This document shows, piece by piece, positions 1 to 64,000 of a stretch of DNA of 64,000 nucleotides. The notes beneath the pieces were generated by a model. It saw only the letters and a program-made list of their open reading frames with translations. It did no database searches and was not told the DNA's origin. Both the position numbers and the translations under genes were made by a program. The stretch lies in contig NZ_JAQUHV010000002.1 in assembly GCF_028681615.1 (NCBI RefSeq), forward strand, positions 124,001 to 188,000, given 5' to 3'. The stretch's first letter is position 1; each line of letters begins with the position of its first letter. Origin of the DNA: Sulfuricurvum sp. Its GTDB lineage: Bacteria > Campylobacterota > Campylobacteria > Campylobacterales > Sulfurimonadaceae.

Positions 1-137
1 TGATCGCCCGAGCCAAGAAAGAGGACAGGGATTGTTTGATCATTATGCTCAATTCCAAAGAGAACCGCTGGAAAACGGCAAAAGAGATATTTGAGCAGGT
101 ATTTGTCCCTAAGCAGGATGTTTTGGCATCGCTGTAA
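1..137 (+). CDS. C-terminal fragment, probably D-alanyl-D-alanine carboxypeptidase (S11)
   Basis: An open frame runs in from the left edge and ends at a TAA (135-137), leaving 44 residues. The fragment contains RDCLIIMLNS followed by RWKTAKEIFEQVF. This resembles the end of the catalytic domain of serine D-Ala-D-Ala carboxypeptidases, where a hydrophobic strand is followed by an Arg and a helix ending in a Leu/Phe-rich turn. Those enzymes trim peptidoglycan pentapeptides in the periplasm. It ends just before the convergent gene at 140. With so little sequence the family call is tentative. Confidence 0.45.
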   Translation, partial: IARAKKEDRDCLIIMLNSKENRWKTAKEIFEQVFVPKQDVLASL

Positions 138-139
138 CA

Positions 140-1165
140 CTAATCTTTAAACTGCGTCATGATGGCTTTGATATCATCCATATGTTGCAAGAATATATCT
201 ACTAGCTCACTGTCAAAATGTTTCCCTTTTTGATCCTGCAGGTATTCAACCGCCCGCTCAATACTCCAAGCTTCTTTATACGGCCGTCGCGACGTGAGCG
301 CATCGAACACATCGGCTATGGCGACGATCCGGCCTGCGAGCGGAATATCATATCCTTTGATTCCGTTTGGATATCCGGTTCCGTCAAATCGTTCATGATG
401 GGTCAGCGAAACAATCCGGGCCGTTTGAAGCAGCAAGGAATGGTGATTCCCGATAATATCGGCTCCTTGATTCGGATGTTTGCGTATCACTTCCCACTCT
501 TCGGGCGTTAGAGATCCCGGCTTTTGCAAAACGGCATCCGGAGTTCCGATTTTGCCGATATCATGCATCGGCGCTGAGAGATAGATGAGTTCGGTGCGGG
601 CGTTGTCGAGTCCAATTTTTTGAGCGATCAGTTTTGCATAGGCACTCATTCGCAAGATATGGGTTCCGGTTTCGTTGTCTTTGAACTCTGCCGCACGTCC
701 GAGCTGGCGAATGACTTCCATGCGTGTAAGGACGATCTCTTCGGTCCGCTCTTGAAGTTTTTGTTCGAGGTTATGCTGATTTCTCAAAAGCGTAATGTGG
801 GTATTGACACGGGCTAGTACGATGGAAGAGTTGACCGGTTTGGTGATGTAGTCTACCGCTCCGAGATGTAGCCCTTCTTCCTCATTTGTATAATCACTCA
901 GTGTTGTGACGAAGATGATCGGGATGTTGCGCGTCATGGGGTCATTTTTGAGTTTTTTGCAGACATCGTATCCGCTGATATCCGGCATCATGATGTCCAA
1001 AAGAATCAGATCCGGGATATCTCCGGACGCGATGAGATTGAGCGCTTTTGTCCCTCCTGTCGCTACTTTGACTTTGTAAAAAGGTTTGAGAATTTCGCTT
1101 AAAACCATTAAATTTTCGGGAGAATCATCAACGATGAGGATCGTTTCGGGAGTATAGGGGATCAT
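140..1165 (-). CDS. Response regulator with HD-GYP phosphodiesterase output
   Basis: 341 residues. An N-terminal receiver domain (about 8-125) carries the acidic pair in ILIVDDS and the phospho-acceptor Asp in LILLDIMMPD. A short helical linker leads to an HD-GYP domain (about 150-335) with the HDIGKI metal-binding His-Asp, HHERFDGTGYP and IVAIADVFDALTSRRPY motifs. The family hydrolyses cyclic-di-GMP, and all motifs needed for activity are visible. The start overlaps the stop of the upstream hybrid kinase gene by 4 nt, so the two are almost certainly translationally coupled and form a pair: kinase phosphorelay in, c-di-GMP breakdown out. Stop codon is TAG. Confidence 0.93.
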   Translation of the reverse strand: MIPYTPETILIVDDSPENLMVLSEILKPFYKVKVATGGTKALNLIASGDIPDLILLDIMMPDISGYDVCKKLKNDPMTRNIPIIFVTTLSDYTNEEEGLHLGAVDYITKPVNSSIVLARVNTHITLLRNQHNLEQKLQERTEEIVLTRMEVIRQLGRAAEFKDNETGTHILRMSAYAKLIAQKIGLDNARTELIYLSAPMHDIGKIGTPDAVLQKPGSLTPEEWEVIRKHPNQGADIIGNHHSLLLQTARIVSLTHHERFDGTGYPNGIKGYDIPLAGRIVAIADVFDALTSRRPYKEAWSIERAVEYLQDQKGKHFDSELVDIFLQHMDDIKAIMTQFKD

Positions 1166-4100
1166 GTGGTTTCCTTGTGGAGTATGTGTTCGATTAGACG
1201 GGCCGCCTTGTCAAATTCGAAGCGTTGAATAAACTCATATGCGTCTCTTAATTCCGCATCCGATGCATTGTGCAAAATAGCGGCATCATCATAGGCCGTT
1301 GCGTCAGCATTTCGCAGTTTTTGAAGCAGTGTGTCCAATATGGAGTCGGAAATCACAATGGATTCGGCTACGGATTGTTCCTCGGGTATGGTATGGATAA
1401 GCGAACCGAGACGTTGTATCTCATTGTCGATATTTTCAAGCACATCATTGTCTCGGTTAATGGGATGATCCGATAGTTCCGCTTCACGGGAAAGTTGGGT
1501 CAAATAGGTCATACCGAGCATAGCGGCAACACTTTTAAGGGTATGACAAAGCCGTTTTTGCGTATCGGGCGAATTACGTTCCGAAGAGAAGTAGCGTTCA
1601 CGGAAATCTTTGTTTTCAGCATAGAATTTTTTTAATAGCCGATGGTAGAGTTGTGTATTGCCGCCGATGCGTTTAATGGCGATTTCACTCTCTATTCCAT
1701 CGATAGGATAGACGTTTAGCGCAGATTCAGCAGTCTGTGATTTCTCTATAAGGGCGATGTGGCAATGGTGTGCAATTTCCTGAAACAATTTTGTTGAATC
1801 AATGGGCTTGGTGATGTAACCGTCCATACCGGCTTGACGGCAGCTCTCTTCATCTCCATCCAAAACATTGGCTGTCATCGCGATAATCGGTATATGAGGG
1901 AGTGAGGAATTGCTGCGAATGCGCCGAGTCGCTTCGTATCCGTCCATTACCGGCATTTGGCAGTCCATCAAGACAACATCCGGAGTCGGATGGTGAGCAA
2001 GCCAATCGAGCGCCTCTTGCCCGTTGGAGACGATGGAAACGATGATATGCGCCTGTGTCAAAATTTCATACGCAACCTCTTGATTGCTTTCGTTGTCTTC
2101 TACGAGCAATGCAGATAGTCCGTTAAGCGAGCCGGAAAATTCTTCTGATTGCTGAGGATTGGGGTGCTGAGGTGATAGTTGGGCATGTCCGTAAATTTCG
2201 ATGAGGGTATCGAACAGATGAGAGGGAGTGATCGGTTTGATGAGTATTTTCTCAGGCAGATCGATTCCGAATTCTGCCACGAGCTCTTCTTTTTCATAAG
2301 CTGTGACCATAATGATCGAAGTGATTTGACGCGAATAGCGTTCGTTGATACGATGATAGAGCTCGACTCCGTCGATCCCTTCCATTTTCCAATCCAATAT
2401 TGCAATGTCGGCACTGAACCCTCCGTCCAGTAACTGTAACGCTTCATCCGCGTTTTGGCAGATGGCGCTCTCGATTCCGAAGCGTGAAAGCATCTCATGA
2501 AAAATTTCCCGTGCGGTTTCGTTGTCATCGACGACTAAAACGTTCAGACGGGGAATGCTCGGAGTATGCGCTTCGGTATTTTCAAAGTGCTCGCTCGGAA
2601 GTTGAATTTCAAACCAAAAGGTACTCCCTGCATTGTGCTGACTTTCGAAACCGATGGTTCCTCCCATCAAGGTAACGAGTTGTTTGGCGATTGCCAATCC
2701 GAGTCCTGTACCGCCGAATTTACGGGTTGTGGACATATCGGCTTGGGTGAATGCCCTAAAGAGCAACGTCTGCTCTTCCGGTGAAATTCCGATTCCCGTA
2801 TCTTTGACTTCAAATCGAAGCGTAGGGGCTGTAGTCTCAGTCAAGAGTGAGCGTATTTTAATGACCACTTCTCCCTGTGCGGTAAATTTAACCGCATTGG
2901 AGACGAGATTCAGGAGAACTTGTTTGATGCGTAAAGGATCGCCTCTGTAACTTTTTTCAAAATCATTTTCTAAATTGACTAAAAGCTCGATCCCTTTTTG
3001 CTGTGCCCGCATCCCGATCATATCGATAACCGAAACAACAAGTTCCTCTAGATTAAAAGGGATCGATTCGATGTGCAGTTTTCCGGCTTCAATTTTGGAA
3101 AAATCGAGAATATCGTTGATGATATCAAGCAGCAGATGGGAAGCTTCGGAAGCTTTGGTAATAAACCGCCGCTCTTTTTCAGGCAGGTTGCCTTTAAGTG
3201 CCAATTCGGTCATACCGATGATGGCATTCATAGGCGTTCGGATTTCATGGCTCATGTTGGCTAAAAATTCGCTTTTTACCCGCATCGCGGCATGGGCCGC
3301 TTCCCTTGCCTCGATGAGTTCAGAGATATCGACGATTGCACCGATCAATCCTGCCGGTGCTCCGTCCGGGTCTGCAAATCCTCGAACCCAATACAGGGTC
3401 TGATGATTTTTGCCGTCGCTAAAAGGGATGATCATCTCTTTGTGGGAGGTTCCGATGGTTTGAATGATCCGTTCATCTTCGGCTTGATATTCAATCCGAT
3501 CTTCCATCGGAAGATACTCTAAATCCAAGACCTGCTTGCCGATGAGGTAGTCTCGAGATATTCCGAATGTCTCTTCATACGCTTTATTAACGCCGATAAA
3601 GCGGCAATCGCTCCCTTTGTAAAAAAGAGGATAGGGGATAGTATCGATAAGCGCTTGTTCAAATGCAATTTGATGATTGAGTTGTTGCTGAAGCTTTTGC
3701 TGTATGAGCATGTTGTGATGATTGAGTGCTTCGCGCTCTTTTGTTTTGTTGTAGCGTTGAAGCAAGACGATCGTAGGGATCAGTACAAGAAGAAAGAGCA
3801 GTGCGATGCCGAGGGTCAGGAATAAGACATTCAGCAGGAGTGTTCGGATGTATTCGACCGCGATATCGGCTCCCACAACATAGGTTTTTCCCTGAGGGGA
3901 GACCATCGGTACGAAAACCGAGTGAAATGTCCCCCATTTGTCAGTGTATATAGGACTAAATGCTAACGTGTTGGTTTGAAATGCCTGGATAAGTTCAGGG
4001 GCAGGTTCGTCATAACGTTCCCAAAATTTGACTCCTAGTCCCTTTGCACGATCGTCATCGTGCTCATTGGAAATGGTAAAGTAATATCCTCCGTCCTTGT

Positions 4101-4419
4101 CTTTGACAACGATATAAATATAAGAGGCCTGAAGTTGCCCTGCCAACGTGTTGGCATCACGAATCATTTGTTGAAATTGTTGTGGAGAGGGAGGGATGTC
4201 TTTAGTGTATTTGTCTACGTTACTGCGTCCAAACGTGCTATCCGTCGCATAAATCGCTTCCAACAGCTGGGCATCGATCTGTGCTAATTTAAGTTGATAT
4301 TCCCGTTGATAAATCCCCCAAGCTACAAGAAAGACGATACTCAGATACGCCAGAAGGGTATAGCGGAAGAGGGGGTGTTTGAGAATACTGCGAAGGAAAA
4401 ATAATGAGTTGAAAGTCAT
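1162..4419 (-). CDS. Hybrid sensor histidine kinase with PAS, two receivers and HPt
   Basis: 1085 residues, membrane bound. Two membrane segments (about 18-37 and 195-222) flank a periplasmic sensor region. Then come a PAS domain (about 255-365, YKGSDCRFIGVNKAYEETF), a dimerisation/phosphoacceptor helix with His391 in NMSHEIRTPMN, and an HATPase domain with the N box (LVSNAVKF), DTGIGI and GGTGLGL. Two receivers follow (Asp676 in ILDWKMEG; Asp819 in VVLMDCQMPVMDG), then a C-terminal HPt domain with His959 in CHTLKSVAAMLGM. This is a complete BarA/EvgS-style phosphorelay in one chain. The downstream overlapping response regulator/HD-GYP gene is the obvious partner. The signal sensed cannot be read from the sequence. 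Confidence 0.93.
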   Translation of the reverse strand: MTFNSLFFLRSILKHPLFRYTLLAYLSIVFLVAWGIYQREYQLKLAQIDAQLLEAIYATDSTFGRSNVDKYTKDIPPSPQQFQQMIRDANTLAGQLQASYIYIVVKDKDGGYYFTISNEHDDDRAKGLGVKFWERYDEPAPELIQAFQTNTLAFSPIYTDKWGTFHSVFVPMVSPQGKTYVVGADIAVEYIRTLLLNVLFLTLGIALLFLLVLIPTIVLLQRYNKTKEREALNHHNMLIQQKLQQQLNHQIAFEQALIDTIPYPLFYKGSDCRFIGVNKAYEETFGISRDYLIGKQVLDLEYLPMEDRIEYQAEDERIIQTIGTSHKEMIIPFSDGKNHQTLYWVRGFADPDGAPAGLIGAIVDISELIEAREAAHAAMRVKSEFLANMSHEIRTPMNAIIGMTELALKGNLPEKERRFITKASEASHLLLDIINDILDFSKIEAGKLHIESIPFNLEELVVSVIDMIGMRAQQKGIELLVNLENDFEKSYRGDPLRIKQVLLNLVSNAVKFTAQGEVVIKIRSLLTETTAPTLRFEVKDTGIGISPEEQTLLFRAFTQADMSTTRKFGGTGLGLAIAKQLVTLMGGTIGFESQHNAGSTFWFEIQLPSEHFENTEAHTPSIPRLNVLVVDDNETAREIFHEMLSRFGIESAICQNADEALQLLDGGFSADIAILDWKMEGIDGVELYHRINERYSRQITSIIMVTAYEKEELVAEFGIDLPEKILIKPITPSHLFDTLIEIYGHAQLSPQHPNPQQSEEFSGSLNGLSALLVEDNESNQEVAYEILTQAHIIVSIVSNGQEALDWLAHHPTPDVVLMDCQMPVMDGYEATRRIRSNSSLPHIPIIAMTANVLDGDEESCRQAGMDGYITKPIDSTKLFQEIAHHCHIALIEKSQTAESALNVYPIDGIESEIAIKRIGGNTQLYHRLLKKFYAENKDFRERYFSSERNSPDTQKRLCHTLKSVAAMLGMTYLTQLSREAELSDHPINRDNDVLENIDNEIQRLGSLIHTIPEEQSVAESIVISDSILDTLLQKLRNADATAYDDAAILHNASDAELRDAYEFIQRFEFDKAARLIEHILHKETT

Positions 4420-4493
4420 AATATGTCTTTCTCACGATACCGACGCTGCATAGTTTGACCTTTGATGAAAAATCCATGAGGCACATTAGTTAG

Positions 4494-4499
4494 ATTATA
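4494..4499 (-). promoter_or_regulatory. Candidate -10 for the hybrid kinase operon
   Basis: On the minus strand the spacer before the hybrid kinase contains CGCTATAATC, a consensus TATAAT hexamer about 75 nt upstream of the start codon at 4419. No clear -35 is visible, which is usual for the Campylobacterota housekeeping sigma factor. Confidence 0.45.
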
Positions 4500-4524
4500 G
4501 CGAATAAATATTATTTTTAGGGAT

Positions 4525-5715
4525 TTATGAGGACCACGTTACGCATATCTTCGTCCCTTTTTTCTCCTCCGATTCGATCGTGATATTCAGGTTGTACTCT
4601 CTGGCAATCATCGCGACGATGTTCAATCCGATCCCAAATCCTCCGACACTTTTATCGGCGCGTGTATAGCGCTCGAATACCCGTTCGATCATCGCATCGG
4701 GGATACCGATACCGTTATCTTCGACACATAGAACCCCATCACGAAGAGTAATCGATATAGTCCCTCCCATATGGTTATATTTGATTGCGTTCGAGAGGAG
4801 ATTATCGATGACACGGGTCGCTTTGGTATGATCGATCGTTAAAAATACGGATGGATCTACGGACAACTGCAATGCGATCTTTTTTTGCTCGATTCGGTGG
4901 CGAAAGTACTCTAACCGTTCGTGCAAAAGGTGGCTGAGGTCGAGTTGTACATCCTGCACGGAGAGGTCGTGATTGAGGATCAGATAGGTGAGATCGTCAT
5001 ACAGGGTCGAGATGGTGCGTGAAGCGATTTCAATTCGTTTGATCTTTTTTTGTGCCGAGGGGGGGAGATCGTTGACTTCCAGCGATTCGATGTTTGTGAG
5101 GATTGCACTGACGGGAGTATTGAGTTCGTGGGTGGTGTCTTTGATAAAATCATCGAGCAGGGCTATCGCCTCGTTCATCGGACGCAGAATCAAACGAGAG
5201 AGAAAATATCCCATACCGACGAGCATCAAAAATAAGAGCGTTCCGAATGTAAGGGTGATTTCAAGCGTTTGTTGACGCCACAGCCCGTCGTCTTGGGTTT
5301 CAAAAATCAGATAATACTCCCCCATCCCGTAGGGTGAGAGAGGAACGATCAGATAAATGTGTTTGCTTGAAAGGTAGATATTTTCTTTGAAATCGATTGG
5401 AGTACTATTATGCAGACGAGAAACGATGGGTTTTTGATCGTATCCGTAGAGTGCGGTCGTGTAGGCCAAATCTTTCGGAAAGGTTTTGAGATCGCGGTCG
5501 TGTTCGAGCCACGCTTTGAGTTTTGGGACATAACTTTCCGATTCGAGTTGCATCGCGAGGCGCTGGGATGAGAGCATCACGGCTTTGGCGTATTGAAAAT
5601 AGAGGACCCCGATCAGCGCCAGGATCAAAACAGACATGATCCCATACAGGATTAGAAAGCTTTTGAGGGTACGGTATTTAGCGAAATTGATACCCGAGGC
5701 GCTTGTGGCTGACAA
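4525..5715 (-). CDS. Sensor histidine kinase (OmpR-class partner)
   Basis: About 396 residues from a TTG at 5715 that is preceded by AAAGGA at 5-nt spacing. The nearest upstream ATG (5835) would force a 158-nt overlap with the regulator gene and add a non-conserved tail, so I prefer the TTG. Features are an N-terminal membrane helix (FLILYGIMSVLILALIGVLY), a periplasmic sensor region, a second helix, the phosphoacceptor His near residue 196 in KDTTHELNTPVSAI, an N box (LLSNAIKY), DNGIGIP and GGFGIGLN. It forms a two-component pair with the response regulator just upstream and overlaps that gene's end by 38 nt. The operon also holds an NhaC antiporter and an acetyltransferase. Confidence 0.88.
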   Translation of the reverse strand: MSATSASGINFAKYRTLKSFLILYGIMSVLILALIGVLYFQYAKAVMLSSQRLAMQLESESYVPKLKAWLEHDRDLKTFPKDLAYTTALYGYDQKPIVSRLHNSTPIDFKENIYLSSKHIYLIVPLSPYGMGEYYLIFETQDDGLWRQQTLEITLTFGTLLFLMLVGMGYFLSRLILRPMNEAIALLDDFIKDTTHELNTPVSAILTNIESLEVNDLPPSAQKKIKRIEIASRTISTLYDDLTYLILNHDLSVQDVQLDLSHLLHERLEYFRHRIEQKKIALQLSVDPSVFLTIDHTKATRVIDNLLSNAIKYNHMGGTISITLRDGVLCVEDNGIGIPDAMIERVFERYTRADKSVGGFGIGLNIVAMIAREYNLNITIESEEKKGTKICVTWSS

Positions 5716-6346
5716 TGGAATCCTTTCCGAGGAGTTTGCGGAGCGTTTTGATGTAGGTGCGTAAGCTTCCGTCACTAGGGGTTTCATCATAATCCCATAG
5801 ATGTTCCATGATGACTTCATGTGAGAGGAGCTCATTGCGGTGCTGGATAAAAAGTTTGAGAAGTTTATGCTCTTTCAGCTGGAGATTTTGCACTTGTCCC
5901 TCAACCGTGAGGACTTGATTCTCGATGTCATAGGTGATTCCCTCGGCGAGGGTAAGGGCATCGGTCGGATTATGGTAAAAGTTGCGTTTCAAGATCGTTT
6001 GAATCCGTAATAATAACTCTTTGAGGGCAAACGGTTTACGGATGTAATCGTCCCCACCGCTCTCGAAACCTTCTTCGACATCGCTCATGGCATTGCGGGA
6101 TGTGATAAAGATCGCCGGTGTGGTATTTCCCTCTTTCCGGTTTGCCTTAAGAAGGGAAAATCCGTCTCCGCCGGGAACGTTTACATCCAGGAGCAACAAG
6201 TCAAATTTTTGCTCATATAAAATGTCTTCGGCGGAAGAGGCATCGTAAACGCATACGACGTTAAATCCTTGCTCTTCGAGATATTCGCTGACACTCTCAG
6301 AAAGATTCGGGTCGTCTTCGAGTAAAAGGAGTTTTGCTTTGGTCAT
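5678..6346 (-). CDS. OmpR-family response regulator
   Basis: 222 residues. The receiver domain (about 4-118) has LLLEDDPNLSES, the phospho-acceptor Asp in LLLLDVNVPGGDGF, a conserved Thr/Ser switch region (PAIFITS) and the Lys in YIRKPF. The C-terminal winged-helix DNA-binding domain (about 130-222) has the LKEHKLLKLF and SLRTYIKTLRKLLG helices and ends in a short beta hairpin, HKRLGYQFR. Its start overlaps the NhaC stop by 4 nt and its end overlaps the kinase gene, so all three are read from one message. It may regulate this operon, but no operator could be identified. Confidence 0.92.
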   Translation of the reverse strand: MTKAKLLLLEDDPNLSESVSEYLEEQGFNVVCVYDASSAEDILYEQKFDLLLLDVNVPGGDGFSLLKANRKEGNTTPAIFITSRNAMSDVEEGFESGGDDYIRKPFALKELLLRIQTILKRNFYHNPTDALTLAEGITYDIENQVLTVEGQVQNLQLKEHKLLKLFIQHRNELLSHEVIMEHLWDYDETPSDGSLRTYIKTLRKLLGKDSIVSHKRLGYQFR

Positions 6347-7719
6347 GTTAGTGCGATTCCAAAAAGTACAAATAAAATAAAGGATATACCGGCTGCAATA
6401 AGGGCGTATGGGAGTTGAGTTCGGACATGTTCACCCACTTCGCATCCCGATGCCATCGAAGAGATAATCGTGGTATCGGAGATAGGGGAGCAATGATCGC
6501 CGAAAACCCCCCCTGAAATGACGGCACCCATACAGAGTGCAACGGGTGCATCGAGTCCGACGGCCAATGGAACGGCGATAGGGAGCATAATACTAAACGT
6601 TCCCCAGCTTGTACCGGTTGCAAATGCGATAATTGCCGCCAGAACGAAAATGGCTCCGCCTAAATAGGCCGAAGGCAAATAGCTTCCGATAAAAGAGGCC
6701 AGATATTTGCCTACTTCCATATCCGAACTGACTCCGCCGATGGCAAAAGCAAACAGTAAAATAGCGGCAATCGGAGCCATTGCTTTTGCCCCTTTCAGTG
6801 AGGCTGAAAAAAAATCATGGGACGTAAGAGCATTTTTAAATCGATAATATCCCCACATAAGTATCAGTGTAATAATGAGGGTATAAAAAATCGAGGTTGA
6901 ACCGGACCCTTTGAGAATATCTCCTCCTCCGGTGATGACCATGAACGCGATAACCCCTCCGATCATCCATACCATCGGCCATAAAAAGAGCCCAAAGTGA
7001 CCTCTCTCATCCTCGCATTCTATAGTATTCGGGGGAACAATGGCTGCGTTACGCATCGGTCCGATATCGATTTCAAACCAAACGGCAATAAAGGTAATGA
7101 TCAGGGCAACGAATGCGTAGAAATTAAAAGCTATCGACTGAACGAGCCATGTTGCGCTCTCACCTCCGATCAGTCCGGCCGTGATTTGTCCTCCGATGAG
7201 TCCCAGTAAAAGGGCTCCCCATCCATTTAGCGGGATGAGCGAACATACCGGTGCAGAGGTGGAGTCGCAGACAAATGCCAGTTTGGCACGGCTGATACCG
7301 TATCGGTCGCAAAAAGGGCGTCCGATCGCTCCGGCAACGAGAGAGGTTATGGATGACTCGATAAAAACGATAATACCGGCGATAAAGCTGGGCATGAGTG
7401 CACCCCGTTTGCTGTTCACCCAGGAACGTTTGACGCTCAGTTCATGGACCAGTCCGTCCACACCTCCGCTTCGCTCTATGAGTGCCATGACAGAGCCGAC
7501 CATGATGGCAAACGCGAGTGTTTTGAGCACCCACCCTTCACTGAGCAATCCACCAAAACGCTCAGCCGTTAAAACAAGTGCATCGATAGGGTGAAAGCCT
7601 GCAATGATAAACTCGCCCGCGAGAACGGCCATTACTAAAGCGATAAAAACGGAACGGCTGAAGAGGGCGAGAAGGATAGCAATGAGCGGCGGGAGTAACC
7701 CTAAAATTCCATATTCTAT
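6343..7719 (-). CDS. NhaC-family Na+/H+ antiporter, possible AUA start
   Basis: Multi-spanning membrane antiporter that exchanges cytoplasmic cations for protons (NhaC family). The first ATG in frame is at 7632 and gives 429 residues, but the frame stays open upstream and encodes EYGILGLLPPLIAILLALFS, which is the usual first helix of NhaC proteins. The upstream part contains no ATG, GTG or TTG. The best start is an ATA at 7719, six bases after AAGGA, giving 458 residues. The frame is closed just above it by the TAA that ends the acetyltransferase gene. Conserved NhaC stretches include FATGTSWGTFSIMLPIAVPL and GDHCSPISDTTIISS. It sits between a GNAT gene and a two-component pair in one operon. 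Confidence 0.85.
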   Translation of the reverse strand: MEYGILGLLPPLIAILLALFSRSVFIALVMAVLAGEFIIAGFHPIDALVLTAERFGGLLSEGWVLKTLAFAIMVGSVMALIERSGGVDGLVHELSVKRSWVNSKRGALMPSFIAGIIVFIESSITSLVAGAIGRPFCDRYGISRAKLAFVCDSTSAPVCSLIPLNGWGALLLGLIGGQITAGLIGGESATWLVQSIAFNFYAFVALIITFIAVWFEIDIGPMRNAAIVPPNTIECEDERGHFGLFLWPMVWMIGGVIAFMVITGGGDILKGSGSTSIFYTLIITLILMWGYYRFKNALTSHDFFSASLKGAKAMAPIAAILLFAFAIGGVSSDMEVGKYLASFIGSYLPSAYLGGAIFVLAAIIAFATGTSWGTFSIMLPIAVPLAVGLDAPVALCMGAVISGGVFGDHCSPISDTTIISSMASGCEVGEHVRTQLPYALIAAGISFILFVLFGIALT

Positions 7720-7728
7720 GGGAAATCC

Positions 7729-8352
7729 TTACAGTATCATCTGAAGACGCATAATACCGGGACGGTCGAACTGTTCTTTGTAGTATTCACTTCGTTTTTC
7801 ATCAATCACTTCGAAACCAAGTTTTTTGAAGATCATCTCTGTCTCTACCATGCCGATTTCGACGGAGGTTTGAACTTTACGGTACCCTTTTAAGCGCGCG
7901 GTAAGCATACTTTTACTGATCAGTTCTTTGAATACATCGATGGTTTTAAATTCCGGCTTGACCAACATAAAATCAAGTACAAAGGTTTTGTTGTCGACAT
8001 CCCCTTCGCACAGCAGATAGGCAGCGATACGTTCGTGGTAGGTTTCGTCAAATCCGATCTCTTCGAGTGCTTTTGAAAAGATTTCGTGGGTTGCGATACG
8101 GGGTTCATAGCCGCAAATCGTACCTACGGTAGTTGCACCGCTAACCGCAATAAAAAAGTTTGAGAAATGACAGTAACTTTTGGTTGTCGTGAGGGCTAAA
8201 CGTTTTAGATGTCCGAGGAGTAACTCATTATCCGAGGTATTAAAGACCAAATCAAACAATCCGATCTTCTTCCCGCCACGCGAACCCTCGATTAATGCTT
8301 GGGCAATAATGTCAATATCCGCCTCAGATGCTTTACGAACGGTAATTGTCAT
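7729..8352 (-). CDS. GNAT-family N-acetyltransferase
   Basis: 207 residues with the GNAT layout: an N-terminal VRKASEADIDIIAQAL strand-helix, a central strand (FVLDFMLVKPEF) leading into the acetyl-CoA binding helix, and a C-terminal QTSVEIGMVETEMIFKKLGF segment typical of the fold. It presumably acetylates a small molecule or protein amine, but the substrate cannot be told. First gene of an operon with NhaC, a response regulator and a kinase; a GAGG ribosome-binding site precedes the ATG. Confidence 0.75.
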   Translation of the reverse strand: MTITVRKASEADIDIIAQALIEGSRGGKKIGLFDLVFNTSDNELLLGHLKRLALTTTKSYCHFSNFFIAVSGATTVGTICGYEPRIATHEIFSKALEEIGFDETYHERIAAYLLCEGDVDNKTFVLDFMLVKPEFKTIDVFKELISKSMLTARLKGYRKVQTSVEIGMVETEMIFKKLGFEVIDEKRSEYYKEQFDRPGIMRLQMIL

Positions 8353-8383
8353 CAGTGCCTCACTCTTGCGATTTTCAATATGC

Positions 8384-8389
8384 TATACT
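8384..8389 (+). promoter_or_regulatory. Extended -10 promoter for the L,D-transpeptidase
   Basis: TGC-TATACT (8381-8389) is an extended -10 element 31 nt before the ATG at 8421, in the divergent spacer shared with the acetyltransferase gene. Confidence 0.5.
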
Positions 8390-8420
8390 ACCTAACTTTA
8401 AAATAAACTAAGACAATGCT

Positions 8421-9098
8421 ATGTTAAAAACAATTCCAATCTTCTTTAGCTCTTTTTTCTTTTTCACCCTTCATGCTTCGGAACAATTAATAGTGGTGCT
8501 TTCCCCTGAGCTAAACTCGACTGCTGCGACGATGCAGCGATATGAGAAACATACGGCTTGGGAGAAAATCGGCGAAAAAATTCCGGTTACATTGGGTCGA
8601 AGCGGGTTAGGGTATGCGAGTGGAAAAACACCTCTAAAAAATGAGGGGGATGGCCGTTCTCCTGCAGGGGTATTTAGGATCAGTTCTGCATTTGGCTACG
8701 ATGAACATCCCAATGGGTTGATGCCCTATTATTATGCTGATGACAAACTGATCTGTGTTGATGACGTTGAAGACTCTCGTTACAACACATTTGCTTTTCT
8801 TGATCCGCGCAATCTTCCGAAAAGTTTTGAAACGATGCGCCGTAATGATGAGGTATACCGTAACGGAGCAGTAATCGGATATAACACGACGGGGGAAAAA
8901 GGGAGAGGTTCGTGTATCTTTATCCATCTCAACCACAGTGATCATCGCCCGACATCCGGATGTACGGCAATGGAGGAAGCACCGCTCAAAGAGCTGCTCG
9001 GGTGGTTAGACCCGCAAAAAAATCCTCAAATTTTACAGATACCGATGAGTGATTGCGCAGAGTATCAAAAAGAGTTTGAGGGAATTAAATGTGAGTGA
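8421..9098 (+). CDS. L,D-transpeptidase (YkuD family), secreted
   Basis: 225 residues with an N-terminal signal peptide (hydrophobic stretch rich in Phe, cleavage probably after LHAS). The YkuD catalytic region is present: FIHLNHSD supplies the conserved His, and TSGCTAM carries the nucleophile Cys. Upstream, LGRSGLGYASGKTPLKNEGDG and SPAGVF match the conserved N-terminal part of these domains. The family makes 3-3 peptidoglycan cross-links or attaches or trims envelope components in the periplasm. It stands alone between a divergent acetyltransferase and a convergent cytochrome c peroxidase. Confidence 0.82.
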   Translation: MLKTIPIFFSSFFFFTLHASEQLIVVLSPELNSTAATMQRYEKHTAWEKIGEKIPVTLGRSGLGYASGKTPLKNEGDGRSPAGVFRISSAFGYDEHPNGLMPYYYADDKLICVDDVEDSRYNTFAFLDPRNLPKSFETMRRNDEVYRNGAVIGYNTTGEKGRGSCIFIHLNHSDHRPTSGCTAMEEAPLKELLGWLDPQKNPQILQIPMSDCAEYQKEFEGIKCE

Positions 9099-9111
9099 TG
9101 AGGAAAAAAGC

Positions 9112-9190
9112 GCGGTGACTGCGCGTGGGCTTCGCGCTGAGCGAAACCCAGTGTTAACGTAGCCAACCGGGATGCATTCCGATGGCGTAT
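9112..9190 (+). repeat. Dispersed intergenic repeat, copy A
   Basis: This spacer between convergent genes contains GTGGGCTTCGCGC, GAAACCCAGTGTTAACGTAG and ATTCCGATGGCGTA. The same blocks, with small changes, recur at 57109-57200 (direct), 51887-51960 (inverted) and 47620-47672 (shortened). It has no open frame and is best described as a short non-coding repeat family member. Confidence 0.7.
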
Positions 9191-9199
9191 TAAAATAAA

Positions 9200-10219
9200 T
9201 TAGTTATTTACGACGTCCACTTTAGGCGTAGTCGCGGTGGATGCCGGAAGCATCGGATAAATAATCGTCGGTTTTCTGCCGTCGAGTGATTTTAAAAATG
9301 TTTGGATTGATGCGATTTCTTCGTCATTCAAATTAACACCGAGTTGGATACGACCCATCTCTTTAATCGCATCAGGAAGTGTTGCCATTTGACCGTTATG
9401 GAAATATGGCGCAGTTTGAGTTACGTTACGCAATGTCGGTACACGGACCATTCCGTTTTTATCCCCTTTGAAGTCCCCTACGTTCATATATTTATACGGT
9501 GCTACAACACCGAAAGCTTGCATCGTCCCACCTAGAGCGATGTCGTTATGACACGTTGTACACCCTTTGTCGATAAAGGTTTTAAGCCCTTTTTGCTCTG
9601 CAGATGTAAGCGCTTTTTTGTTGCCGCTTAGGAAATCATCATAGCGTGAAGGGGTTACAAGAGTGCGCTCGAATACCGCAATCGTATCGGCTACTTTTTC
9701 AAATGTGATTTTGACATCTTTTCCGTATGCTTTTTGGAACATTTTGACGTATTCAGGCATTGAGTTGACAACACCGGTTACGAAATCTTTCGGGGCAGCC
9801 ATTTCAGGTCCGGCTTGGATCGGTCCTTGGGCTTGGTCTTCGAGATGCGGGCTGCGTCCATCCCAGAATTGTTGGCTATAGAATACGGCATTGTATACTG
9901 TCGGTGAACTCAAACCGTGCGGATTAGCTGTCCATTTATGGCCGATTGCGGCACTCATACCGTCTGTTCCGCCGATAGCAAGGTTATGACAGGTATTACA
10001 ACTGACCAAACCGCTTTTAGAAAGTCGAGGATCAAAATAGAGCATTTTTCCCAGTTCCACTTTCGCTGAAGTGGTCGGATTTTTAGGATTTGAAGTGAGC
10101 TTTTCAAGTGCTTTCGGATTGGCAGGAATCGGTTTCAACCCAGCTGTTTTTGCTTCATCGATGAGGGAAGCTCCCATGACAGATGTGGCAACGATTGTGG
10201 AAAGAATGAGTGTTTTCAT
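9200..10219 (-). CDS. Di-heme cytochrome c peroxidase
   Basis: 339 residues from the ATG at 10219, which has AAGGA 6 nt upstream and begins a clear signal peptide (MKTLILSTIVATSVMGAS). Two CxxCH haem sites are present: CNTCH (residues 74-78, peroxidatic haem) and CTTCH (220-224, electron-transfer haem). Conserved motifs include LGKMLYFDPRLS, QFWDGRSPHLEDQA and VPTLRNVTQTAPYFHNG. The family reduces hydrogen peroxide in the periplasm with electrons from small c-type cytochromes; the c553-like protein at 63494 is a possible donor. A longer reading from 10291 adds residues ahead of the signal peptide and is unlikely. Confidence 0.95.
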   Translation of the reverse strand: MKTLILSTIVATSVMGASLIDEAKTAGLKPIPANPKALEKLTSNPKNPTTSAKVELGKMLYFDPRLSKSGLVSCNTCHNLAIGGTDGMSAAIGHKWTANPHGLSSPTVYNAVFYSQQFWDGRSPHLEDQAQGPIQAGPEMAAPKDFVTGVVNSMPEYVKMFQKAYGKDVKITFEKVADTIAVFERTLVTPSRYDDFLSGNKKALTSAEQKGLKTFIDKGCTTCHNDIALGGTMQAFGVVAPYKYMNVGDFKGDKNGMVRVPTLRNVTQTAPYFHNGQMATLPDAIKEMGRIQLGVNLNDEEIASIQTFLKSLDGRKPTIIYPMLPASTATTPKVDVVNN

Positions 10220-10294
10220 GGTGAATCCTTGTGTTTTTTGGATTAGATTTATAATTGTAGCACATAAAAATAAAGGAAATTTTTTTTCCAATAT

Positions 10295-12529
10295 CTAATT
10301 TATTTCTTGCATAACGGTTGAACGTTTGGACTGTTCGAGCCGCCTGCACGCCGATTCAAACGCACCGGATTCCCCGATCACGATACAATGCCCTTTTGCC
10401 CGTGTCAATGCCGTGTAGAGGAGTTTGGTGTTAAGCATGATATGGTGAGAAAAACTCATAACCATTACGACCCTCTCGTATTCCATCCCTTGTACTTTAT
10501 GGACACTCAGGGCATAGGAGAGATTGAGAAATTCACTGATTTGCTCGTATTTGTATTGGACAATCAGCTCTTCATTGGGATAAAAGACATAGCAGAGCTC
10601 TTCTTCTTCGTCGAGGCGAAAGATCAATCCGCACATACCGTTGAAAATTCTTCTCTCAATCGGCTCTTCCCCACTTTTAAAACCTTCAGGCGTGTAGGAG
10701 AGAATATTTTCATTTTTGGTATGAACCACTTTATCGTGGAGCCGAAATTCCCCTTTGAAGGTAGTGATTTTCTTTTTTGGATTCGGATTAAAATAATTTT
10801 GGAGGAGCAGGTTGAGATTGTCAACTCCCAAAGTATTTCCGCGCATCGGAGAGATCACCTGAAACGCGTTGAGGTATTCACGTATCTGTTTGGTTTGGAG
10901 CTTTTCACGCGATAGAGGCAGATATTGCAGTGTCACTTCGGCAACTGCAGCCAAAAGGTTGTGGTTTTGAGTATGGATTGCTTCGTCGTATTCCGTACCG
11001 CTCAACATATTTTTGAGGGCATGGCGATTGGAAAGTTCGACAGGGATAAAAGTAAAGTCTTCATACTCGTCCTGATAGGGGGGGATCATTCCTTTGCGTA
11101 TATCGTTGGCGATGAGGGCGATTGCTTGTTCTTCGCGTTGGCGATAGATTTGGGTCAACATCACTGTAGGTGCTAGTTTGAGGGCAATCGCATCACTAAG
11201 TGGGCTGCCTGCACCGATCGGTGGGAGCTGTGCATCGTCACCGACGATAATGACGGTTGCATCCCTCTCTACTTTTGCTATCAGTCGTGCAAAGAGGAGC
11301 GAATTGATCATCGATGCTTCATCGATGAGAATCACTTTATAGGGCATAGTGTCTTGTGATTCGAATTTCACCAATAAGCTTTGGATCGTGGCACTTTGAT
11401 AACCGCTGCGTTCACGTATCCGCTGAGAAGCGATTCCGCTGAGTGCACAGGTCATGATGAGGTTTGGATCATAACGGGTGCATAGGAGATCGAGAAGCGC
11501 TTTTGCCGTAGTACTTTTCCCTGTCCCGGCATACCCGACGAGAAAGATTAATCCGCACCCTTGATTGATGAGTTCCAGCGCCGAATACTGCTGTTCTCCG
11601 AGAGTGAGAGATTGGCTCTTTAAAAATGTTTCCAGATCATCCGTGAGAGGCTCGTTTTTGCTTTTACCCCGACGTTTAAATTCATTAGTTAAAAGTATTT
11701 CAGCTTCGTAGATACGGGTAGGGGAGAGTTTTAAACTGGGCAAAAGTGTAATGCTCCCTTCCCGCAGACGATCGTCGAGTGCTTCATCGTACCGGTCATG
11801 ATGGCCGAGTGATAAAAGTTGATCGAGTTTATGAAACAGGGCGTCTCTTTCGATACAGCTGTTTCCTTCTTGGTCGCAGTATTCGCCGAGAGTGTATTCC
11901 ATGGCTGCCTGGATGCGTCGGTCATCATCCGTTTTAAGTCCCATGTTGAGTGCGATTTCATCGGCTTTTTTAAACCCGATACCGTTGATACGCATCAATC
12001 CGTACGGATTATTTTTGATCGCTTCGATAGGATCTTTTACCTCTTTCATCGCCCCTGCAATCAGCCGAAGCAAAGCGGGAGTGACGCCGAATGGAGCTAA
12101 AAACTCCCCTAAAAGACGCATGGAACGGAACTGTTTCCATCCGGTAGAGAGTTTTAGGAGACGCTTTTCGTTCATCCCTTTGATCTCCATGAGACGCTCG
12201 ATATCGTTGTCTAAAATATCGATCAGTCCGTCTGTCCCGTATTTTTCAATCAGTTCGGCGGTGAGTTTTTTGGTAAACCCTTTGACGACGCGGTTGAGAA
12301 AAAAGAAGAGTTCGTTTTGATTGACGATAAGGGAGTGGGCTTTAAACGTTCGTCCATACTGGCGATGTTCTTCCCATGAACCCTTGAGCGTGACAGCGGC
12401 ATTTACGAGATGGTCGACATCGCTTTCGTAATAGTGGGCACTGATTTTATCTCCGCTTTTGAGTGCGGCGATAAAGAAACCGTTATTTTGATAGATGATC
12501 CGATCGATTTGACCGATGAGGGTTTGCAT
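10295..12529 (-). CDS. recD2: RecD2-like DNA helicase
   Basis: 744 residues. The N-terminal half has a helix-hairpin-helix-rich region (ERLMEIKGMN, GLMRINGIGFKKADEIA) typical of RecD2 rather than RecBCD RecD. The superfamily 1 motor follows: Walker A at about 332-340 (GYAGTGKST), Walker B ILIDEASM, motif III VGDDAQLPPIGAG, and late motifs including SYALSVHKVQGMEYERVV and YTALTRAKGHCIVIG. RecD2 enzymes are 5'-3' helicases involved in replication-fork and repair transactions. Its ATG overlaps no other start, but its stop lies 3 nt from the haem peroxidase-side spacer, and its first base is shared with the glyQ stop (TGATG), so it is translationally coupled to glyQ. Confidence 0.9.
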   Translation of the reverse strand: MQTLIGQIDRIIYQNNGFFIAALKSGDKISAHYYESDVDHLVNAAVTLKGSWEEHRQYGRTFKAHSLIVNQNELFFFLNRVVKGFTKKLTAELIEKYGTDGLIDILDNDIERLMEIKGMNEKRLLKLSTGWKQFRSMRLLGEFLAPFGVTPALLRLIAGAMKEVKDPIEAIKNNPYGLMRINGIGFKKADEIALNMGLKTDDDRRIQAAMEYTLGEYCDQEGNSCIERDALFHKLDQLLSLGHHDRYDEALDDRLREGSITLLPSLKLSPTRIYEAEILLTNEFKRRGKSKNEPLTDDLETFLKSQSLTLGEQQYSALELINQGCGLIFLVGYAGTGKSTTAKALLDLLCTRYDPNLIMTCALSGIASQRIRERSGYQSATIQSLLVKFESQDTMPYKVILIDEASMINSLLFARLIAKVERDATVIIVGDDAQLPPIGAGSPLSDAIALKLAPTVMLTQIYRQREEQAIALIANDIRKGMIPPYQDEYEDFTFIPVELSNRHALKNMLSGTEYDEAIHTQNHNLLAAVAEVTLQYLPLSREKLQTKQIREYLNAFQVISPMRGNTLGVDNLNLLLQNYFNPNPKKKITTFKGEFRLHDKVVHTKNENILSYTPEGFKSGEEPIERRIFNGMCGLIFRLDEEEELCYVFYPNEELIVQYKYEQISEFLNLSYALSVHKVQGMEYERVVMVMSFSHHIMLNTKLLYTALTRAKGHCIVIGESGAFESACRRLEQSKRSTVMQEIN

Positions 12530-13410
12530 CAGGCTTTTACGCGGAGGTTTCTTTCCTCTTCTTGTGACTTATACAACTCGGCACACCCGCGGGCTAGTTC
12601 ACGGATTTTGAGGATGTAGTTTGCCCGTTCCGTGACGGAGATCGCTTTACGTGCATCGAGAGTATTAAACGTATGGGATGCCATCATGCACAGATCGTAT
12701 GCCGGAAGAGGAAGTTCCGCATCAAGGCATCGTTTGCATTCGGCAGCTTTGGCTTCGAATTCGGCAAAGAGCATTGCGGTATCGGCAATTTCGAAATTGT
12801 ATTTGCTAAACTCGATTTCCCCCTCTTTGTGAATATCGCGGTATAGCGTCTTTCCGAATACGTTTTCGCTCCATACGATATCGAATACGGTATCGACCCC
12901 TTGCAAATACATAGCCAAACGCTCTGTACCGTAAGTAATCTCGACGGCGACGGGATCACAGCTGACCCCCCCTACTTGCTGAAAATAGGTGAATTGGGTG
13001 ACTTCCATACCGTTAAGCCATACTTCCCAGCCCAGTCCCCATGCTCCAAGAGTCGGAGACTCCCAGTTATCCTCGACAAAACGGATATCGTGATCTTTGA
13101 GATTAAGTCCCAAATATTCCAAACTTTTGAGATACAGTTCTTGTATATTCTCCGGACTCGGTTTGATCAGCACTTGAAACTGATAGTAACTTCCCAAACG
13201 GTTCGGATTTTCTCCGTAACGTCCGTCTGTCGGACGTCGGCTCGGTGCGACATAGGCGACTGACCACGGTTTGGAATCGAGCGAGCGTAAAAAAGTAGCG
13301 GGGTGAAAGGTTCCTGCACCGGCGGCAATATCGTAAGGCTGGACAATCGCACATCCTTGATCATTCCAAAATTGTTGAAGTTTTAAAAGCATATCGCCAA
13401 ACGTAATCAT
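12529..13410 (-). CDS. glyQ: Glycyl-tRNA synthetase alpha subunit
   Basis: 293 residues, the normal length of GlyQ in the alpha2beta2 bacterial enzyme. Recognisable stretches include [17 protein letters not shown] at the N-terminus, [18 protein letters not shown], and [18 protein letters not shown]. The alpha subunit carries the class II catalytic core that activates glycine. The beta subunit gene (glyS) is not in this window. It is followed directly by recD2, with which it shares a TGATG stop-start. An extended -10 lies 27 nt before the start codon. Confidence 0.97.
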
Positions 13411-13436
13411 AACTATCCCATAAAATAAATTGCGCC

Positions 13437-13442
13437 ATTATA
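13437..13442 (-). promoter_or_regulatory. Extended -10 promoter for glyQ-recD2
   Basis: The minus strand reads TTGGTATAATGG, giving TGG-TATAAT, 27 nt before the glyQ ATG (13410). It would give a leader of about 20 nt. Confidence 0.55.
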
Positions 13443-13516
13443 CCAAAAACAGTTTCTAAAGGGATTCTTAAAGCAATACACTCTATTATTAAAGGAAATA
13501 TAAGAAAGGCGACAGG

Positions 13517-15781
13517 ATGAAGAATTATTACTTTATTTTATTTTTCTTTATCACTGCGCTGTATGCTCAGCCTCCATTGGAAAAGGTATCGGTTAAATTG
13601 CAATGGGCAGACCAGTTTCAATTTGCCGGCTATTATGTCGCAAAAGATAAAGGTTTTTATAAAGATGCCGGGTTGGATGTCTCAATCCAAAAATTCGATC
13701 CTAAAGTACTTGCTATTGATGAGGTAATGGCAGGGCGGAGTACGTACGGTATCGGTAGATCTTCACTGCTGATCGATCGGATGGAGGGGAAAGATGTGGT
13801 TGCTTTGGCCGCAATATTTCAAAGTTCCCCGTTTATTCTCCTTTCCAAGAAATCATTGGATATAAAAACTCCGCGTGATCTTATCGGTAAACGGGTCATG
13901 ATGACACGGGATTTTCAAGATACCATCTCAGTACGAGCCATGCTCAACTCACAGGGAATAGCGCTAAATCAATTAAAATTTTTAGATCACAGCTATAACC
14001 CTATGGATATTGCGAACGGCAAAACCGATGTGATGGCATGCTATATCTCCAATGAACCGTATGTACTCAGGGAAAAAGGGATAGAGACCAACGCTATTAA
14101 TCCGGAAGCGTACGGATTTGATTTTTACAGCGATATTTTATTTACGACGGGGTCTGAAGTTCATCAGCATCCAAAAAGAGTTCGTGCATTTGTCGACGCT
14201 ACGCTCAAGGGTTGGGAATACGCATTTGCCCATATTCCCGAAACAGCACAGTTGATAAAAGAACATTACGACGGACAACATAAATCGAAAGAGAGTCTCA
14301 TCTATGAAGGTGAAGTATTAAAAGAGCTTGCTTATCGGGGAAATGAGCCTCTAGGTGCAATGACGTTGGAAAAATTCCGTCGTATTTCAGATATTTATAA
14401 AGTGATGGGATTGCCTCAGGATGAAAAACGTTTTGAGGGATTTATTTATGAAGATACTACCGATCAATCTATTCCTTTGAGTGTGGATGAACGCTCTTTC
14501 TTACATATAAATACGATCCGTTATACCTCTACGGATACGTGGCCCCCATTTAATTTCTATTCGGATCATGATGATTTTAACCTTCAAGGTATAGCCGTTG
14601 ATTTTTGGAAACTTATTGTAAAACGGACAGGTATGCATACCGCATATGTATCATCTCCCTCTTGGAACTGGATGCTTGATGCGATTAAAACAAAAAGTGC
14701 GGATGTTGCACTTGGCACTTCGCTCTCTTCCGACAAAGAGCCGTATGCCCTTTTTTCAAAACCGTATGCTTCTTTCCCTAATGTCATCGTGACCAATAAA
14801 ACGATTGATTTTATCCCCGGATTGGAAGCGTTGAACGGAAAGCGGGTCGCGATCGGTCAAGGGTATGGCATCTCAGCTATTATTGCGGCGCATTATCCGA
14901 AAATTACGATTGTCGATGTTGAAAATACGCGTGAAGGATTAAAACTTTTGAGTTCCGGACGTGTTGACGCTGTTATTGATATTCTCCCGGTCATAGCCTA
15001 TTTGATTAATGCCGACCATTATTTGGATCTCAAAATTTCAGGAACGACCCAATTTAATTTAGATGTTCGAATGATGATTCGCAATGATTATCCGGAACTC
15101 AAATCGATTATCGATAAAGCGATAGACGGGATCAGTATCGCCGAGCGGCAAAAGATTTTTAACCGCTATATTGCTATATCGTATGAAAATCGGGTTGATT
15201 ACAGCTGGGTGTATCGGATCGCTGCATTAGCAACGATTATAATTTTGATTTTTTTGTATCGCCAATATGAAATGGGAAAATACAATAAGCGGCTTTTGAA
15301 AATAGCAACCACCGATCCGTTAACCGGACTTACAAATCGTATCCGGCTGGATGAAAAATTAGTGGAATGTCATCAATCGTATCTTCGGACGCAGCGGACA
15401 TATGCCGTGATGATTATCGACTTGGACAATTTTAAACGGGTCAATGATACATACGGCCATTTGGTCGGTGATAAGACATTGGTCACTTTTGCACAGATAA
15501 TACGGAACAATGTGCGTGAAATGGATCTTGTCGGTCGTTGGGGAGGGGAAGAATTTATGATCATTTGCCCGGAAACCAACATTAACGGAGCGGATCGTCT
15601 GGCGACAAAAATCCAGGAATTGATTAATTCGTATGATTTTCCTCATATTCATACGCTTACCTGTAGTTTTGGACTTAGTGAATGTCACAAAGGTGACCGT
15701 GTCGAAGATGTTGTCGGTCGAGCCGACGATGCTTTGTATCGTGCGAAAGAAGAGGGACGAAATCGGATTTATCAAGGCTGA
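13517..15781 (+). CDS. Diguanylate cyclase with NMT1-type and SBP3-type sensor domains
   Basis: 754 residues. A signal peptide is followed by two different periplasmic solute-binding folds: an NMT1/THI5-like domain (about 20-300; VKLQWADQFQFAGYYVAKDKG in part) and a family-3 amino-acid-type domain (about 325-560; TWPPFNFY, SADVALGTSLSSD). A membrane helix (about 572-590) leads to a cytoplasmic GGDEF domain with the active site GGEEF at 676-680 and a product-inhibition RxxD (REMD) five residues before it. It should make cyclic-di-GMP in response to a small ligand and be feedback inhibited. The stop is directly abutted by the stop of the convergent DUF89 gene. Confidence 0.9.
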   Translation: MKNYYFILFFFITALYAQPPLEKVSVKLQWADQFQFAGYYVAKDKGFYKDAGLDVSIQKFDPKVLAIDEVMAGRSTYGIGRSSLLIDRMEGKDVVALAAIFQSSPFILLSKKSLDIKTPRDLIGKRVMMTRDFQDTISVRAMLNSQGIALNQLKFLDHSYNPMDIANGKTDVMACYISNEPYVLREKGIETNAINPEAYGFDFYSDILFTTGSEVHQHPKRVRAFVDATLKGWEYAFAHIPETAQLIKEHYDGQHKSKESLIYEGEVLKELAYRGNEPLGAMTLEKFRRISDIYKVMGLPQDEKRFEGFIYEDTTDQSIPLSVDERSFLHINTIRYTSTDTWPPFNFYSDHDDFNLQGIAVDFWKLIVKRTGMHTAYVSSPSWNWMLDAIKTKSADVALGTSLSSDKEPYALFSKPYASFPNVIVTNKTIDFIPGLEALNGKRVAIGQGYGISAIIAAHYPKITIVDVENTREGLKLLSSGRVDAVIDILPVIAYLINADHYLDLKISGTTQFNLDVRMMIRNDYPELKSIIDKAIDGISIAERQKIFNRYIAISYENRVDYSWVYRIAALATIIILIFLYRQYEMGKYNKRLLKIATTDPLTGLTNRIRLDEKLVECHQSYLRTQRTYAVMIIDLDNFKRVNDTYGHLVGDKTLVTFAQIIRNNVREMDLVGRWGGEEFMIICPETNINGADRLATKIQELINSYDFPHIHTLTCSFGLSECHKGDRVEDVVGRADDALYRAKEEGRNRIYQG

Positions 15782-16639
15782 TTAGTCCAGCTTACAGATG
15801 ATATCTCCGATCTCTCTTCCCAATGATGCTGCGACAACTGAGCATTTTACTTTGAGTAAGAAGCAGATGTTATGCCGTTTTTGCGGGGTCATACACTCGT
15901 AGTTTCCCATCCCTTTTGCGATAATCAGATCCGCGGTTTCAAAGAGGTTTTGGGCTTCGGAAGATGCCAGCTCATAGACAAATCCGGGAGTCGGGACGCC
16001 GCTGTCCATTACGGTGCAAATAGAGTCCATACCCGCTTCGAGAGCTTCTCGCATTGTTACATCGTTGATGATCGGATTCCCGCGAACCATATAGGTAAAT
16101 ACTGTATGGGGATAGAGTTTTTGAAGGGATTGTATCGTCAATCCATCGAAGATATGTTCACCTGCATTGTCACCGATATAGAGGACGGTTTTAGAACGTT
16201 TTAGAGTCTCCGATAACTGTGTACTGTCATCATGGGAAAATGGGGTGGTAAATACGGAATTGATTGCTTCATGCAGGTCGAAACTCACTTCAGCAGCCAG
16301 ATCGATAACATTGCCCACTACGGCAGTTTTCAGTGTCGCTATAAACGGATCATCGCTTTGTGTAATACTCTCTTGCAAAAACGGTATGTATGAATTGGCT
16401 TGCTGCGTTGCGTGCTGTTTTTGATGTTCGTAGAGATCGTTAGTGTCCGCTAATACCGCCATATGTTCATAAAGCGGTGCCGCAACGACGGGAGGCGAGA
16501 GGGTAAAGTCTGCATTTTGGAGTGATGTTTCTACGTACTGAACAATACGTTCACTCAAAGCTGCATCCGCATGGATTGCTTCACAAACCCGTTTACTTTG
16601 GGCTGTGATACACCCAATGCATTCATTTTGTATGGTCAT
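15782..16639 (-). CDS. DUF89 (ARMT1-like) metal-dependent phosphatase
   Basis: 285 residues. The DUF89 signature is clear: IGDNAGEHIFDGL (metal-binding Asp/Asn), GNPIINDVTMREA, SGVPTPGF and KGMGNYE. A Cys-rich N-terminus (ECIGCITAQSKRVC) is typical of prokaryotic members. Characterised DUF89 enzymes are metal-dependent phosphatases thought to remove damaged or toxic sugar phosphates, but the substrate of this one is unknown. Its start overlaps the stop of the DUF3972-like gene by 4 nt, and purE lies just upstream of that gene, so a role next to purine or ribose-phosphate metabolism is a reasonable but unproven guess. Confidence 0.85.
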   Translation of the reverse strand: MTIQNECIGCITAQSKRVCEAIHADAALSERIVQYVETSLQNADFTLSPPVVAAPLYEHMAVLADTNDLYEHQKQHATQQANSYIPFLQESITQSDDPFIATLKTAVVGNVIDLAAEVSFDLHEAINSVFTTPFSHDDSTQLSETLKRSKTVLYIGDNAGEHIFDGLTIQSLQKLYPHTVFTYMVRGNPIINDVTMREALEAGMDSICTVMDSGVPTPGFVYELASSEAQNLFETADLIIAKGMGNYECMTPQKRHNICFLLKVKCSVVAASLGREIGDIICKLD

Positions 16640-17112
16640 TGCGCTCCATACTCATCGATTACTTTTCCCCACATGAGCTTGTATTTACGACGCATAAACT
16701 CAACTTCTTGTTGGGAGAGACGGAGCTGTTCGGTGAGGGTTGCGATTGTTTTACGATCTTCATCATAAAGCTCTTGAAGTGACCCGAGGGCCTCTTTTAG
16801 AAAAAGATTTTCATTTTTGATCGACTCTATCGTCTCTTCTTTGGCAACAAGCACTTTTTCATGAAGATTGATGATCGTACCGATTGTTTTTTCGACGAAA
16901 CTCGCACCCAGTGTAACATCAGCATGGGATTCACTGAGCTCATGCAGACTCGATGGGACAATCCCGGCCATGCCGTGACCCGGATCGATAAAGACTTCCC
17001 CATCTTCCACAACGGTAGTCAGTTTGCCTCGGACAATCAAAGCCTCAACCGCACTGCGATCGAGGTGTGTCATATGAGCGTAATCATCAATACTCATCCA
17101 GTGCCCTTGCAT
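16636..17112 (-). CDS. DUF3972-like protein with helix-turn-helix-like head and coiled coil
   Basis: 158 residues. The first 50 residues (SIDDYAHMTHLDRSAVEALI, then VEDGEVFIDPG) look like an excisionase/MerR-type small DNA-binding head or a Campylobacterota DUF3972 domain. Residues about 70-145 are highly charged, with heptad-like spacing of Leu and Ile (IINLHEKVL, LKEALGSLQELYDEDRKTI), predicting a long coiled coil. No membrane segment. The function is unknown; the layout suggests a structural or scaffold protein, or a regulator that dimerises through the coil. It overlaps the DUF89 gene by 4 nt and should be co-expressed with it. Confidence 0.7.
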   Translation of the reverse strand: MQGHWMSIDDYAHMTHLDRSAVEALIVRGKLTTVVEDGEVFIDPGHGMAGIVPSSLHELSESHADVTLGASFVEKTIGTIINLHEKVLVAKEETIESIKNENLFLKEALGSLQELYDEDRKTIATLTEQLRLSQQEVEFMRRKYKLMWGKVIDEYGAQ

Positions 17113-17154
17113 TTGTTACCACCTGCCGTGTTAGATTTTTGATTATAACAAAAG

Positions 17155-17649
17155 TTATAATATTGTCTCTATTTCCAATGAATCCATCTCAACCTTTTTC
17201 GCTTTGCTGATTCGATCTTCTTGAAGTTTCATTCGTAACTCTTCATTTTCCAACGCTAAAATCTGCATAGCAAGATAGGCGGAGTTAATTGCTCCCGCTT
17301 TACCGATAGCGACAGTAGCTACCGGCATTCCTGCAGGCATTTGAACAGTTGAGAGAAGTGCGTCGATTCCGCTAAGGGCCGAAGCACTCATAGGGACACC
17401 GATAATCGGTTTGATCGTTTTAGATGCTAAAACGCCTGCCAAATGTGCTGCCATTCCGGCTGCTGCGATAAATACCTGAGCCCCTTTCGCTTCTGCGGCA
17501 AGGACATAATCTTTTGTACGTTCAGGACTACGATGTGCGGATGAGATAATCAGTTCAAACGGAACACCGAATGCTTCAAGCGTTTCTGAGCACGATTTCA
17601 TTACATCGAAATCGCTTTTGCTCCCCATAATAATTGATACGAATTTCAT
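17155..17649 (-). CDS. purE: N5-carboxyaminoimidazole ribonucleotide mutase
   Basis: 164 residues. Class I PurE hallmarks: the phosphate-binding MGSKSDFDVMK loop near the start, the catalytic SAHRSP, and AAAGMAAHLAGVLAS followed by PIIGVPM. It converts N5-CAIR to CAIR in purine synthesis. purK is not nearby. The C-terminal tail beyond the core (EDRISKAKKVEMDSLEIETIL) is a little longer than usual and helical. The following genes on the strand are the DUF3972-like and DUF89 genes, across a 42-nt gap. Confidence 0.96.
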   Translation of the reverse strand: MKFVSIIMGSKSDFDVMKSCSETLEAFGVPFELIISSAHRSPERTKDYVLAAEAKGAQVFIAAAGMAAHLAGVLASKTIKPIIGVPMSASALSGIDALLSTVQMPAGMPVATVAIGKAGAINSAYLAMQILALENEELRMKLQEDRISKAKKVEMDSLEIETIL

Positions 17650-17674
17650 TGAATTGACTCCTTAGATTTTAAAA

Positions 17675-18967
17675 TTAACATTTTGTTACGGTTCCCATAT
17701 CGTCCGTCGCAGGGATGCGGAAGAACGTAAATGGCGGTAGAGAAGCAGGCAGGGTAAAACGGTTTAAATTGCCGCTGTGTACCTGATCCCAGATTTTGCC
17801 GTTTTCAGCAAGCAGTTTTTTGAACGAAATACTCCATTGTCCCTCGATTTTTTGGATGCTTCCGATTTCGTTATCTGTTTCGACGAGTAACGACTCATCC
17901 GGGGTAAGTATCTCCATCACATCACCAGGGAATGTTTTGTATTTGCATTCATAAAACAGACCGCTTTCATCAACAATACCGCTCACTTGACGAGTCCCCA
18001 TCATCATCGAAAAATCGAGATTTTGAGTATCATGTTTTTCAAAGGGGCGATTAACGAGATAGGCATCGGTGAAACCACGGTTTTGCATGGTTCCCAACTC
18101 TTGTTGATATGCATCGGGATCACTCTTTCCGGCATAGTAATCATCAATCGCACGCCGATACACTTTAGCCGTGATAGCGGCATAATAAGGGGCTTTTGTA
18201 CGCCCTTCGATTTTGAGTGAATCGATACAGCCCGCATCCAAAATTTCTTGAATATGGCTTGCTAGATTAAGGTCTTTGGAATTCATGATGTAGGTTCCAA
18301 CCCCTTCGTCTTCGACGAGTTTAAACAGAGTCCCCGTTTCAGGATTGGCGGCGTACATTTCGTACGGGAAACGGCAGTCGTTGGCACAGCTACCCCGATT
18401 AGGTACTCGTCCGCTTTGGAGTGTTGAGATCAGGCAGCGTCCGCTGTAGGCAAAACACATCGATCCGTGGACAAATACTTCGATTTCCAGATCGGGAAGT
18501 TCTTCTTTGATTTGTTTGAGATCTTTGAGCGAAATCTCCCGTGCCGCAATGATGCGGCGCGCACCCATGTCGTAATAGACCTGTGCATCGAGTACATTCA
18601 TGACATTGGCTTGAGTTGAAAGATGCAGAGGAATATGGGGTGCGATTTGATGGGCAAGTTTTAATACACCGGGAGTAGCCACAATAAATGCATCCGGCTC
18701 CAGCGAAGCCATCGTAGCGATATGTTCTTTCAGTAATTTCAATTGGGAGTTGAAAGGAAATCCGTTGATCGTTACATAGACTTTTTTCCCACGCGTATGG
18801 GCATAATCGATCCCCTCTTTGAAACTCTCCAAATCGAATTCTTTGCCGGAGCGAATACGGAGTGAAAAATGGCTCACCCCTCCATATACGGCATCAGCAC
18901 CGTAATCAATGGCGATTTTGAGTTTTTCAAGGTTTCCCGCAGGCGAGAGAAGTTCGACTTTTTTCAA
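17675..18967 (-). CDS. U32 family protein, probable tRNA hydroxylation protein TrhP
   Basis: 430 residues. Starts KKVELLSPAGNLEKLKIAIDYG-like and carries the U32 signature VFVHGSMCFAYSGRCL, then NRGSCANDCRFPYE, giving four Cys that could bind an iron-sulphur cluster. A C-terminal beta-barrel-like region (about 330-430) follows. Annotated as a peptidase family, but characterised YegQ/TrhP members take part in prephenate-dependent 5-hydroxylation of uridine 34 in tRNA. I prefer that role over proteolysis by family knowledge. It lies upstream of purE with a 25-nt gap and may share its transcript. Confidence 0.85.
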   Translation of the reverse strand: MKKVELLSPAGNLEKLKIAIDYGADAVYGGVSHFSLRIRSGKEFDLESFKEGIDYAHTRGKKVYVTINGFPFNSQLKLLKEHIATMASLEPDAFIVATPGVLKLAHQIAPHIPLHLSTQANVMNVLDAQVYYDMGARRIIAAREISLKDLKQIKEELPDLEIEVFVHGSMCFAYSGRCLISTLQSGRVPNRGSCANDCRFPYEMYAANPETGTLFKLVEDEGVGTYIMNSKDLNLASHIQEILDAGCIDSLKIEGRTKAPYYAAITAKVYRRAIDDYYAGKSDPDAYQQELGTMQNRGFTDAYLVNRPFEKHDTQNLDFSMMMGTRQVSGIVDESGLFYECKYKTFPGDVMEILTPDESLLVETDNEIGSIQKIEGQWSISFKKLLAENGKIWDQVHSGNLNRFTLPASLPPFTFFRIPATDDMGTVTKC

Positions 18968-19169
18968 AGAGAGTGGCTCGATTCTTTATAAAATTTTAGG
19001 GAATTTTATCGAAAAAAAGGTGTTGATTGTTTGAAAGTAGAAAGTTAGCTATTGATTATGCCTTAACAACATACGAAGAGCAAAGTCGCGTGCTGCAGTG
19101 CGTCAGCATACCGACAGCGATTTGTTGTAAAGGCGATTTTTTTTTATAGTACTTTTCTTGTTAAAAATA
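18968..19169. other. 202-nt spacer, no gene seen
   Basis: Spacer between the cheZ stop and the U32 start, both genes on the minus strand. It is AT-rich with a GC-richer block around 19085-19130 (GCGTGCTGCAGTGCGTCAGC). I see no open frame with a ribosome-binding site and no strong hairpin followed by a T tract. Confidence 0.4.
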
Positions 19170-19883
19170 TTATTTTTTCCCGAAAGAAGCGAGCAATGCC
19201 TCGATATCGTCACTGCTGACAATATCGTCGTTTCCGGTATCACCCGGGAGATGAACAGCGGACGCAACCCGTTTGGAATCATCGATTTTTCCGGAAAACA
19301 GATGGTTCATATAGGTTGAGAGTGCACGCATAACGTTGATAACCCGCTCGATTTTTTGACGGTGGATATCCTGATACTGCATGATATCCATGACATTCAT
19401 AATCGTGTCTCCGCCGTTTTGGAGCATCTCAAGGATTTCATCCATTGTGAGTGAAATATCTTGATTTTTGCTCAGTTGAGCTTTAAAAGCTTCAACGTGA
19501 GGGAATTTAACACTGAGCGTCTCAAAAAGTTCGATATTGCTTTGTATAACCGTTTTGACGGATTTAACTTGTTTTTCACCTTTACCGAGATCGTTGCTGA
19601 TCCCCTCGATCAAATCAAATATTTCAGACGCTTTTTCTTCACTCTCTTTGGTTACATCATCGAGCTGATGGACCATTTTATTCTCATCCGTTGGCGGTGG
19701 GGGCGGCCAACTGTGCAGTGCGGAAACACGATACTTTTCCGGATCCGTTTCGTTGTAGGGCTCTTCTTCGCTTACCGTATCTTCTTCATTTTTGACATCT
19801 GTGCTCGAAAGTTCTGTTTCTTCATAGGCTTCATCCAAATCTATATCACCGCTCATCAGTGCATCTAACTCTTCTTGCGTCAT
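19170..19883 (-). CDS. cheZ: CheZ-type phospho-CheY phosphatase (Campylobacterota form)
   Basis: 237 residues. The central helical region ends in NVMDIMQYQDIHRQKIERVI, which matches the CheZ active-site helix with its Asp and the catalytic Gln two helical turns later (compare AQDFQDLTGQ in enterobacteria). The C-terminus, SDDIEALLASFGKK, resembles the CheY-binding tail helix of CheZ. The N-terminus, MTQEELDALMSG, resembles the CheY-binding peptide at the start of FliM. A Pro-rich stretch (SWPPPPPTDE) lies in the acidic linker at about 60-70. The family dephosphorylates CheY-P to reset the flagellar motor. No other chemotaxis genes are adjacent. Confidence 0.85.
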   Translation of the reverse strand: MTQEELDALMSGDIDLDEAYEETELSSTDVKNEEDTVSEEEPYNETDPEKYRVSALHSWPPPPPTDENKMVHQLDDVTKESEEKASEIFDLIEGISNDLGKGEKQVKSVKTVIQSNIELFETLSVKFPHVEAFKAQLSKNQDISLTMDEILEMLQNGGDTIMNVMDIMQYQDIHRQKIERVINVMRALSTYMNHLFSGKIDDSKRVASAVHLPGDTGNDDIVSSDDIEALLASFGKK

Positions 19884-19911
19884 GACCCATACCTTAACGA
19901 TTAAATTGCAC

Positions 19912-19917
19912 TATAAT
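19912..19917 (+). promoter_or_regulatory. Candidate -10 for the histidinol phosphatase gene
   Basis: A consensus TATAAT preceded by TTGCAC lies 34 nt before the ATG at 19951, in the spacer divergent to cheZ. Confidence 0.5.
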
Positions 19918-19950
19918 AGCATGTAAATCTTTAGTTTCAATGGATAAAAG

Positions 19951-20730
19951 ATGAAAGTTGATCTTCATAATCATACTGTTTTATGCAATCATGCCAGTGG
20001 TACCGTCAATGAATACGTAGAGGCAGCAATAGCGTGCGGCACAGCGTTTTTCGGTTTTTCAGATCATGCCCCGATGCATTATGATCCAAAATACAGAATG
20101 ACATTTGAACAAATGGAGCTGTATGAATTTTGGGTAAGAGAAGCGCAACAGCGCTATGAAGATCAAATTACGGTTTTGCTGGGATATGAAATCGATTTCC
20201 TTCCCGGCTACATGGAAGAATCGGTTTTAAAACGTCCATGCGATTATTTAATCGGCAGTGTCCATTTTATCGATGATTGGGGATTTGACAACCCAGAATT
20301 TATCGGGCGGTATGAAGGGGTCGATATTGATGATGTATATCGACGTTATTTCGGACTCGTGGAAACGATGGCGAAGAGCGGAAAATTCGATATAGTCGGC
20401 CATTTGGATTTGCTCAAAGTTTTCAAATATCTACCGACGCAAGATATCCGTATGTTGGCAAAAGAGGCATTGAACGCAATAAAAAATGCAAATATGACCG
20501 TAGAGGTTAATGTTTCCGGATATCGAAAACCGATAATTGAAGCGTACCCTTCGCCTCTTTTGCTTCAAGAAATTATCGAGAGAGAGATTCCGATTACATT
20601 CGGTTCAGATGCACACAATCCTGAACAGGTCGGGCTATTTACTCAAGAGGTAGAAACCTTGGCACGTTCGGTAGGTTACGACAAATGCGCTGTTTACAGA
20701 GGGCGTGATAGGGATATGATTAAATTTTAA
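19951..20730 (+). CDS. hisK: Histidinol-phosphatase, PHP family
   Basis: 259 residues. The PHP domain motifs are present: KVDLHNHT at the N-terminus, FSDHAPMHY, a mid-domain LLGYEIDFLP, and late FGSDAHNPEQVG. These supply the His and Asp ligands of a trinuclear metal site. PHP-type HisK/HisJ proteins remove the phosphate from histidinol phosphate in histidine synthesis. The general fold also occurs in other phosphoesterases, but the length and motif spacing fit the HisJ-like group. Monocistronic; glnA follows with its own promoter. Confidence 0.87.
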   Translation: MKVDLHNHTVLCNHASGTVNEYVEAAIACGTAFFGFSDHAPMHYDPKYRMTFEQMELYEFWVREAQQRYEDQITVLLGYEIDFLPGYMEESVLKRPCDYLIGSVHFIDDWGFDNPEFIGRYEGVDIDDVYRRYFGLVETMAKSGKFDIVGHLDLLKVFKYLPTQDIRMLAKEALNAIKNANMTVEVNVSGYRKPIIEAYPSPLLLQEIIEREIPITFGSDAHNPEQVGLFTQEVETLARSVGYDKCAVYRGRDRDMIKF

Positions 20731-20765
20731 TCATCGAAATCCCTTCTCTTTTTAGTCTTTTTTGA

Positions 20766-20771
20766 TATACT
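20766..20771 (+). promoter_or_regulatory. glnA -10 promoter element
   Basis: TTGATATACTAC contains TATACT 31 nt before the glnA start; an AGGAG ribosome-binding site (20792-20796) follows. No obvious sigma-54 GG/GC element is visible, in contrast to the NtrC-controlled glnA promoters of enterobacteria. Confidence 0.5.
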
Positions 20772-20802
20772 ACTTCACTTTTATTTTTTTCAGGAGATAA
20801 GC

Positions 20803-22233
20803 ATGGGTAAATTCGTAAACAGTGTCGACGAGTTTTTTAGTTTTTGTAAAGAGAACGACGTTCAGTTTGTAGACTTCCGTTTCACCGATATGAAAGGGAC
20901 ATGGCACCATGTAAGCTATCGCTACAGTGCGGTAAACGCAGGTCATTTTGAAAACGGTCTTCCATTCGACGGTTCATCAATCGATGCTTGGCAGCCGATC
21001 AACCGTTCAGATATGCTTTTAAAGCCGGATGCTCCATCTGCATTCATGGATCCGTTTACTGCCGATCCGACCGTTATCGTATTCTGTGATGTATACGACA
21101 TCTACAAAGGTCAAGCATACGAAAAATGCCCGCGTTCAATCGCTAAAAAAGCACTTGAGCATCTTGCAAATGCAGGTGTCGGTGACGTTGCTTATTTCGG
21201 TCCTGAAAATGAATTCTTCGTATTTGATGATGTAAAAATTCGCGATGAGATCAACTGTTCATATTATGAAGTAGATTCTGAAGAGGGTGAGTGGAATGAT
21301 TCAAAATCATTCCAAGACGGTTACAATACAGGTCACCGCCCACGTACAAAAGGGGGTTACTTCCCGGTAGCTCCGATCGACACCATGGTTGATCTACGTG
21401 CAGAAATGATGATGGTTTTGGAACAAGTCGGTCTTGAAGTTGTTCTTGGTCACCACGAAGTTGCGCAAGCACAAGGTGAAATCGGAGTTGTTTTCGGAAC
21501 TCTTGTAGAAGCGGCGGACAACGTCCAAAAACTTAAATACGTTATCAAAATGGTTGCACACCTTAACGGTAAAACCGTTACTTTCATGCCTAAACCACTC
21601 TATGGAGACAACGGTAACGGTATGCACGTTCACCAATCAATCTGGAAAGACGGCAAAAACACATTCTATAAAGAAGGCGGTTACAGCAACTTGTCTGAAA
21701 CAGCACTTCATTATGTCGGCGGTATCTTTGCTCACGCACGTGCGGTTGCAGCATTTACCAATCCGTCAACCAACTCATACAAACGTCTTATCCCAGGTTT
21801 TGAAGCACCGTCAATCTTGACATACTCTAGCCAAAACCGTTCAGCTTCTTGCCGTGTTCCATACGGTGCGGGTGAAAAAGCGACTCGTATCGAAATGCGT
21901 TTCCCGGATTCAACTTCATGCCCATACCTTGCATTTACTGCAATGTTGTTGGCTGGACTTGACGGTATCAAAAACAAAATCGTTCCAATCGGACCGATGG
22001 ATGAAGATTTGTTCGAACTTTCTTTGAATGAAATCCGTGAAAAAGGGATTCCTCAAATGCCACACACATTGCGTGGTGCATTAGAAGCGTTGATCCGTGA
22101 CAACGATTTCTTGAAACCGGTTATGTCTGATCTCTTTATCGATACGTATCAAAACTACAAATTCGAAACACAAGTATGGCCTGACGAAGCTCGTCCTACT
22201 GCATTCGAATTCAAATCTACTTACTCTTGCTAA
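20803..22233 (+). CDS. glnA: Type I glutamine synthetase, adenylylation site lost
   Basis: 476 residues, GS I length. Recognisable active-site regions are [28 protein letters not shown] and the NRSASCRVP stretch. It condenses ammonium and glutamate with ATP and is the main route of nitrogen assimilation. In the region that holds the adenylylated Tyr of the E. coli enzyme (NLYDLPPEE) this protein reads [10 protein letters not shown], so residue 404 (codon 22012-22014, TTC) is Phe. The enzyme should therefore not be controlled by adenylylation. A hairpin follows the stop. Confidence 0.97.
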
Positions 22234-22240
22234 TTGGAAT

Positions 22241-22264
22241 GATATAAGCCTAAGGGCTTGTATC
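22241..22264 (+). terminator. Probable glnA terminator hairpin
   Basis: GATATAAGCC and GGCTTGTATC form a 10-bp stem (one G-U pair) around a TAAG loop, eight bases after the glnA stop. A run of six T lies some 15 nt further on rather than directly after the stem. Confidence 0.5.
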
Positions 22265-22333
22265 ACATATCTATCCCGTTTTTTCTAAAAATTGATTTTG
22301 TCATTAAAGCTTAAGCTTAATTTGACGATAATG

Positions 22334-22339
22334 TATAAT
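22334..22339 (+). promoter_or_regulatory. Candidate -10 for the first pseudopilin pair
   Basis: TGTATAATC gives a consensus TATAAT 45 nt before the ATG at 22384. Just upstream (about 22303-22320) there are two overlapping copies of the palindrome TTAAGCTTAA-like sequence, which could be an operator, though no regulator is suggested. Confidence 0.45.
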
Positions 22340-22383
22340 CTTTAAACTGTGTGGAATTGAGCACAAAAAATATAGGAGTTTCT

Positions 22384-22842
22384 ATGAAACGTAGCGCATT
22401 TACCCTTGTCGAGTTGATCTTTGTCATTATTATTATCGGAGTTTTGGCTGCTACAGCTATCCCAAAATATAAAGATCTAAAACAAAATGCAGAAGTTAAA
22501 GCTGTAGTAAAAACTACTATTGATGGGGCATCAAGTGCAGCAAGTGCTGCAGTAAATGCGATCGATATGAATGACGGCAATGCTTCAGATACCAATTTAA
22601 GTGATCTTGTAGCTATTACGGGTAAAGGGTGGTCATATACTCCATCAGCAGGTGCAGGGACCTACACTTACAAAAATACGCCGACAGGCAATGAAGCAGC
22701 ATCTATAGTATTTAGTGCTACTGGACGAACAGTTACCTATTCGTTTACATGTAATAATTTCAAAGATGCAACCAGTATATCAAAATGTAAAGAAGATACC
22801 AATACGTCTGGTACTGCAACTCCTAAAACCATCAGCTTCTAA
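22384..22842 (+). CDS. Type IV pilin-like/pseudopilin with Ala before the cleavage site
   Basis: 152 residues from the ATG at 22384, which follows TAGGAG; a longer reading from 22351 lacks a ribosome-binding site. The class III signal is KRSA/FTLVELIF followed by a hydrophobic helix (VIIIIGVLAATAIPKY). The residue just before the processing site is Ala (codon GCA), where prepilins nearly always have Gly; the Glu at mature position 5 is kept. The C-terminal domain has a Cys pair (SFTCNN and ISKCKE) that may form the usual disulphide loop. It is followed after 5 nt by a second pilin-like gene, likely one operon. Confidence 0.85.
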   Translation: MKRSAFTLVELIFVIIIIGVLAATAIPKYKDLKQNAEVKAVVKTTIDGASSAASAAVNAIDMNDGNASDTNLSDLVAITGKGWSYTPSAGAGTYTYKNTPTGNEAASIVFSATGRTVTYSFTCNNFKDATSISKCKEDTNTSGTATPKTISF

Positions 22843-22847
22843 TAAGT

Positions 22848-23327
22848 ATGAAAGCATTAGTTCGCACTGGTTTTACCCTTGTTGAGCTGATCTTCGTTAT
22901 TGTCATCATCGGGGTTCTCTCGGCGGTGGCAATCCCAAAATTTGCCAACCTCACCGATAATTCCAAAATCGCTGCTGAACTTGCTACCGCTTCATCAGTC
23001 CAAAGTGCACTCGATGCAATCCACAGTGAATGGATTAGCAATACGTGTGATTTTGATTGGGGAAACGGCAAAAATACCGCTACTACTCCTCTAAACGCTT
23101 CCGGTTATCCTGATTCACTTGGATCTGACAGTGCACACCCATTCGATTATATTTTAAAAAATACGGATAACGGAGACTGGATTTTGGTAGGTGGAAAGTA
23201 TTACGGCCCGGCTACCAAAGATGGAACCAGCACTAAAAATCGAAACATTGCCCATAAGCCGGAGGGGAACGATTATTGGGAATACAATGCTACGGCTGGA
23301 ACATTTACCCTCATAGATGTCAATTAA
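22848..23327 (+). CDS. Type IV pilin-like/pseudopilin
   Basis: 159 residues with the prepilin signal VRTG/FTLVELIF and the conserved Glu5, then VIVIIGVLSAVAIPKF. The globular part contains SNTCDFDWGNG and YGPATKDGT, rich in Gly, Asn and Asp, and has a single Cys. Such proteins are cleaved by prepilin peptidase and assembled in type IV pilus or type II secretion fibres, or in a competence pseudopilus. No assembly ATPase or prepilin peptidase is in this window. It ends just before the convergent pckA region. Confidence 0.85.
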   Translation: MKALVRTGFTLVELIFVIVIIGVLSAVAIPKFANLTDNSKIAAELATASSVQSALDAIHSEWISNTCDFDWGNGKNTATTPLNASGYPDSLGSDSAHPFDYILKNTDNGDWILVGGKYYGPATKDGTSTKNRNIAHKPEGNDYWEYNATAGTFTLIDVN

Positions 23328-23349
23328 ATAAAAAAAGATTAAAGTAGAA

Positions 23350-23373
23350 CGCCCAAACAAGAGAGTTTGAGCG
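23350..23373 (-). terminator. Probable pckA terminator hairpin
   Basis: CGC-C-CAAAC and GTTTG-A-GCG pair around AAGAGA, a 9-bp stem with one mismatch. On the minus strand, downstream of the pckA stop, it is followed by a T-rich stretch ending in seven T. Confidence 0.45.
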
Positions 23374-23387
23374 GTTGGCGAGAGAAA

Positions 23388-24977
23388 TTATTCAGTAGGT
23401 AAGTGAGGGCCTGCGGCAGAGAAGTCGAAGCCATTGTCGCCATCGGTGTATTTTTTAAAGTTTTTGATGAAAAGTGCTGCCAAATTATCACGTTGAACGA
23501 GATAGGCATCGCGATCCGCCCATGCATTACGCGGATTTAGGATCACAGGATCGATTGAACCGAGTGTTTTAGGGATGTGGAATCCGAAGGTATTCGTGAT
23601 ATCAAATTCGCTTTCATTGATCGAACCGTCTAAGATAGCGTTAATGCATGCGCGGGTGTCTTTGATGCTCATACGCTTACCGACACCGTATCCGCCGCCT
23701 GTCCATCCGGTATTGACCAGATAGACATTAACACCGTGTTGATCGATTTTTTCACCTAAGAGCTTTGCATAGACAGTCGGATGCAGCGGTAAAAATGCTT
23801 CACCGAAGCATGAACTGAAGGTTGCGACAGGCTCGGTAATACCGCGTTCGGTTCCGGCTACTTTAGCTGTATATCCGCTGAGGAAATAATACATAGCCTG
23901 CTCTTTAGTGAGACGACTTACCGGAGGCAATACACCAAATGCATCGGCAGAGAGGAAAATGATATTTTTTGGATGAGCAGCCATCAATGAAGGTTGATGA
24001 TTATCGATGTGTTCGATCGGATAAGAGACACGAGTGTTTTCCGTTTTAGAACTGTCAGTGTAATCAACGATACCATCTTCATCGTAAACGACATTTTCCA
24101 ATAATGCGTTACGACGGATAGCATTATGAATTTCAGGCTCGCTAGAAGGATCGAGATTGATTACTTTTGCGTAACACCCTCCTTCAAAATTGAAAACGCC
24201 CTCATCATCCCAACCATGTTCATCATCGCCGATGAGTGCACGTTTAGGGTCAGTCGAGAGAGTTGTTTTACCTGTTCCGCTTAGCCCGAAGAAGAGACAT
24301 GTGTCACCAGCCGCTCCGACGTTAGCCGAACAGTGCATAGAGAGCTTCCCTTCGAGAGGGAGCCAGTAGTTCATCATTGAAAAAATCCCTTTTTTCATTT
24401 CACCGCCATACCATGTACCGCCGATGATGCACAGATTGTCTTCAACGCTGAAGAGGACGAAAACCTCAGAATTCAGCCCATGATGCTGCCATTTTTCATT
24501 GACTGCTTTACAGGCATTAAGAACTGTAAATTGAGGTTTGAAGCTTGACAGTTCACTTTCATTCGGACGGATAAACATATTTTTGACAAAATGCGATTGC
24601 CATGCGATTTCAGAGACAAAACGGACAGAACGTTTGCTGCTGGCACTGGAGCCGCAGAAAACATCCGTGATGTAGAGATCTTTCCCGGAGAGTTGTTCGC
24701 GGGCAACGACAAGAAGTTCATCAAAAACCGCTTTATCGATTTTTTTATTGACATCACCCCATGCGATGTATTGATTTGAAGGGTCTTGATTGACAAAGTA
24801 TTTGTCTTTCGGACTTCTGCCGGTAAAAATACCGGTATCGACCATGGTTGCACCATTATCGGCAAGCTTACATTCACCTTTTTCCAGTTCGTGTCGGATT
24901 AATTCGTCGTAACTGAGGTTATGGAAAAGCTTTCCACTATTTTTTATGCCTAATGTCTCAATCTCTGCAGAAATCAT
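23388..24977 (-). CDS. pckA: Phosphoenolpyruvate carboxykinase (ATP)
   Basis: 529 residues, normal PckA length. ATP-type PEPCK motifs: [11 protein letters not shown] near the start, [11 protein letters not shown] (kinase loop), [19 protein letters not shown] (metal site), and [15 protein letters not shown]. It interconverts oxaloacetate and phosphoenolpyruvate with ATP and starts gluconeogenesis. In an autotroph using the reductive TCA cycle it would link C4 acids to sugar synthesis. Monocistronic, between pilin genes on one side and a NifX-like gene on the other. Confidence 0.97.
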
Positions 24978-25100
24978 GGTGTTGTTTTACCTTTTCGGGT
25001 TCATCGCCGTACTGTACAACGATGAAAATTTAAAGCGGATGCTTTATTTGTGCTGCGAATTATACGACTTCAATTTATAAACGAGAATTAAAGTGGCGAT

Positions 25101-25493
25101 TTATTTAAATTGTGACGCCAACTCCGTTAAAATTTTGGGTGCAAGAGCTTCGCTCCCATTGTATTTTTGGAGCTTTACACCGACATTACTCATGCTTTTG
25201 GCCGTATTCTTACACGCCATTTTTACAACAAGATAGTCACAATCATCGATTGTGTCGGCCATTGTATCATGCGCTTTGATATGTTCCAAATCGTCCGCAT
25301 CATGATCGCATGTATGATGTTCATCATGATCGTGGGGTTCTTCACCGGCTACTTTCGGATTGGCCCGTAGCCCTTCTAATGTAAAACTTTTAAACATTCC
25401 GCCATTTACAGTATAGACCGCAAAATAAGGGGTATGTCCGGCATTTCCGGCCATTTTGAGATTTTCATCCATAACGGGTACAGCGATTTTCAT
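25101..25493 (-). CDS. NifX/NifB-type dinitrogenase-cofactor-like protein with His-rich insert
   Basis: 130 residues. The N-terminal KIAVPVMDENLKM and NAGHTPYFAVYTV, and the late DDCDYLVVKMACKNT, match the small Fe-Mo cofactor-binding-like fold (NifX/NafY family). Between them (about 50-76) is an insert rich in His, Asp and Glu (HDHDEHHTCDHDADD) that could bind a metal ion. The family carries iron-sulphur or molybdenum cofactor intermediates; non-nif members are common and of unknown role. No nif gene is near, so function is open. It has an AAGGAG-type ribosome-binding site before the ATG. Confidence 0.75.
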   Translation of the reverse strand: MKIAVPVMDENLKMAGNAGHTPYFAVYTVNGGMFKSFTLEGLRANPKVAGEEPHDHDEHHTCDHDADDLEHIKAHDTMADTIDDCDYLVVKMACKNTAKSMSNVGVKLQKYNGSEALAPKILTELASQFK

Positions 25494-25666
25494 TGTATCT
25501 CCTTCTTTTATAGTGAATATTATGCCATATTGATCTTAAATACCCCAGAATAAAATAATATTGCTAAATAGTGTTGAATTTAAACGTTTTATAAGATTTG
25601 TAAGTCCATAATGATAGTCAGGGTTACGAGTGTAATCACTATTTCTAAACTTCAAAGGAGTAAACC

Positions 25667-26146
25667 ATGAAACGTTCAGGTTTTACTATGATCGAGTTGA
25701 TCTTCGTTATCGTTATCTTGGGTATCTTGGCGGCGGTAGCTATTCCACGTCTTGCTGCAACACGTGACGATGCGAAAATTGCAACTAAAGTACAAGAAGG
25801 GACTGCAGTTATCACTGAATTCGGTTCATACTATACCGCGCACGGCCATTTTGCAAAAGTAAGTGATATGACTAATGTCAAATTGACGACTAGTGATGGT
25901 ACTAGTGATGCGGCGGCTGCAGATATGAATCAGACAGATTTAGCAGCATACTTGACGGATGGACAAGGGAATATATGTATTTCGTATAAAACATTGTCAA
26001 ATTCATTGGATGGCAATCTAACGGTGAAATCAGAAAGCAGTACGTCTGCAATCTGTGACGGTATCAGAAAATCGTTGAATGATAAAAACATTTCATCAGC
26101 TGCAGGTATCACCCATAAATTGGGCGGATCAAACGTCGAGTATTAA
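25667..26146 (+). CDS. Type IV pilin-like protein, first of a triplet
   Basis: 159 residues with prepilin signal KRSG/FTMIELIF, Glu5, and VIVILGILAAVAIPRL, followed by the AATRDDAK motif shared by the next two genes. The globular domain has Cys pairs (NICISYK, SAICDG). A clean AAAGGAG ribosome-binding site precedes the ATG. The three genes at 25667, 26250 and 26707 are clear paralogues in the N-terminal 50 residues and divergent after that, which suggests tandem duplication of a minor or major pilin. Confidence 0.88.
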   Translation: MKRSGFTMIELIFVIVILGILAAVAIPRLAATRDDAKIATKVQEGTAVITEFGSYYTAHGHFAKVSDMTNVKLTTSDGTSDAAAADMNQTDLAAYLTDGQGNICISYKTLSNSLDGNLTVKSESSTSAICDGIRKSLNDKNISSAAGITHKLGGSNVEY

Positions 26147-26161
26147 TCGAAAATGTTCTTG

Positions 26162-26185
26162 GTTGCACTGCCTAGGCAGTGCAAC
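26162..26185. repeat. 24-bp perfect palindrome between pilin genes
   Basis: The sequence reads GTTGCACTGCC followed by TA and GGCAGTGCAAC; both strands are identical. As RNA it folds to a 10-bp stem with a four-base CTAG loop. No T run follows on the plus strand. It sits 15 nt after the first pilin stop and 65 nt before the next start, so it may protect the upstream message, limit read-through, or bind a dimeric protein. Confidence 0.75.
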
Positions 26186-26249
26186 TGTCAGTGGAAAAAT
26201 AATCAAGATTAATTTTTTAGTGACAGAATGAGAAATGAAAAGGATAAAT

Positions 26250-26717
26250 ATGAAATATAATCTTAACCGGTCTGGGTTTACCATGATCGAGTTAATTTTT
26301 GTCATTGTTATCCTGGGGATATTAGCGGCTGTAGCGGTTCCGCGTCTGGCGGCAACGCGAGATGATGCACAAAATGTGGTAATGGCACAGGGTATTATGA
26401 CGGGGGCAGGAGAGATCGGATCGTATGTCGTTGCTCACGGGGAGAGTAATGAGAGTCTCGCGGTGATGTCGGGAACGGTTGCTTCGTTGGTCGCTGCTGG
26501 AAAAGCCGATATTGATACGGCGAATAAAGCGGCTTACTTTCATATGGGAAATGTGACACAGTGTGTTATAATGGATATCAATAGCAGTACAAGCGATGAG
26601 AATCTGACTCTATCCTTTGGAGATGCCGGAGGCGATAGTTATTGTCTAGGATTGCAAAGTGTATTGGATGTACGCCAATATCCTATTAAACTGAGAGGGG
26701 CTACAGTTGAACACTAA
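26250..26717 (+). CDS. Type IV pilin-like protein, second of the triplet
   Basis: 155 residues from the ATG at 26250, which has AAGGA five bases upstream; an ATG 15 nt earlier lacks a ribosome-binding site. The prepilin signal NRSG/FTMIELIF and VIVILGILAAVAVPRL are followed by AATRDDAQ, shared with both neighbours. The globular domain has two Cys (VTQCVIM, DSYCLGL) that could pair. Its end overlaps the start of the third pilin-like gene by 11 nt, so the two should be translationally coupled. Confidence 0.87.
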   Translation: MKYNLNRSGFTMIELIFVIVILGILAAVAVPRLAATRDDAQNVVMAQGIMTGAGEIGSYVVAHGESNESLAVMSGTVASLVAAGKADIDTANKAAYFHMGNVTQCVIMDINSSTSDENLTLSFGDAGGDSYCLGLQSVLDVRQYPIKLRGATVEH

Positions 26718-27174
26718 ACGATTTGGATTTACGATGATCGAGCTGGTATTTGTCATTGTTGTATTGGGCATTTTGGCGGCTGTGGCGATTCCGCGTTTTG
26801 CAGCAACTCGGGACGATGCACAAATCGCAAAAGGTCGCAGTGATATTTCGGCAATACGAGCTGCAATAGTGAGTGAGCGGCAGACACGTCTGCTTCAGGG
26901 TGATACCCGATATATTAGTCAGTTGCATAGTTCAACATCATCACTCTTCGATGGGAACGGTTCATCTCACCTTTTGCAATATGGAATTTCAGTTGGAAAT
27001 GAAAATGGACATTGGAATAGCCCAACTTGTACTGGAGCAAATCCAAATGTCTGTACCTATGACTATACAGTTATGGGTCAGAATGTTACCTTTACGTATT
27101 CGCAGGCCGATGGTAATTTTAGCTGTTCTAGAAGTGGATCTACAGCTGAAATGTGTAAAAAACTAATTGATTAA
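26707..27174 (+). CDS. Type IV pilin-like protein, third of the triplet (TTG start)
   Basis: 155 residues. The start is TTG at 26707, with GAGAGGGG six bases upstream; there is no ATG ahead of the signal KRFG/FTMIELVF. VIVVLGILAAVAIPRF is followed by AATRDDAQ. Compared with its two neighbours it has a longer helix (RSDISAIRAAIVSERQTRL), and a Cys-rich C-terminus (SPTCTGANPNVC, NFSCSRS, EMCKK). It overlaps the previous gene by 11 nt and is followed 40 nt later by priA. Confidence 0.87.
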   Translation: MNTKRFGFTMIELVFVIVVLGILAAVAIPRFAATRDDAQIAKGRSDISAIRAAIVSERQTRLLQGDTRYISQLHSSTSSLFDGNGSSHLLQYGISVGNENGHWNSPTCTGANPNVCTYDYTVMGQNVTFTYSQADGNFSCSRSGSTAEMCKKLID

Positions 27175-27214
27175 TCTGTTCTATATTCATATTAAATAAA
27201 AAACAATAGGTTAT

Positions 27215-29059
27215 ATGTATTTTTACCATATAGCCCTTTTGGGCTCTCCGCTCGAACCCCTCACCTACCATTCAGATGATTTTTTATCCGTCGGCAGAGA
27301 GGTTGAAGTTACTCTCACTAAGCGAATACAGCAGGGTGTTGTTATCGGCGAATGCGAGAAACCTGAATTCACCACACAGCCTATCGGTATGACCCGACCG
27401 TTTTTTTATTCGGATGCCCAAATACAGTGTGCACGGTTTATATCGGAATATTACGGATGTGCTTTGGGTGAAGCACTGAATCTATATGTCCCTTATTCTA
27501 TAGAGATTGAACCGATTCGCAAAGAAATATCTTTACCCTCGATCAATGTCATCCTCTCAGAATCCCAAGCGAAAGCTCTAGATTTTATCCGTTCTCACCC
27601 TGTATCATTGCTTTTCGGTGATACGGGGGCGGGGAAAAGCGAAATCTATATGCGGCGAATGGATGAGATTCTGAGCGAAGGGAAGAGGGCACTATTACTT
27701 CTTCCTGAAATATCTCTCACGCCGCAGATGGAGTCACGATTTCGTGAGCATTTCGGGGATGCCGTAGTGGTGTGGCATTCAAAGATGACACCAAAACAGA
27801 AAAAGGTGACATTGGAAAAAATCTACAATGGAGAGGCTCATATTATTGTGGGCCCTCGTTCGGCTCTCTTTTTGCCGATATCGGATTTGGGACTGATCGT
27901 CGTGGATGAGGAACATGATGAGAGTTATAAATCCTCCTCCCGTCCCCGTTACAATGCCAGAGATATGGCAGTGTATATTGGGAGTCTGCTCAAAATTCCG
28001 GTGGTATTGGGGAGTGCGACACCGAGTCTGGGGAGCTATGCCAAATATCCCTTTTTTCGTTTAAGAGGAGGTTTTTATGAATCCAAACGGACATTCGTAT
28101 TTGAGTTTTCTTTGGAAGCATTGACTCCGAGTATTGACCGTATCATAATGAAAAATTTTTCGGATGGGCATCAGGGGATTGTTTTTATCCCTACCCGAGC
28201 CAATTTTAAATATACGGTGTGCGAATCGTGTGGATATCATGTCGAGTGTCCGTTTTGTAGTGTCGGGATGTCGCAGCATAAAAATTCTCGCGCTCTAAAG
28301 TGTCACTATTGCAATTACACCGAAGTATTGCCGAAAGTATGTCCGAAATGCCAAAGCGGGGCTCTCCGGACTACAAGACTAGGGACGGCAGAGGCGGTAG
28401 AACATTTTAGCCGATTAAGTGAAACATTAAGAGTTCAGCAGTTTGACCGTGATATCATCACAACTCAAAATAAACTTATCAAAGTTCTCGAAGCGTTTAA
28501 CCGCCATGAGATCGATCTGCTCGTCGGGACGCAGATGCTCTCCAAAGGGCATGATTATCACGATATCGCCCTTGCCGTTGTGATGGGACTGGATAATCTC
28601 CTCTCACAATCCGATTACCGTGCACGGGAAAAGGCCTTATCTCTTTTGGTTCAGATCGCCGGACGCAGCGGTCGGAAGCAAAATGCGACCGTATTTGTCC
28701 AAAGTTTTAATGAACACTTTTTTCGGGAATATTTGGACGATTATGAAAAATTTTTGATCGATGAACTAAGAATCCGCAATGACCGTTATCCTCCGACGAA
28801 GAAACTCGCCCGTTTGCTGTATGCACATAAAAATGGACTCAAGGCGAAAGAGGCGATGGAAGAGGCAGTGGTACAGCTCCAGAGGATTGACACTGTCCAG
28901 ATTGTCGGATTCGGTGCATCGGCGATTGAGCGAATCGCGGATAAATACCGTTTTCAGATTTTGCTTCGAAGCGATAAAAGTACCGATCTCATACGGGCGA
29001 TCAAACATGTCAAGTCATCAATGATGGAGATCGATATGGACCCTATAGAGTTTACGTAA
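27215..29059 (+). CDS. priA: Primosomal protein N' (replication restart helicase)
   Basis: 614 residues, shorter than the 730-residue enterobacterial protein because of a compact N-terminal DNA-binding region, as usual in Campylobacterota. Helicase motifs: Walker A FGDTGAGKSEIY, Walker B VVDEEHDESYK, GSATPSLGSY. A zinc region holds eight Cys (CESCGYHVECPFC, CHYCNY, CPKC). LVGTQMLSKGHDY and QIAGRSGR are late helicase motifs. PriA reloads DnaB at stalled forks; it is notable that dnaB lies just downstream, after ispG. Confidence 0.96.
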   Translation: MYFYHIALLGSPLEPLTYHSDDFLSVGREVEVTLTKRIQQGVVIGECEKPEFTTQPIGMTRPFFYSDAQIQCARFISEYYGCALGEALNLYVPYSIEIEPIRKEISLPSINVILSESQAKALDFIRSHPVSLLFGDTGAGKSEIYMRRMDEILSEGKRALLLLPEISLTPQMESRFREHFGDAVVVWHSKMTPKQKKVTLEKIYNGEAHIIVGPRSALFLPISDLGLIVVDEEHDESYKSSSRPRYNARDMAVYIGSLLKIPVVLGSATPSLGSYAKYPFFRLRGGFYESKRTFVFEFSLEALTPSIDRIIMKNFSDGHQGIVFIPTRANFKYTVCESCGYHVECPFCSVGMSQHKNSRALKCHYCNYTEVLPKVCPKCQSGALRTTRLGTAEAVEHFSRLSETLRVQQFDRDIITTQNKLIKVLEAFNRHEIDLLVGTQMLSKGHDYHDIALAVVMGLDNLLSQSDYRAREKALSLLVQIAGRSGRKQNATVFVQSFNEHFFREYLDDYEKFLIDELRIRNDRYPPTKKLARLLYAHKNGLKAKEAMEEAVVQLQRIDTVQIVGFGASAIERIADKYRFQILLRSDKSTDLIRAIKHVKSSMMEIDMDPIEFT

Positions 29060-29079
29060 TAATTTTATTTTGTTTGCTC

Positions 29080-29121
29080 TGAGCTTGTCGAGGGGTAAAA
29101 GATTATGGTTCGACAAGCTCA
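29080..29121. repeat. Inverted repeat with 12-bp arms between priA and ispG
   Basis: TGAGCTTGTCGA (29080-29091) and TCGACAAGCTCA (29110-29121) are perfectly complementary and flank an 18-nt loop. The core TTCGACAAGCTC resembles short intergenic repeats I have seen in many unrelated bacterial genomes. It could act as a weak priA terminator, though no T run follows the second arm. Confidence 0.65.
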
Positions 29122-29152
29122 CCATGAACGGAAATAGGGTAATCTTATATGG

Positions 29153-29158
29153 TATAAT
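29153..29158 (+). promoter_or_regulatory. Extended -10 directly before ispG (leaderless candidate)
   Basis: TGG-TATAAT is followed by CTCCCC and the ispG ATG at 29165. The expected transcription start falls on or next to the A of the start codon, and there is no ribosome-binding site. Confidence 0.6.
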
Positions 29159-29164
29159 CTCCCC

Positions 29165-30226
29165 ATGATAACACGCTACCCTACCAAACAAATTTTTGTC
29201 GGAAATGTCGCCATTGGCGGAGATGCCCCTATCTCGGTACAGTCGATGACTTACTCACGTACCGCTGATGTCGCTGCGACTGTGGAACAGATTAACCGTC
29301 TCCATTTCGCCGGGTGCGATATCGTCCGCGTTGCGGTGCCGGATGAAGAGGATGCCCGTGCTCTTAAATCGATCAAAGAGCAAATTTCGCTCCCCTTGGT
29401 CGCCGATATCCATTTTAATTATAAGCTTGCTCTTATTGCGGCAGAGACGGTGGACTGTATAAGATTTAATCCCGGAAATATCGGTGAAAAATCCCGTATT
29501 CGTGAGATTGTAAAAGCGTGTCAGGAACGCAAAATACCTATCCGTATCGGTGTCAATGCGGGGAGTCTGGAAAAAGAGTTTGAACAGCGCTATGGGCAAA
29601 GTGCGGAGGGGATGGTCGCATCTGCCGAATACAACATCAAATACCTCGAAGACCTCGGCTTTACGGATATCAAAGTCTCTCTCAAAGCAAGCGATGTCCA
29701 GCGTACCGTCGAAGCCTATCGAATGCTTCGTCCTAAAAACAACTATCCGTTTCATCTCGGTGTGACCGAAGCGGGAACAATCTTTCATGCGACAATTAAA
29801 AGTGCGATAGGATTAGGAACTCTTTTACTCGAGGGGATCGGCGATACGATGCGGGTTTCAATCACCGGAGAACTCGAAGAAGAGATCAAAGTAGGGCGTG
29901 CTATTCTCAAAGACAGCGGAGTGGCCAAAGAGGGGCCGAATATCATCTCTTGTCCGACGTGCGGGCGTATCGAAGCGGATTTGGTCTCAGCGGTAGCGGT
30001 GATCGAAGAACGTACCAAGCATATTAAAAAACCGCTTGATCTCTCCGTCATGGGATGTGTGGTCAATGCAATCGGAGAGGCCAAACACGCCGATGTTGCT
30101 ATCGCTTACGGCAAAGGTTCAGGTCTTGTCATGGTACGCGGTGAAGTGGTCGCGCGACTCGATGAGGATAAACTGGTCGACCGTTTCGTCGAAGAGGTTG
30201 AAAAGATGGAAAAAGAGGAAGACTAA
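29165..30226 (+). CDS. ispG: 4-hydroxy-3-methylbut-2-enyl diphosphate synthase
   Basis: 353 residues. Motifs of IspG/Gcp[40 protein letters not shown], and the iron-sulphur ligands CPTCGR and [11 protein letters not shown]. It reduces MEcPP to HMBPP with a [4Fe-4S] cluster in the MEP isoprenoid pathway. It heads the ispG-dnaB-comEC run, with no gap to dnaB. A near-consensus extended -10 abuts the start codon, so the message may be leaderless. Confidence 0.97.
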
Positions 30227-31684
30227 ATGGAAGAATCGTTATACAACCTCGCATTTGAACGATCTTTACTGAGTTCCATTATTTTTGACCCTGCCCAATT
30301 TGATGATTTTGATGCGGTGTTGACCCCGGAGGATTTTTATCTTTCTGCTCATCAGGAGATCTACCGCGCAATGATGAGTTTGGCGCATCGCGATCTTCCG
30401 ATCGACGAAGAGTTTATCCGAAAAGAGCTTACCGCTAAAGGGAAATTCGATGAACGGGTGATGGTTGAAATCCTCACTGCCAATCCGATCGCCAATACCA
30501 AAGCATATGTTCAAGAGATCAAAGACAAAGCGATCAAACGTCATCTGCTTACTCTGACAACTGAGATCAAACGGGTGACACTCGAAGAGGAACTGAGCGG
30601 AACCGATGTCGTCGATTTGGTTGAGAAAAAGCTTTATGAAATTACCCAAAGTTCTCAGGCAACCGATTTTAAAGATGCCCCGGCTATCGCGGATGAGACA
30701 TTAGCCTACATCGAAGAGATGAAAGCACGCGGTGATTCCGTTCTCGTCGGTGTTGATACAGGGTATGCGGAACTCAATAAAATGACGACGGGATACGGTA
30801 AAGGGGATCTCGTCATTATCGCTGCCCGTCCGGCGATGGGGAAAACATCGTTTGCCCTCAATATGGTCCAAAATCTCCTCGACAAAGGAAAAGGGGTTGC
30901 TTTTTTCTCGCTGGAGATGCCGGCGGAGCAGTTGATGTTGAGACTGCTGAGTGTCCAAACGTCGATTCAGCTTCAGAGGCTGCGTGTCGGGGATATGAAT
31001 CCAGAAGAGTATAAACGGTTGAATGATGCGGTGGATAAGATGCGTCACTCCAAACTCTTCGTAGATGATCACGGTTCAATCAATATTCATCAGCTCCGTT
31101 CCAAACTCCGAAAGCTCAAAAGCCGTCATCCGGAGATCGAAGTAGCCGTCATCGACTACCTCCAAATTATGAACGGCACAGGGGGGAAAGATCGTCACCT
31201 CGAAGTGAGTGAAATCTCACGCGGACTGAAAATGCTCGCCCGTGAGCTGGGGATACCGATCATCGCCCTCTCTCAGCTCAACCGTGGTCTTGAATCGCGC
31301 TCGGATAAGCGTCCGATGCTCAGCGATATCCGTGAGTCGGGATCGATCGAGCAGGATGCCGATATTATCCTCTTTGTTTATCGCAATGACGTTTATCTCT
31401 ACAAAGAAGAAAAAGAGCGGGAAAAAGAGGCGATTAATGCCGGAAAAGAGTTTATCTCCAAATACGTCGAAAAAGAGGAAGAAGAAGCTGAGATTATCAT
31501 CGGTAAACAGCGTAACGGTCCGACCGGGCATGTGAAACTGATGTTCCAGAAAAAATTTACCCGTTTTGTCGACAAGCCGACTTTCGGTGCGGCTCAGATC
31601 GTGTATGAAAGCATCGATATGAAAAGTGCGACAATGAATTTAGACGACGAGAGTGTCGGGAACGTTTCAATGCCGATTATTTGA
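30227..31684 (+). CDS. dnaB: Replicative DNA helicase
   Basis: 485 residues. An N-terminal primase-interacting domain (about 5-105) and linker precede the RecA-like motor with Walker A ARPAMGKTSFALN, VAVIDYLQIM (Walker B), SQLNRGLESRSDKRPMLSDIRESG in two conserved blocks, and DADIILFVYR. An extended charged segment (about 385-430, rich in Lys and Glu) interrupts the usual motor C-terminus. The ATG follows directly after the ispG stop (TAAATG), so the two are co-translated. The TGA overlaps the ATG of the next gene by 1 nt. Confidence 0.97.
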   Translation: MEESLYNLAFERSLLSSIIFDPAQFDDFDAVLTPEDFYLSAHQEIYRAMMSLAHRDLPIDEEFIRKELTAKGKFDERVMVEILTANPIANTKAYVQEIKDKAIKRHLLTLTTEIKRVTLEEELSGTDVVDLVEKKLYEITQSSQATDFKDAPAIADETLAYIEEMKARGDSVLVGVDTGYAELNKMTTGYGKGDLVIIAARPAMGKTSFALNMVQNLLDKGKGVAFFSLEMPAEQLMLRLLSVQTSIQLQRLRVGDMNPEEYKRLNDAVDKMRHSKLFVDDHGSINIHQLRSKLRKLKSRHPEIEVAVIDYLQIMNGTGGKDRHLEVSEISRGLKMLARELGIPIIALSQLNRGLESRSDKRPMLSDIRESGSIEQDADIILFVYRNDVYLYKEEKEREKEAINAGKEFISKYVEKEEEEAEIIIGKQRNGPTGHVKLMFQKKFTRFVDKPTFGAAQIVYESIDMKSATMNLDDESVGNVSMPII

Positions 31685-32946
31685 TGTCAAAATTAGAGCG
31701 TGTCGATTTATTTGATTTTAAAAGCGGTTTACTCTTTTCCCTCATTTTGTTATTTATAGCTTCTCTTTCCCTCGGTTGGGAATATTTCCGTTACAAAGAT
31801 TTTGTCAAATTTGATGATCCACTCGTCCGTGCTGAAGTAATCGATCAAGAAGTTCGGTTGATTTCAGAGAAACCAAAAACCTCCATAAAATTTAGGCTCG
31901 AAAACGGTGCGAATGTTCGATGTATTATGAGCCCGTATTTACGGGATTTGCGAGGACGTGAAGTATTACTCGAGCTACAGATGGCCAAGGTCAGTTTTCT
32001 GGATTATCTCAAAGGCTTTCGTACCCGCGGGGCTATCTATGAAGTGTATCCTGCTCTGAGTCTAAAAGAGCGATGGTACCGGCGTATTGCATCCCAACAT
32101 AGCGATCAGAGCATGAAAGAGCTTTATGGGGCATTGTTTGTCAACTCGCCGATGTCGCAAGAGTTTCAAAGCTTGGTGGGGGCGATGGGATTGAGTGCCG
32201 TACTGTCGATTAGCGGATACCATTTTGGAATATTGAGTTTGGTAGCCTACTTTTTCCTCAGAACTCCGTATCGTTTCGTTCAAAATCGCTATTTCCCCTA
32301 TCGCCACGGTAATCGAGACCTTTTTTTAGTTGTGGCGGGACTGCTTTTTACCTATCTTTCTGTTTTGGAATATAATCCGGCAATGATTCGGTCGTTTGGG
32401 ATGATCGTAGTGGGCTATTGGCTCTATGATCGGGGAATAAAGATTGTTTCGTTTCAAACTCTAATCATTGCGATCGGATTATTACTCGCATTTTTCCCGA
32501 GACTTTTTTTCTCTTTATCCTTTTGGTTTTCTTCTTTCGGAGTACTCTCAATCTTTATTTTCATCCGCTATTATGAACATTGGAAGCCATGGCAGATATT
32601 TTTGGCGCTTAATCTTTGGTGTTATTTGGTCCTTTTACCGATTTCACTGGCGATATTCGGAACTTTCAGCTGGTGGCATATTGGATCAATTCCGATCAAT
32701 CTGATTTTTAATCTCTATTATCCGGCGGTATTGGTGCTGCATTTAACCCCATGGGCGGATGTGTTTGATTCTACATTGATCAAAATGTTTGATTCAGGGG
32801 AACTACGAAATGTGGTTATTCCGATGTGGGTCGGAATCCTAAGTATTGTATTGGCGCTCAGTGCAATGCGTTGGAAAAGTTCGTTTTGGGCGTTAGGAGT
32901 TTTGGGTTTCGCTACGTTGGGAAGCGCGGTTTATCAGATAGCATAG
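31684..32946 (+). CDS. ComEC/Rec2-family competence membrane protein
   Basis: 420 residues from the ATG that overlaps the dnaB stop (TGATG). Several membrane helices and the ComEC signature LSISGYHFGILSLVAY are present, followed by MIRSFGMIVVGYWLYD. The C-terminal metallo-beta-lactamase domain found in longer ComEC proteins is absent, as in other Campylobacterota. ComEC forms the channel for single-stranded DNA uptake in natural transformation, which would fit with type IV pilin-like genes 5 kb away. Its last 54 nt overlap the convergent YihY gene. Confidence 0.85.
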   Translation: MSKLERVDLFDFKSGLLFSLILLFIASLSLGWEYFRYKDFVKFDDPLVRAEVIDQEVRLISEKPKTSIKFRLENGANVRCIMSPYLRDLRGREVLLELQMAKVSFLDYLKGFRTRGAIYEVYPALSLKERWYRRIASQHSDQSMKELYGALFVNSPMSQEFQSLVGAMGLSAVLSISGYHFGILSLVAYFFLRTPYRFVQNRYFPYRHGNRDLFLVVAGLLFTYLSVLEYNPAMIRSFGMIVVGYWLYDRGIKIVSFQTLIIAIGLLLAFFPRLFFSLSFWFSSFGVLSIFIFIRYYEHWKPWQIFLALNLWCYLVLLPISLAIFGTFSWWHIGSIPINLIFNLYYPAVLVLHLTPWADVFDSTLIKMFDSGELRNVVIPMWVGILSIVLALSAMRWKSSFWALGVLGFATLGSAVYQIA

Positions 32947-33699
32947 TTTCATCCCGTAGATAACGATGATCCAGGAAACATAAATCCATAAAAAGAAAAA
33001 GATGAGTGCCGAAAATGATCCGTACATGGTGGCATAGGTTTTGTTGTAAAAGACGTATTGGATAAAACTGTTTTTTGCCAACCCCCAGACAACGGCCACT
33101 ATGAATGAACTGATGGTTGCAGCTTTTGTGGTAACATCGGCATTGACAGCAATGTGGTAGATTACGAAGAAAATTCCCCAAAGCAAAAGAAAAGGAAAAA
33201 TAGAGAGAGCTTGAAGTAGAATCCCGCTGACATGGGCAATTAAATAGGCCTTTAAACTCATCGATGTGATAAGGATGATCGGGGCGAGGGTAATTAAGGT
33301 CCAGTAGGTTGTAATTGCATCCCAAAGTTTTCTTTTCGGTGTTTTGAAAATTTTACTGACAATGTGCTCAAAATTTTGGAAAAAAAGCAGGGATGAGACA
33401 ATCATTGTTGCAAACCCGATCACCCCGAGCTGTACCGAATTTTGGAAAAACGATTCGAGGTATCCTGCAACTGCGGCAGTTTGAACCGGCATCATATTTT
33501 CGAAAATAAAGATTTGGATTTTGGCGTATTGTTCTTCAAATACGGGGACGTTTGCAATCAGACTGAGGGAGATAATCAAAAGCGGTACTACCGTGAAAAT
33601 CGTATAGAAACTAAGACTGGAGGCATAGACGGTAATTTCCCGATCAAAAAGCATCAGGAAAAAAAGTCTTATATGTCTTAGGACCGCTTTAAGATTCAT
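32893..33699 (-). CDS. YihY/BrkB-family inner membrane protein
   Basis: 268 residues with six predicted membrane helices. The family opening FLMLFDREITVYASSLSFYTIFTVVPLL and late SFSALIFFFLWIYVSWIIVIYG segments are visible in part. YihY proteins were once called RNase BN, which is now regarded as wrong; the true role is unknown, with proposals in envelope function. It overlaps the end of the convergent comEC gene by 54 nt. It follows glcD on the minus strand with 3 nt between, so probably the same transcript. Confidence 0.85.
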   Translation of the reverse strand: MNLKAVLRHIRLFFLMLFDREITVYASSLSFYTIFTVVPLLIISLSLIANVPVFEEQYAKIQIFIFENMMPVQTAAVAGYLESFFQNSVQLGVIGFATMIVSSLLFFQNFEHIVSKIFKTPKRKLWDAITTYWTLITLAPIILITSMSLKAYLIAHVSGILLQALSIFPFLLLWGIFFVIYHIAVNADVTTKAATISSFIVAVVWGLAKNSFIQYVFYNKTYATMYGSFSALIFFFLWIYVSWIIVIYGMKLCYLINRASQRSETQNS

Positions 33700-33702
33700 T
33701 GA

Positions 33703-35088
33703 TTACTCAAGTCCCATTTTTAAGGGATTGAGGATATTATTGGGATCGAATGCCCGTTTGATCGATTGGAACAGTGCCATCTCTTCGGGGGTGAAGGCCA
33801 TCGACATATACGGTGCTTTTGCCAGACCGATTCCGTGTTCGCCGCTGAGTGTCCCACCCAAATCGATAGTTGCCTGAAAGACTTCACGGATCGCTTCGTA
33901 GCCGATTTTGACCTGTTCAGGATCTTTGCCGTCAACCATAACGTTGGTGTGGACGTTGCCGTCTCCCGTATGGCCGAAACAGGGTATATTGATATTGTAT
34001 TTTTTGGCTATTGCGTAAAAACGTTCGAGCAGCTCGGGAAGTGCCGAGCGGGGAACGGTGACATCTTCATTGATTTTTTTAGAACCGTAGACGGAGAGTG
34101 ATTGGCTGGCATTACGGCGGGCAAACCATAAATCACTTGCTTCTTGTTTGTTTTGGGCAATTTTAAATTCGCTGCATCCGTTTTCACGGAACACTTTTTC
34201 GACAAGAGCAAGTTGAAAATCGAGGTCTTCTTCGAGGTTGCCGTCAACATCGGTGACAAGAATCGCTCCAGCTTCAATCGGAAGCCCTTTGTGGTAAACC
34301 TGCTCCACCGCGCGGATAGTGAGGTTGTCCAAAAACTCCATTGCGACAGGGGTTACACCGCTCGCCATGGTTTTGTAGACCGCTTCCATTGCGGTGTGGA
34401 CGGTCGGGAAAATCCCCATCGCGGTTTTGGTCATTTTCGGTTTGGAGAGGAGTTTTAGGGTCACTTCGGTTGTGACGGCCAGTGTCCCCTCGGAAGCGAT
34501 CAAAATCCCTGTGATGTTGTATCCGGCCACGTCTTTGATCGTCCGTTTGCCGGCTTTGATGATATCGCCGTTGGGAAGTACTGCACGCATGGCCATAACA
34601 TAGTCTTTGGTAATACCGTATTTGGCTGCACGCATACCGCCGGCATTTTCATTGACATTTCCTCCGATGGTGGAGTATTCCTGGCTTGCAGGATCCGGCG
34701 GATAAAAAAGTCCTACTTCTTCCACCGCTTTTTGTAACTCCATATTGATGACACCGGGTTGGACGATGGCGACCATGTTCTGCATATCGATTTCGAGAAT
34801 TTTATTCATATGTTTCTCGAAGGCTAATACAATACCGCCGCTGCTTGGGAGTGCGCCGCCGGTGAATCCGCTGCCGGCACCGCGGGGGACGATGACAATG
34901 CGGTGTTCGTTGCAATATCGTAAAATATCGCTTACGTCTTGTTCGTGGCGTGGAAATAAGACTGCATCTGGTTCAAATCGTTCCCGTGTTGCGTCATAAC
35001 TGTAGGCAATGAGGTGAGCTTTATCGCTGTAAACATTCTCGTTACCGAGAAGGGAGGTGAAAAATTCTATGGCAGGAGCGGATAGCAT
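33703..35088 (-). CDS. glcD: FAD-linked oxidase, glycolate oxidase GlcD type
   Basis: 461 residues. An FAD-binding PCMH domain (about 40-220) contains VPRGAGSGFTGGALPS and the PPDPASQEYSTIGGNVNENAGG block; the C-terminal cap has HTGDGNVHTNV and SGEHGIG. Members oxidise glycolate or D-lactate and pass electrons to the quinone pool, usually with the GlcE and GlcF subunits, which are not here. D-lactate is an alternative substrate. AAGGA lies eight bases before the ATG. It lies between the PgbA-like gene and the YihY gene in a tight minus-strand run. Confidence 0.9.
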   Translation of the reverse strand: MLSAPAIEFFTSLLGNENVYSDKAHLIAYSYDATRERFEPDAVLFPRHEQDVSDILRYCNEHRIVIVPRGAGSGFTGGALPSSGGIVLAFEKHMNKILEIDMQNMVAIVQPGVINMELQKAVEEVGLFYPPDPASQEYSTIGGNVNENAGGMRAAKYGITKDYVMAMRAVLPNGDIIKAGKRTIKDVAGYNITGILIASEGTLAVTTEVTLKLLSKPKMTKTAMGIFPTVHTAMEAVYKTMASGVTPVAMEFLDNLTIRAVEQVYHKGLPIEAGAILVTDVDGNLEEDLDFQLALVEKVFRENGCSEFKIAQNKQEASDLWFARRNASQSLSVYGSKKINEDVTVPRSALPELLERFYAIAKKYNINIPCFGHTGDGNVHTNVMVDGKDPEQVKIGYEAIREVFQATIDLGGTLSGEHGIGLAKAPYMSMAFTPEEMALFQSIKRAFDPNNILNPLKMGLE

Positions 35089-35091
35089 CGC

Positions 35092-35886
35092 TTATTCCTT
35101 AATCTCGAAATTGCGCAATAGTGCACTTTTATCACTAAATTTTGCTTTGTACAACTCATATAGCTCTTTATTATGAGAATTTTTTAAAGCGATTTGCTCC
35201 AGATAATACGGTTCGTAGCTTTCTAAACGTGAACTTCCTTTTCCCCACCATGCCGCACGGATAGTCGGAACACGGGTATAAAACGGAGTCATCGATTTTT
35301 CCGCTTTTTGCAAAGACGGGGCAGTTTGCAGTAGAGCAAAGGTTTTACAATCAAGAGTAAAGAGGGTTTGTGCACTTTGAATGTAGAGTAGCCCTACCGA
35401 GTTGGCAGTACAATAATCACTGAAATCTTCTACGAGCGGAGTAGGATGCCCTTCATTGGAAAGATACGCGGCATAGTTATCCGGATGGACCCATTCGATA
35501 CCGGAAATGCTTTTGGTGATACTGTCGTACGCATCGTCATTTGGCGCGATAAGAAGCGCGCGTTCATAATCATAGGCTAAAACAGCGGTATCAGCGGGTT
35601 TTGGTGTCCAGTTACCGCTTGGAAGCGAATTTTGTCGAAGACCGTCGTATGGGCTAAGACGCAAGATCGCACGCCCATTAGCAGGGTTAGTTTGTTCAAC
35701 GCGTGCATTGGCAATAATAGTACTGTGGGTTGCATCAAATTTTCGGAGAATAAAGCCACTCATTCCCTCTCTAAGATCTTTTGCAGTAATCGTAGCACGG
35801 TCATGGTCTACATCAATCAGCGGTGTGCTGATAGATGAAGCGCTCAAAACGCTGCAAGAGATAAGTGTGATAAGCCAAATGCGCAT
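35092..35886 (-). CDS. Secreted protein resembling the N-terminal domain of plasminogen-binding protein PgbA
   Basis: 264 residues with a signal peptide (LITLISCSVLSASS). The region TPLIDVDHDRATITAKDLREG and the pattern of Tyr-, Asp- and Trp-containing motifs (YDYERALLIAPND, DNYAAYLSNEGHPTP, FSDYCTANSVGLLYI) resemble the PgbA N-terminal domain of Helicobacter and its free-living relatives. The domain name comes from host plasminogen binding, which is irrelevant in an environmental bacterium, so the real role is unknown. Two Cys remain after cleavage. The gene precedes glcD by 3 nt. Confidence 0.7.
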   Translation of the reverse strand: MRIWLITLISCSVLSASSISTPLIDVDHDRATITAKDLREGMSGFILRKFDATHSTIIANARVEQTNPANGRAILRLSPYDGLRQNSLPSGNWTPKPADTAVLAYDYERALLIAPNDDAYDSITKSISGIEWVHPDNYAAYLSNEGHPTPLVEDFSDYCTANSVGLLYIQSAQTLFTLDCKTFALLQTAPSLQKAEKSMTPFYTRVPTIRAAWWGKGSSRLESYEPYYLEQIALKNSHNKELYELYKAKFSDKSALLRNFEIKE

Positions 35887-35957
35887 CGTGGTAACCTTTT
35901 GGTAAAGTAATTAATAACGATTATAGCTTAACACATCTTTGTAAATGGAATTTTTGC

Positions 35958-35963
35958 TATGAT
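35958..35963 (+). promoter_or_regulatory. Extended -10 for the M23 peptidase gene
   Basis: TTTTTGC-TATGAT gives TGC and a TATGAT hexamer, 46 nt before the ATG at 36010. Confidence 0.5.
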
Positions 35964-36009
35964 TTAACTCTTTTTTCGCTTTTCAAGCGTATTTTGATCA
36001 AGGATGAGA

Positions 36010-37203
36010 ATGGGCCGAATTTTTCTATTGCTTTTATTGCCTATGCTCCTCTTTGGCGCCTCTGTCAAATCGTTTAAATGGAATAACGGTGAAAGTTTCC
36101 TTACGTTTTTAGAACGCTCAAAACTCCCTTCTTCCCTTTATTACAACCTAGATAAAGATGATCAAAAACTGACGGAAGATATCCCTTATAATGCAAATTG
36201 TCAAATGCTTGTGGACGATAAAAATCTAATCCAGCAAATTTTGATTCCCGTCAATGATGAATTGCAGTTACAGATCTACTATACCCCTAAAAAACGGTAT
36301 GAACTCCAAGTTATTCCTATTGTAAGTCAGGAAAATACGGAAACATTGTACATACCGATTCAAAGTCTTCCGTATGATGATATTGTAAAAGCGACGGGGT
36401 CTAAAAATCTTGCTTCGGAATTTGTCAAAATGTTCAAAGGAAAAGTCGATTTCCGACGAGGGTTTAAAGTAGGTGAGCCGATAGTGCTGGTTTATACCCA
36501 AAAATACCGTTTGGGGAAACCGTTCTCAATGCCTGAAGTACATGGAGCAATGGTCGAAATAAACGGAAAACGGGTGACAGTTTATCGCCATACCGATGGC
36601 CGTTTTTATGATGAAAAAGGGGCCCAGTATGAGAAGTTTTTGTTTAAGATACCTATCAATAATCCACGTATCACTTCCGGGTTTACTAAGAGCCGGTATC
36701 ACCCGATTTTACACCGCTATCGCGCTCATTTAGGTGTTGATTTCGGTGCCCGCCCCGGAACGCCGATCTTGGCAACCGGAGATGGACGTGTCTGTTTTGA
36801 GGGATCCTCTCGCGGGTATGGCAATACTATAAAAATTCGCCATTCTAACGGATTAACGAGTTTATATGCCCATCAAAAATCTTTTAGAAGTGGTATCCAT
36901 AACGGTTCCTCTGTTAAACAAGGCGAAGTAATCGGTTATGTCGGTTCATCAGGTCTCTCGTCCGGTCCCCACTTGCATTTTGGGATGTATGCAGGGAGTA
37001 CCGCTATTGATCCGCTCAGTGTGATGAAGAAAACAACCGAAGGCTTTAGCGGTAAAGAGCGTAAAGCGTTTCTTGCAATACGGGATAAAATGGATCGTAT
37101 TTTCAAAAATGTTCTTCAAACAAAACCGGTCAAAAAACCGTATTTTAATTTCAATAAAACGTATTATGTTGACATTAATACTTTCAAACCTAAACCTTTT
37201 TAG
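36010..37203 (+). CDS. M23-family zinc metallopeptidase (peptidoglycan endopeptidase)
   Basis: 397 residues from the ATG at 36010, which has AAGGA five bases upstream; the ATG six bases earlier overlaps that site. A signal peptide (IFLLLLLPMLLFGA) starts the protein. The LytM domain (about 225-330) has the His and Asp ligands in HLGVDFGARPGTPI, then LYAHQKS and SGPHLHFGMYAG. These enzymes cleave peptidoglycan peptide bridges; relatives in Helicobacter and Campylobacter (Csd/Pgp) shape the cell. An N-terminal prodomain (about 20-200) probably controls access to the active site. Confidence 0.9.
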   Translation: MGRIFLLLLLPMLLFGASVKSFKWNNGESFLTFLERSKLPSSLYYNLDKDDQKLTEDIPYNANCQMLVDDKNLIQQILIPVNDELQLQIYYTPKKRYELQVIPIVSQENTETLYIPIQSLPYDDIVKATGSKNLASEFVKMFKGKVDFRRGFKVGEPIVLVYTQKYRLGKPFSMPEVHGAMVEINGKRVTVYRHTDGRFYDEKGAQYEKFLFKIPINNPRITSGFTKSRYHPILHRYRAHLGVDFGARPGTPILATGDGRVCFEGSSRGYGNTIKIRHSNGLTSLYAHQKSFRSGIHNGSSVKQGEVIGYVGSSGLSSGPHLHFGMYAGSTAIDPLSVMKKTTEGFSGKERKAFLAIRDKMDRIFKNVLQTKPVKKPYFNFNKTYYVDINTFKPKPF

Positions 37204-37212
37204 AGCCATTCA

Positions 37213-37770
37213 ATGATCAAAAATGTGAGAATAGTCGAGTGTGAATACTCCGAATATGTCAAGCCGAAACGGATTGAATATGTTCAACATGATCTTCCAA
37301 AAATATGGGACATGGTTGAAGTACATGACAGTGTCGCTATTCTTTTATATCATGAAGAGCGGGACTCATTGGTGGTTGTAAAACAGTTTCGTCCTCCCGT
37401 CTATCTAAAAAACAACGATGGGTACACTTATGAACTGTGTGCCGGAATTGTCGATAAAGAGAAGTCACTTGTTGAAATCGCCCATGAAGAGATACTCGAA
37501 GAGTGCGGCTATCATGTTCCGATAGAGCAGATTGAACGCATAACATCTTTTTATACTGCTGTAGGATTTGCCGGATCGGTGCAAACACTGTATGCCGCCC
37601 GTGTCAATGAAGCCATGCGCGTCAGCGAGGGTGGAGGAGTTGATGTTGAATCGATAGAAGTTGTAGAGATTCCGCTTAGCGAGGCCAGAGGATTTGTGAT
37701 GGATGAGACCAAAGCCAAGACACCGGGATTGATGTTTGGGTTCGGATGGTTTTTGGAAAATCAACTGTAG
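37213..37770 (+). CDS. Nudix hydrolase resembling NUDT14 (UDP-sugar diphosphatase type)
   Basis: 185 residues. The Nudix region AGIVDKEKSLVEIAHEEILEECGY-like stretch (about 78-101) matches the NUDT14 style, where one helix position differs from the general box but the EExCGY end is kept. FYTAVGFAGSVQTLYAA follows, again like NUDT14. Such enzymes hydrolyse ADP- or UDP-sugars to sugar phosphate. It may share a transcript with the M23 gene (9-nt gap). The substrate is inferred from similarity only. A hairpin follows the stop. Confidence 0.85.
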   Translation: MIKNVRIVECEYSEYVKPKRIEYVQHDLPKIWDMVEVHDSVAILLYHEERDSLVVVKQFRPPVYLKNNDGYTYELCAGIVDKEKSLVEIAHEEILEECGYHVPIEQIERITSFYTAVGFAGSVQTLYAARVNEAMRVSEGGGVDVESIEVVEIPLSEARGFVMDETKAKTPGLMFGFGWFLENQL

Positions 37771-37789
37771 TTCCCGCATGATGCGGGAA
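37771..37789. terminator. Hairpin between convergent Nudix and TonB receptor genes
   Basis: TTCCCGC-ATGAT-GCGGGAA is a 7-bp perfect stem (nine if the loop is closed further) directly after the Nudix stop. Neither strand shows a following T run, so it may act as a weak or bidirectional stop. Confidence 0.45.
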
Positions 37790-37808
37790 AGGACGAAACA
37801 GTTTAGGG

Positions 37809-39821
37809 TTAGAACTTATAGCTGAGAGTTGCGTAGAGATTGCGCCCCGGTTCATTGAGCACAAGAGGCTGAGCCCCTTCCATCAAGGTTGTCAGCCCGA
37901 TATAGCTGTTACTGACTGCATACGTACGATTAAAGAAGTTATTAATCCCTGTACTGAGAGAGAACCCGTTACCGAAATCGGTAGCGTATTTGAGATTGAG
38001 GATTCCGTAACCGCTGATCGCTTGTTCGCCGTTGTTTTGATCATAGGTTTGTGATTTTGCTGCAATCCATTCGGCTGCCGCATAATTTTTTGAATCATCA
38101 AATACTAATGCAACTCTCCCTTTCAACGGCGGAATATCGGCTAAATCTTTGTCTGTTTGGGGAGCTGTACTCAATACATCGAGCTGTGAAGTATCTTTTT
38201 TCGTCCCTTTTTGATAAGCGATCCCTGAACTTAATGACCATTCATTGGTGATAAAATAATCGGCTGTAATGTCACCGCCGACAATTTGTGCATCGATATT
38301 GGCATAAGAAGTATTTGTTCCAACACCGGTTTTATAAGCATAGATATAATCTTTTAAATTACTGTAAAAGAGTGTCCCTTTGAGATGCAAATTACCCAAA
38401 GTCTGTTCAACTCCCATATCGATTTCACGGTTGATGGTTTCGTTCAGGTTTGTGTTACCGATACCGCCTGCAAAATAGAGTTCTCTTGCATCCGGTACAC
38501 GGGAAGATTGTCCTAATCCAACAAAGAAATTGCCGCTGTTGCTGTAGTGATAGCGACCTAATACATTTGCGCTTAAGTCTGAGAAATCCCGATCTTTCGC
38601 ACTGGCCATTAACGATTGATCCGCATCGATACTCGTATCATCATAGCGAAGGCCGCCGCTGATATCCATAGCTCCGAAAGATTGGGAAGCTTTGGCATAA
38701 AGACCGACGTTATTCGTATCGGCATCAGGGATTTGGACGGTCGCATACGGATTGATCCGGTTCCCTTTTGTTCCGTTCCAGTTGCGGGTAGAAAGATCGA
38801 GTCCAAGTGTTATGTCGGTTTCATTGGCAAATGTGCTGTTTTCAATACGGACTCCTTTGATCGTTGCATCCACAGGGGAAACCATTGTGGTTGCCGCACT
38901 TGTAGCTCCTGCTCTGAAATCGGTTCCCATTTCATGCTCGACTTTGGAATGATAGGCTTCTATCATCAGTTCATGCGAAAAAGTTCCTAAATCGAATAGT
39001 TGGTATTTGGCTTTAAACATATCCGTATTGTCTTTTAGTGCGTCCATCGGATAGCGGGGATAGAGGACATCATCGGCACGGTCACCAAAATAGCTTAGTG
39101 TGAGTTTCTGATTGTCGCCGATATTGCCGACAACTTTTGCCCAAAAGTTTTGGCGTGCATAGGCATCATCATTTTTATGTGCGGCGGAGTAGCGTTGCCC
39201 AGGCATCGATGCGCTATCGGCTTGTTCGGTCATGGTTTTTCCGTTGCCGTCTTTGTATTGGCCGCTGGTTTCACGGCTGTATCCGACGAGTGCTTGTACG
39301 GAATCGTTACCCCCTTCGACAGTCGTAGAAATTTTACGGTAATCATAGCTGCCGAGGGTAGCAGAAACTTCTCCGTGCAGCCCTTTCTCCGGATCTTTGG
39401 TGACTACGTTGATTTTACCGCCTAGACTTCCGAACTGTGTGACGTCAAACGGACCTTCTAGAACTTCAACTGCGGCAATTTGGCTTGAAGAGACGTGCAT
39501 AGCGGGTGGATCCATACGATTTGGACAGGCACCGCATACTTTGGCATCATCAATCGTTATATTGAGATTGTCTTTTTTAAATCCGCGTAAAACAATATCG
39601 TTTCCGATTGCTGTTGTGCGAACATGGGTGATTTCAGGCAGAGCGCCGGAGAGCATTTCTCCCAGATCGCTTTGACGTGAAAATTGGACGATTTCATTTG
39701 CTTCGATTGTTTTGTTATCTGATTTTTGGGTATCGGCTTTTACCGTAATTTTTTGGATAGTGACGGGTTCGGTAGCGAGCGCAGCAACTGCCGCCAACGA
39801 GAGAAGAGTATAGATCTTCAT
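37809..39821 (-). CDS. TonB-dependent outer membrane receptor, copper (OprC/NosA) type
   Basis: 670 residues from the ATG at 39821, which has AAGGA eight bases ahead and begins a signal peptide (IYTLLSLAAVAALA). The plug domain carries the motif CGACPNRMDPPAMH, the characteristic segment of the TonB-dependent copper receptor family, followed by VEVLEGPFDVTQFG. The C-terminal beta barrel ends in GRNLYATLSYKF, with the terminal Phe needed for assembly. It is likely to import copper across the outer membrane, which would suit a cell that assembles cbb3 oxidase; ccoI is in the same window but far away. No Fur-like box was recognised. Confidence 0.85.
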   Translation of the reverse strand: MKIYTLLSLAAVAALATEPVTIQKITVKADTQKSDNKTIEANEIVQFSRQSDLGEMLSGALPEITHVRTTAIGNDIVLRGFKKDNLNITIDDAKVCGACPNRMDPPAMHVSSSQIAAVEVLEGPFDVTQFGSLGGKINVVTKDPEKGLHGEVSATLGSYDYRKISTTVEGGNDSVQALVGYSRETSGQYKDGNGKTMTEQADSASMPGQRYSAAHKNDDAYARQNFWAKVVGNIGDNQKLTLSYFGDRADDVLYPRYPMDALKDNTDMFKAKYQLFDLGTFSHELMIEAYHSKVEHEMGTDFRAGATSAATTMVSPVDATIKGVRIENSTFANETDITLGLDLSTRNWNGTKGNRINPYATVQIPDADTNNVGLYAKASQSFGAMDISGGLRYDDTSIDADQSLMASAKDRDFSDLSANVLGRYHYSNSGNFFVGLGQSSRVPDARELYFAGGIGNTNLNETINREIDMGVEQTLGNLHLKGTLFYSNLKDYIYAYKTGVGTNTSYANIDAQIVGGDITADYFITNEWSLSSGIAYQKGTKKDTSQLDVLSTAPQTDKDLADIPPLKGRVALVFDDSKNYAAAEWIAAKSQTYDQNNGEQAISGYGILNLKYATDFGNGFSLSTGINNFFNRTYAVSNSYIGLTTLMEGAQPLVLNEPGRNLYATLSYKF

Positions 39822-39928
39822 ACTTGAAATCCTTAAGATAATTATGAAGAAAGTGTAGAAAAGAAGTGTTACATTAGTGTTAAGCCGATGGTGAAAATCA
39901 CGTAAATCCGGGCTTTTACTTTTTATGT

Positions 39929-39934
39929 TACACT
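39929..39934 (+). promoter_or_regulatory. Extended -10 before a 30-residue ORF
   Basis: TGT-TACACT, then TCTTCCC, then an ATG at 39942. A transcription start seven bases after the hexamer would fall on the start codon. Confidence 0.4.
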
Positions 39935-39941
39935 TCTTCCC

Positions 39942-40034
39942 ATGAATAAAAAACAAATACTTTTAACGATCATTCTTTTAGCCGCTTCAGGCTATTTCCT
40001 TTTTAACGGCTTTACCCTTTTATTCCATTCGTAG
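39942..40034 (+). CDS. Predicted 30-residue single-span membrane peptide
   Basis: An ATG at 39942 opens 30 codons ending at TAG. The product has a Lys-Lys-Gln head, a hydrophobic run (ILLTIILLAASGYFLF) and a short tail (NGFTLLFHS), which is the pattern of a small inner-membrane protein with the head in the cytoplasm. There is no ribosome-binding site, but an extended -10 element lies just upstream, so translation could be leaderless. The end overlaps the convergent agmatine deiminase gene by 15 nt. No similarity was recognised and chance remains possible. Confidence 0.4.
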   Translation: MNKKQILLTIILLAASGYFLFNGFTLLFHS

Positions 40035-41033
40035 GGACACCTCTTCCGGGAACTGCATCGTTACACAGTGGAGAGAGCCGTGCTGTCGGATGAGTACGGA
40101 GCAGTCAAGAGGGATGATATCGCGCCCTCTAAACGCTTTTTTACAAATCTCGATTGCCTCAGTATCGTGCGGGTCATTGTATACCGGAAGTAAAACCGCA
40201 TCGTTGATAATCAAAAAGTTGGCATACGTTGCGGGAAGACGTTCGTCATCGTAAAAAGCCGGATTCGTCATCGGTAACGCGATGAGGTTAAACGGTTCGC
40301 CCTCAACATCACGCAGAGCTTTGAGCTCATCTTCCATTTTTTTGAGTGCTTCATAATGTTCATCGTTTTGATCGTCGCATTTGACGTACATGATCGTATC
40401 CGTATCGATAAACCGGGCCAAGGTATCGATATGGCTGTCGGTATCGTCACCGGCGAGATAACCGTGATTCAGCCATAGTATCTGCTCTACGCCGAAATGT
40501 TTTTTCAGCTCTTTCTCCATCCCCTTTTTATCGAGATGGGGATTTCGGTTAGGATTGAGAAGGCACTCTGCCGTAGTGAGCAATGAGCCGGCACCATTTG
40601 TTTCGATACCGCCGCCCTCTAAGATCAGGTTCACTTTTTCCATAGGTGCACCGTAAATATGAGCGATAGAGGAGCTCATCGCATTGTCTTTTGAAGCGTC
40701 AAATTTTCCGCCCCATCCTGTGAACGTAAAGTCAAGCAGCAGCGGTTCGTCTTCATCTTCGTCGATCACACTGAGTACGCTGCAATCGCGTGCCCATGTA
40801 TCGTTTGTTTGATACGCTATGAAAATGAGATTATCATGGGATTGGAAGTACCCTTTGACAAGCTCAACATCATCACAGATAACAAGGCAGGGTTGATAGC
40901 GGGCAACAGCGGTTGCTATATTGACAAAACACGCTCTTGCTTCTTCGAGGTAAGGTGCCCAATCGCTTTGCGGATGGGGAAAAATGAGCTGGACAAAACT
41001 TTGGGGTTCAAATTCGGCTGGGAAATAACGCAT
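40020..41033 (-). CDS. aguA: Agmatine deiminase
   Basis: 337 residues of the peptidyl-arginine deiminase-like family. Motifs: NDTWARDCS, LEGGGIETNGAGSLLTT, HGYLAGDDTDSHIDTLARF, and GSLHCVTMQFP near the C-terminus, which contains the catalytic Cys. It converts agmatine to N-carbamoylputrescine in putrescine synthesis. The partner amidase is not in this window. AAGG lies seven bases before the ATG. The gene is divergent to alr. Confidence 0.92.
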   Translation of the reverse strand: MRYFPAEFEPQSFVQLIFPHPQSDWAPYLEEARACFVNIATAVARYQPCLVICDDVELVKGYFQSHDNLIFIAYQTNDTWARDCSVLSVIDEDEDEPLLLDFTFTGWGGKFDASKDNAMSSSIAHIYGAPMEKVNLILEGGGIETNGAGSLLTTAECLLNPNRNPHLDKKGMEKELKKHFGVEQILWLNHGYLAGDDTDSHIDTLARFIDTDTIMYVKCDDQNDEHYEALKKMEDELKALRDVEGEPFNLIALPMTNPAFYDDERLPATYANFLIINDAVLLPVYNDPHDTEAIEICKKAFRGRDIIPLDCSVLIRQHGSLHCVTMQFPEEVSLRME

Positions 41034-41048
41034 TAATTAACCTTGATC

Positions 41049-41054
41049 TATAAT
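41049..41054 (+). promoter_or_regulatory. Candidate -10 for alr
   Basis: TGATC-TATAAT lies 28 nt before the alr ATG at 41082. Confidence 0.5.
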
Positions 41055-41081
41055 TTCACCATCTAACCCTTTAGGGAACAC

Positions 41082-42098
41082 ATGGCATCGATTAAACTTA
41101 GCCGCGAGGCACTCATTCATAATCTTGACATTATCGCACACCAAGTCGGTGGAAAAGATAAAATCGCAGTCGTTTTAAAAGATAACGCGTATGGGCACAG
41201 TGCTGTGATGATAGCAGAAGCAGTGTCACACTACGGTGTCAAGCAAGCAGTCGTCCGTCTTGAGCGGGAAGCGGATGAAATTGTAGATTTTTTTGAGAAT
41301 GTTTTGATCCTTGGACAAATAGCGACGCGAGCACATCCAAAAATCAGTTATGCGATCAATTCATTTGAAGAAATATCAGCGTATCCGAGCGGAACGCGAG
41401 TAGAGCTTAAAATTGATACGGGAATGCATCGTCATGGGATTGCTCCGCAGCAGTTGGGAGAAGCTTTTGAAGCAATGGCACAAAAGGGGTTGGTCTGTAT
41501 CGGGGTTATGAGCCATTTAAGAGCCGCGGATACACTCAGCTCAGAGTGGTTTTGGCAGCGCAGAATATTTGATGAAATCAAACAAGAAGCGTCTGAATTA
41601 GCAAAAAAGTACGGATGGAATCTTAGATTTCATATTTCAAACTCTGCCGGAACCTTTCGCTCATCCGAATGCACGGATGATATGGTACGGGTCGGAATCG
41701 CACTGTACGGGTGTTTGGAAATGGACTCAACTCTGCCGCAGCCTGAACTCAAGAGCGTCCTTTCTCTGTGCGGGGATAAGATTGCTACAAGAGTGCTAAA
41801 AGCGGGAGAGCGGGTCGGCTACAACGGTATTTACGAAGCGTGTTCTGATGAAGTGGTCAGTACCTATGATTTGGGATATGCCAACGGGCTGGATCGGCTT
41901 GCTTCTAACCGCTATGTAACCCCGCAGGGGGTGCCCCTTCGGGGACGTATATCAATGGACAGTGCAAGTTTTGCGAGCGATACGGATGAACTGGTGATTT
42001 TTGATAATGCCAACGATTACGCCCGTGCGGTCGGAACCATCGGGTATGAGATATTGGCATGTTTGGATAAAGATTTAAAAAGGGAATGGATTTTCTAA
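41082..42098 (+). CDS. alr: Alanine racemase
   Basis: 338 residues. The PLP lysine motif is AVVLKDNAYGHSAVMIA; LKIDTGMHRHGI and FHISNSAGTF are conserved barrel strands, and GYNGIYEA supplies the catalytic Tyr region in the C-terminal domain; RGRISMDS ends the core. It makes D-alanine for peptidoglycan. Slightly shorter than the 360-residue average, as in other Campylobacterota. Its TAA overlaps the end of the convergent 130-residue gene by 4 nt. Confidence 0.95.
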   Translation: MASIKLSREALIHNLDIIAHQVGGKDKIAVVLKDNAYGHSAVMIAEAVSHYGVKQAVVRLEREADEIVDFFENVLILGQIATRAHPKISYAINSFEEISAYPSGTRVELKIDTGMHRHGIAPQQLGEAFEAMAQKGLVCIGVMSHLRAADTLSSEWFWQRRIFDEIKQEASELAKKYGWNLRFHISNSAGTFRSSECTDDMVRVGIALYGCLEMDSTLPQPELKSVLSLCGDKIATRVLKAGERVGYNGIYEACSDEVVSTYDLGYANGLDRLASNRYVTPQGVPLRGRISMDSASFASDTDELVIFDNANDYARAVGTIGYEILACLDKDLKREWIF

Positions 42099-42487
42099 GT
42101 ATTTATCTTAATAATGGCATCGGCAAAAATTGCGCCGTCGAGACGCATATCGATCAAACTTTCCAAATGGTCCATATCTTCGACATATCCCAACACTTTG
42201 GCATCAAAGAGATAATGTTCCGCGACGCTTTGGATTTCAGGTCCGTTTTTAGGGCTGACAATGAGGTATGCCGCCCCTAGATTTTCACCGAGGACCGCAT
42301 CGGTAATCGTTTCGATATGAAGAGCAAAGCGGACACTGTTTTGACGCAGATAATCGATGATATCGAGATTTTCAGGGGCAAAAAATAAGGTGACGACGGA
42401 ATTTGCCGGTGTGAGACGTACGGCTTCGATCGCATCGATATGGTAAAACGTCTCAGAGGGAATGTACGGGTGACCGAATAACAACAT
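42095..42487 (-). CDS. Conserved-looking protein of unknown function
   Basis: 130 residues, no signal peptide or membrane helix. It has alternating strands and helices (AVRLTPANSVVTLFF, VRFALHIETITDAV, GAAYLIVSPKN, EHYLFDAKVLGYVED), suggesting a small alpha/beta domain. I do not recognise a named family, though a similar protein seems to recur in Campylobacterota. It lies directly downstream of a small zinc-finger protein gene, with adjacent stop and start, so the two are one operon with rsmG and ribA. Confidence 0.7.
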   Translation of the reverse strand: MLLFGHPYIPSETFYHIDAIEAVRLTPANSVVTLFFAPENLDIIDYLRQNSVRFALHIETITDAVLGENLGAAYLIVSPKNGPEIQSVAEHYLFDAKVLGYVEDMDHLESLIDMRLDGAIFADAIIKINT

Positions 42488-42691
42488 TTAGCTCTCCAAA
42501 CATTCACGTGAGCAGTAGTATTTTCCCTCACGCATAAAACTTTCTTTCACCTGTACATAGGTACCGCATTTGACACACGGAATCATTGCCTCTTCGGAAG
42601 AAGTATCCGAAGAGGGAGGTGTAAGCGACTTTTTCTTGAAAAAAAGAAAATAAACGGCACTCAAAAATCCGACAAACAGTAAAAATTTCAT
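42488..42691 (-). CDS. PP0621-like small membrane-anchored zinc-finger protein
   Basis: 67 residues. An N-terminal hydrophobic anchor (FLLFVGFLSAVYFLFF) is followed by a basic KKKS stretch, a Ser-rich linker, and a small zinc ribbon with CVKCG and YCSREC. The pattern matches the PP0621 family, whose function is unknown. It is placed between rsmG and a 130-residue unknown gene, each nearly touching. Confidence 0.75.
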   Translation of the reverse strand: MKFLLFVGFLSAVYFLFFKKKSLTPPSSDTSSEEAMIPCVKCGTYVQVKESFMREGKYYCSRECLES

Positions 42692-42693
42692 GG

Positions 42694-43272
42694 TTATCTC
42701 TTTATTAGCAGATAATGGCGGTTTTCTGCTTCAATAATGGTGTAATCTAGTGATTCATTAACTTCATCATACACTTTTTCCCCTTTGTAAAAGAGCAAAA
42801 GCGTCCCTTTGGTGCAAAACGGCTCTGAGAGTTTGAGCAGCATGTCCGTATCGGTTACGGCACGCGAAGTGATGAGGTCATACGGTTCGCTCGGTAATTG
42901 TTCGACCCGTACCGCTTTCACCTCTACGTTCTCCAAGCCTAAATCCGCTTTCACAAATTGTAAAAAACTGGCACGTTTACTGAGCGGCTCTACGAGAGTA
43001 AACCGGGTTTCCGGCATGGCTATCGCTAAAATCATCCCCGGAAATCCGGCACCGGTTCCGATGTCCATTGCTTTATTGATGGGAGGGAGAAAATTAATAG
43101 GGGTGATGGCATCGACGATGAATTCATCGATTTGTTGCAGTGTTTTAGCACCTGTGAGGTTATGAACCTTATTCCATTTTTCCAGCAGCGTTTTGTACTC
43201 CTCCACTTTTTCAATAAAATCATTCGGAAGTGTAAGATTGCGGCTTGCTAAAAGATGTTTTAAATGATTCAT
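42694..43272 (-). CDS. rsmG: 16S rRNA (guanine527-N7)-methyltransferase
   Basis: 192 residues. SAM-binding motif [17 protein letters not shown], then [14 protein letters not shown] and YDLITSRAV, are typical of RsmG (GidB). It methylates G527 of 16S rRNA; loss gives low-level streptomycin resistance in other bacteria. Its ATG overlaps the ribA stop by 4 nt. N-terminal domain is short, as in related species. Confidence 0.94.
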
Positions 43273-43856
43273 AAATCGTGTCCCATTTGTTCTTTTTTAA
43301 CACGAAGGTATCCTTCATTATGAGGATTCGGATCGATGATGACAGGGACTCTTTCGGTAATTTCGACATGCAAATTTTCCACCACAGAGACTTTTGCCGG
43401 ATTATTGGTCAAAAGACGAATTTTCGTTAGACCAAAATCTTTGAATATCTCTCCCACGACGTCATAAGTACGCTGATCCGGGGCAAATCCAAGCTCAACA
43501 TTGGCTTCGATCGTATTGCGTCCCTGATCTTGAAGTGCATAGGCGTTGATTTTATTGAGCAGACCGATATTCCGCCCCTCTTGACGATGATAAATAATCA
43601 ATCCGCCCTCTTCGGCGACCAGTTTAAGGGCTTTGTGCAGTTGATTGTTGCAATCGCATTTGATGCTGCCCAATGTATCACCGGTAAGGCACTCGGAATG
43701 GATACGAACCAATGGGGACTCTTGTTGCTCAAAATTTTCTGTAAAAATTGCAAGATGTTCTTGACATCCTTCTTTATAAGCACGGATCTTAAATTTGCCA
43801 TATTTACTTGGAAGATTAGCAATGGCGGATTTTTCAAATTTCATTTCTGTATTCAT
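43269..43856 (-). CDS. ribA: GTP cyclohydrolase II
   Basis: 195 residues. Zinc ligands in [31 protein letters not shown] binds [19 protein letters not shown] and LTNNP complete the domain. It performs the first step of riboflavin synthesis. It is the stand-alone form, without a DHBP synthase domain. First gene of a minus-strand operon with rsmG and two small genes; divergent to hemB. Confidence 0.95.
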
Positions 43857-43930
43857 GTGGCAATTATAATTTTCTTTTCTTAATCTAACACTTGCTACAC
43901 TTACTTCAACATTTATATCGGAGCATTTTT

Positions 43931-44896
43931 ATGGATCGTTTTCGTCGTACTCGTCTTAATTCACATCTCAGATCATTGGTTCGTGAAACCCATGTAGGTG
44001 TCAATGATTTTATTTATCCGTTGTTCGTTCGACCGGGAGAGGGGATTAAAACCGAAGTTTCGTCTATGCCCGGTGTGTATCAGATGAGTTTGGACGAAAT
44101 TTTAAAAGAGTGTGAGCTTCTTCAATCTTTGGGAATTTATTCGATTATCCTTTTCGGTATCCCTGAAGTTAAAGACTCTGTCGGTTCCGATGCCCTTTGC
44201 GACCATGGGATCATCGCGACGGCAGTTCGTGCGATTAAGCGTGCGTATCCGAAGATGTTTGTCGTGACCGATTTGTGTTTCTGTGAGTATACCGATCACG
44301 GCCACTGCGGGATTTTGGATCATGTGCATGAGACGGTTGATAATGATTTAACGCTTGGCATTTCAGCACAGCAAGCTTTGGTACATGCCCGTGCCGGTGC
44401 CGATATGATTGCACCCTCAGGGATGATGGACGGGATCATTACAACGCTTCGTGATGCACTTGACGGCGGCGGATACGTGAATCTTCCGATTATGAGCTAT
44501 TCGACCAAGTTTGCCAGCGGGTATTACGGACCGTTTCGTGATGTTGCCGAATCGGTTCCGAGTTTCGGTGATCGTTCGACCTATCAAATGGATCCGGCAA
44601 ATCGACGTGAAGCGATACGTGAAAGTTTAGTCGATGAGGCACAGGGGGCCGATATTTTGATGGTAAAACCGGCTTTAGCCTATCTGGATATTATCCGAGA
44701 CATACGTGAAGCGTCTCAATTACCTCTCGCGGTATACAATGTCAGCGGCGAATACGCGATGCTCAAACATGCCGGAGCGGCAGGGTTGATCGATTACAAC
44801 CGTGTGATGATAGAGACTATGGTAGGGTTTAAACGAGCCGGTGCCGATATTATCATCAGTTACCATGCTAAAGAAGTAGCAGCACTACTATCTTGA
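43931..44896 (+). CDS. hemB: Delta-aminolevulinic acid dehydratase
   Basis: 321 residues from the ATG at 43931, which has GGAG seven bases upstream; a longer reading begins at 43892 without a ribosome-binding site. Zinc-type Cys ligands appear in [15 protein letters not shown]; the active-site lysines lie in [15 protein letters not shown] and [10 protein letters not shown]. It condenses two ALA to porphobilinogen in haem synthesis. hemJ, which acts later in the pathway, is 12 kb away. Confidence 0.96.
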
Positions 44897-44903
44897 TTTG
44901 AAC

Positions 44904-44927
44904 GCAAAAGGAATTCAACCCTTTTGC
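44904..44927 (+). terminator. Possible hemB terminator hairpin
   Basis: GCAAAAGG and CCTTTTGC pair perfectly around an 8-nt loop, eight bases after the hemB stop. No T tract follows; the rest of the 130-nt spacer to argF is otherwise featureless to me. Confidence 0.4.
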
Positions 44928-45026
44928 TACGCTAGCCGCTAAGGCACTAAAGCTTGCCTCTGCTGAGGTAGAATTGTTAATGAATTTTTTTTATGATATG
45001 ATTGTTTTTTGTATCGAAGGACGTAC

Positions 45027-45947
45027 GTGAGACATTTTTTAACCTTAAAAGACTATACCAAAGAAGAGATATTAGAAATTCTCGACATCGGGCTGGAAAT
45101 TAAAAAAGAGGTCAAAGCCAAAGAGTTTAAGCCGAGACTTGCAAATCAAACATTAGCAATGATTTTTGAAAAAAGTTCTACGCGTACGCGGGTGAGTTTT
45201 GAAGTGGGGATGTACCAACTCGGAGGACATGCACTGTTTCTTTCAAATCGTGATATCCATCTGGGGCGCGGCGAACCGGTAAAAGATACGGCACGCGTTA
45301 TCTCATCCATGTGTGACATGGTTATGATCCGTACCTATGAGCAAGCGATGCTCGAAGAGTTTGCCCGTTATTCGAAAGTCCCTGTGATCAACGGTCTAAG
45401 CGACAGTTATCACCCCGTCCAGCTTCTTGCTGATTATATGACGATGATGGAGTGCGGCAAAGATACAAATCCGATCGTAGCCTATGTAGGTGATGGCAAT
45501 AATATGACCCATTCATGGCTGATGCTTGCCGGAAAACTCGGTTTCGAACTGCGTATTGCAACCCCGAAAGGATATGAATGCGATCCGGCTGTCATTGCGG
45601 ATGCTCTTTGTTTCTGCGAGGTAAGCGGCGGAAAAATAGTTATTACGAATGATCCGAAAGAAGCTGTCATGGGTGCTACCGTCGTAACGACGGACACATG
45701 GATTTCGATGGGACAGGAAGAAGAAAAGTCTCAGCGGATACGGGCATTTGAAGGGTATATCGTAGATGAGGCACTTATGTCGTTAGCCGATAAAGAAGCT
45801 ATTTTCCTTCATTGTCTTCCTGCTTATCGCGGTGTCGAAGTAAGTGAAGGCGTTCTCGAGGGGGAACAAAGTTTAATATTCGAAGAAGCCGAAAATCGTC
45901 TCCACGCACAAAAAGGTTTAATGGTTTGGTTAAATAAACATCGATAA
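45027..45947 (+). CDS. argF: Ornithine carbamoyltransferase (GTG start)
   Basis: 306 residues from GTG at 45027, which has AAGGA five bases upstream; an earlier in-frame TTG at 45009 has none. Carbamoyl-phosphate site [10 protein letters not shown], ornithine-binding [14 protein letters not shown], and HCLPAYRG are all present. It makes citrulline in arginine synthesis. The following multihaem cytochrome gene begins 9 nt after its stop, which may be chance packing. Confidence 0.96.
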
Positions 45948-45956
45948 GGGGTATGC

Positions 45957-47147
45957 ATGCGTTCGTTATGGTTATTGGCAATAGTTGGGTTGAGTCTTTA
46001 TGCTGCTGAAGTGGTTCAGGTTGGCGATAAATTTAAAGATTCGGGTAAATGTAAAGCGTGTCACAGTCATATTGTAAGGCAGTGGGATAGCTCATGGCAT
46101 GCAAAATCTCATTACGACAATGATGAATATCTTCGTAAAACGATTGATTATGTTGCCCGCAAAGATAATCGAAAATCGCTTAATACAATCAAAATCGAAT
46201 GTGCCGCTTGCCACAATCCGCGTATCTCCGTTACCTCTACCAGTGCTGAATATGAAGCAATCGCAGCACTGAAACTGGATAAAGATTCCGCTGCGACAAA
46301 AGCGATCAACAATAACGGAATATCAGAAGGAATCAATTGTGTTGTATGTCATAACATAGATCAAATTCATGATAATCTTCCGGACTCGAAACGGGGTATT
46401 AATCGTGTCAGCTGGATGCCATCAGGCATTATGACGGGGCCTTACGGGGATGCCAAATCACCTTATCACAAAGTAGAACAGCGCGATTTCATGGATACAA
46501 ATCCGAATCAGCTCTGTTTTGTGTGTCATGCCAACGATACTTCCGAAGAGGGGCACCGTTTTATTGATATGCAAGTGGAATTCAAAAGCGGCGGAAAACA
46601 GTGTGTTGATTGTCATATGAGTCCGCGCAAAGATGGCGTTGCTGCAACATTGCGCGATGTAAACGGGCAGGCACATAAGCGTCTTATTCGTGAACATGGT
46701 TTTAAAGGCGGACACGTTGAAAGTATGTGGCAGGATGCATTAAAGGTAGAGGTACGTAAAAGTGCGGGCGGTCTGGATGTGACATTAGTGAACCCCCAAC
46801 CGCATGCATTGCCGAGCGGATTCGGATCACGTGAAATTTTAGTCGAAGTGCAATATATGAACGGCAACAAAGTGATCAAGAATGATACGCTTTCTTTGAC
46901 AACGCACTATCTCAGCAAACGCAATAAACCTACTATTGCCCATTTGGCTGCAAAAACTCAAGACAGTGCATCAATCCCTGCACAAGGTTCAAAAACCTTG
47001 ACATTGCCAATGTACTCGGGTGTGAATCAAGTTCTTGTCAGTGTTTCGTATCGATTGGTCAATGATGAAGTACGGGGATTGTTAGACCTGAAAGATCCGA
47101 TTTGGTCGAAGAAAATGGTGATTAAAAAAGTAAATCTAAAACTCTAA
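45957..47147 (+). CDS. Periplasmic five-haem cytochrome c (c554-like)
   Basis: 396 residues with a short signal peptide (LWLLAIVGLSLYAAE). Five CxxCH sites are visible: CKACH, CAACH, CVVCH, CFVCH and CVDCH, all in the first 220 residues. The C-terminal part (about 240-396) has no haem and looks beta-rich. The fold call c554-like (cytochrome c-554 domain) is from the spacing of the haem sites and the start pattern KCKACHSHIVRQWDSSWHAKS in part. The partner enzyme is unknown; it could feed electrons to or from a sulphur or nitrogen oxidoreductase. Confidence 0.85.
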   Translation: MRSLWLLAIVGLSLYAAEVVQVGDKFKDSGKCKACHSHIVRQWDSSWHAKSHYDNDEYLRKTIDYVARKDNRKSLNTIKIECAACHNPRISVTSTSAEYEAIAALKLDKDSAATKAINNNGISEGINCVVCHNIDQIHDNLPDSKRGINRVSWMPSGIMTGPYGDAKSPYHKVEQRDFMDTNPNQLCFVCHANDTSEEGHRFIDMQVEFKSGGKQCVDCHMSPRKDGVAATLRDVNGQAHKRLIREHGFKGGHVESMWQDALKVEVRKSAGGLDVTLVNPQPHALPSGFGSREILVEVQYMNGNKVIKNDTLSLTTHYLSKRNKPTIAHLAAKTQDSASIPAQGSKTLTLPMYSGVNQVLVSVSYRLVNDEVRGLLDLKDPIWSKKMVIKKVNLKL

Positions 47148-47163
47148 GGGGATATCCCCTTAG
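47144..47163. terminator. 20-bp palindrome holding both stop codons
   Basis: CTAAGGGGAT and ATCCCCTTAG form a perfect palindrome. The TAA of the cytochrome gene (47145-47147) and the TAA of the convergent small gene (47160-47162) lie in its two arms. As RNA it makes an 8-bp stem with a GATATC-centre loop. It should serve as a bidirectional stop; a T-rich stretch follows on the minus strand only. Confidence 0.55.
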
Positions 47164-47363
47164 TTCATTTCGACTTTAATAATAAGATCGTTTCCCTCTT
47201 CAACAATTGAAAAATTATGTTTTTGACAAAATGTTTCATTCATCTCTTCAGCCCACTCTTTTGCTTCAATTAACGCATCATCTTTGTTTGCAAATGTTTT
47301 AATGCTTTCCATACCGCTTCGTTTGAAACAGCCGCACTCTTTTTCCATTTTTACATTGAACAT
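47160..47363 (-). CDS. Small conserved-looking cytosolic protein, unknown function
   Basis: 67 residues from the ATG at 47363, which has AGGAG six bases upstream; an ATG further out lacks it. Sequence features are a Cys-containing start (MEKECGCFKRSG), an amphipathic helix (NKDDALIEAKEWAEEM) and two strands (FSIVEEGNDLIIKVEMN). It may bind a metal through the CGC motif. I recognise no named family. It is convergent with the cytochrome gene and divergent from the DEAD-box helicase gene. Confidence 0.65.
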   Translation of the reverse strand: MFNVKMEKECGCFKRSGMESIKTFANKDDALIEAKEWAEEMNETFCQKHNFSIVEEGNDLIIKVEMN

Positions 47364-47513
47364 ATTTGACTCCTGGTAATTTAGATTGATTTTTTGGAAG
47401 TATAGTTCTAAAAGTTTAAAAAAATCAGACAAAATATAAACGATTTGAAACTAAAGGTTATCTTTATGTTTTCTAATACTGATACTATCATGGTATTTTA
47501 TGTAAACTTCAGC

Positions 47514-47519
47514 TATAAT
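47514..47519 (+). promoter_or_regulatory. Promoter upstream of the long deaD leader
   Basis: CAGC-TATAATTCC gives a consensus TATAAT. Transcription from here would create a leader of about 160 nt before the helicase ATG at 47685. Confidence 0.45.
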
Positions 47520-47533
47520 TCCATTTGAATTTT

Positions 47534-47577
47534 GGGTACCTTCTAAAGAGATTGACGAATCTTTTTCAAAGGTGCCC
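47534..47577 (+). promoter_or_regulatory. Long hairpin in the deaD leader
   Basis: GGGTACCTT pairs with AAGGTGCCC (one G-U/mismatch), with an inner stem AGATT-GACG-AATCT. The whole is a 44-nt imperfect stem-loop close to the predicted transcription start. DEAD-box helicase genes are often controlled through structured leaders; that is an analogy, not evidence. Confidence 0.5.
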
Positions 47578-47619
47578 TCGCGGATGAGAATCCAACTTAT
47601 CCTCACTAAAATTTCTCTC

Positions 47620-47672
47620 CCCCATGAGTGGGCAAGCGTAACTGGTCGGAATGGTTTCCGATGGCGTATATA
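47620..47672 (+). repeat. Dispersed intergenic repeat, copy D (shortened)
   Basis: GTGGGC directly joined to AAGCGTAACTGGTCGG and TTTCCGATGGCGTA. Compared with copy A (9112) the middle block is missing. It lies in the helicase leader, between the long hairpin and the ribosome-binding site. Confidence 0.5.
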
Positions 47673-47684
47673 AAAAGGTAAATC

Positions 47685-49295
47685 ATGAACGTAATAGAAA
47701 CACCAATCACAGAAGAAAATCTCGCGACATTTGAAGATTTCGGTCTCCGCGAAGAGATTATGCAAAGCATCCGTCATGCCGGATTTAAAACACCAAGCCC
47801 GATTCAACAAATGGTTATTCCGGTTATTATGGAAGGGCGTGATGTTGTAGGACAAGCCCATACCGGTACCGGTAAAACAGCTGCTTTCGGTCTTCCTGCA
47901 TTGAATAAAATGCATTTAAAAGGGGGAATTGAAACCCTTATCATCACTCCGACACGTGAACTTGCGAATCAAGTCAGTGATGAAATTTTCAAATACGGTA
48001 AGCACTTGGGTGCACGTACTGTAACGATTTACGGCGGTTCATCATACAACCGTCAGATGGATTTGATCGAACGCGGTGCGCAAGTCATCATCGCAACTCC
48101 GGGACGTTTGTTGGATATGTTGAGCCGTAATATGCTTAAAGGATTTACCCCTTCAACCGTCATTTTGGACGAAGCGGATGAAATGCTTGATATGGGCTTT
48201 TTGGACGATATCAATGAAATTTTCAGCTATTTGCCGACTGAACGTCAAACATTGCTTTTCTCTGCAACAATGCCGGCTCCGATTAAACAGTTGGCTGAAC
48301 GTATTTTGGTAAATCCGTTTTTTGCTTCGATTACAAAATCTGAGACAACGAATACGGATATTACTCAACAATACTATGTTATTGAAGAATCAGAGCGGGA
48401 TGATGCGATTATCCGTTTGATGGATGCGGAAGATGCGAAAAAAACAGTCGTATTCTGCCGAACCAAGAAAGAGGTTGATCGTCTCTCCAATGTCCTCTCA
48501 GCTGCCGGATACTCAGCAAAAGGACTTCACGGAGATATGGAACAACGTCAACGTGAGAGTGTTATTAAAGGGCTTAAAACCGATGCAGTGGACGTATTGA
48601 TCGCAACTGACGTTGCAGCGCGCGGATTGCACATCGATGATGTTACACACGTTTTCAACTACCATATCCCGTTTGACCCTGAGAGTTATGTTCACCGTAT
48701 CGGCCGTACCGGCCGTGCAGGTAAAAAAGGGGTAGCGATTACCCTGGTAACTCCGATGGAATTTAAAGAGCTTCAACGTATCCGTGCAAAAGTCGGAACT
48801 ACGATGGAACATGCTTATATTCCAAGTAAATTGGATGTTAAAGAGGCTCAAGTAACCCGTTTGGTTAATGAAATCGAAAAACAGCATATTTATGACGAAG
48901 CGCACAAAGTATTGGATTTATTGAAACAAGATTACGATCAAGAGCAAATAGCCTATAAATTGATCTCTGTGTTGATGGAACGCAATACCGTACAGGGACC
49001 GAATAATATCGGTATCGCAGCAGAGCGTTTGGAAAAAATTCTTCATAATCTAGAGCGTCGAGGTAATGAGCGTGGCGGACAACGCAGCGGCGGTTTCAAC
49101 CGTAATCGCAGCGGCGGTGGCGGATATCGTGGTAGCAATGACCGTAACGCAAGCGGTGGCGGATACCGTGGCAATAATGATCGCAATGCAGGCGGAGAAC
49201 GCAGTGGCGGCGGCGAGCGCGGAAACGATCGAGGAGATCGTTCACGCAGTTTTAGCGGCGGTAATCGTTCAGCTAGCAGCAAACCTAGAAGTTAA
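47685..49295 (+). CDS. DEAD-box ATP-dependent RNA helicase with Gly/Arg-rich tail
   Basis: 536 residues. Q motif (KTPSPIQQMVIPV), Walker A AHTGTGKTAAF, PTRELANQV, DEAD box VILDEADEMLD, SAT, and HRIGRTGRAG are all present. The C-terminal 75 residues are low-complexity, rich in Gly, Arg, Asn and Ser, with repeated GG-N-R or GGGYRG-like units; such tails bind RNA non-specifically. Similar to DeaD/CsdA or RhlE proteins that unwind ribosomal or messenger RNA in the cold. The leader contains a long hairpin and a repeat. The end overlaps the convergent HIT gene by 27 nt. Confidence 0.94.
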   Translation: MNVIETPITEENLATFEDFGLREEIMQSIRHAGFKTPSPIQQMVIPVIMEGRDVVGQAHTGTGKTAAFGLPALNKMHLKGGIETLIITPTRELANQVSDEIFKYGKHLGARTVTIYGGSSYNRQMDLIERGAQVIIATPGRLLDMLSRNMLKGFTPSTVILDEADEMLDMGFLDDINEIFSYLPTERQTLLFSATMPAPIKQLAERILVNPFFASITKSETTNTDITQQYYVIEESERDDAIIRLMDAEDAKKTVVFCRTKKEVDRLSNVLSAAGYSAKGLHGDMEQRQRESVIKGLKTDAVDVLIATDVAARGLHIDDVTHVFNYHIPFDPESYVHRIGRTGRAGKKGVAITLVTPMEFKELQRIRAKVGTTMEHAYIPSKLDVKEAQVTRLVNEIEKQHIYDEAHKVLDLLKQDYDQEQIAYKLISVLMERNTVQGPNNIGIAAERLEKILHNLERRGNERGGQRSGGFNRNRSGGGGYRGSNDRNASGGGYRGNNDRNAGGERSGGGERGNDRGDRSRSFSGGNRSASSKPRS

Positions 49296-49646
49296 TTCAA
49301 CTTTTAGCTCTTCTATAAACAGCTCCATCGGAGCTGTTGACACCAATCCCTCTCTTTGTTTAACTCCCCACATCGGTTCCGGAAAATAGCTGTCATTTGC
49401 ATAGCGTGCCATTATATGCCAGTGTACTCTCGGCAACATATTCCCGAATGAGGCGATATTGATTTTATCAGGTTTAAAATAGGCAAGCATTTTTCTTTCA
49501 ATGATGTCTAAAGATTCCCAAATAGACTCTTTTTCTTCACGTGTACATTCTGAAAATTCTTTGTGATGCGTATGCGTAAAAACTTTAAGCCAGGGTATTT
49601 CACTGTCGTGGATTTCAATATAAATGAGAGGATTGGAGTAAATCAT
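49269..49646 (-). CDS. HIT-family nucleotide hydrolase/transferase
   Basis: 125 residues. The histidine triad region reads LPRVHWHIMARY; the first His of the classical triad is Arg, but the HxH pair, including the nucleophile, is kept, as in a common bacterial subgroup. An earlier FTHTHHKEF stretch is also His-rich. Members hydrolyse dinucleotide polyphosphates or AMP-lysine-type adducts. It is the last gene of the ndk-yceD-rpmF-plsX-fabH run, and its end overlaps the helicase tail coding region by 27 nt. Confidence 0.85.
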   Translation of the reverse strand: MIYSNPLIYIEIHDSEIPWLKVFTHTHHKEFSECTREEKESIWESLDIIERKMLAYFKPDKINIASFGNMLPRVHWHIMARYANDSYFPEPMWGVKQREGLVSTAPMELFIEELKVELTSRFAAS

Positions 49647-49683
49647 ATCGAACCTTTAAAAAGATTCGATAGTGTAACAATAT

Positions 49684-50682
49684 TTAGATATTTTTTCCTG
49701 CAAACGGAACAAGGGCACTACCCCATGTTAATCCGCCGCCGAACGCATCAAGAAGCATCAAATCGCCTTCACGCAATGTTCCTGATTCGTAGATGTCGTT
49801 GATCGCCATTGGGATCGATGCTCCGGATGTATTACCGTATTTTTCGACCGTCAAAACGACCTGTTCATCTTTGAGTTCAAGTGCATCACCGACTGCTTTG
49901 ATAATACGGTAGTTGGCTTGATGAGGGACGAAATGGGTAATTTTGGAAGACTCAATGTTATTTTGTTCCAAAATTTCGACCACATCGGCAGTGAGAGTAC
50001 GGACTGCGACTTTAAAGGTCTCGTTTCCTTTCATACGCATAAAGCACCCCGCAGCTTCACGGTCGAGTTCATCATGCGCCGATCCGCTTCCGCCGTTAGG
50101 CGTCATCAACAAATCCGCGAAAGAGCCGTCTGAACCAGTGTGAATATCGATAACTGCTTCATTTTTATTTTCAGTTGCACTGATAACGGCAGCCCCGGCA
50201 CCGTCACCGAAGAGAATACAGGTTCCGCGATCGGTATAGTCCGTAATGGCACTGAGTTTTTCGGCACCGACGATCAATACATTTTTTTTCATTCCGGATT
50301 CGATAAATGCTTTTGCAATGCTGAGTGCGTACACAAATCCGGTGCAGGCAGCCGAGATATCATACGCCATGACTTTACCGAGACCAAGTTTAGTGGCAAT
50401 GATGGTCGCGGTTGAGGGCATACAAAAATAATCCGGTGAGATAGTAGCACAGACGATCATATCGATCTCTTCTTTTGCCAGACCGGAGCGTTCAATCGCG
50501 ATTTGCGCTGCTTTTACACCCATATCGCTGGTTCGCTCATCAGCAGCTGCGATATGACGCTCTTTGATTCCGGTCCGTTTTGTAATCCACTCATCACTGG
50601 TATCAACCATTACCTCTAATTCGGCATTGGTTAAAATTTTCGAGGGAACATAAGCTCCGATGGAACGAAACGCAGCGTACAT
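49684..50682 (-). CDS. fabH: 3-oxoacyl-ACP synthase III
   Basis: 332 residues. The catalytic triad is visible: Cys in [12 protein letters not shown], His in [11 protein letters not shown], and Asn in [10 protein letters not shown]. It condenses acetyl-CoA with malonyl-ACP to start fatty acid synthesis. It follows plsX with a 25-nt gap in the standard rpmF-plsX-fabH order. Confidence 0.96.
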
Positions 50683-50707
50683 GGTTAGCCTTTATAAGGG
50701 ATCGAAG

Positions 50708-51697
50708 TTATTTTTTTAGCTCTTCTAAACGATTTTCGATATGTTCGTTTACGCCGTTATCTACATAACGGATAGCTTGAAAAATAGCATTTTTAATTGC
50801 TTTAGGGTTGCTTTTCCCGTGACTGACGATAGCACACCCTTTGATACCGACCAAAGGTGCTCCTCCGATTTCAGCATAATCGATCTCTTTTTTAAGAAGA
50901 TGGAACACTTTGCGCATCAACAATGCCCCGGTAATCGCTATCGGCGATTTCCGGATATATTCTTTGATAAAGAAACTGATCGTTGACGCAACCCCTTCGG
51001 AAGCTTTAAGTACCAGATTACCGATAAAGCCGTCACATACAATGACATCGCAGCTTCCGTCAAAGATATTATTCCCTTCCACGTTTCCGATAAACCCTCT
51101 TTGCCCTTCAAGCAATTTGAAGGCTTCTTTGGTAATTTCATTCCCTTTGGAATCTTCTTCACCGTTAGCAAGCAATCCGACGCGAGGTTCACTCAGTTTG
51201 TACATATCATGGGCATAATAATATCCCATGATAGCAAATTGGAACAAATGTTCTGCTTTGCAGTCGACATTGGCGCCGGCATCCATCAAGATACTTCGCT
51301 TTCCGCTTTTTGTCGGCATGGAAGTAACCAATGCAGGACGCAGTACATTTTTAAGACGTCCTAGCCGAAGCGTAGCAAGTGTCATCGTCGCACCGCTGTG
51401 ACCGGCACTGACAACTCCGTCAGCTTGACCGTTACGCACGAGTTCAACCGCTTTATAAATCGAGCTGTCTTGTCGCTTGAGTGCATCTGTTGCGGCATCA
51501 CTCATGTCGATAACGTCATCCGCTTCAACAATTAAAATTTTATCTTTATAGCCCTTGGGTAATAAAGATAAAATCTCATCTTTTTTACCAACTAGAATTG
51601 GTTGAAAACTCTTTTCTTTGAGTGCTTCAAGTGTCCCTTTAACAATCGGTTCGGGACCGAAGTCCCCGCCCATTGCATCAATTGCAATTCTAATCAT
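50708..51697 (-). CDS. plsX: Phosphate acyltransferase
   Basis: 329 residues. Starts [20 protein letters not shown]-like and has [29 protein letters not shown] in part, and GAPLVGIKG. It makes acyl-phosphate from acyl-ACP for phospholipid synthesis. The ATG is only 3 nt after the rpmF stop, so they are co-translated. Confidence 0.96.
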
Positions 51698-51700
51698 CGA

Positions 51701-51850
51701 TTACTTGTACTCACCGGTTGTCGGGTTGACATAGTGAGACAATTTGTACGTGCCGTCTTTGTCTTTGACCGGACGAGCAAGAGAAATTTTATAGTGAGTT
51801 CTGCGTTTTGCGGCGCGAGAATGACTCACTCTTCTTTTAGGTACTGCCAT
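51701..51850 (-). CDS. rpmF: 50S ribosomal protein L32
   Basis: 49 residues, which is why it is easily missed. Read on the minus strand it gives [20 protein letters not shown] at the start, the typical basic L32 opening, and ends [16 protein letters not shown] lies nine bases before the ATG. The zinc Cys residues present in some L32 proteins are absent. The order yceD-rpmF-plsX-fabH is the common bacterial one, here with a dispersed repeat inserted between yceD and rpmF. Confidence 0.97.
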
Positions 51851-51886
51851 CTTTTATAGTCCTTTCTTGTTTAAGTTTAAACACCG

Positions 51887-51960
51887 GGTGAATACATCCC
51901 CCCGGTTACGTTAACACTGGGTTTCCTTCGGCAGGAAGCCCGATGCACTTCGTGCGCTTA
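51887..51960 (-). repeat. Dispersed intergenic repeat, copy C (inside the yceD-rpmF operon)
   Basis: On the minus strand it reads GCGCACGAAGTGCATCGGGC, then TTCCTGCCGAAGGAAACCCA, then GTGTTAACGTAACCGGGG. These blocks match copy B (57109) and copy A (9112). It begins at the yceD stop and fills most of the 110-nt gap before rpmF. Confidence 0.7.
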
Positions 51961-52332
51961 TCAGAACTCTCGATCTAACGAGGTTCCTTCGCAGTTTTTG
52001 CAACAAAAATAGTCGCTTTTAATCAATTCGATTTCTGATTGTAGAAGTTCTTCCAAATCAATCATCGATTTGTCGATTTCGACGACATCCAACTCTTCGT
52101 CGTTGCCCTCATAAATCCCGTCGCTAAGGTAGAAAGTAATCTCTTCATTTAAAGATCGTTCTACCTCTTCGGCACACTGATCGCAGGGAATCGAAATACT
52201 CCCTGTAATTGTACCGTTTAATTGGGCAAGATTACTTTTTTTCATGATCAAATCACCTGAAAAAAAGGCATTGTCACTATTTGCCTCAAAATGAAGCGGT
52301 TGTGATCCCAATTTTTTAAATGCTATTTTCAT
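51961..52332 (-). CDS. YceD/DUF177 family protein
   Basis: 123 residues. The Cys pair of the family appears twice, as IPCDQCAEEVER and YFCCKNCEG, with the acidic LDVVEIDKSMIDLEELLQSEI between. YceD is found beside rpmF in most bacteria and is linked to 23S rRNA or large-subunit assembly. It is co-directional with ndk (5-nt gap). Confidence 0.9.
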   Translation of the reverse strand: MKIAFKKLGSQPLHFEANSDNAFFSGDLIMKKSNLAQLNGTITGSISIPCDQCAEEVERSLNEEITFYLSDGIYEGNDEELDVVEIDKSMIDLEELLQSEIELIKSDYFCCKNCEGTSLDREF

Positions 52333-52337
52333 GGCAA

Positions 52338-52751
52338 TTACGAAATTTCGCGGCCTGAAAAGAAAAATGCGATTTCATTTTTAGCATTTTCAACTGAATC
52401 ACTTCCGTGAACAGCATTAGCATCGATGTTTTCAGCGAAATCAGCACGGATTGTTCCAGCTTCTGCTTCTTTAGGGTTTGTTGCACCCATCAAGTCACGG
52501 TTACGTAGAACAGCGTTTTCGCCTTCAAGAACTGTAATAACAACAGGACCGCTTACCATAAAGTCAACGAGATCGTTGAAGAAAGGGCGAGCAGCGTGTA
52601 CTGCGTAAAATGCTTCAGCGTCTTGACGGCTGAGCTGAACTTTTTTCATAGCTGCAATTTTAAGACCATCTGTCTCAAAACGATCTAAAATTTTTCCAAT
52701 GACACCTTTTGCTACGGCGTCAGGCTTGATGATTGACAACGTTTGTTCCAT
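52338..52751 (-). CDS. ndk: Nucleoside diphosphate kinase
   Basis: 137 residues from the ATG at 52751 ([15 protein letters not shown]). The active-site His lies in [20 protein letters not shown], and [20 protein letters not shown] binds the nucleotide. It equalises nucleoside triphosphate pools. First gene of the ndk-yceD-rpmF-plsX-fabH-HIT run. Confidence 0.97.
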
Positions 52752-52857
52752 CAATGCTCCTGTTTTGTGTGTAAAAAATAGAACGGGATTATAGCCAAAC
52801 AATAATTTAAGTAAGATTAAAGATCGGAAAAGAAAGAAAAAGGGAGGAAATGAGCGT

Positions 52858-52885
52858 AACCAAAGGGAAATAAATCCCCTCGGTT
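52858..52885 (-). terminator. Ferredoxin terminator
   Basis: On the minus strand AACC-GA-GGGG pairs with CCC-TTT-GGTT around a T-rich loop. It is followed by a pyrimidine-rich stretch with several T runs, and lies 11 nt after the ferredoxin stop. Confidence 0.5.
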
Positions 52886-52896
52886 CTCTCAGTGTA

Positions 52897-53181
52897 TTAG
52901 TTAACGACGTTTGCTTTTGAAGAACGCATTTCAGCGGTTACATCATCGCGGTGAGCAGGACTTGCACCGATTTCATCCCATGTGATACAACCCTCAGTCG
53001 GACAAGCTGTTGCACAAGCAGGCTCATCATGGTGACCGACACACTCGACACATTTGTCAGCGTAAACGTAATAGATCTCTTCACCCGTTGGGTTATCGTC
53101 CTCGTCTACGATCGCTTCTACCGGACACTCGTCGATGCAAGCGCCGCAGTTAATACAGGTATCATTAATGACTACTGCCAT
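52897..53181 (-). CDS. 2[4Fe-4S] ferredoxin (Alvin type)
   Basis: 94 residues. The first cluster motif is [12 protein letters not shown], the second [18 protein letters not shown], with the longer spacing between its second and third Cys that is typical of the low-potential Alvin-type ferredoxins, and a C-terminal helix (after WDEIG). In reductive-TCA autotrophs it would supply electrons to 2-oxoglutarate and pyruvate synthases. Monocistronic. Confidence 0.93.
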
Positions 53182-53294
53182 AGGGTTCTCCTTGGTTGAT
53201 AAATATGGGGTAACTATAACAGAAGAATTTTAAACCCACCTAAAAAAATAGGGGGTTCAATAGAGATTATGGATAGAGTGTTACGGAAAGAGAA

Positions 53295-54452
53295 TTATAG
53301 ACCGAGATACGCGCGGATGGCATCAACTTTATCGGTTTTTTCCCATGTAAATTCAGGAAGTTCCCGTCCAAAATGGCCGTATGCCGCCGTTTTTCGATAA
53401 ATCGGGCGTAATAAATCAAGAGATTCTATAATGCCCTTCGGCGTAAGGTTGAAGAGCTCTTTTACGCAACTCTCCAGTTTTTCTTCAGGAACAACGGAGG
53501 TTCCATGAGAATTCACCATAATAGAAATAGGTTTTACGACACCGATGGCGTAAGAGACTTGAATGGTTGCTTTTTCACATGCACCGGATGCAACAAGATT
53601 TTTAGCAACATAGCGAGCGGCATAAGCGGCTGAACGGTCTACTTTGGTCGGGTCTTTTCCGCTAAATGCACCCCCGCCGTGAGGGCAGGCTCCGCCGTAC
53701 GTATCGACAATAATTTTACGGCCTGTTAGACCTGCATCTCCTTGCGGACCGCCGATGACAAATTTACCGGTTGGATTGATGTGATAGACAATATTCGGGC
53801 TCATAAGCTCTGCAGGGATAACGTATTTAATAACTTCTTCGATGACATCGGCATGAAGTTTTTCCTGAGAGATTTCCGGAGCATGTTGTGTGGAAACAAC
53901 AACGGTTTCAACAGAGACCGGTTTGTCATCGACATAGCGGATACTGACTTGCGTTTTTCCATCCGGGCGAAGATATGGGATAATCCCTTCTTTGCGTACT
54001 TGTGCAAGACGTTCAGCAAGACGGTGAGAAAGATAAATCGGCAAAGGCATCAAAACATCGGTTTCACGACAGGCATAACCAAACATCAATCCCTGATCTC
54101 CTGCACCGATTTCACCGCTTTCTTGATCGACTCCCTGATTGATATCGGGAGATTGTTCGCCGATACCGTTGAGTACGGCGCACGAGCGGTAATCAAAACC
54201 GTAGGTTGCGTCGGTATAGCCGATTTCACGGACAACCTGACGGGCGATCTCCTGCATCGGAGCATACGATGTTGTTTTTAGCTCACCCGCGATAACGCAA
54301 AAACCGTTTGAAACAAGTGTTTCACATGCGACACGCGCTTTTGGATCATGCTCAATGATGTAGTCTAAAATAGCATCACTGATCTGATCGGCCATTTTGT
54401 CCGGATGCCCTTCGGTGACCGATTCAGAGGTAAAAATATATTCTTTAGGCAT
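53295..54452 (-). CDS. metK: S-adenosylmethionine synthetase
   Basis: 385 residues. Motifs: [31 protein letters not shown] (methionine-binding loop), [19 protein letters not shown], and the late IREIDLLRP-like region. It makes SAM from ATP and methionine. AAGGA lies six bases before the ATG. No SAM riboswitch was seen upstream. It is in the same orientation as the phosphoribosyltransferase gene before it, with a 43-nt gap. Confidence 0.97.
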
Positions 54453-54495
54453 AAAAATCCTTAGAGGAAATGTAAAATCTTTGTGGTTGAGCGGA

Positions 54496-54951
54496 TTATA
54501 GCGAACCCTTTTTTAAAAAATCTCTTTCCCAAAAAAAGTCGATCCAATCCGTAGCTTCGTGTAAGGAAAAATCAGGTTGCATGAGGGCGCTTGGTTTGGT
54601 AAAGAGAGTCGCCACTTTAAATTCGCATAAGGGATTTTGTAGACGGAGCATTGGGAGAAGCGTCATAAGTGTCTTACCGCTGTCAACAATATCATCCACA
54701 ATAAGAACGTGTCGCGAACAGCTGAGATCGCAGTGACTTAAGATACTCACCTTTTCGCGTTGCGCATCTCCGTCGTAACTCTCTACCCGAATACTGTGCA
54801 GATTGCGAATGTCTAAAGCCATAGAAAGGGCGTGACCAAGGCTCATTCCCCCTCGTGCAACAGCGAGAATCGTATCGGCCTCAAAAGGTTTGCATTGTAC
54901 ACTTAAGAGTTGAACATCGGTACAAAATCGTTTATAATCATAGTATATCAT
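54496..54951 (-). CDS. Purine phosphoribosyltransferase (Gpt-like)
   Basis: 151 residues. The PRPP-binding signature [16 protein letters not shown] is clear; the N-terminal [18 protein letters not shown] loop is the other PRPP contact. Length fits xanthine/hypoxanthine phosphoribosyltransferases. It would salvage free purine bases to nucleotides; which base is not certain. There is no ribosome-binding site; an extended -10 (TGA-TATGAT) ends six bases before the ATG, making a leaderless message likely. Confidence 0.85.
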
Positions 54952-54957
54952 TTTGAA

Positions 54958-54963
54958 ATCATA
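54958..54963 (-). promoter_or_regulatory. Extended -10 before the phosphoribosyltransferase (leaderless candidate)
   Basis: On the minus strand TGA-TATGAT is followed by TTCAAA and then the ATG at 54951. Confidence 0.5.
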
Positions 54964-54981
54964 TCATAAGGGCATCTGCGC

Positions 54982-54987
54982 TATAAT
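54982..54987 (+). promoter_or_regulatory. Candidate -10 for der
   Basis: CGC-TATAAT, followed by a second overlapping TATAAT-like run, lies about 100 nt before the der start. The leader between them contains GCGCTCAGCCGAGCGAGG-like GC-rich sequence, which may fold into a hairpin. Confidence 0.45.
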
Positions 54988-55081
54988 ATAATATCAATTA
55001 AAGAAAGCGCAGCTATTAACGCATTGTGCGCTCAGCCGAGCGAGGTTACCATCTCGCAACGGCATAAACACTAGGAAATGT

Positions 55082-56611
55082 ATGAAAAAATTAGCGATTA
55101 TCGGTCGTCCGAATGTCGGCAAGAGTTCCCTTTTTAACCGTTTGCTCAAACAGCGTGATGCCATTACTTCTGAGCAGGCCGGGACGACGAGAGATGTCAA
55201 AAAACGGGTTGCCGTCGTGGTGGACAAAGAAGTAGAGATACTCGATACGGGCGGTTTGGACGAAGGGTGTGAGCTGTTCGACCGGATCAAGGAAAAATCC
55301 CTTAAAGCGGCACATGAAGCAGATATTATCCTCTTTATGGTGGACGGTAAAAGTCTTCCGGAAGAAGACGATAAAAAACTTTTTTATGAACTTGAATCGA
55401 TGGGAAAAGCGATCGCGCTTGTCGTCAATAAAATCGATAATGACAAAATGCAAGAGAAGCTTTGGGAATATTATGAATTCGGTACGGATCGTATTTTCGG
55501 TATTTCAGTTGCCCATAATCGATCGGTTTTGCCACTTTTGAATTGGATTGCGTCAGAGCTTCCGGACTCTTCTATCGTAGCCCCTGAACCTGAAGTGGCT
55601 GAAGAAGATGAGATGGACGGTTTTGATGCCGCTTTGAGAGCATCTTCAGATGATGAAGAGTTTGATGAGGATGAAGATGATGGATTCTTTATTCCCGAAG
55701 AAGATGACGAAGAAGAGGAAACATCGATCGAAGCGCTCGAGGAAGCGTATCGCGGTATCGTCAAAGAGTACGAAGCTGGTGATGTCAATCAGATGAAAGT
55801 CGCGATCATCGGTCGTGTCAACGTCGGCAAGAGCTCACTCCTTAATGCATTGCTCGGAGAAGACCGCTCGGTGGTCAGTTCGGTAGCCGGAACAACGATC
55901 GATCCGATCGATGAAACGATCGAATATAATGATAAAAAGATCACCTTTATCGATACCGCAGGGATTCGTAAACGGGGAAAAATTCTCGGGATTGAAAAAT
56001 ATGCCCTGATGCGTACCGAAGAGATGTTGGAGACGGCGGATATCGCATTGCTCGTACTCGATGCGTCGCAGCCGTTTATGGATTTGGATGAGAAGATTGC
56101 CGGTTTTGTCGATAAAAACCGTCTCGCGTGTTTGATTGTCCTCAATAAATGGGACTTGGCACCACGCGAAGATTACGACAAAATTATTGCGGAAGTACGC
56201 GACCGCTTTAAATTTTTGAGCTACGCTCCGATCATCACGATTTCGGCACAGAGCAAACAGCGGGTCCACAAGATTTTTGAAATGCTCCTCAAAATCAATG
56301 AAAACTATTCACAGCGTATTCCGACCGGAAAACTCAACGAGGTTATCCAAGCAGCAATGCGCAAACATATCCTGCCGAGTATCAACGGGATGAATATCCG
56401 TCTCTATTTCGCGACGCAGTACGATATCCGTCCTCCGCGTATCGCATTGATTATGAACAAACCGCAGGGACTCCATTTCAGTTATCGCCGATATTTGACG
56501 AATCAGTTGCGAGAGCAGTTTGATTTTGAGGGAACTCCGGTACTCTTTAAAGCGAAAGCGAAAAATCAGAAGAAAAAACCGCAGCCGCATAAAAAACGGT
56601 CAATGTGGTAA
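55082..56611 (+). CDS. der: Ribosome biogenesis GTPase Der with acidic linker
   Basis: 509 residues, longer than the usual 440-490. Two G domains: the first with GRPNVGKSSLFNR and DTGG, VNKID; the second with GRVNVGKSSLLNA, DTAGI, LNKWD. A KH-like C-terminal domain follows. Between the G domains (about 173-232) is a linker made largely of Asp and Glu (DDEEFDEDEDDGFF, EEDDEEEE), far more acidic than in enteric Der. Der helps mature the 50S subunit. The basic tail (KKKPQPHKKRS) may contact RNA. A hairpin follows the stop. Confidence 0.95.
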   Translation: MKKLAIIGRPNVGKSSLFNRLLKQRDAITSEQAGTTRDVKKRVAVVVDKEVEILDTGGLDEGCELFDRIKEKSLKAAHEADIILFMVDGKSLPEEDDKKLFYELESMGKAIALVVNKIDNDKMQEKLWEYYEFGTDRIFGISVAHNRSVLPLLNWIASELPDSSIVAPEPEVAEEDEMDGFDAALRASSDDEEFDEDEDDGFFIPEEDDEEEETSIEALEEAYRGIVKEYEAGDVNQMKVAIIGRVNVGKSSLLNALLGEDRSVVSSVAGTTIDPIDETIEYNDKKITFIDTAGIRKRGKILGIEKYALMRTEEMLETADIALLVLDASQPFMDLDEKIAGFVDKNRLACLIVLNKWDLAPREDYDKIIAEVRDRFKFLSYAPIITISAQSKQRVHKIFEMLLKINENYSQRIPTGKLNEVIQAAMRKHILPSINGMNIRLYFATQYDIRPPRIALIMNKPQGLHFSYRRYLTNQLREQFDFEGTPVLFKAKAKNQKKKPQPHKKRSMW

Positions 56612-56613
56612 AA

Positions 56614-56633
56614 CAAAAGCCACATGGCTTTTG
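56614..56633. terminator. Bidirectional terminator between der and hemJ
   Basis: CAAAAGCC-ACAT-GGCTTTTG is an 8-bp perfect stem. The minus-strand side is followed by TTTT after the stem; the plus strand is not. It lies 3 nt after der and 5 nt after the hemJ stop. Confidence 0.55.
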
Positions 56634-56637
56634 AGTA

Positions 56638-57081
56638 CTAAAACGGTTTTACTATAACCAGTGCAACAATTCCCATTAATAGAAGGGTGGGAACTTCATT
56701 ATACATTCGAAAAAACTTCCCGCTTTTATAGGCCGTATTTTCTTTGAGTTTCAGACGGTAATGTCCGAGTGAGAAAAAATAAGCGCTCAAGATAGCTACC
56801 AGAGTCAGTTTGGCGTGCATCCATCCCCCCATTTGAAACACATTGATTCCGTAATGTCCGGTCGAGAGTACTATCAAGGCTGTTCCCGAAAGTAATGTTG
56901 CCCAAAATGCAGGGACGCCGATGTACTTATAAATCTTCATTTCCATCACTTCGACTACTTCGATAAACCCGTGGTTCGTTCCGTTTTCGACATGGTAAAC
57001 GAAAAGGCGGGGAAGGTAGAAGAGGACGGCAAACCATGAGACCATAGAGATGATATGAAACCACAAAATCCAGCTATACAT
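56638..57081 (-). CDS. hemJ: Protoporphyrinogen IX oxidase, HemJ type
   Basis: 147 residues from the ATG at 57081, which follows AGGA at eight-base spacing; a longer reading lacks it. Four membrane helices: opening WILWFHIISMVSWFAVLFYLPRLFVYH in part, with the conserved His; mid-protein MKIYKYIGVPAFWATLLSG; and WMHAKLTLV with the second conserved His. HemJ converts protoporphyrinogen to protoporphyrin in bacteria lacking HemG and HemY. Confidence 0.9.
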   Translation of the reverse strand: MYSWILWFHIISMVSWFAVLFYLPRLFVYHVENGTNHGFIEVVEVMEMKIYKYIGVPAFWATLLSGTALIVLSTGHYGINVFQMGGWMHAKLTLVAILSAYFFSLGHYRLKLKENTAYKSGKFFRMYNEVPTLLLMGIVALVIVKPF

Positions 57082-57108
57082 AATGAATATCCTAAATGAA
57101 AAAATGAG

Positions 57109-57200
57109 CGCGGTGTAACTGCGTGTGGGCATCCTGCCGAAGGAAACTCAGCGTTAGCGTAGTCAAGCGGAGCTTTGCTTCGTGCGGACGTTAACCGAGA
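57109..57200 (+). repeat. Dispersed intergenic repeat, copy B
   Basis: GCGCGGTGTAACTGCGTGTG, then GGCATCCTGCCGAAGGAAAC and TCAGCGTTAGCGTAGTC match copy A (9112) and, inverted, copy C (51887). It lies in the 150-nt spacer between hemJ and trxC, with both genes on the minus strand. Confidence 0.7.
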
Positions 57201-57231
57201 TAATGGAAGGATAGCGAAAAAAGATTAATTG

Positions 57232-57663
57232 TTACAGATTTTTTTTGACAAAGGCGATAATTTGGGGAGTCGGCAAGGCACCGCTGAACTGATCGACGAT
57301 ACGGTTATTTTTAAAAGCGATGACGGTCGGAATGGATCGGATACCGAAACGTGCTCCAAGCTGTTGCTGCTCTTCCGTATTGATTTTAATAAATTGCGCT
57401 TTGAGAGGAAAGGTTCTAGCGGCTTCTTCGAATGAAGGTGCCATACTTCGGCACGGTCCGCACCACGGTGCCCAAAAATCGGCGATAATCAGCCGCTCGT
57501 CATTGAGCATTATCCGATCAAAACTCTCTGTGTTGACTGAGATCGGTTTGGTATCGAGAAGAGATGCTTTACAATGCCCGCAGGCAGCTTTTTGATAGGA
57601 GTCTTTGACGGGGATGGCATTGACACCCCCGCAGTGGGGGCAGACGACGTTGATTTTACTCAT
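57232..57663 (-). CDS. trxC: Thioredoxin 2
   Basis: 143 residues from the ATG at 57663. An N-terminal zinc ribbon with two CxxC pairs (VVCPHCGG and AACGHCKAS) is followed by a thioredoxin domain with the redox centre FWAPWCGPCRSM. Such proteins reduce disulphides and also respond to oxidative stress. It starts 4 nt after the hpf stop and may be co-transcribed. Confidence 0.92.
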   Translation of the reverse strand: MSKINVVCPHCGGVNAIPVKDSYQKAACGHCKASLLDTKPISVNTESFDRIMLNDERLIIADFWAPWCGPCRSMAPSFEEAARTFPLKAQFIKINTEEQQQLGARFGIRSIPTVIAFKNNRIVDQFSGALPTPQIIAFVKKNL

Positions 57664-57667
57664 CGTG

Positions 57668-58006
57668 TTACTCAGCGGCTTCTTCGATAACTTCAATTTC
57701 GCGAAGTGAAGTAGCGTGGTGGTCTTTTACTTTATCATGGAGACGGCGAAGGGCTTTATTCGCCCGTTCAATCGCCATATCGATTGCAGTATCGAGATCT
57801 TCGTCGACATCCGAAATAACGACGGGTTGAGCGTGGGCAATGTGCATGTCAAACTCGACGCCAACCCCTTTTTTCTCTTTAGTAATCATAACATTGACAG
57901 TTGTAATGTCCAAATGATAACGTTTGAAATTTTCAATAGCGGTAGCAATATGATCGTTTAGATGTTGAGTAAGTTTTACTTCTTTTGAGCGAATTTGGAC
58001 ATTCAT
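57668..58006 (-). CDS. hpf: Ribosome hibernation-promoting factor, short form
   Basis: 112 residues. The family opening VQIRSKEVKLTQHLNDHI, the basic ITKEKKGVGVEFDMHIAHAQPVV region, and ERANKALRRLHDKVKDH match HPF/YfiA proteins. It lacks the C-terminal dimerisation domain of the long form. It binds the 30S decoding region and keeps 70S or 100S ribosomes inactive in stationary phase. AAGGA is eight bases before the ATG. Divergent to trpS. Confidence 0.92.
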   Translation of the reverse strand: MNVQIRSKEVKLTQHLNDHIATAIENFKRYHLDITTVNVMITKEKKGVGVEFDMHIAHAQPVVISDVDEDLDTAIDMAIERANKALRRLHDKVKDHHATSLREIEVIEEAAE

Positions 58007-58112
58007 AATGAATCCTTTTTGTGTTGAACTATCGAAAAATATAGCATATCTTTTCTTAAGAGGAAGCTTAAGAGACTCTGCGGTAAAATTACTTTATGTT
58101 CAAGGAGATATT

Positions 58113-59078
58113 GTGCGAGTTTTAACGGGTATTCAACCATCAGGCGATTTACATATCGGAAACTATTTCGGTTCGATCAAAGCTATGATCGAATCACAAA
58201 AGGATCATGAGGTCTTTGCGTTTATCGCAAACTATCATGCAATGAGTTCCCTCAGCGACGGGGAGCGGCTGGCAAAACTGACGATGCAGGCGGCGACCGA
58301 CTTTTTGGCACTCGGAATGGATCCGGAAAAAAGTACCTTCTGGGTGCAGTCGGACGTAAAAGAGGTCTTGGAACTGTATTGGGTATTGTCTGGTTTTACG
58401 CCGATGGGATTATTGGAACGGGCGCATAGTTATAAAGACAAAGTAGCCAAAGGGATCGCGAGCAACCATAGTCTGTTTTCGTATCCGGTCCTTATGGCGG
58501 CGGACATTTTACTGTTCGGATCCGAAGTGATTCCGGTGGGGAAAGATCAGATTCAGCATGTTGAGATCGCACGTGACATTGCAGTGAAATTCAATAATCA
58601 ATACGGCGATGTCTTTGTCCTTCCGGAGTTTCGTGTGGATGAGGACGTTGCAACCGTTCCGGGAATTGACGGACAAAAGATGTCGAAAAGTTACGGTAAT
58701 ACGATCCCTATTTTTTCGGAAGAGAAAATTCAATCGAAAATCATTAAGAAGATTGTCACTGAAGCGGTACCGATGGAAGATCCTAAAGAGTATGAGGATT
58801 GTAACGTCTATAATATTGCCAAGCTCTTTTTGGATTATGAGGAGTGTGTGGCTCTCCAAGAACGTTATAAACGCGGCGGAGAAGGACACGGACACTTCAA
58901 ACTCTATACCCATGATGTTATTTGGGAATATTTTCGACCGTATCGCGAGCGCAGAGCCTATTTCGAATCGCATCAGGATGAAGTGAGAGAAATTTTATAT
59001 GCCGGTGCGGCAAAAGCGAGTGCAGCGGCACAGCCGATCATGGAGAAAGTCCGCTCCCTAACCGGTATCAAGTATTAA
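58113..59078 (+). CDS. trpS: Tryptophanyl-tRNA synthetase (GTG start)
   Basis: 321 residues from GTG at 58113, with AAGGAG five bases upstream. An upstream in-frame ATG at 58008 would add 35 residues with no conservation and no ribosome-binding site. Class I signature HIGNYFG (HIGH-like) comes 12 residues in; DQIQHVEIARD contacts tryptophan; KMSKSYGN is the KMSKS loop. The length is normal for TrpS. Confidence 0.96.
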   Translation: MRVLTGIQPSGDLHIGNYFGSIKAMIESQKDHEVFAFIANYHAMSSLSDGERLAKLTMQAATDFLALGMDPEKSTFWVQSDVKEVLELYWVLSGFTPMGLLERAHSYKDKVAKGIASNHSLFSYPVLMAADILLFGSEVIPVGKDQIQHVEIARDIAVKFNNQYGDVFVLPEFRVDEDVATVPGIDGQKMSKSYGNTIPIFSEEKIQSKIIKKIVTEAVPMEDPKEYEDCNVYNIAKLFLDYEECVALQERYKRGGEGHGHFKLYTHDVIWEYFRPYRERRAYFESHQDEVREILYAGAAKASAAAQPIMEKVRSLTGIKY

Positions 59079-59088
59079 AGGAATCAGG

Positions 59089-59676
59089 ATGAAAAACTAC
59101 ATTATCAAACAAATCGCCGATTCGGCGGCAACGAAACAAGCTATTTTGGAAAATGACGCATTATTGGAAACCATTGTCACCGTTGCAAAAGCGTGTGTCG
59201 AGGTCTATCGTCAGGGTAAAAAAACCATGTTGGCCGGTAACGGCGGTTCAGCTGCCGATGCACAGCATATCGCGGCAGAATTGGTTGGGCGGTACGGTTT
59301 TGACCGTCCTTCAATCCCTTCTTTGGCACTTACTACCGATACGTCTAATCTGACGGCTATCGGAAACGATTACGGATATGACAAAGTATTTTCGCGTCAA
59401 CTCGAGGGGATGGCACAGGAGGGAGATATCTTTATCGGTATCTCTACATCGGGAAATTCCCAAAACATCATCAACGCGTTTGAATCGGCAAAAGATCGCG
59501 GGGTGACTACGGTAGCTCTCGTCGGACGCGACGGTGGTAAGATGGCGGCAATGGCGGATTATGCGATTATCATCCCATCTCAAGCGACACCGCGTATCCA
59601 AGAATCCCATATTCTGATCGGGCATATCCTCTGCGATATTATTGAAAAAGAGCTTTTCGGCGGCGGAGTAGCATAA
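59089..59676 (+). CDS. gmhA: Sedoheptulose-7-phosphate isomerase
   Basis: 195 residues of the SIS family. Sugar-binding segments GNGGSAADAQHIAAELVGRY and ISTSGNSQNIINAF, plus PRIQESHILIGHIL, are characteristic of GmhA. It makes D-glycero-D-manno-heptose 7-phosphate for lipopolysaccharide core heptose. It is in an operon with gmhB (adjacent stop and start). AAGGA precedes the ATG. Confidence 0.95.
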   Translation: MKNYIIKQIADSAATKQAILENDALLETIVTVAKACVEVYRQGKKTMLAGNGGSAADAQHIAAELVGRYGFDRPSIPSLALTTDTSNLTAIGNDYGYDKVFSRQLEGMAQEGDIFIGISTSGNSQNIINAFESAKDRGVTTVALVGRDGGKMAAMADYAIIIPSQATPRIQESHILIGHILCDIIEKELFGGGVA

Positions 59677-60183
59677 GTGTCACAAAAAGCCCTTTTCCTA
59701 GACCGTGACGGCGTTGTTAACGTCGAGAAAAATTACCTCCATAAAATCGAAGATTTTGAACTCATGGAAGGAATTATCGATGTATGCCGCCGCTATCAGG
59801 ATGAAGGGTATCTGATTATTATCGTGACCAACCAATCGGGAATCTCGCGGGGATATTACACTGAGGAAGATTTTGCACATCTCAGCCGATGGATGGTAGA
59901 ACATTTTAAAGAATTCGGTGTCACTATCACCCATATTTATCACTGTCCTCATCATGAGAGTATTGACGGTGTATGTGAGTGCCGTAAGCCGGAACCGGGA
60001 ATGTTGTTATCGGCGAAAAAAGAGTATGGCTTAGATATGGCCTCCTCCGTGATGATCGGGGATAACGAACGGGATATCGAAGCCGCTTTGAAAGCGGGAG
60101 TCGGGACGAATATTCTCCTCTCCGGCGAAGCTGCAGCTTCGAAAGCCAATACCATTATTCACTCACTGCGGGAGCTTCTTTGA
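59677..60183 (+). CDS. gmhB: D-glycero-D-manno-heptose 1,7-bisphosphate phosphatase (GTG start)
   Basis: 168 residues. HAD-superfamily motif I FLDRDGVVNVE, motif II VTNQSG, zinc ligands in CPHHESIDGVCECRKP, and motif IV MIGDNERDIEAA. It removes one phosphate from the heptose bisphosphate. Starts with GTG directly after the gmhA stop codon. Its TGA overlaps the ATG of the asparaginase-like gene by 1 nt. Confidence 0.94.
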   Translation: MSQKALFLDRDGVVNVEKNYLHKIEDFELMEGIIDVCRRYQDEGYLIIIVTNQSGISRGYYTEEDFAHLSRWMVEHFKEFGVTITHIYHCPHHESIDGVCECRKPEPGMLLSAKKEYGLDMASSVMIGDNERDIEAALKAGVGTNILLSGEAAASKANTIIHSLRELL

Positions 60184-60662
60184 TGCGGATACTCAATACA
60201 GGCGGAACGTTTAATAAACGGTATGATCCGATCAAAGGAGAACTGTTTGTTCCAAACGATAATCTAGCCGTCGAACAAATCGTAAAATCTTTGGTGATCT
60301 CTATTCCGCTCCAAGGGGTACTTTATAAAGATTCTTTGGAGATGGATAACCATGATCGCTCTGTCTTGGCACATACGATTTCTTCATTAGAAGAAACAAT
60401 GATTATTGTTGTTCACGGTACCGATACGATGGATTTGAGTGCCGAATACGTAGCGAGTTTGGGATTGGACAAAGTGATCGTTTTTACCGGTGCGATGATC
60501 CCTTTTAGTATTGATCCGACTGAAGCAACGGCCAATCTCTCTATGGCGATAGGGTATGCACACAATGCAAAACACGGTGTTCATATCGTGATGCAAGGTG
60601 TTATGGGACCATACGATCAAGTCAAGAAAAATAAAGCGGCAGGAAAATTTGAATATGTCTAA
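60183..60662 (+). CDS. Stand-alone N-terminal asparaginase-like domain
   Basis: 159 residues from the ATG that overlaps the gmhB stop. It has the catalytic Thr region ILNTGGTFNKRYD and the second Thr-Asp motif VVHGTDTMDLSAEY, and FTGAMIPFS with the TGAMxP motif. The C-terminal domain of ordinary L-asparaginases (about 330 residues) is absent. Whether this half-length protein is active is unknown. It lies between the heptose genes and ccoI, and overlaps ccoI by 8 nt, so it is likely co-translated. Similar short forms may be general in Campylobacterota. Confidence 0.85.
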   Translation: MRILNTGGTFNKRYDPIKGELFVPNDNLAVEQIVKSLVISIPLQGVLYKDSLEMDNHDRSVLAHTISSLEETMIIVVHGTDTMDLSAEYVASLGLDKVIVFTGAMIPFSIDPTEATANLSMAIGYAHNAKHGVHIVMQGVMGPYDQVKKNKAAGKFEYV

Positions 60663-63048
60663 AGTCAAATGCGATCACTGTCATCTGGAATTCAGCGATG
60701 AAGTGATGATCCATGACGGAGAGTACCGCTTTTGCTGTAACGGCTGCCGCGGGATTTTTCATCTTCTCAAGGACGAAGGGCTGGAGAGTTTTTATTCCAA
60801 AATGGGGGACACGACCCTCTCTCCTCCGACCGAACAATTCGAAGCAAGTACCAATTTTGACACTCCCGCTTTTCATGAGCGTTTTGTAACGACAACCAAA
60901 GAGGGACTCTTGCAAGTCTCTCTCGTGATCGAGGGAATCCATTGTGCCGCGTGTGTATGGCTAAATGAAAAAGCGCTCCATAAGATGGATGGTGTGATCG
61001 AAGCCCATATCAACTATACGAACAACAAAGCACGCATTACCTGGAATCCCGAGAGCGTCAAGCTCTCTGCTATTATCGATATGATCCGTGCGATCGGTTA
61101 TAACGCTTTTCCGTATGATGCATCGTTGCAGGAAGTGCGTGCGAATAAAGAGCGTAAAGATTATTATTTGCGGATGGCGGTAGCGACGTTTGCGACAATG
61201 AACATGATGTGGATTGCCGTCGCTCAGTATGCCGGATATTTTACGGGGATAACTCAAGACGTCAAAACGATTCTCAATACGGCGGAGTGGTTTTTAGCCA
61301 CACCGGTACTTTTCTACAGCGGATGGATTTTTTACCGCGGAGCCTATTACGGGTTACGAAATCGCGCCGTTACGATGGACTTACTTGTCGTGACCGGGTC
61401 GAGTCTCGCGTATTTTTATTCGATCTATATAACCGTCTTTGAAAAAGGGGAAGCCTATTTTGATTCGGTAGCGATGATCATCACCTTTGTCCTTTTTGGA
61501 AAATTCCTCGAAGTCCTTAGCCGTAAAAACGCTGCCGATACTCTCGATATTATCGGAAAACATATTCCGCGAGAAGTGAGTATTGTGGAGGGGGAAACCA
61601 TCCGATCCGTCGATGTCAACGAAGTCAAAGTGGGGGATATCATCGTCATCCGTAGCGGTGAACGTTCAGCAATCGACGGTGAAGTGATCTCGGGGGAGGG
61701 GAGTTTTGATGAATCCAACCTCACCGGAGAATCAGAACCGATATTCAAACGCCTCGGTGATAAAATCATCAGCGGGACGACGAGTATTGATGCCTTGATC
61801 CATTACCGTACGACCAAAGATTTTGCCCACTCGACCCTCTCGAATTTGGTGAATCTCTTAGAGAATGCGATGGCACAAAAACCCTCGATCGAGCAGCTCG
61901 CCAATCGTCTATCGCAACACTTTTCTTCTACGATTCTCTTTTTGGCGATTGCAACGTTTTGGGGATGGTATTTTTGGCCGCACAGTTTTGATAGGGCGCT
62001 TATGGTCGGGATCTCGGTCATTATCATCGCATGTCCGTGTGCGTTGGCTCTTGCAACTCCGGTTGCAACGCTGGTAGGATTGGCATTGGGGGCAAAGAGG
62101 GGAATTCTCTTTAAATCGGCGGCTCAGATCGAGACGATGGCAAAAGCGACGATGGTGGTATTGGATAAAACCGGCACCATAACTCAAGGACGTCCCGAAG
62201 TGGTTTATGCAACACTGCATCACCCGTTTGATCAGAATGTATTGCATACACTTGTTTCTTCATCCAAACATCCGATCAGCAGAGGTGTACTGGAGTATTT
62301 GGAACGTACGGAGGAGGAGGTAGATTCAACCACACTCGAAGAGGTACGTGAAATTCCTGCACGCGGTATGGTAGGACGGGCAAACGGTGTAGTTGTCGCC
62401 GGAGGAAATGCACTGTTGATGCAAGAACTGGGTATTGCCGTGGACGCCGTAAGCGATAAAAGTATTTTTTACTATGCGGTAGATAATCTTCTTGTTGCCG
62501 TGTTTGAACTTCGGGATCTTCCTAAAGCGAGAGCGCATGAGTCGATGGAAGACTTAAAACGCTCCAACCTCCGTGTTGTGATGCTCACAGGTGATCATGA
62601 AGCGGCGGCACAGCGTGTTGCAAAAGAGGTGGGGATTGATGAGGTACATGCTCATCTTACCCCAGAGGGGAAAGCGGCATTTATCGACAAAGCACATCAG
62701 GATGGTCATATTGTCGTCATGGCGGGGGACGGTGTAAACGACTTGTTGGCTTTAGCCGCCGCTGATATTGCCATCGCTATGGGTAACGGTAGTGATATCG
62801 CGATCGAAGTGAGCGATGTGGTGCTCATGAATGATTCGCTGACTTCGCTAACAGAAGCGTTCGGGATCAGTCGTAAGACATACGGTTTGATTAAACAAAA
62901 CCTTGGTATCTCACTGGTCTATAACTCGATTACAATTCCGCTTGCGATGATGGGGTATGTGATACCGTTGATTGCGGCAATTTCGATGTCGTTTAGTTCG
63001 CTCTTGGTTGTCGGTAATTCGATGCGGGTGCGTTGGCTGTATAAATAG
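60655..63048 (+). CDS. ccoI: cbb3 oxidase assembly copper P-type ATPase
   Basis: 797 residues from the ATG at 60655, which overlaps the previous stop. An N-terminal Cys-rich region (KCDHCHLEF, CCNGCRGIF) typical of CcoI/FixI precedes a heavy-metal-associated domain with CAAC (IEGIHCAACVWLNE). Eight membrane helices follow, with the ion motif CPC (IIACPCALALA), the phosphorylated Asp in LDKTGTITQG, and GDGVNDLLALAAAD. It moves copper out of the cytoplasm for insertion in cbb3 oxidase. ccoS is 180 nt downstream. Confidence 0.93.
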   Translation: MSKVKCDHCHLEFSDEVMIHDGEYRFCCNGCRGIFHLLKDEGLESFYSKMGDTTLSPPTEQFEASTNFDTPAFHERFVTTTKEGLLQVSLVIEGIHCAACVWLNEKALHKMDGVIEAHINYTNNKARITWNPESVKLSAIIDMIRAIGYNAFPYDASLQEVRANKERKDYYLRMAVATFATMNMMWIAVAQYAGYFTGITQDVKTILNTAEWFLATPVLFYSGWIFYRGAYYGLRNRAVTMDLLVVTGSSLAYFYSIYITVFEKGEAYFDSVAMIITFVLFGKFLEVLSRKNAADTLDIIGKHIPREVSIVEGETIRSVDVNEVKVGDIIVIRSGERSAIDGEVISGEGSFDESNLTGESEPIFKRLGDKIISGTTSIDALIHYRTTKDFAHSTLSNLVNLLENAMAQKPSIEQLANRLSQHFSSTILFLAIATFWGWYFWPHSFDRALMVGISVIIIACPCALALATPVATLVGLALGAKRGILFKSAAQIETMAKATMVVLDKTGTITQGRPEVVYATLHHPFDQNVLHTLVSSSKHPISRGVLEYLERTEEEVDSTTLEEVREIPARGMVGRANGVVVAGGNALLMQELGIAVDAVSDKSIFYYAVDNLLVAVFELRDLPKARAHESMEDLKRSNLRVVMLTGDHEAAAQRVAKEVGIDEVHAHLTPEGKAAFIDKAHQDGHIVVMAGDGVNDLLALAAADIAIAMGNGSDIAIEVSDVVLMNDSLTSLTEAFGISRKTYGLIKQNLGISLVYNSITIPLAMMGYVIPLIAAISMSFSSLLVVGNSMRVRWLYK

Positions 63049-63052
63049 TTAT

Positions 63053-63080
63053 ATACTTTTCTTTTTCATAAGAAAAGTAT
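63053..63080 (+). terminator. Hairpin after ccoI
   Basis: ATACTTTTCTT and AAGAAAAGTAT form an 11-bp perfect stem around TTTCAT, starting 4 nt after the ccoI stop. The sequence after is CAAAAC, not T-rich, so it is not a classic terminator on either strand. Confidence 0.45.
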
Positions 63081-63156
63081 CAAAACAAGGGAACCGCTTT
63101 TGCGAAGCAAAATGTTTCTGTGAAAAGAAAATCGTCCCAAAAACAGAACGCTTCCA

Positions 63157-63182
63157 ACCGCTTTGGCACTACTGCCAGCGGT
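63157..63182 (+). promoter_or_regulatory. Second strong hairpin in the ccoI-ccoS spacer
   Basis: ACCGC-TT-TGGCA, CTAC, TGCCA-GCGGT form a 10-bp stem with a two-base bulge. A third small stem (TTTTGC-GAA-GCAAAA at 63097-63111) lies between the two. The 180-nt spacer has no convincing ORF. It may influence the relative expression of ccoI and ccoS. Confidence 0.45.
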
Positions 63183-63228
63183 CGGGCTCTTGGTATGTTT
63201 GTGGGACAAAATTGATAAAAGGAATTCT

Positions 63229-63447
63229 GTGGATAGTTGGGTAATCGCAATGATGCTCGGTGCATCGATCTTTTTAGGCGGAATAGCGTTGGCGGCTTTT
63301 ATGTGGGGAATTAAAAACGGTCAATTTGACGATGAGACGAAAATGATGAATCAAGTGCAGTTTGATGACGAAGCGGAACTCAACGATGCAGCCAATCAGC
63401 AGCGTAAGCAAGAAGCAGTGAATAAACGAGATTATAAACCGGAATAA
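63229..63447 (+). CDS. ccoS: cbb3-type cytochrome oxidase assembly protein CcoS (GTG start)
   Basis: 72 residues from GTG at 63229, with AAAGGA six bases upstream; the open frame further up shows no ribosome-binding site. One membrane helix (IAMMLGASIFLGGIALAAFM) is followed by WGIKNGQFDDETKM, the signature stretch of CcoS, and a charged tail. It is needed to insert cofactors in cbb3 oxidase. The long acidic/basic tail (NQQRKQEAVNKRDYKPE) is typical of Campylobacterota. Confidence 0.92.
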   Translation: MDSWVIAMMLGASIFLGGIALAAFMWGIKNGQFDDETKMMNQVQFDDEAELNDAANQQRKQEAVNKRDYKPE

Positions 63448-63466
63448 ATTCTGAAGAAGAGAAAGA

Positions 63467-63486
63467 CTCACCGCACTTGCGGTGAG
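63467..63486 (-). terminator. Cytochrome c terminator
   Basis: CTCACCGC-AAGT-GCGGTGAG on the minus strand is an 8-bp perfect stem, eight bases past the cytochrome stop. The pyrimidine stretch TCTTTCTCTTCTTC follows, giving a plausible factor-independent terminator. Confidence 0.6.
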
Positions 63487-63493
63487 CGAGGTA

Positions 63494-63790
63494 TTATTTG
63501 ATTGTTGCGATGTAAGCAGCGATTGCTTTGATATCAGCGTCAGAGTATGCTCCAACTTGACCTTTCATCAATGCACCCATTCCAGCTTTGTTCAAAGTAC
63601 CAGCTTTGTACCCTTTAAGAGCAGTTTCGATAGCTTCTGCAGACAAACCTTTTACGATAGGTGATTTACCAAGAGCAGATTTTTCGAAAGAAGCACCATG
63701 GCAAGCAGCACATTTAGCAGTTAGGGCTTTACCATCGGCAGCCATCAAAGATACACCAGCGAACAACATTGCAAGAGCAATTTTTTTCAT
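63494..63790 (-). CDS. Small periplasmic c-type cytochrome (c553-like)
   Basis: 98 residues with a signal peptide (KKIALAMLFAGVSLMAA). One haem site, CAACH, is followed at distance by KAGMGALMKGQVG, with the Met that would be the sixth ligand. It is a soluble one-haem electron carrier, probably the donor to cbb3 oxidase or to cytochrome c peroxidase. The mature length of about 80 residues fits the c553 class. Confidence 0.93.
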   Translation of the reverse strand: MKKIALAMLFAGVSLMAADGKALTAKCAACHGASFEKSALGKSPIVKGLSAEAIETALKGYKAGTLNKAGMGALMKGQVGAYSDADIKAIAAYIATIK

Positions 63791-63879
63791 TTGTTTTCTC
63801 CATTAAAAATTTCGTCGTCATTATAGTCTTAGCAATCTTAAATCACTCTAACATTTCTCTCCTTTAATAGAAGCTTTGT

Positions 63880-63885
63880 TACAAT
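63880..63885 (+). promoter_or_regulatory. Candidate -10 for the epimerase gene
   Basis: TTTGT-TACAAT lies 31 nt before the ATG at 63917, in the spacer divergent to the cytochrome gene. Confidence 0.45.
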
Positions 63886-63916
63886 ATGCTACTACCTGTA
63901 ATTAGAGGAAAAATAT

Positions 63917-64000
63917 ATGCGCTACAGTTCTGCCGATTTGAATCGAAAAACCATTTTAATCACGGGAGGGGCGGGATTCATCGGATCCAACCTCGCTTTC
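63917..64000 (+). CDS. N-terminus of an NAD-dependent sugar epimerase, possibly HldD
   Basis: The first 28 codons are in view, starting ATG after AGAGGA at seven-base spacing. They read NRKTILITGGAGFIGSNLAF after a short lead, the Rossmann-fold GGxGxxGS nucleotide-binding start of sugar-nucleotide epimerases. With gmhA and gmhB nearby, ADP-heptose 6-epimerase (HldD) is a fair guess, but the fragment cannot settle the type. It runs off the right edge. Confidence 0.75.
   Translation, partial: MRYSSADLNRKTILITGGAGFIGSNLAF

Follow-up and report, generated by a model that had tools for sequence, protein, structure and literature searches.

Bacterial start codons other than ATG, GTG and TTG are thought to be very rare, and in a reconstruction of 36 genome groups, based on annotated starts, one of 61,358 ancestral AUG starts is reported to have changed to AUU (PMC5622118). 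Conserved non-AUG starts are already known from infC, pcnB, sigR and ccpN. In Escherichia coli, infC and pcnB are described as starting with AUU, an inefficient codon that limits a chromosomal gene. The GTC start of Streptomyces sigR is reported to be repressed by IF3, as seen with mutants; 32 of 34 species have GTC and two have GTT, and the conserved start sets the ratio of two products of an operon (PMC5472188). In Staphylococcus aureus reporters, the starts of ccpN, cvfC1 and citZ are described as lowering translation to about 10–30% of AUG; the AUA starts of ccpN and citZ gave around 10% in poor medium, and in rich medium the value for ccpN rose to as much as 30% (PMC13009471). IF3 is reported to exclude weaker third-base pairs in vitro (PMC10158994) and, in excess, to lower reinitiation in E. 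coli (PMC2268962).

Here we describe an antiporter gene from a 64,000-nt stretch of Sulfuricurvum sp. DNA (the window; positions 124,001 to 188,000 of contig NZ_JAQUHV010000002.1) which, judged by sequence, is of the infC/pcnB/sigR/ccpN kind, with an N-terminus that is conserved and has no ATG, GTG or TTG. It resembles ccpN (AUA), cvfC1 (AUU) and infC (AUA) of S. aureus in having a conserved non-canonical start, which in those genes is directed by a Shine-Dalgarno (SD) sequence and here probably is; those cases, as described, differ in coming from Firmicutes, in encoding regulatory or small proteins and in having an extended SD (PMC13009471), whereas our gene encodes a transporter, follows a GNAT gene and has a moderate SD, and AUA and AUC are used while AUU is absent. 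With sigR it shares a conserved non-canonical start in a two-product operon, but sigR is the first gene of its pair and uses another codon (PMC5472188). An effect of IF3 was shown there with mutants, whereas for the antiporter it is a prediction. Like E. coli infC and pcnB, it would be a chromosomal gene limited by an inefficient start, but their AUU is the one ATH codon never found at antiporter starts.

Start codon of the antiporter gene in the window and its family

The gene lies on the minus strand at 6343–7719, in an assembly of 38 contigs with Sulfuricurvum as its nearest named relatives, and runs for 458 codons from ATA to a TGA at 6345–6343. Upstream on the same strand is a gene for a protein of the GNAT acetyltransferase fold (7729–8352), which starts with ATG and ends ATG ATA CTG TAA, the stop occupying 7731–7729. 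Downstream, also on the minus strand, are a response regulator gene (5678–6346), whose ATG overlaps the antiporter stop as ATGA, and a histidine kinase gene (4525–5835). The 4-base overlap recurs in 21 of 36 loci with a response regulator found downstream. Past the GNAT stop the same frame reads GGA TTT CCC ATA GAA TAT GGA ATT TTA GGG and stays open until the antiporter TGA. An earlier note on this DNA had observed that no ATG, GTG or TTG precedes the ATG at 7632–7630 in this frame and that AAGGA stands six bases before an ATA. Both observations were confirmed in the window: none of the three codons occurs between the GNAT stop and 7632, and the SD AAGGA (7730–7726) is followed by TTTCCC and then by ATA (7719–7717). 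The stop and the SD share bases, as TAAGGA (7731–7726), and the SD columns are conserved across an alignment of 48 ATA/ATC rows in which the gap is 9 nt. An out-of-frame ATG GAA TTT TAG (7701–7712, minus strand) starts within the third antiporter codon; this ATG is not conserved, many relatives having TAC or TTT for TAT.

The label NhaC, under which the protein had been noted, stands at the level of the superfamily: the protein scores 169 bits against Pfam PF03553 (curated cut-off 23), with the best stretch at residues 158–455. It does not stand as the NCBIfam NhaC equivalog, TIGR00931, against which it scores 58 bits with a cut-off of 370; it also falls below the cut-off of Tet(35), NF000013 (161 against 750 bits). 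No solved structure matched it by sequence at E 1. The fold model has a mean pLDDT of 86.6 and places helix 1 at residues 4–21 and helix 2 at residues 24–39.

To follow the start through its relatives we aligned the matches from near genomes (36 of 60 had one), from the order (125 of 398 genomes) and from the family (182 of 228 genomes), together with 80 loci from named genomes and 28 further family entries. From the family, a set of 152 rows and 23 new rows gave 175 distinct 5′ ends, which are fewer than all family matches. Left out were loci with the start off the contig (L031, L045 and L091, for example). Uncounted were family rows below 50% identity to the window, such as L193 (from G125; no GNAT match), which has an ATG four codons upstream of an ATC; three rows with no N-terminal alignment (L422, L423, L428); fragments in G023; a broken copy in G372; and a second copy in G012 (contig C125; ATA). 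G012 holds two copies of the locus (on C115 and C125), the second encoding the same protein as the window across 383 residues, and is perhaps a mixed bin. L353, whose frame closes after 48 aa, was left out of the second tree. Start codons were assigned by eye in 12 rows with a shifted alignment, in six GTG rows and in the 23 later family rows.

The 175 family 5′ ends start with ATA in 122 cases, ATC in 30, ATG in 13, GTG in six and TTG in four; none has ATT. A tree of 146 rows contains a clade of 98 (SH-aLRT 100) with 65 ATA, 25 ATC, four ATG and four GTG starts, and the 48 rows outside it have ATG (34), TTG (7), GTG (6) and a single ATC, with ATG at the aligned position of ATA. The exceptional ATC row, L083, is titled Arcobacter, and its 200 nt around the start are identical to those of L419 in G572, which is assigned to the window's family. 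No in-frame canonical codon occurs in 139 of the 152 ATA/ATC rows from the upstream stop to the start or in the five codons after it. Seven have an in-frame TTG upstream (L010, L050, L057, L062, L066, L117, L141), and in six others TTG or GTG lies downstream at a distance of four or five codons (L020, L026, L029, L039, L047, L113); since their alignment agrees with that of the remaining rows, all 13 are included in the ATA/ATC count. The neighbours start normally: the GNAT ATG keeps its aligned position in 95 of 99 loci, the other four being cut or misplaced, and the response regulator ATG does so in all 18 rows that have the 4-base overlap at that point. The AUA that the earlier note had proposed as the start thus gains the support that it had sought from related genomes, with ATA or ATC here in 152 of 175 sequences, ATG in others and protein-type selection on the codons that follow, while a sequencing error at 7717–7719 is excluded by the 152 concordant sequences. 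On these alignments, the AUA/AUC start of the family is confirmed as more than chance.

Selection on codons 2–29 bears on the proposal that the true start is the ATG at 7632–7630 or another downstream codon, the conservation upstream being accidental. This ATG encodes residue 30 and is the first canonical codon in frame. Among 32 rows of the window's genus, differences in codons 2–29 were 0.206/0.055/0.544 by codon position, like those in the remaining gene. As a control, we compared window ORFs of at least 200 codons with one 262-kb contig of G011: 39 of 41 had a relative there with coding-type divergence, and 13 had at least eight homologous codons ahead of their first canonical start. Only the antiporter among these 13 showed clear coding-type substitutions in that segment (2/2/17 by codon position); the next most changed ORFs gave 11/4/2, 6/5/8, 3/4/6 and 7/1/2. 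In the model, a start at residue 30 would remove helix 1 and cut into helix 2, which spans residues 24–39. Among relatives, the position of the next canonical codon downstream varies, and outside the clade an ATG stands where the family has ATA. The ATG at 7632 is most likely the wrong start, and initiation at a downstream codon is exceedingly improbable.

Constraint on the start codon and its Shine-Dalgarno sequence

Over 90 ATA/ATC rows, all 22 internal isoleucine columns hold ATT (in 9–54 rows each) and the start column holds none. The start is therefore no ordinary ATH codon read by elongator isoleucine tRNA. On the tree, ten changes between ATA and ATC occur at the start, against 20–34 changes in the isoleucine columns; with the isoleucine-column T frequency of 0.33, the rough chance that 11 segments separated by ten such changes would all lack T is 0.011. 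Changes to G are likewise not free, since nine conserved Glu/Lys/Gln columns of the 98-row clade show 8–28 A/G third-base changes each and the start codon, in the same rows, shows three changes that involve G. The tree of the 152-row family set requires seven switches between canonical and non-canonical codons at the start.

This pattern bears on whether the codon is simply decaying, in a gene that drifts or is being lost and in which the start has become neutral. Some genomes appear to lack the gene, 46 of 228 in the family, many of them incomplete, having no match at E 1e-60, and in-frame internal stops occur in G372, G420, G571, G618, G698, G700 and G703; these stops are either sequencing errors or signs of decaying copies. 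Against decay stand the protein-type selection along the full length of the antiporter and the restriction of the third base to A or C across a deep family, and we consider this explanation very unlikely.

We scored an SD as well spaced if it had 4 nt or more and a spacing of 4–9, a rule chosen after seeing the data. By this post hoc rule, a well-spaced SD is present in the window and in 99 of 152 ATA/ATC starts, against none of 21 canonical starts behind a GNAT gene; in the remaining 53 ATA/ATC rows it is weak or missing. By codon, the counts under the same rule are 73/122 for ATA, 26/30 for ATC, 0/13 for ATG, 0/6 for GTG and 1/4 for TTG, the sole TTG row with a good SD being L359, which has no GNAT gene within 800 nt upstream. 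Among nearest relatives the contrast is clearest in two cases: L076 has ATG and no SD where L080 has ATA and AGGA, and L331 has ATG and no SD where L133 and L129 have ATA and AGGA. In the group of L370, AGGA is just 2–3 nt from the start because the ATG sits one codon upstream. A test on independent pairs was not significant, with four supported pairs and a median sign-test p of 0.25 (range 0.125–0.625), or 0.125 if spacings of 3–9 are allowed. The missing SD at canonical starts behind the GNAT gene suggests, from the sequences compared, selection for weak initiation. Outside the family, 11 of 27 antiporter relatives with an ATG start carry a TATAAT whose end lies 6–7 nt ahead of that codon, which would fit a leaderless mRNA (L168, L169, L176, L177, L178, L180, L181, L183, L184, L189, L191).

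We found no conserved RNA structure around the start: among rows whose gap is 9 nt, RNAalifold gave −2.0 for 24 of the same genus, where shuffling gave a mean of −1.3, and 0.0 for 25 others, where shuffling also gave 0.0. The window by itself is predicted to form a small hairpin that pairs the start codon (unpaired probability 0.05–0.24); this hairpin could matter too, though it is not conserved. Median folds around the start in the clade, uncontrolled for base composition, were −16.0 for the four ATG rows, −21.3 for the four GTG rows and about −12 for ATA and ATC rows. At gathering scores, Rfam matched nothing in the window. A special initiator tRNA was considered and rejected: G000 has three kinds of CAU tRNA, which by their sequences we take to be initiator-like, elongator-like and isoleucine-type, and no GAU, UAU or AAU anticodon was present among its tRNAs read. 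For infC, 29 of 30 genomes of the order (L196–L225) have TTG as their first canonical codon in frame, soon past an in-frame stop; many rows of the window's genus have ATT directly after this TTG, compatible with an AUU start.

The upstream GNAT-fold gene and possible translational coupling

The upstream product (gene at 7729–8352) is, by modelling, a GNAT fold. Its model has a pLDDT of 94.9 and a best PDB match to 1u6m (E 8.5e-10, TM 0.70/0.76), and its homolog L083 scores 33.1 bits against PF00583 (cut-off 20.7); the window protein itself had no Pfam match listed at E 10. GNAT acetyltransferases usually carry an acetyl-CoA motif, [QR]xxGx[GA]. Within residues 126–150, the segment searched, none of 95 GNAT relatives has it, and because this usual loop motif is missing the protein may be inactive as an acetyltransferase.

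A GNAT gene precedes the antiporter in 172 of the 175 family 5′ ends, the exceptions being L359, L408 and also L382, where the contig runs out at 49 nt. At E 1e-20 the GNAT profile matched 51 of 397 genomes of the phylum, all within the window's family. Five genomes (G003, G070, G085, G099, G331) keep the GNAT gene but gave no match to the antiporter at the thresholds applied, and in G085 and G099 no antiporter lies within 1500 nt after it.

This arrangement invites the explanation that ribosomes ending on the GNAT gene restart at AUA or AUC a few bases on, fixing the ratio of antiporter to GNAT protein; the codon would then be weak because coupled ribosomes are plentiful. In the 152-row family set, a GNAT gene is upstream in 150 rows and the gap is at most 16 nt in 143 of those 150, most often 9 nt (64 rows), 10 nt (28) or 2 nt (17). 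All 47 rows of the 146-row tree that lack a GNAT gene use ATG, GTG or TTG, whereas 91 of 99 with one have a non-canonical start, a comparison confounded by family membership. L359, the TTG row noted above, also fits termination–reinitiation. Against it, five loci of the window's genus (L006, L010, L011, L021, L025) have 76–127 nt between the genes and keep ATA or ATC with AAGG or AAGGA, and in L408, where no GNAT gene was found over 1500 nt upstream, ATA stands behind AAGGAG. Given L408, weakness does not strictly depend on the GNAT gene, and together with the five spaced loci it implies that coupling is probably not needed for the SD to direct the weak start. We hold reinitiation as the main determinant to be quite possible, while leaning somewhat against it. 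The intergenic stretches of L006 and L010 contain inverted repeats which, by eye, look like a small mobile repeat.

The earlier note had also pointed out that the GNAT stop and the antiporter share one frame, as they do in the window, so that read-through of the stop might yield a fusion protein; a frameshift could do the same. Among relatives this idea fared badly: the stop is in phase with the start in just 69 of the 150 with a measured gap, stop codon and spacing vary, and the genes stand 76–127 nt apart in the five loci above. Such a fusion is extremely improbable.

Proposed mechanism and significance

The reading that we favour, and in which the aligned sequences give us good confidence, is an antiporter that is initiated at AUA, placed there by its SD and kept weakly initiated by selection, so that little of it would be made per GNAT transcript. 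Ordinary fMet-tRNA(CAU) would initiate at the AUA at 7719, positioned by the AAGGA that overlaps the stop of the co-oriented GNAT gene, and the third-base mismatch would render initiation weak. Under such selection, AUA and AUC would interchange, AUG would seldom be gained, and where a canonical codon does arise behind the GNAT gene the well-spaced SD would be missing. Terminating GNAT ribosomes may often help to load the AUA/AUC site. By analogy with the systems described at the outset, the initiation rate and expression of the antiporter would be low and IF3 would discriminate against its start.

Weak initiation alone does not explain the absence of ATT. Opposite C34 of the CAU anticodon of the initiator, A and C at the third base can make proton-stabilised pairs (C.A+ and C.C+), U cannot do likewise, and G pairs normally. 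Acid-producing sulfur oxidisers carry this Na+/H+ antiporter family gene. The start codon might then act as a proton-sensitive valve, with initiation rising as the cell interior acidifies, which would explain the interchange of AUA and AUC, the absent AUU and the rare AUG. We consider such a valve highly unlikely; our literature search, judged by the opening parts of abstracts, found no paper on pH-dependent bacterial initiation.

Our literature searches found no paper on this AUA/AUC antiporter case. Within the literature searched, the new elements are that the gene encodes a transporter, that the start is kept to the depth of a family, that AUA and AUC replace each other while AUU is absent, and that there is an apparent trade-off with the SD. 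Gene finders restricted to canonical starts would drop 29 residues from the window transporter. In this family a single initiation site occurs naturally with AUA, AUC, AUG, GUG or UUG, a series that can be used to test the trade-off between codon, SD and coupling and what keeps AUU out. For the organisms that carry it, the weak AUA/AUC start probably serves to hold down production of the transporter.
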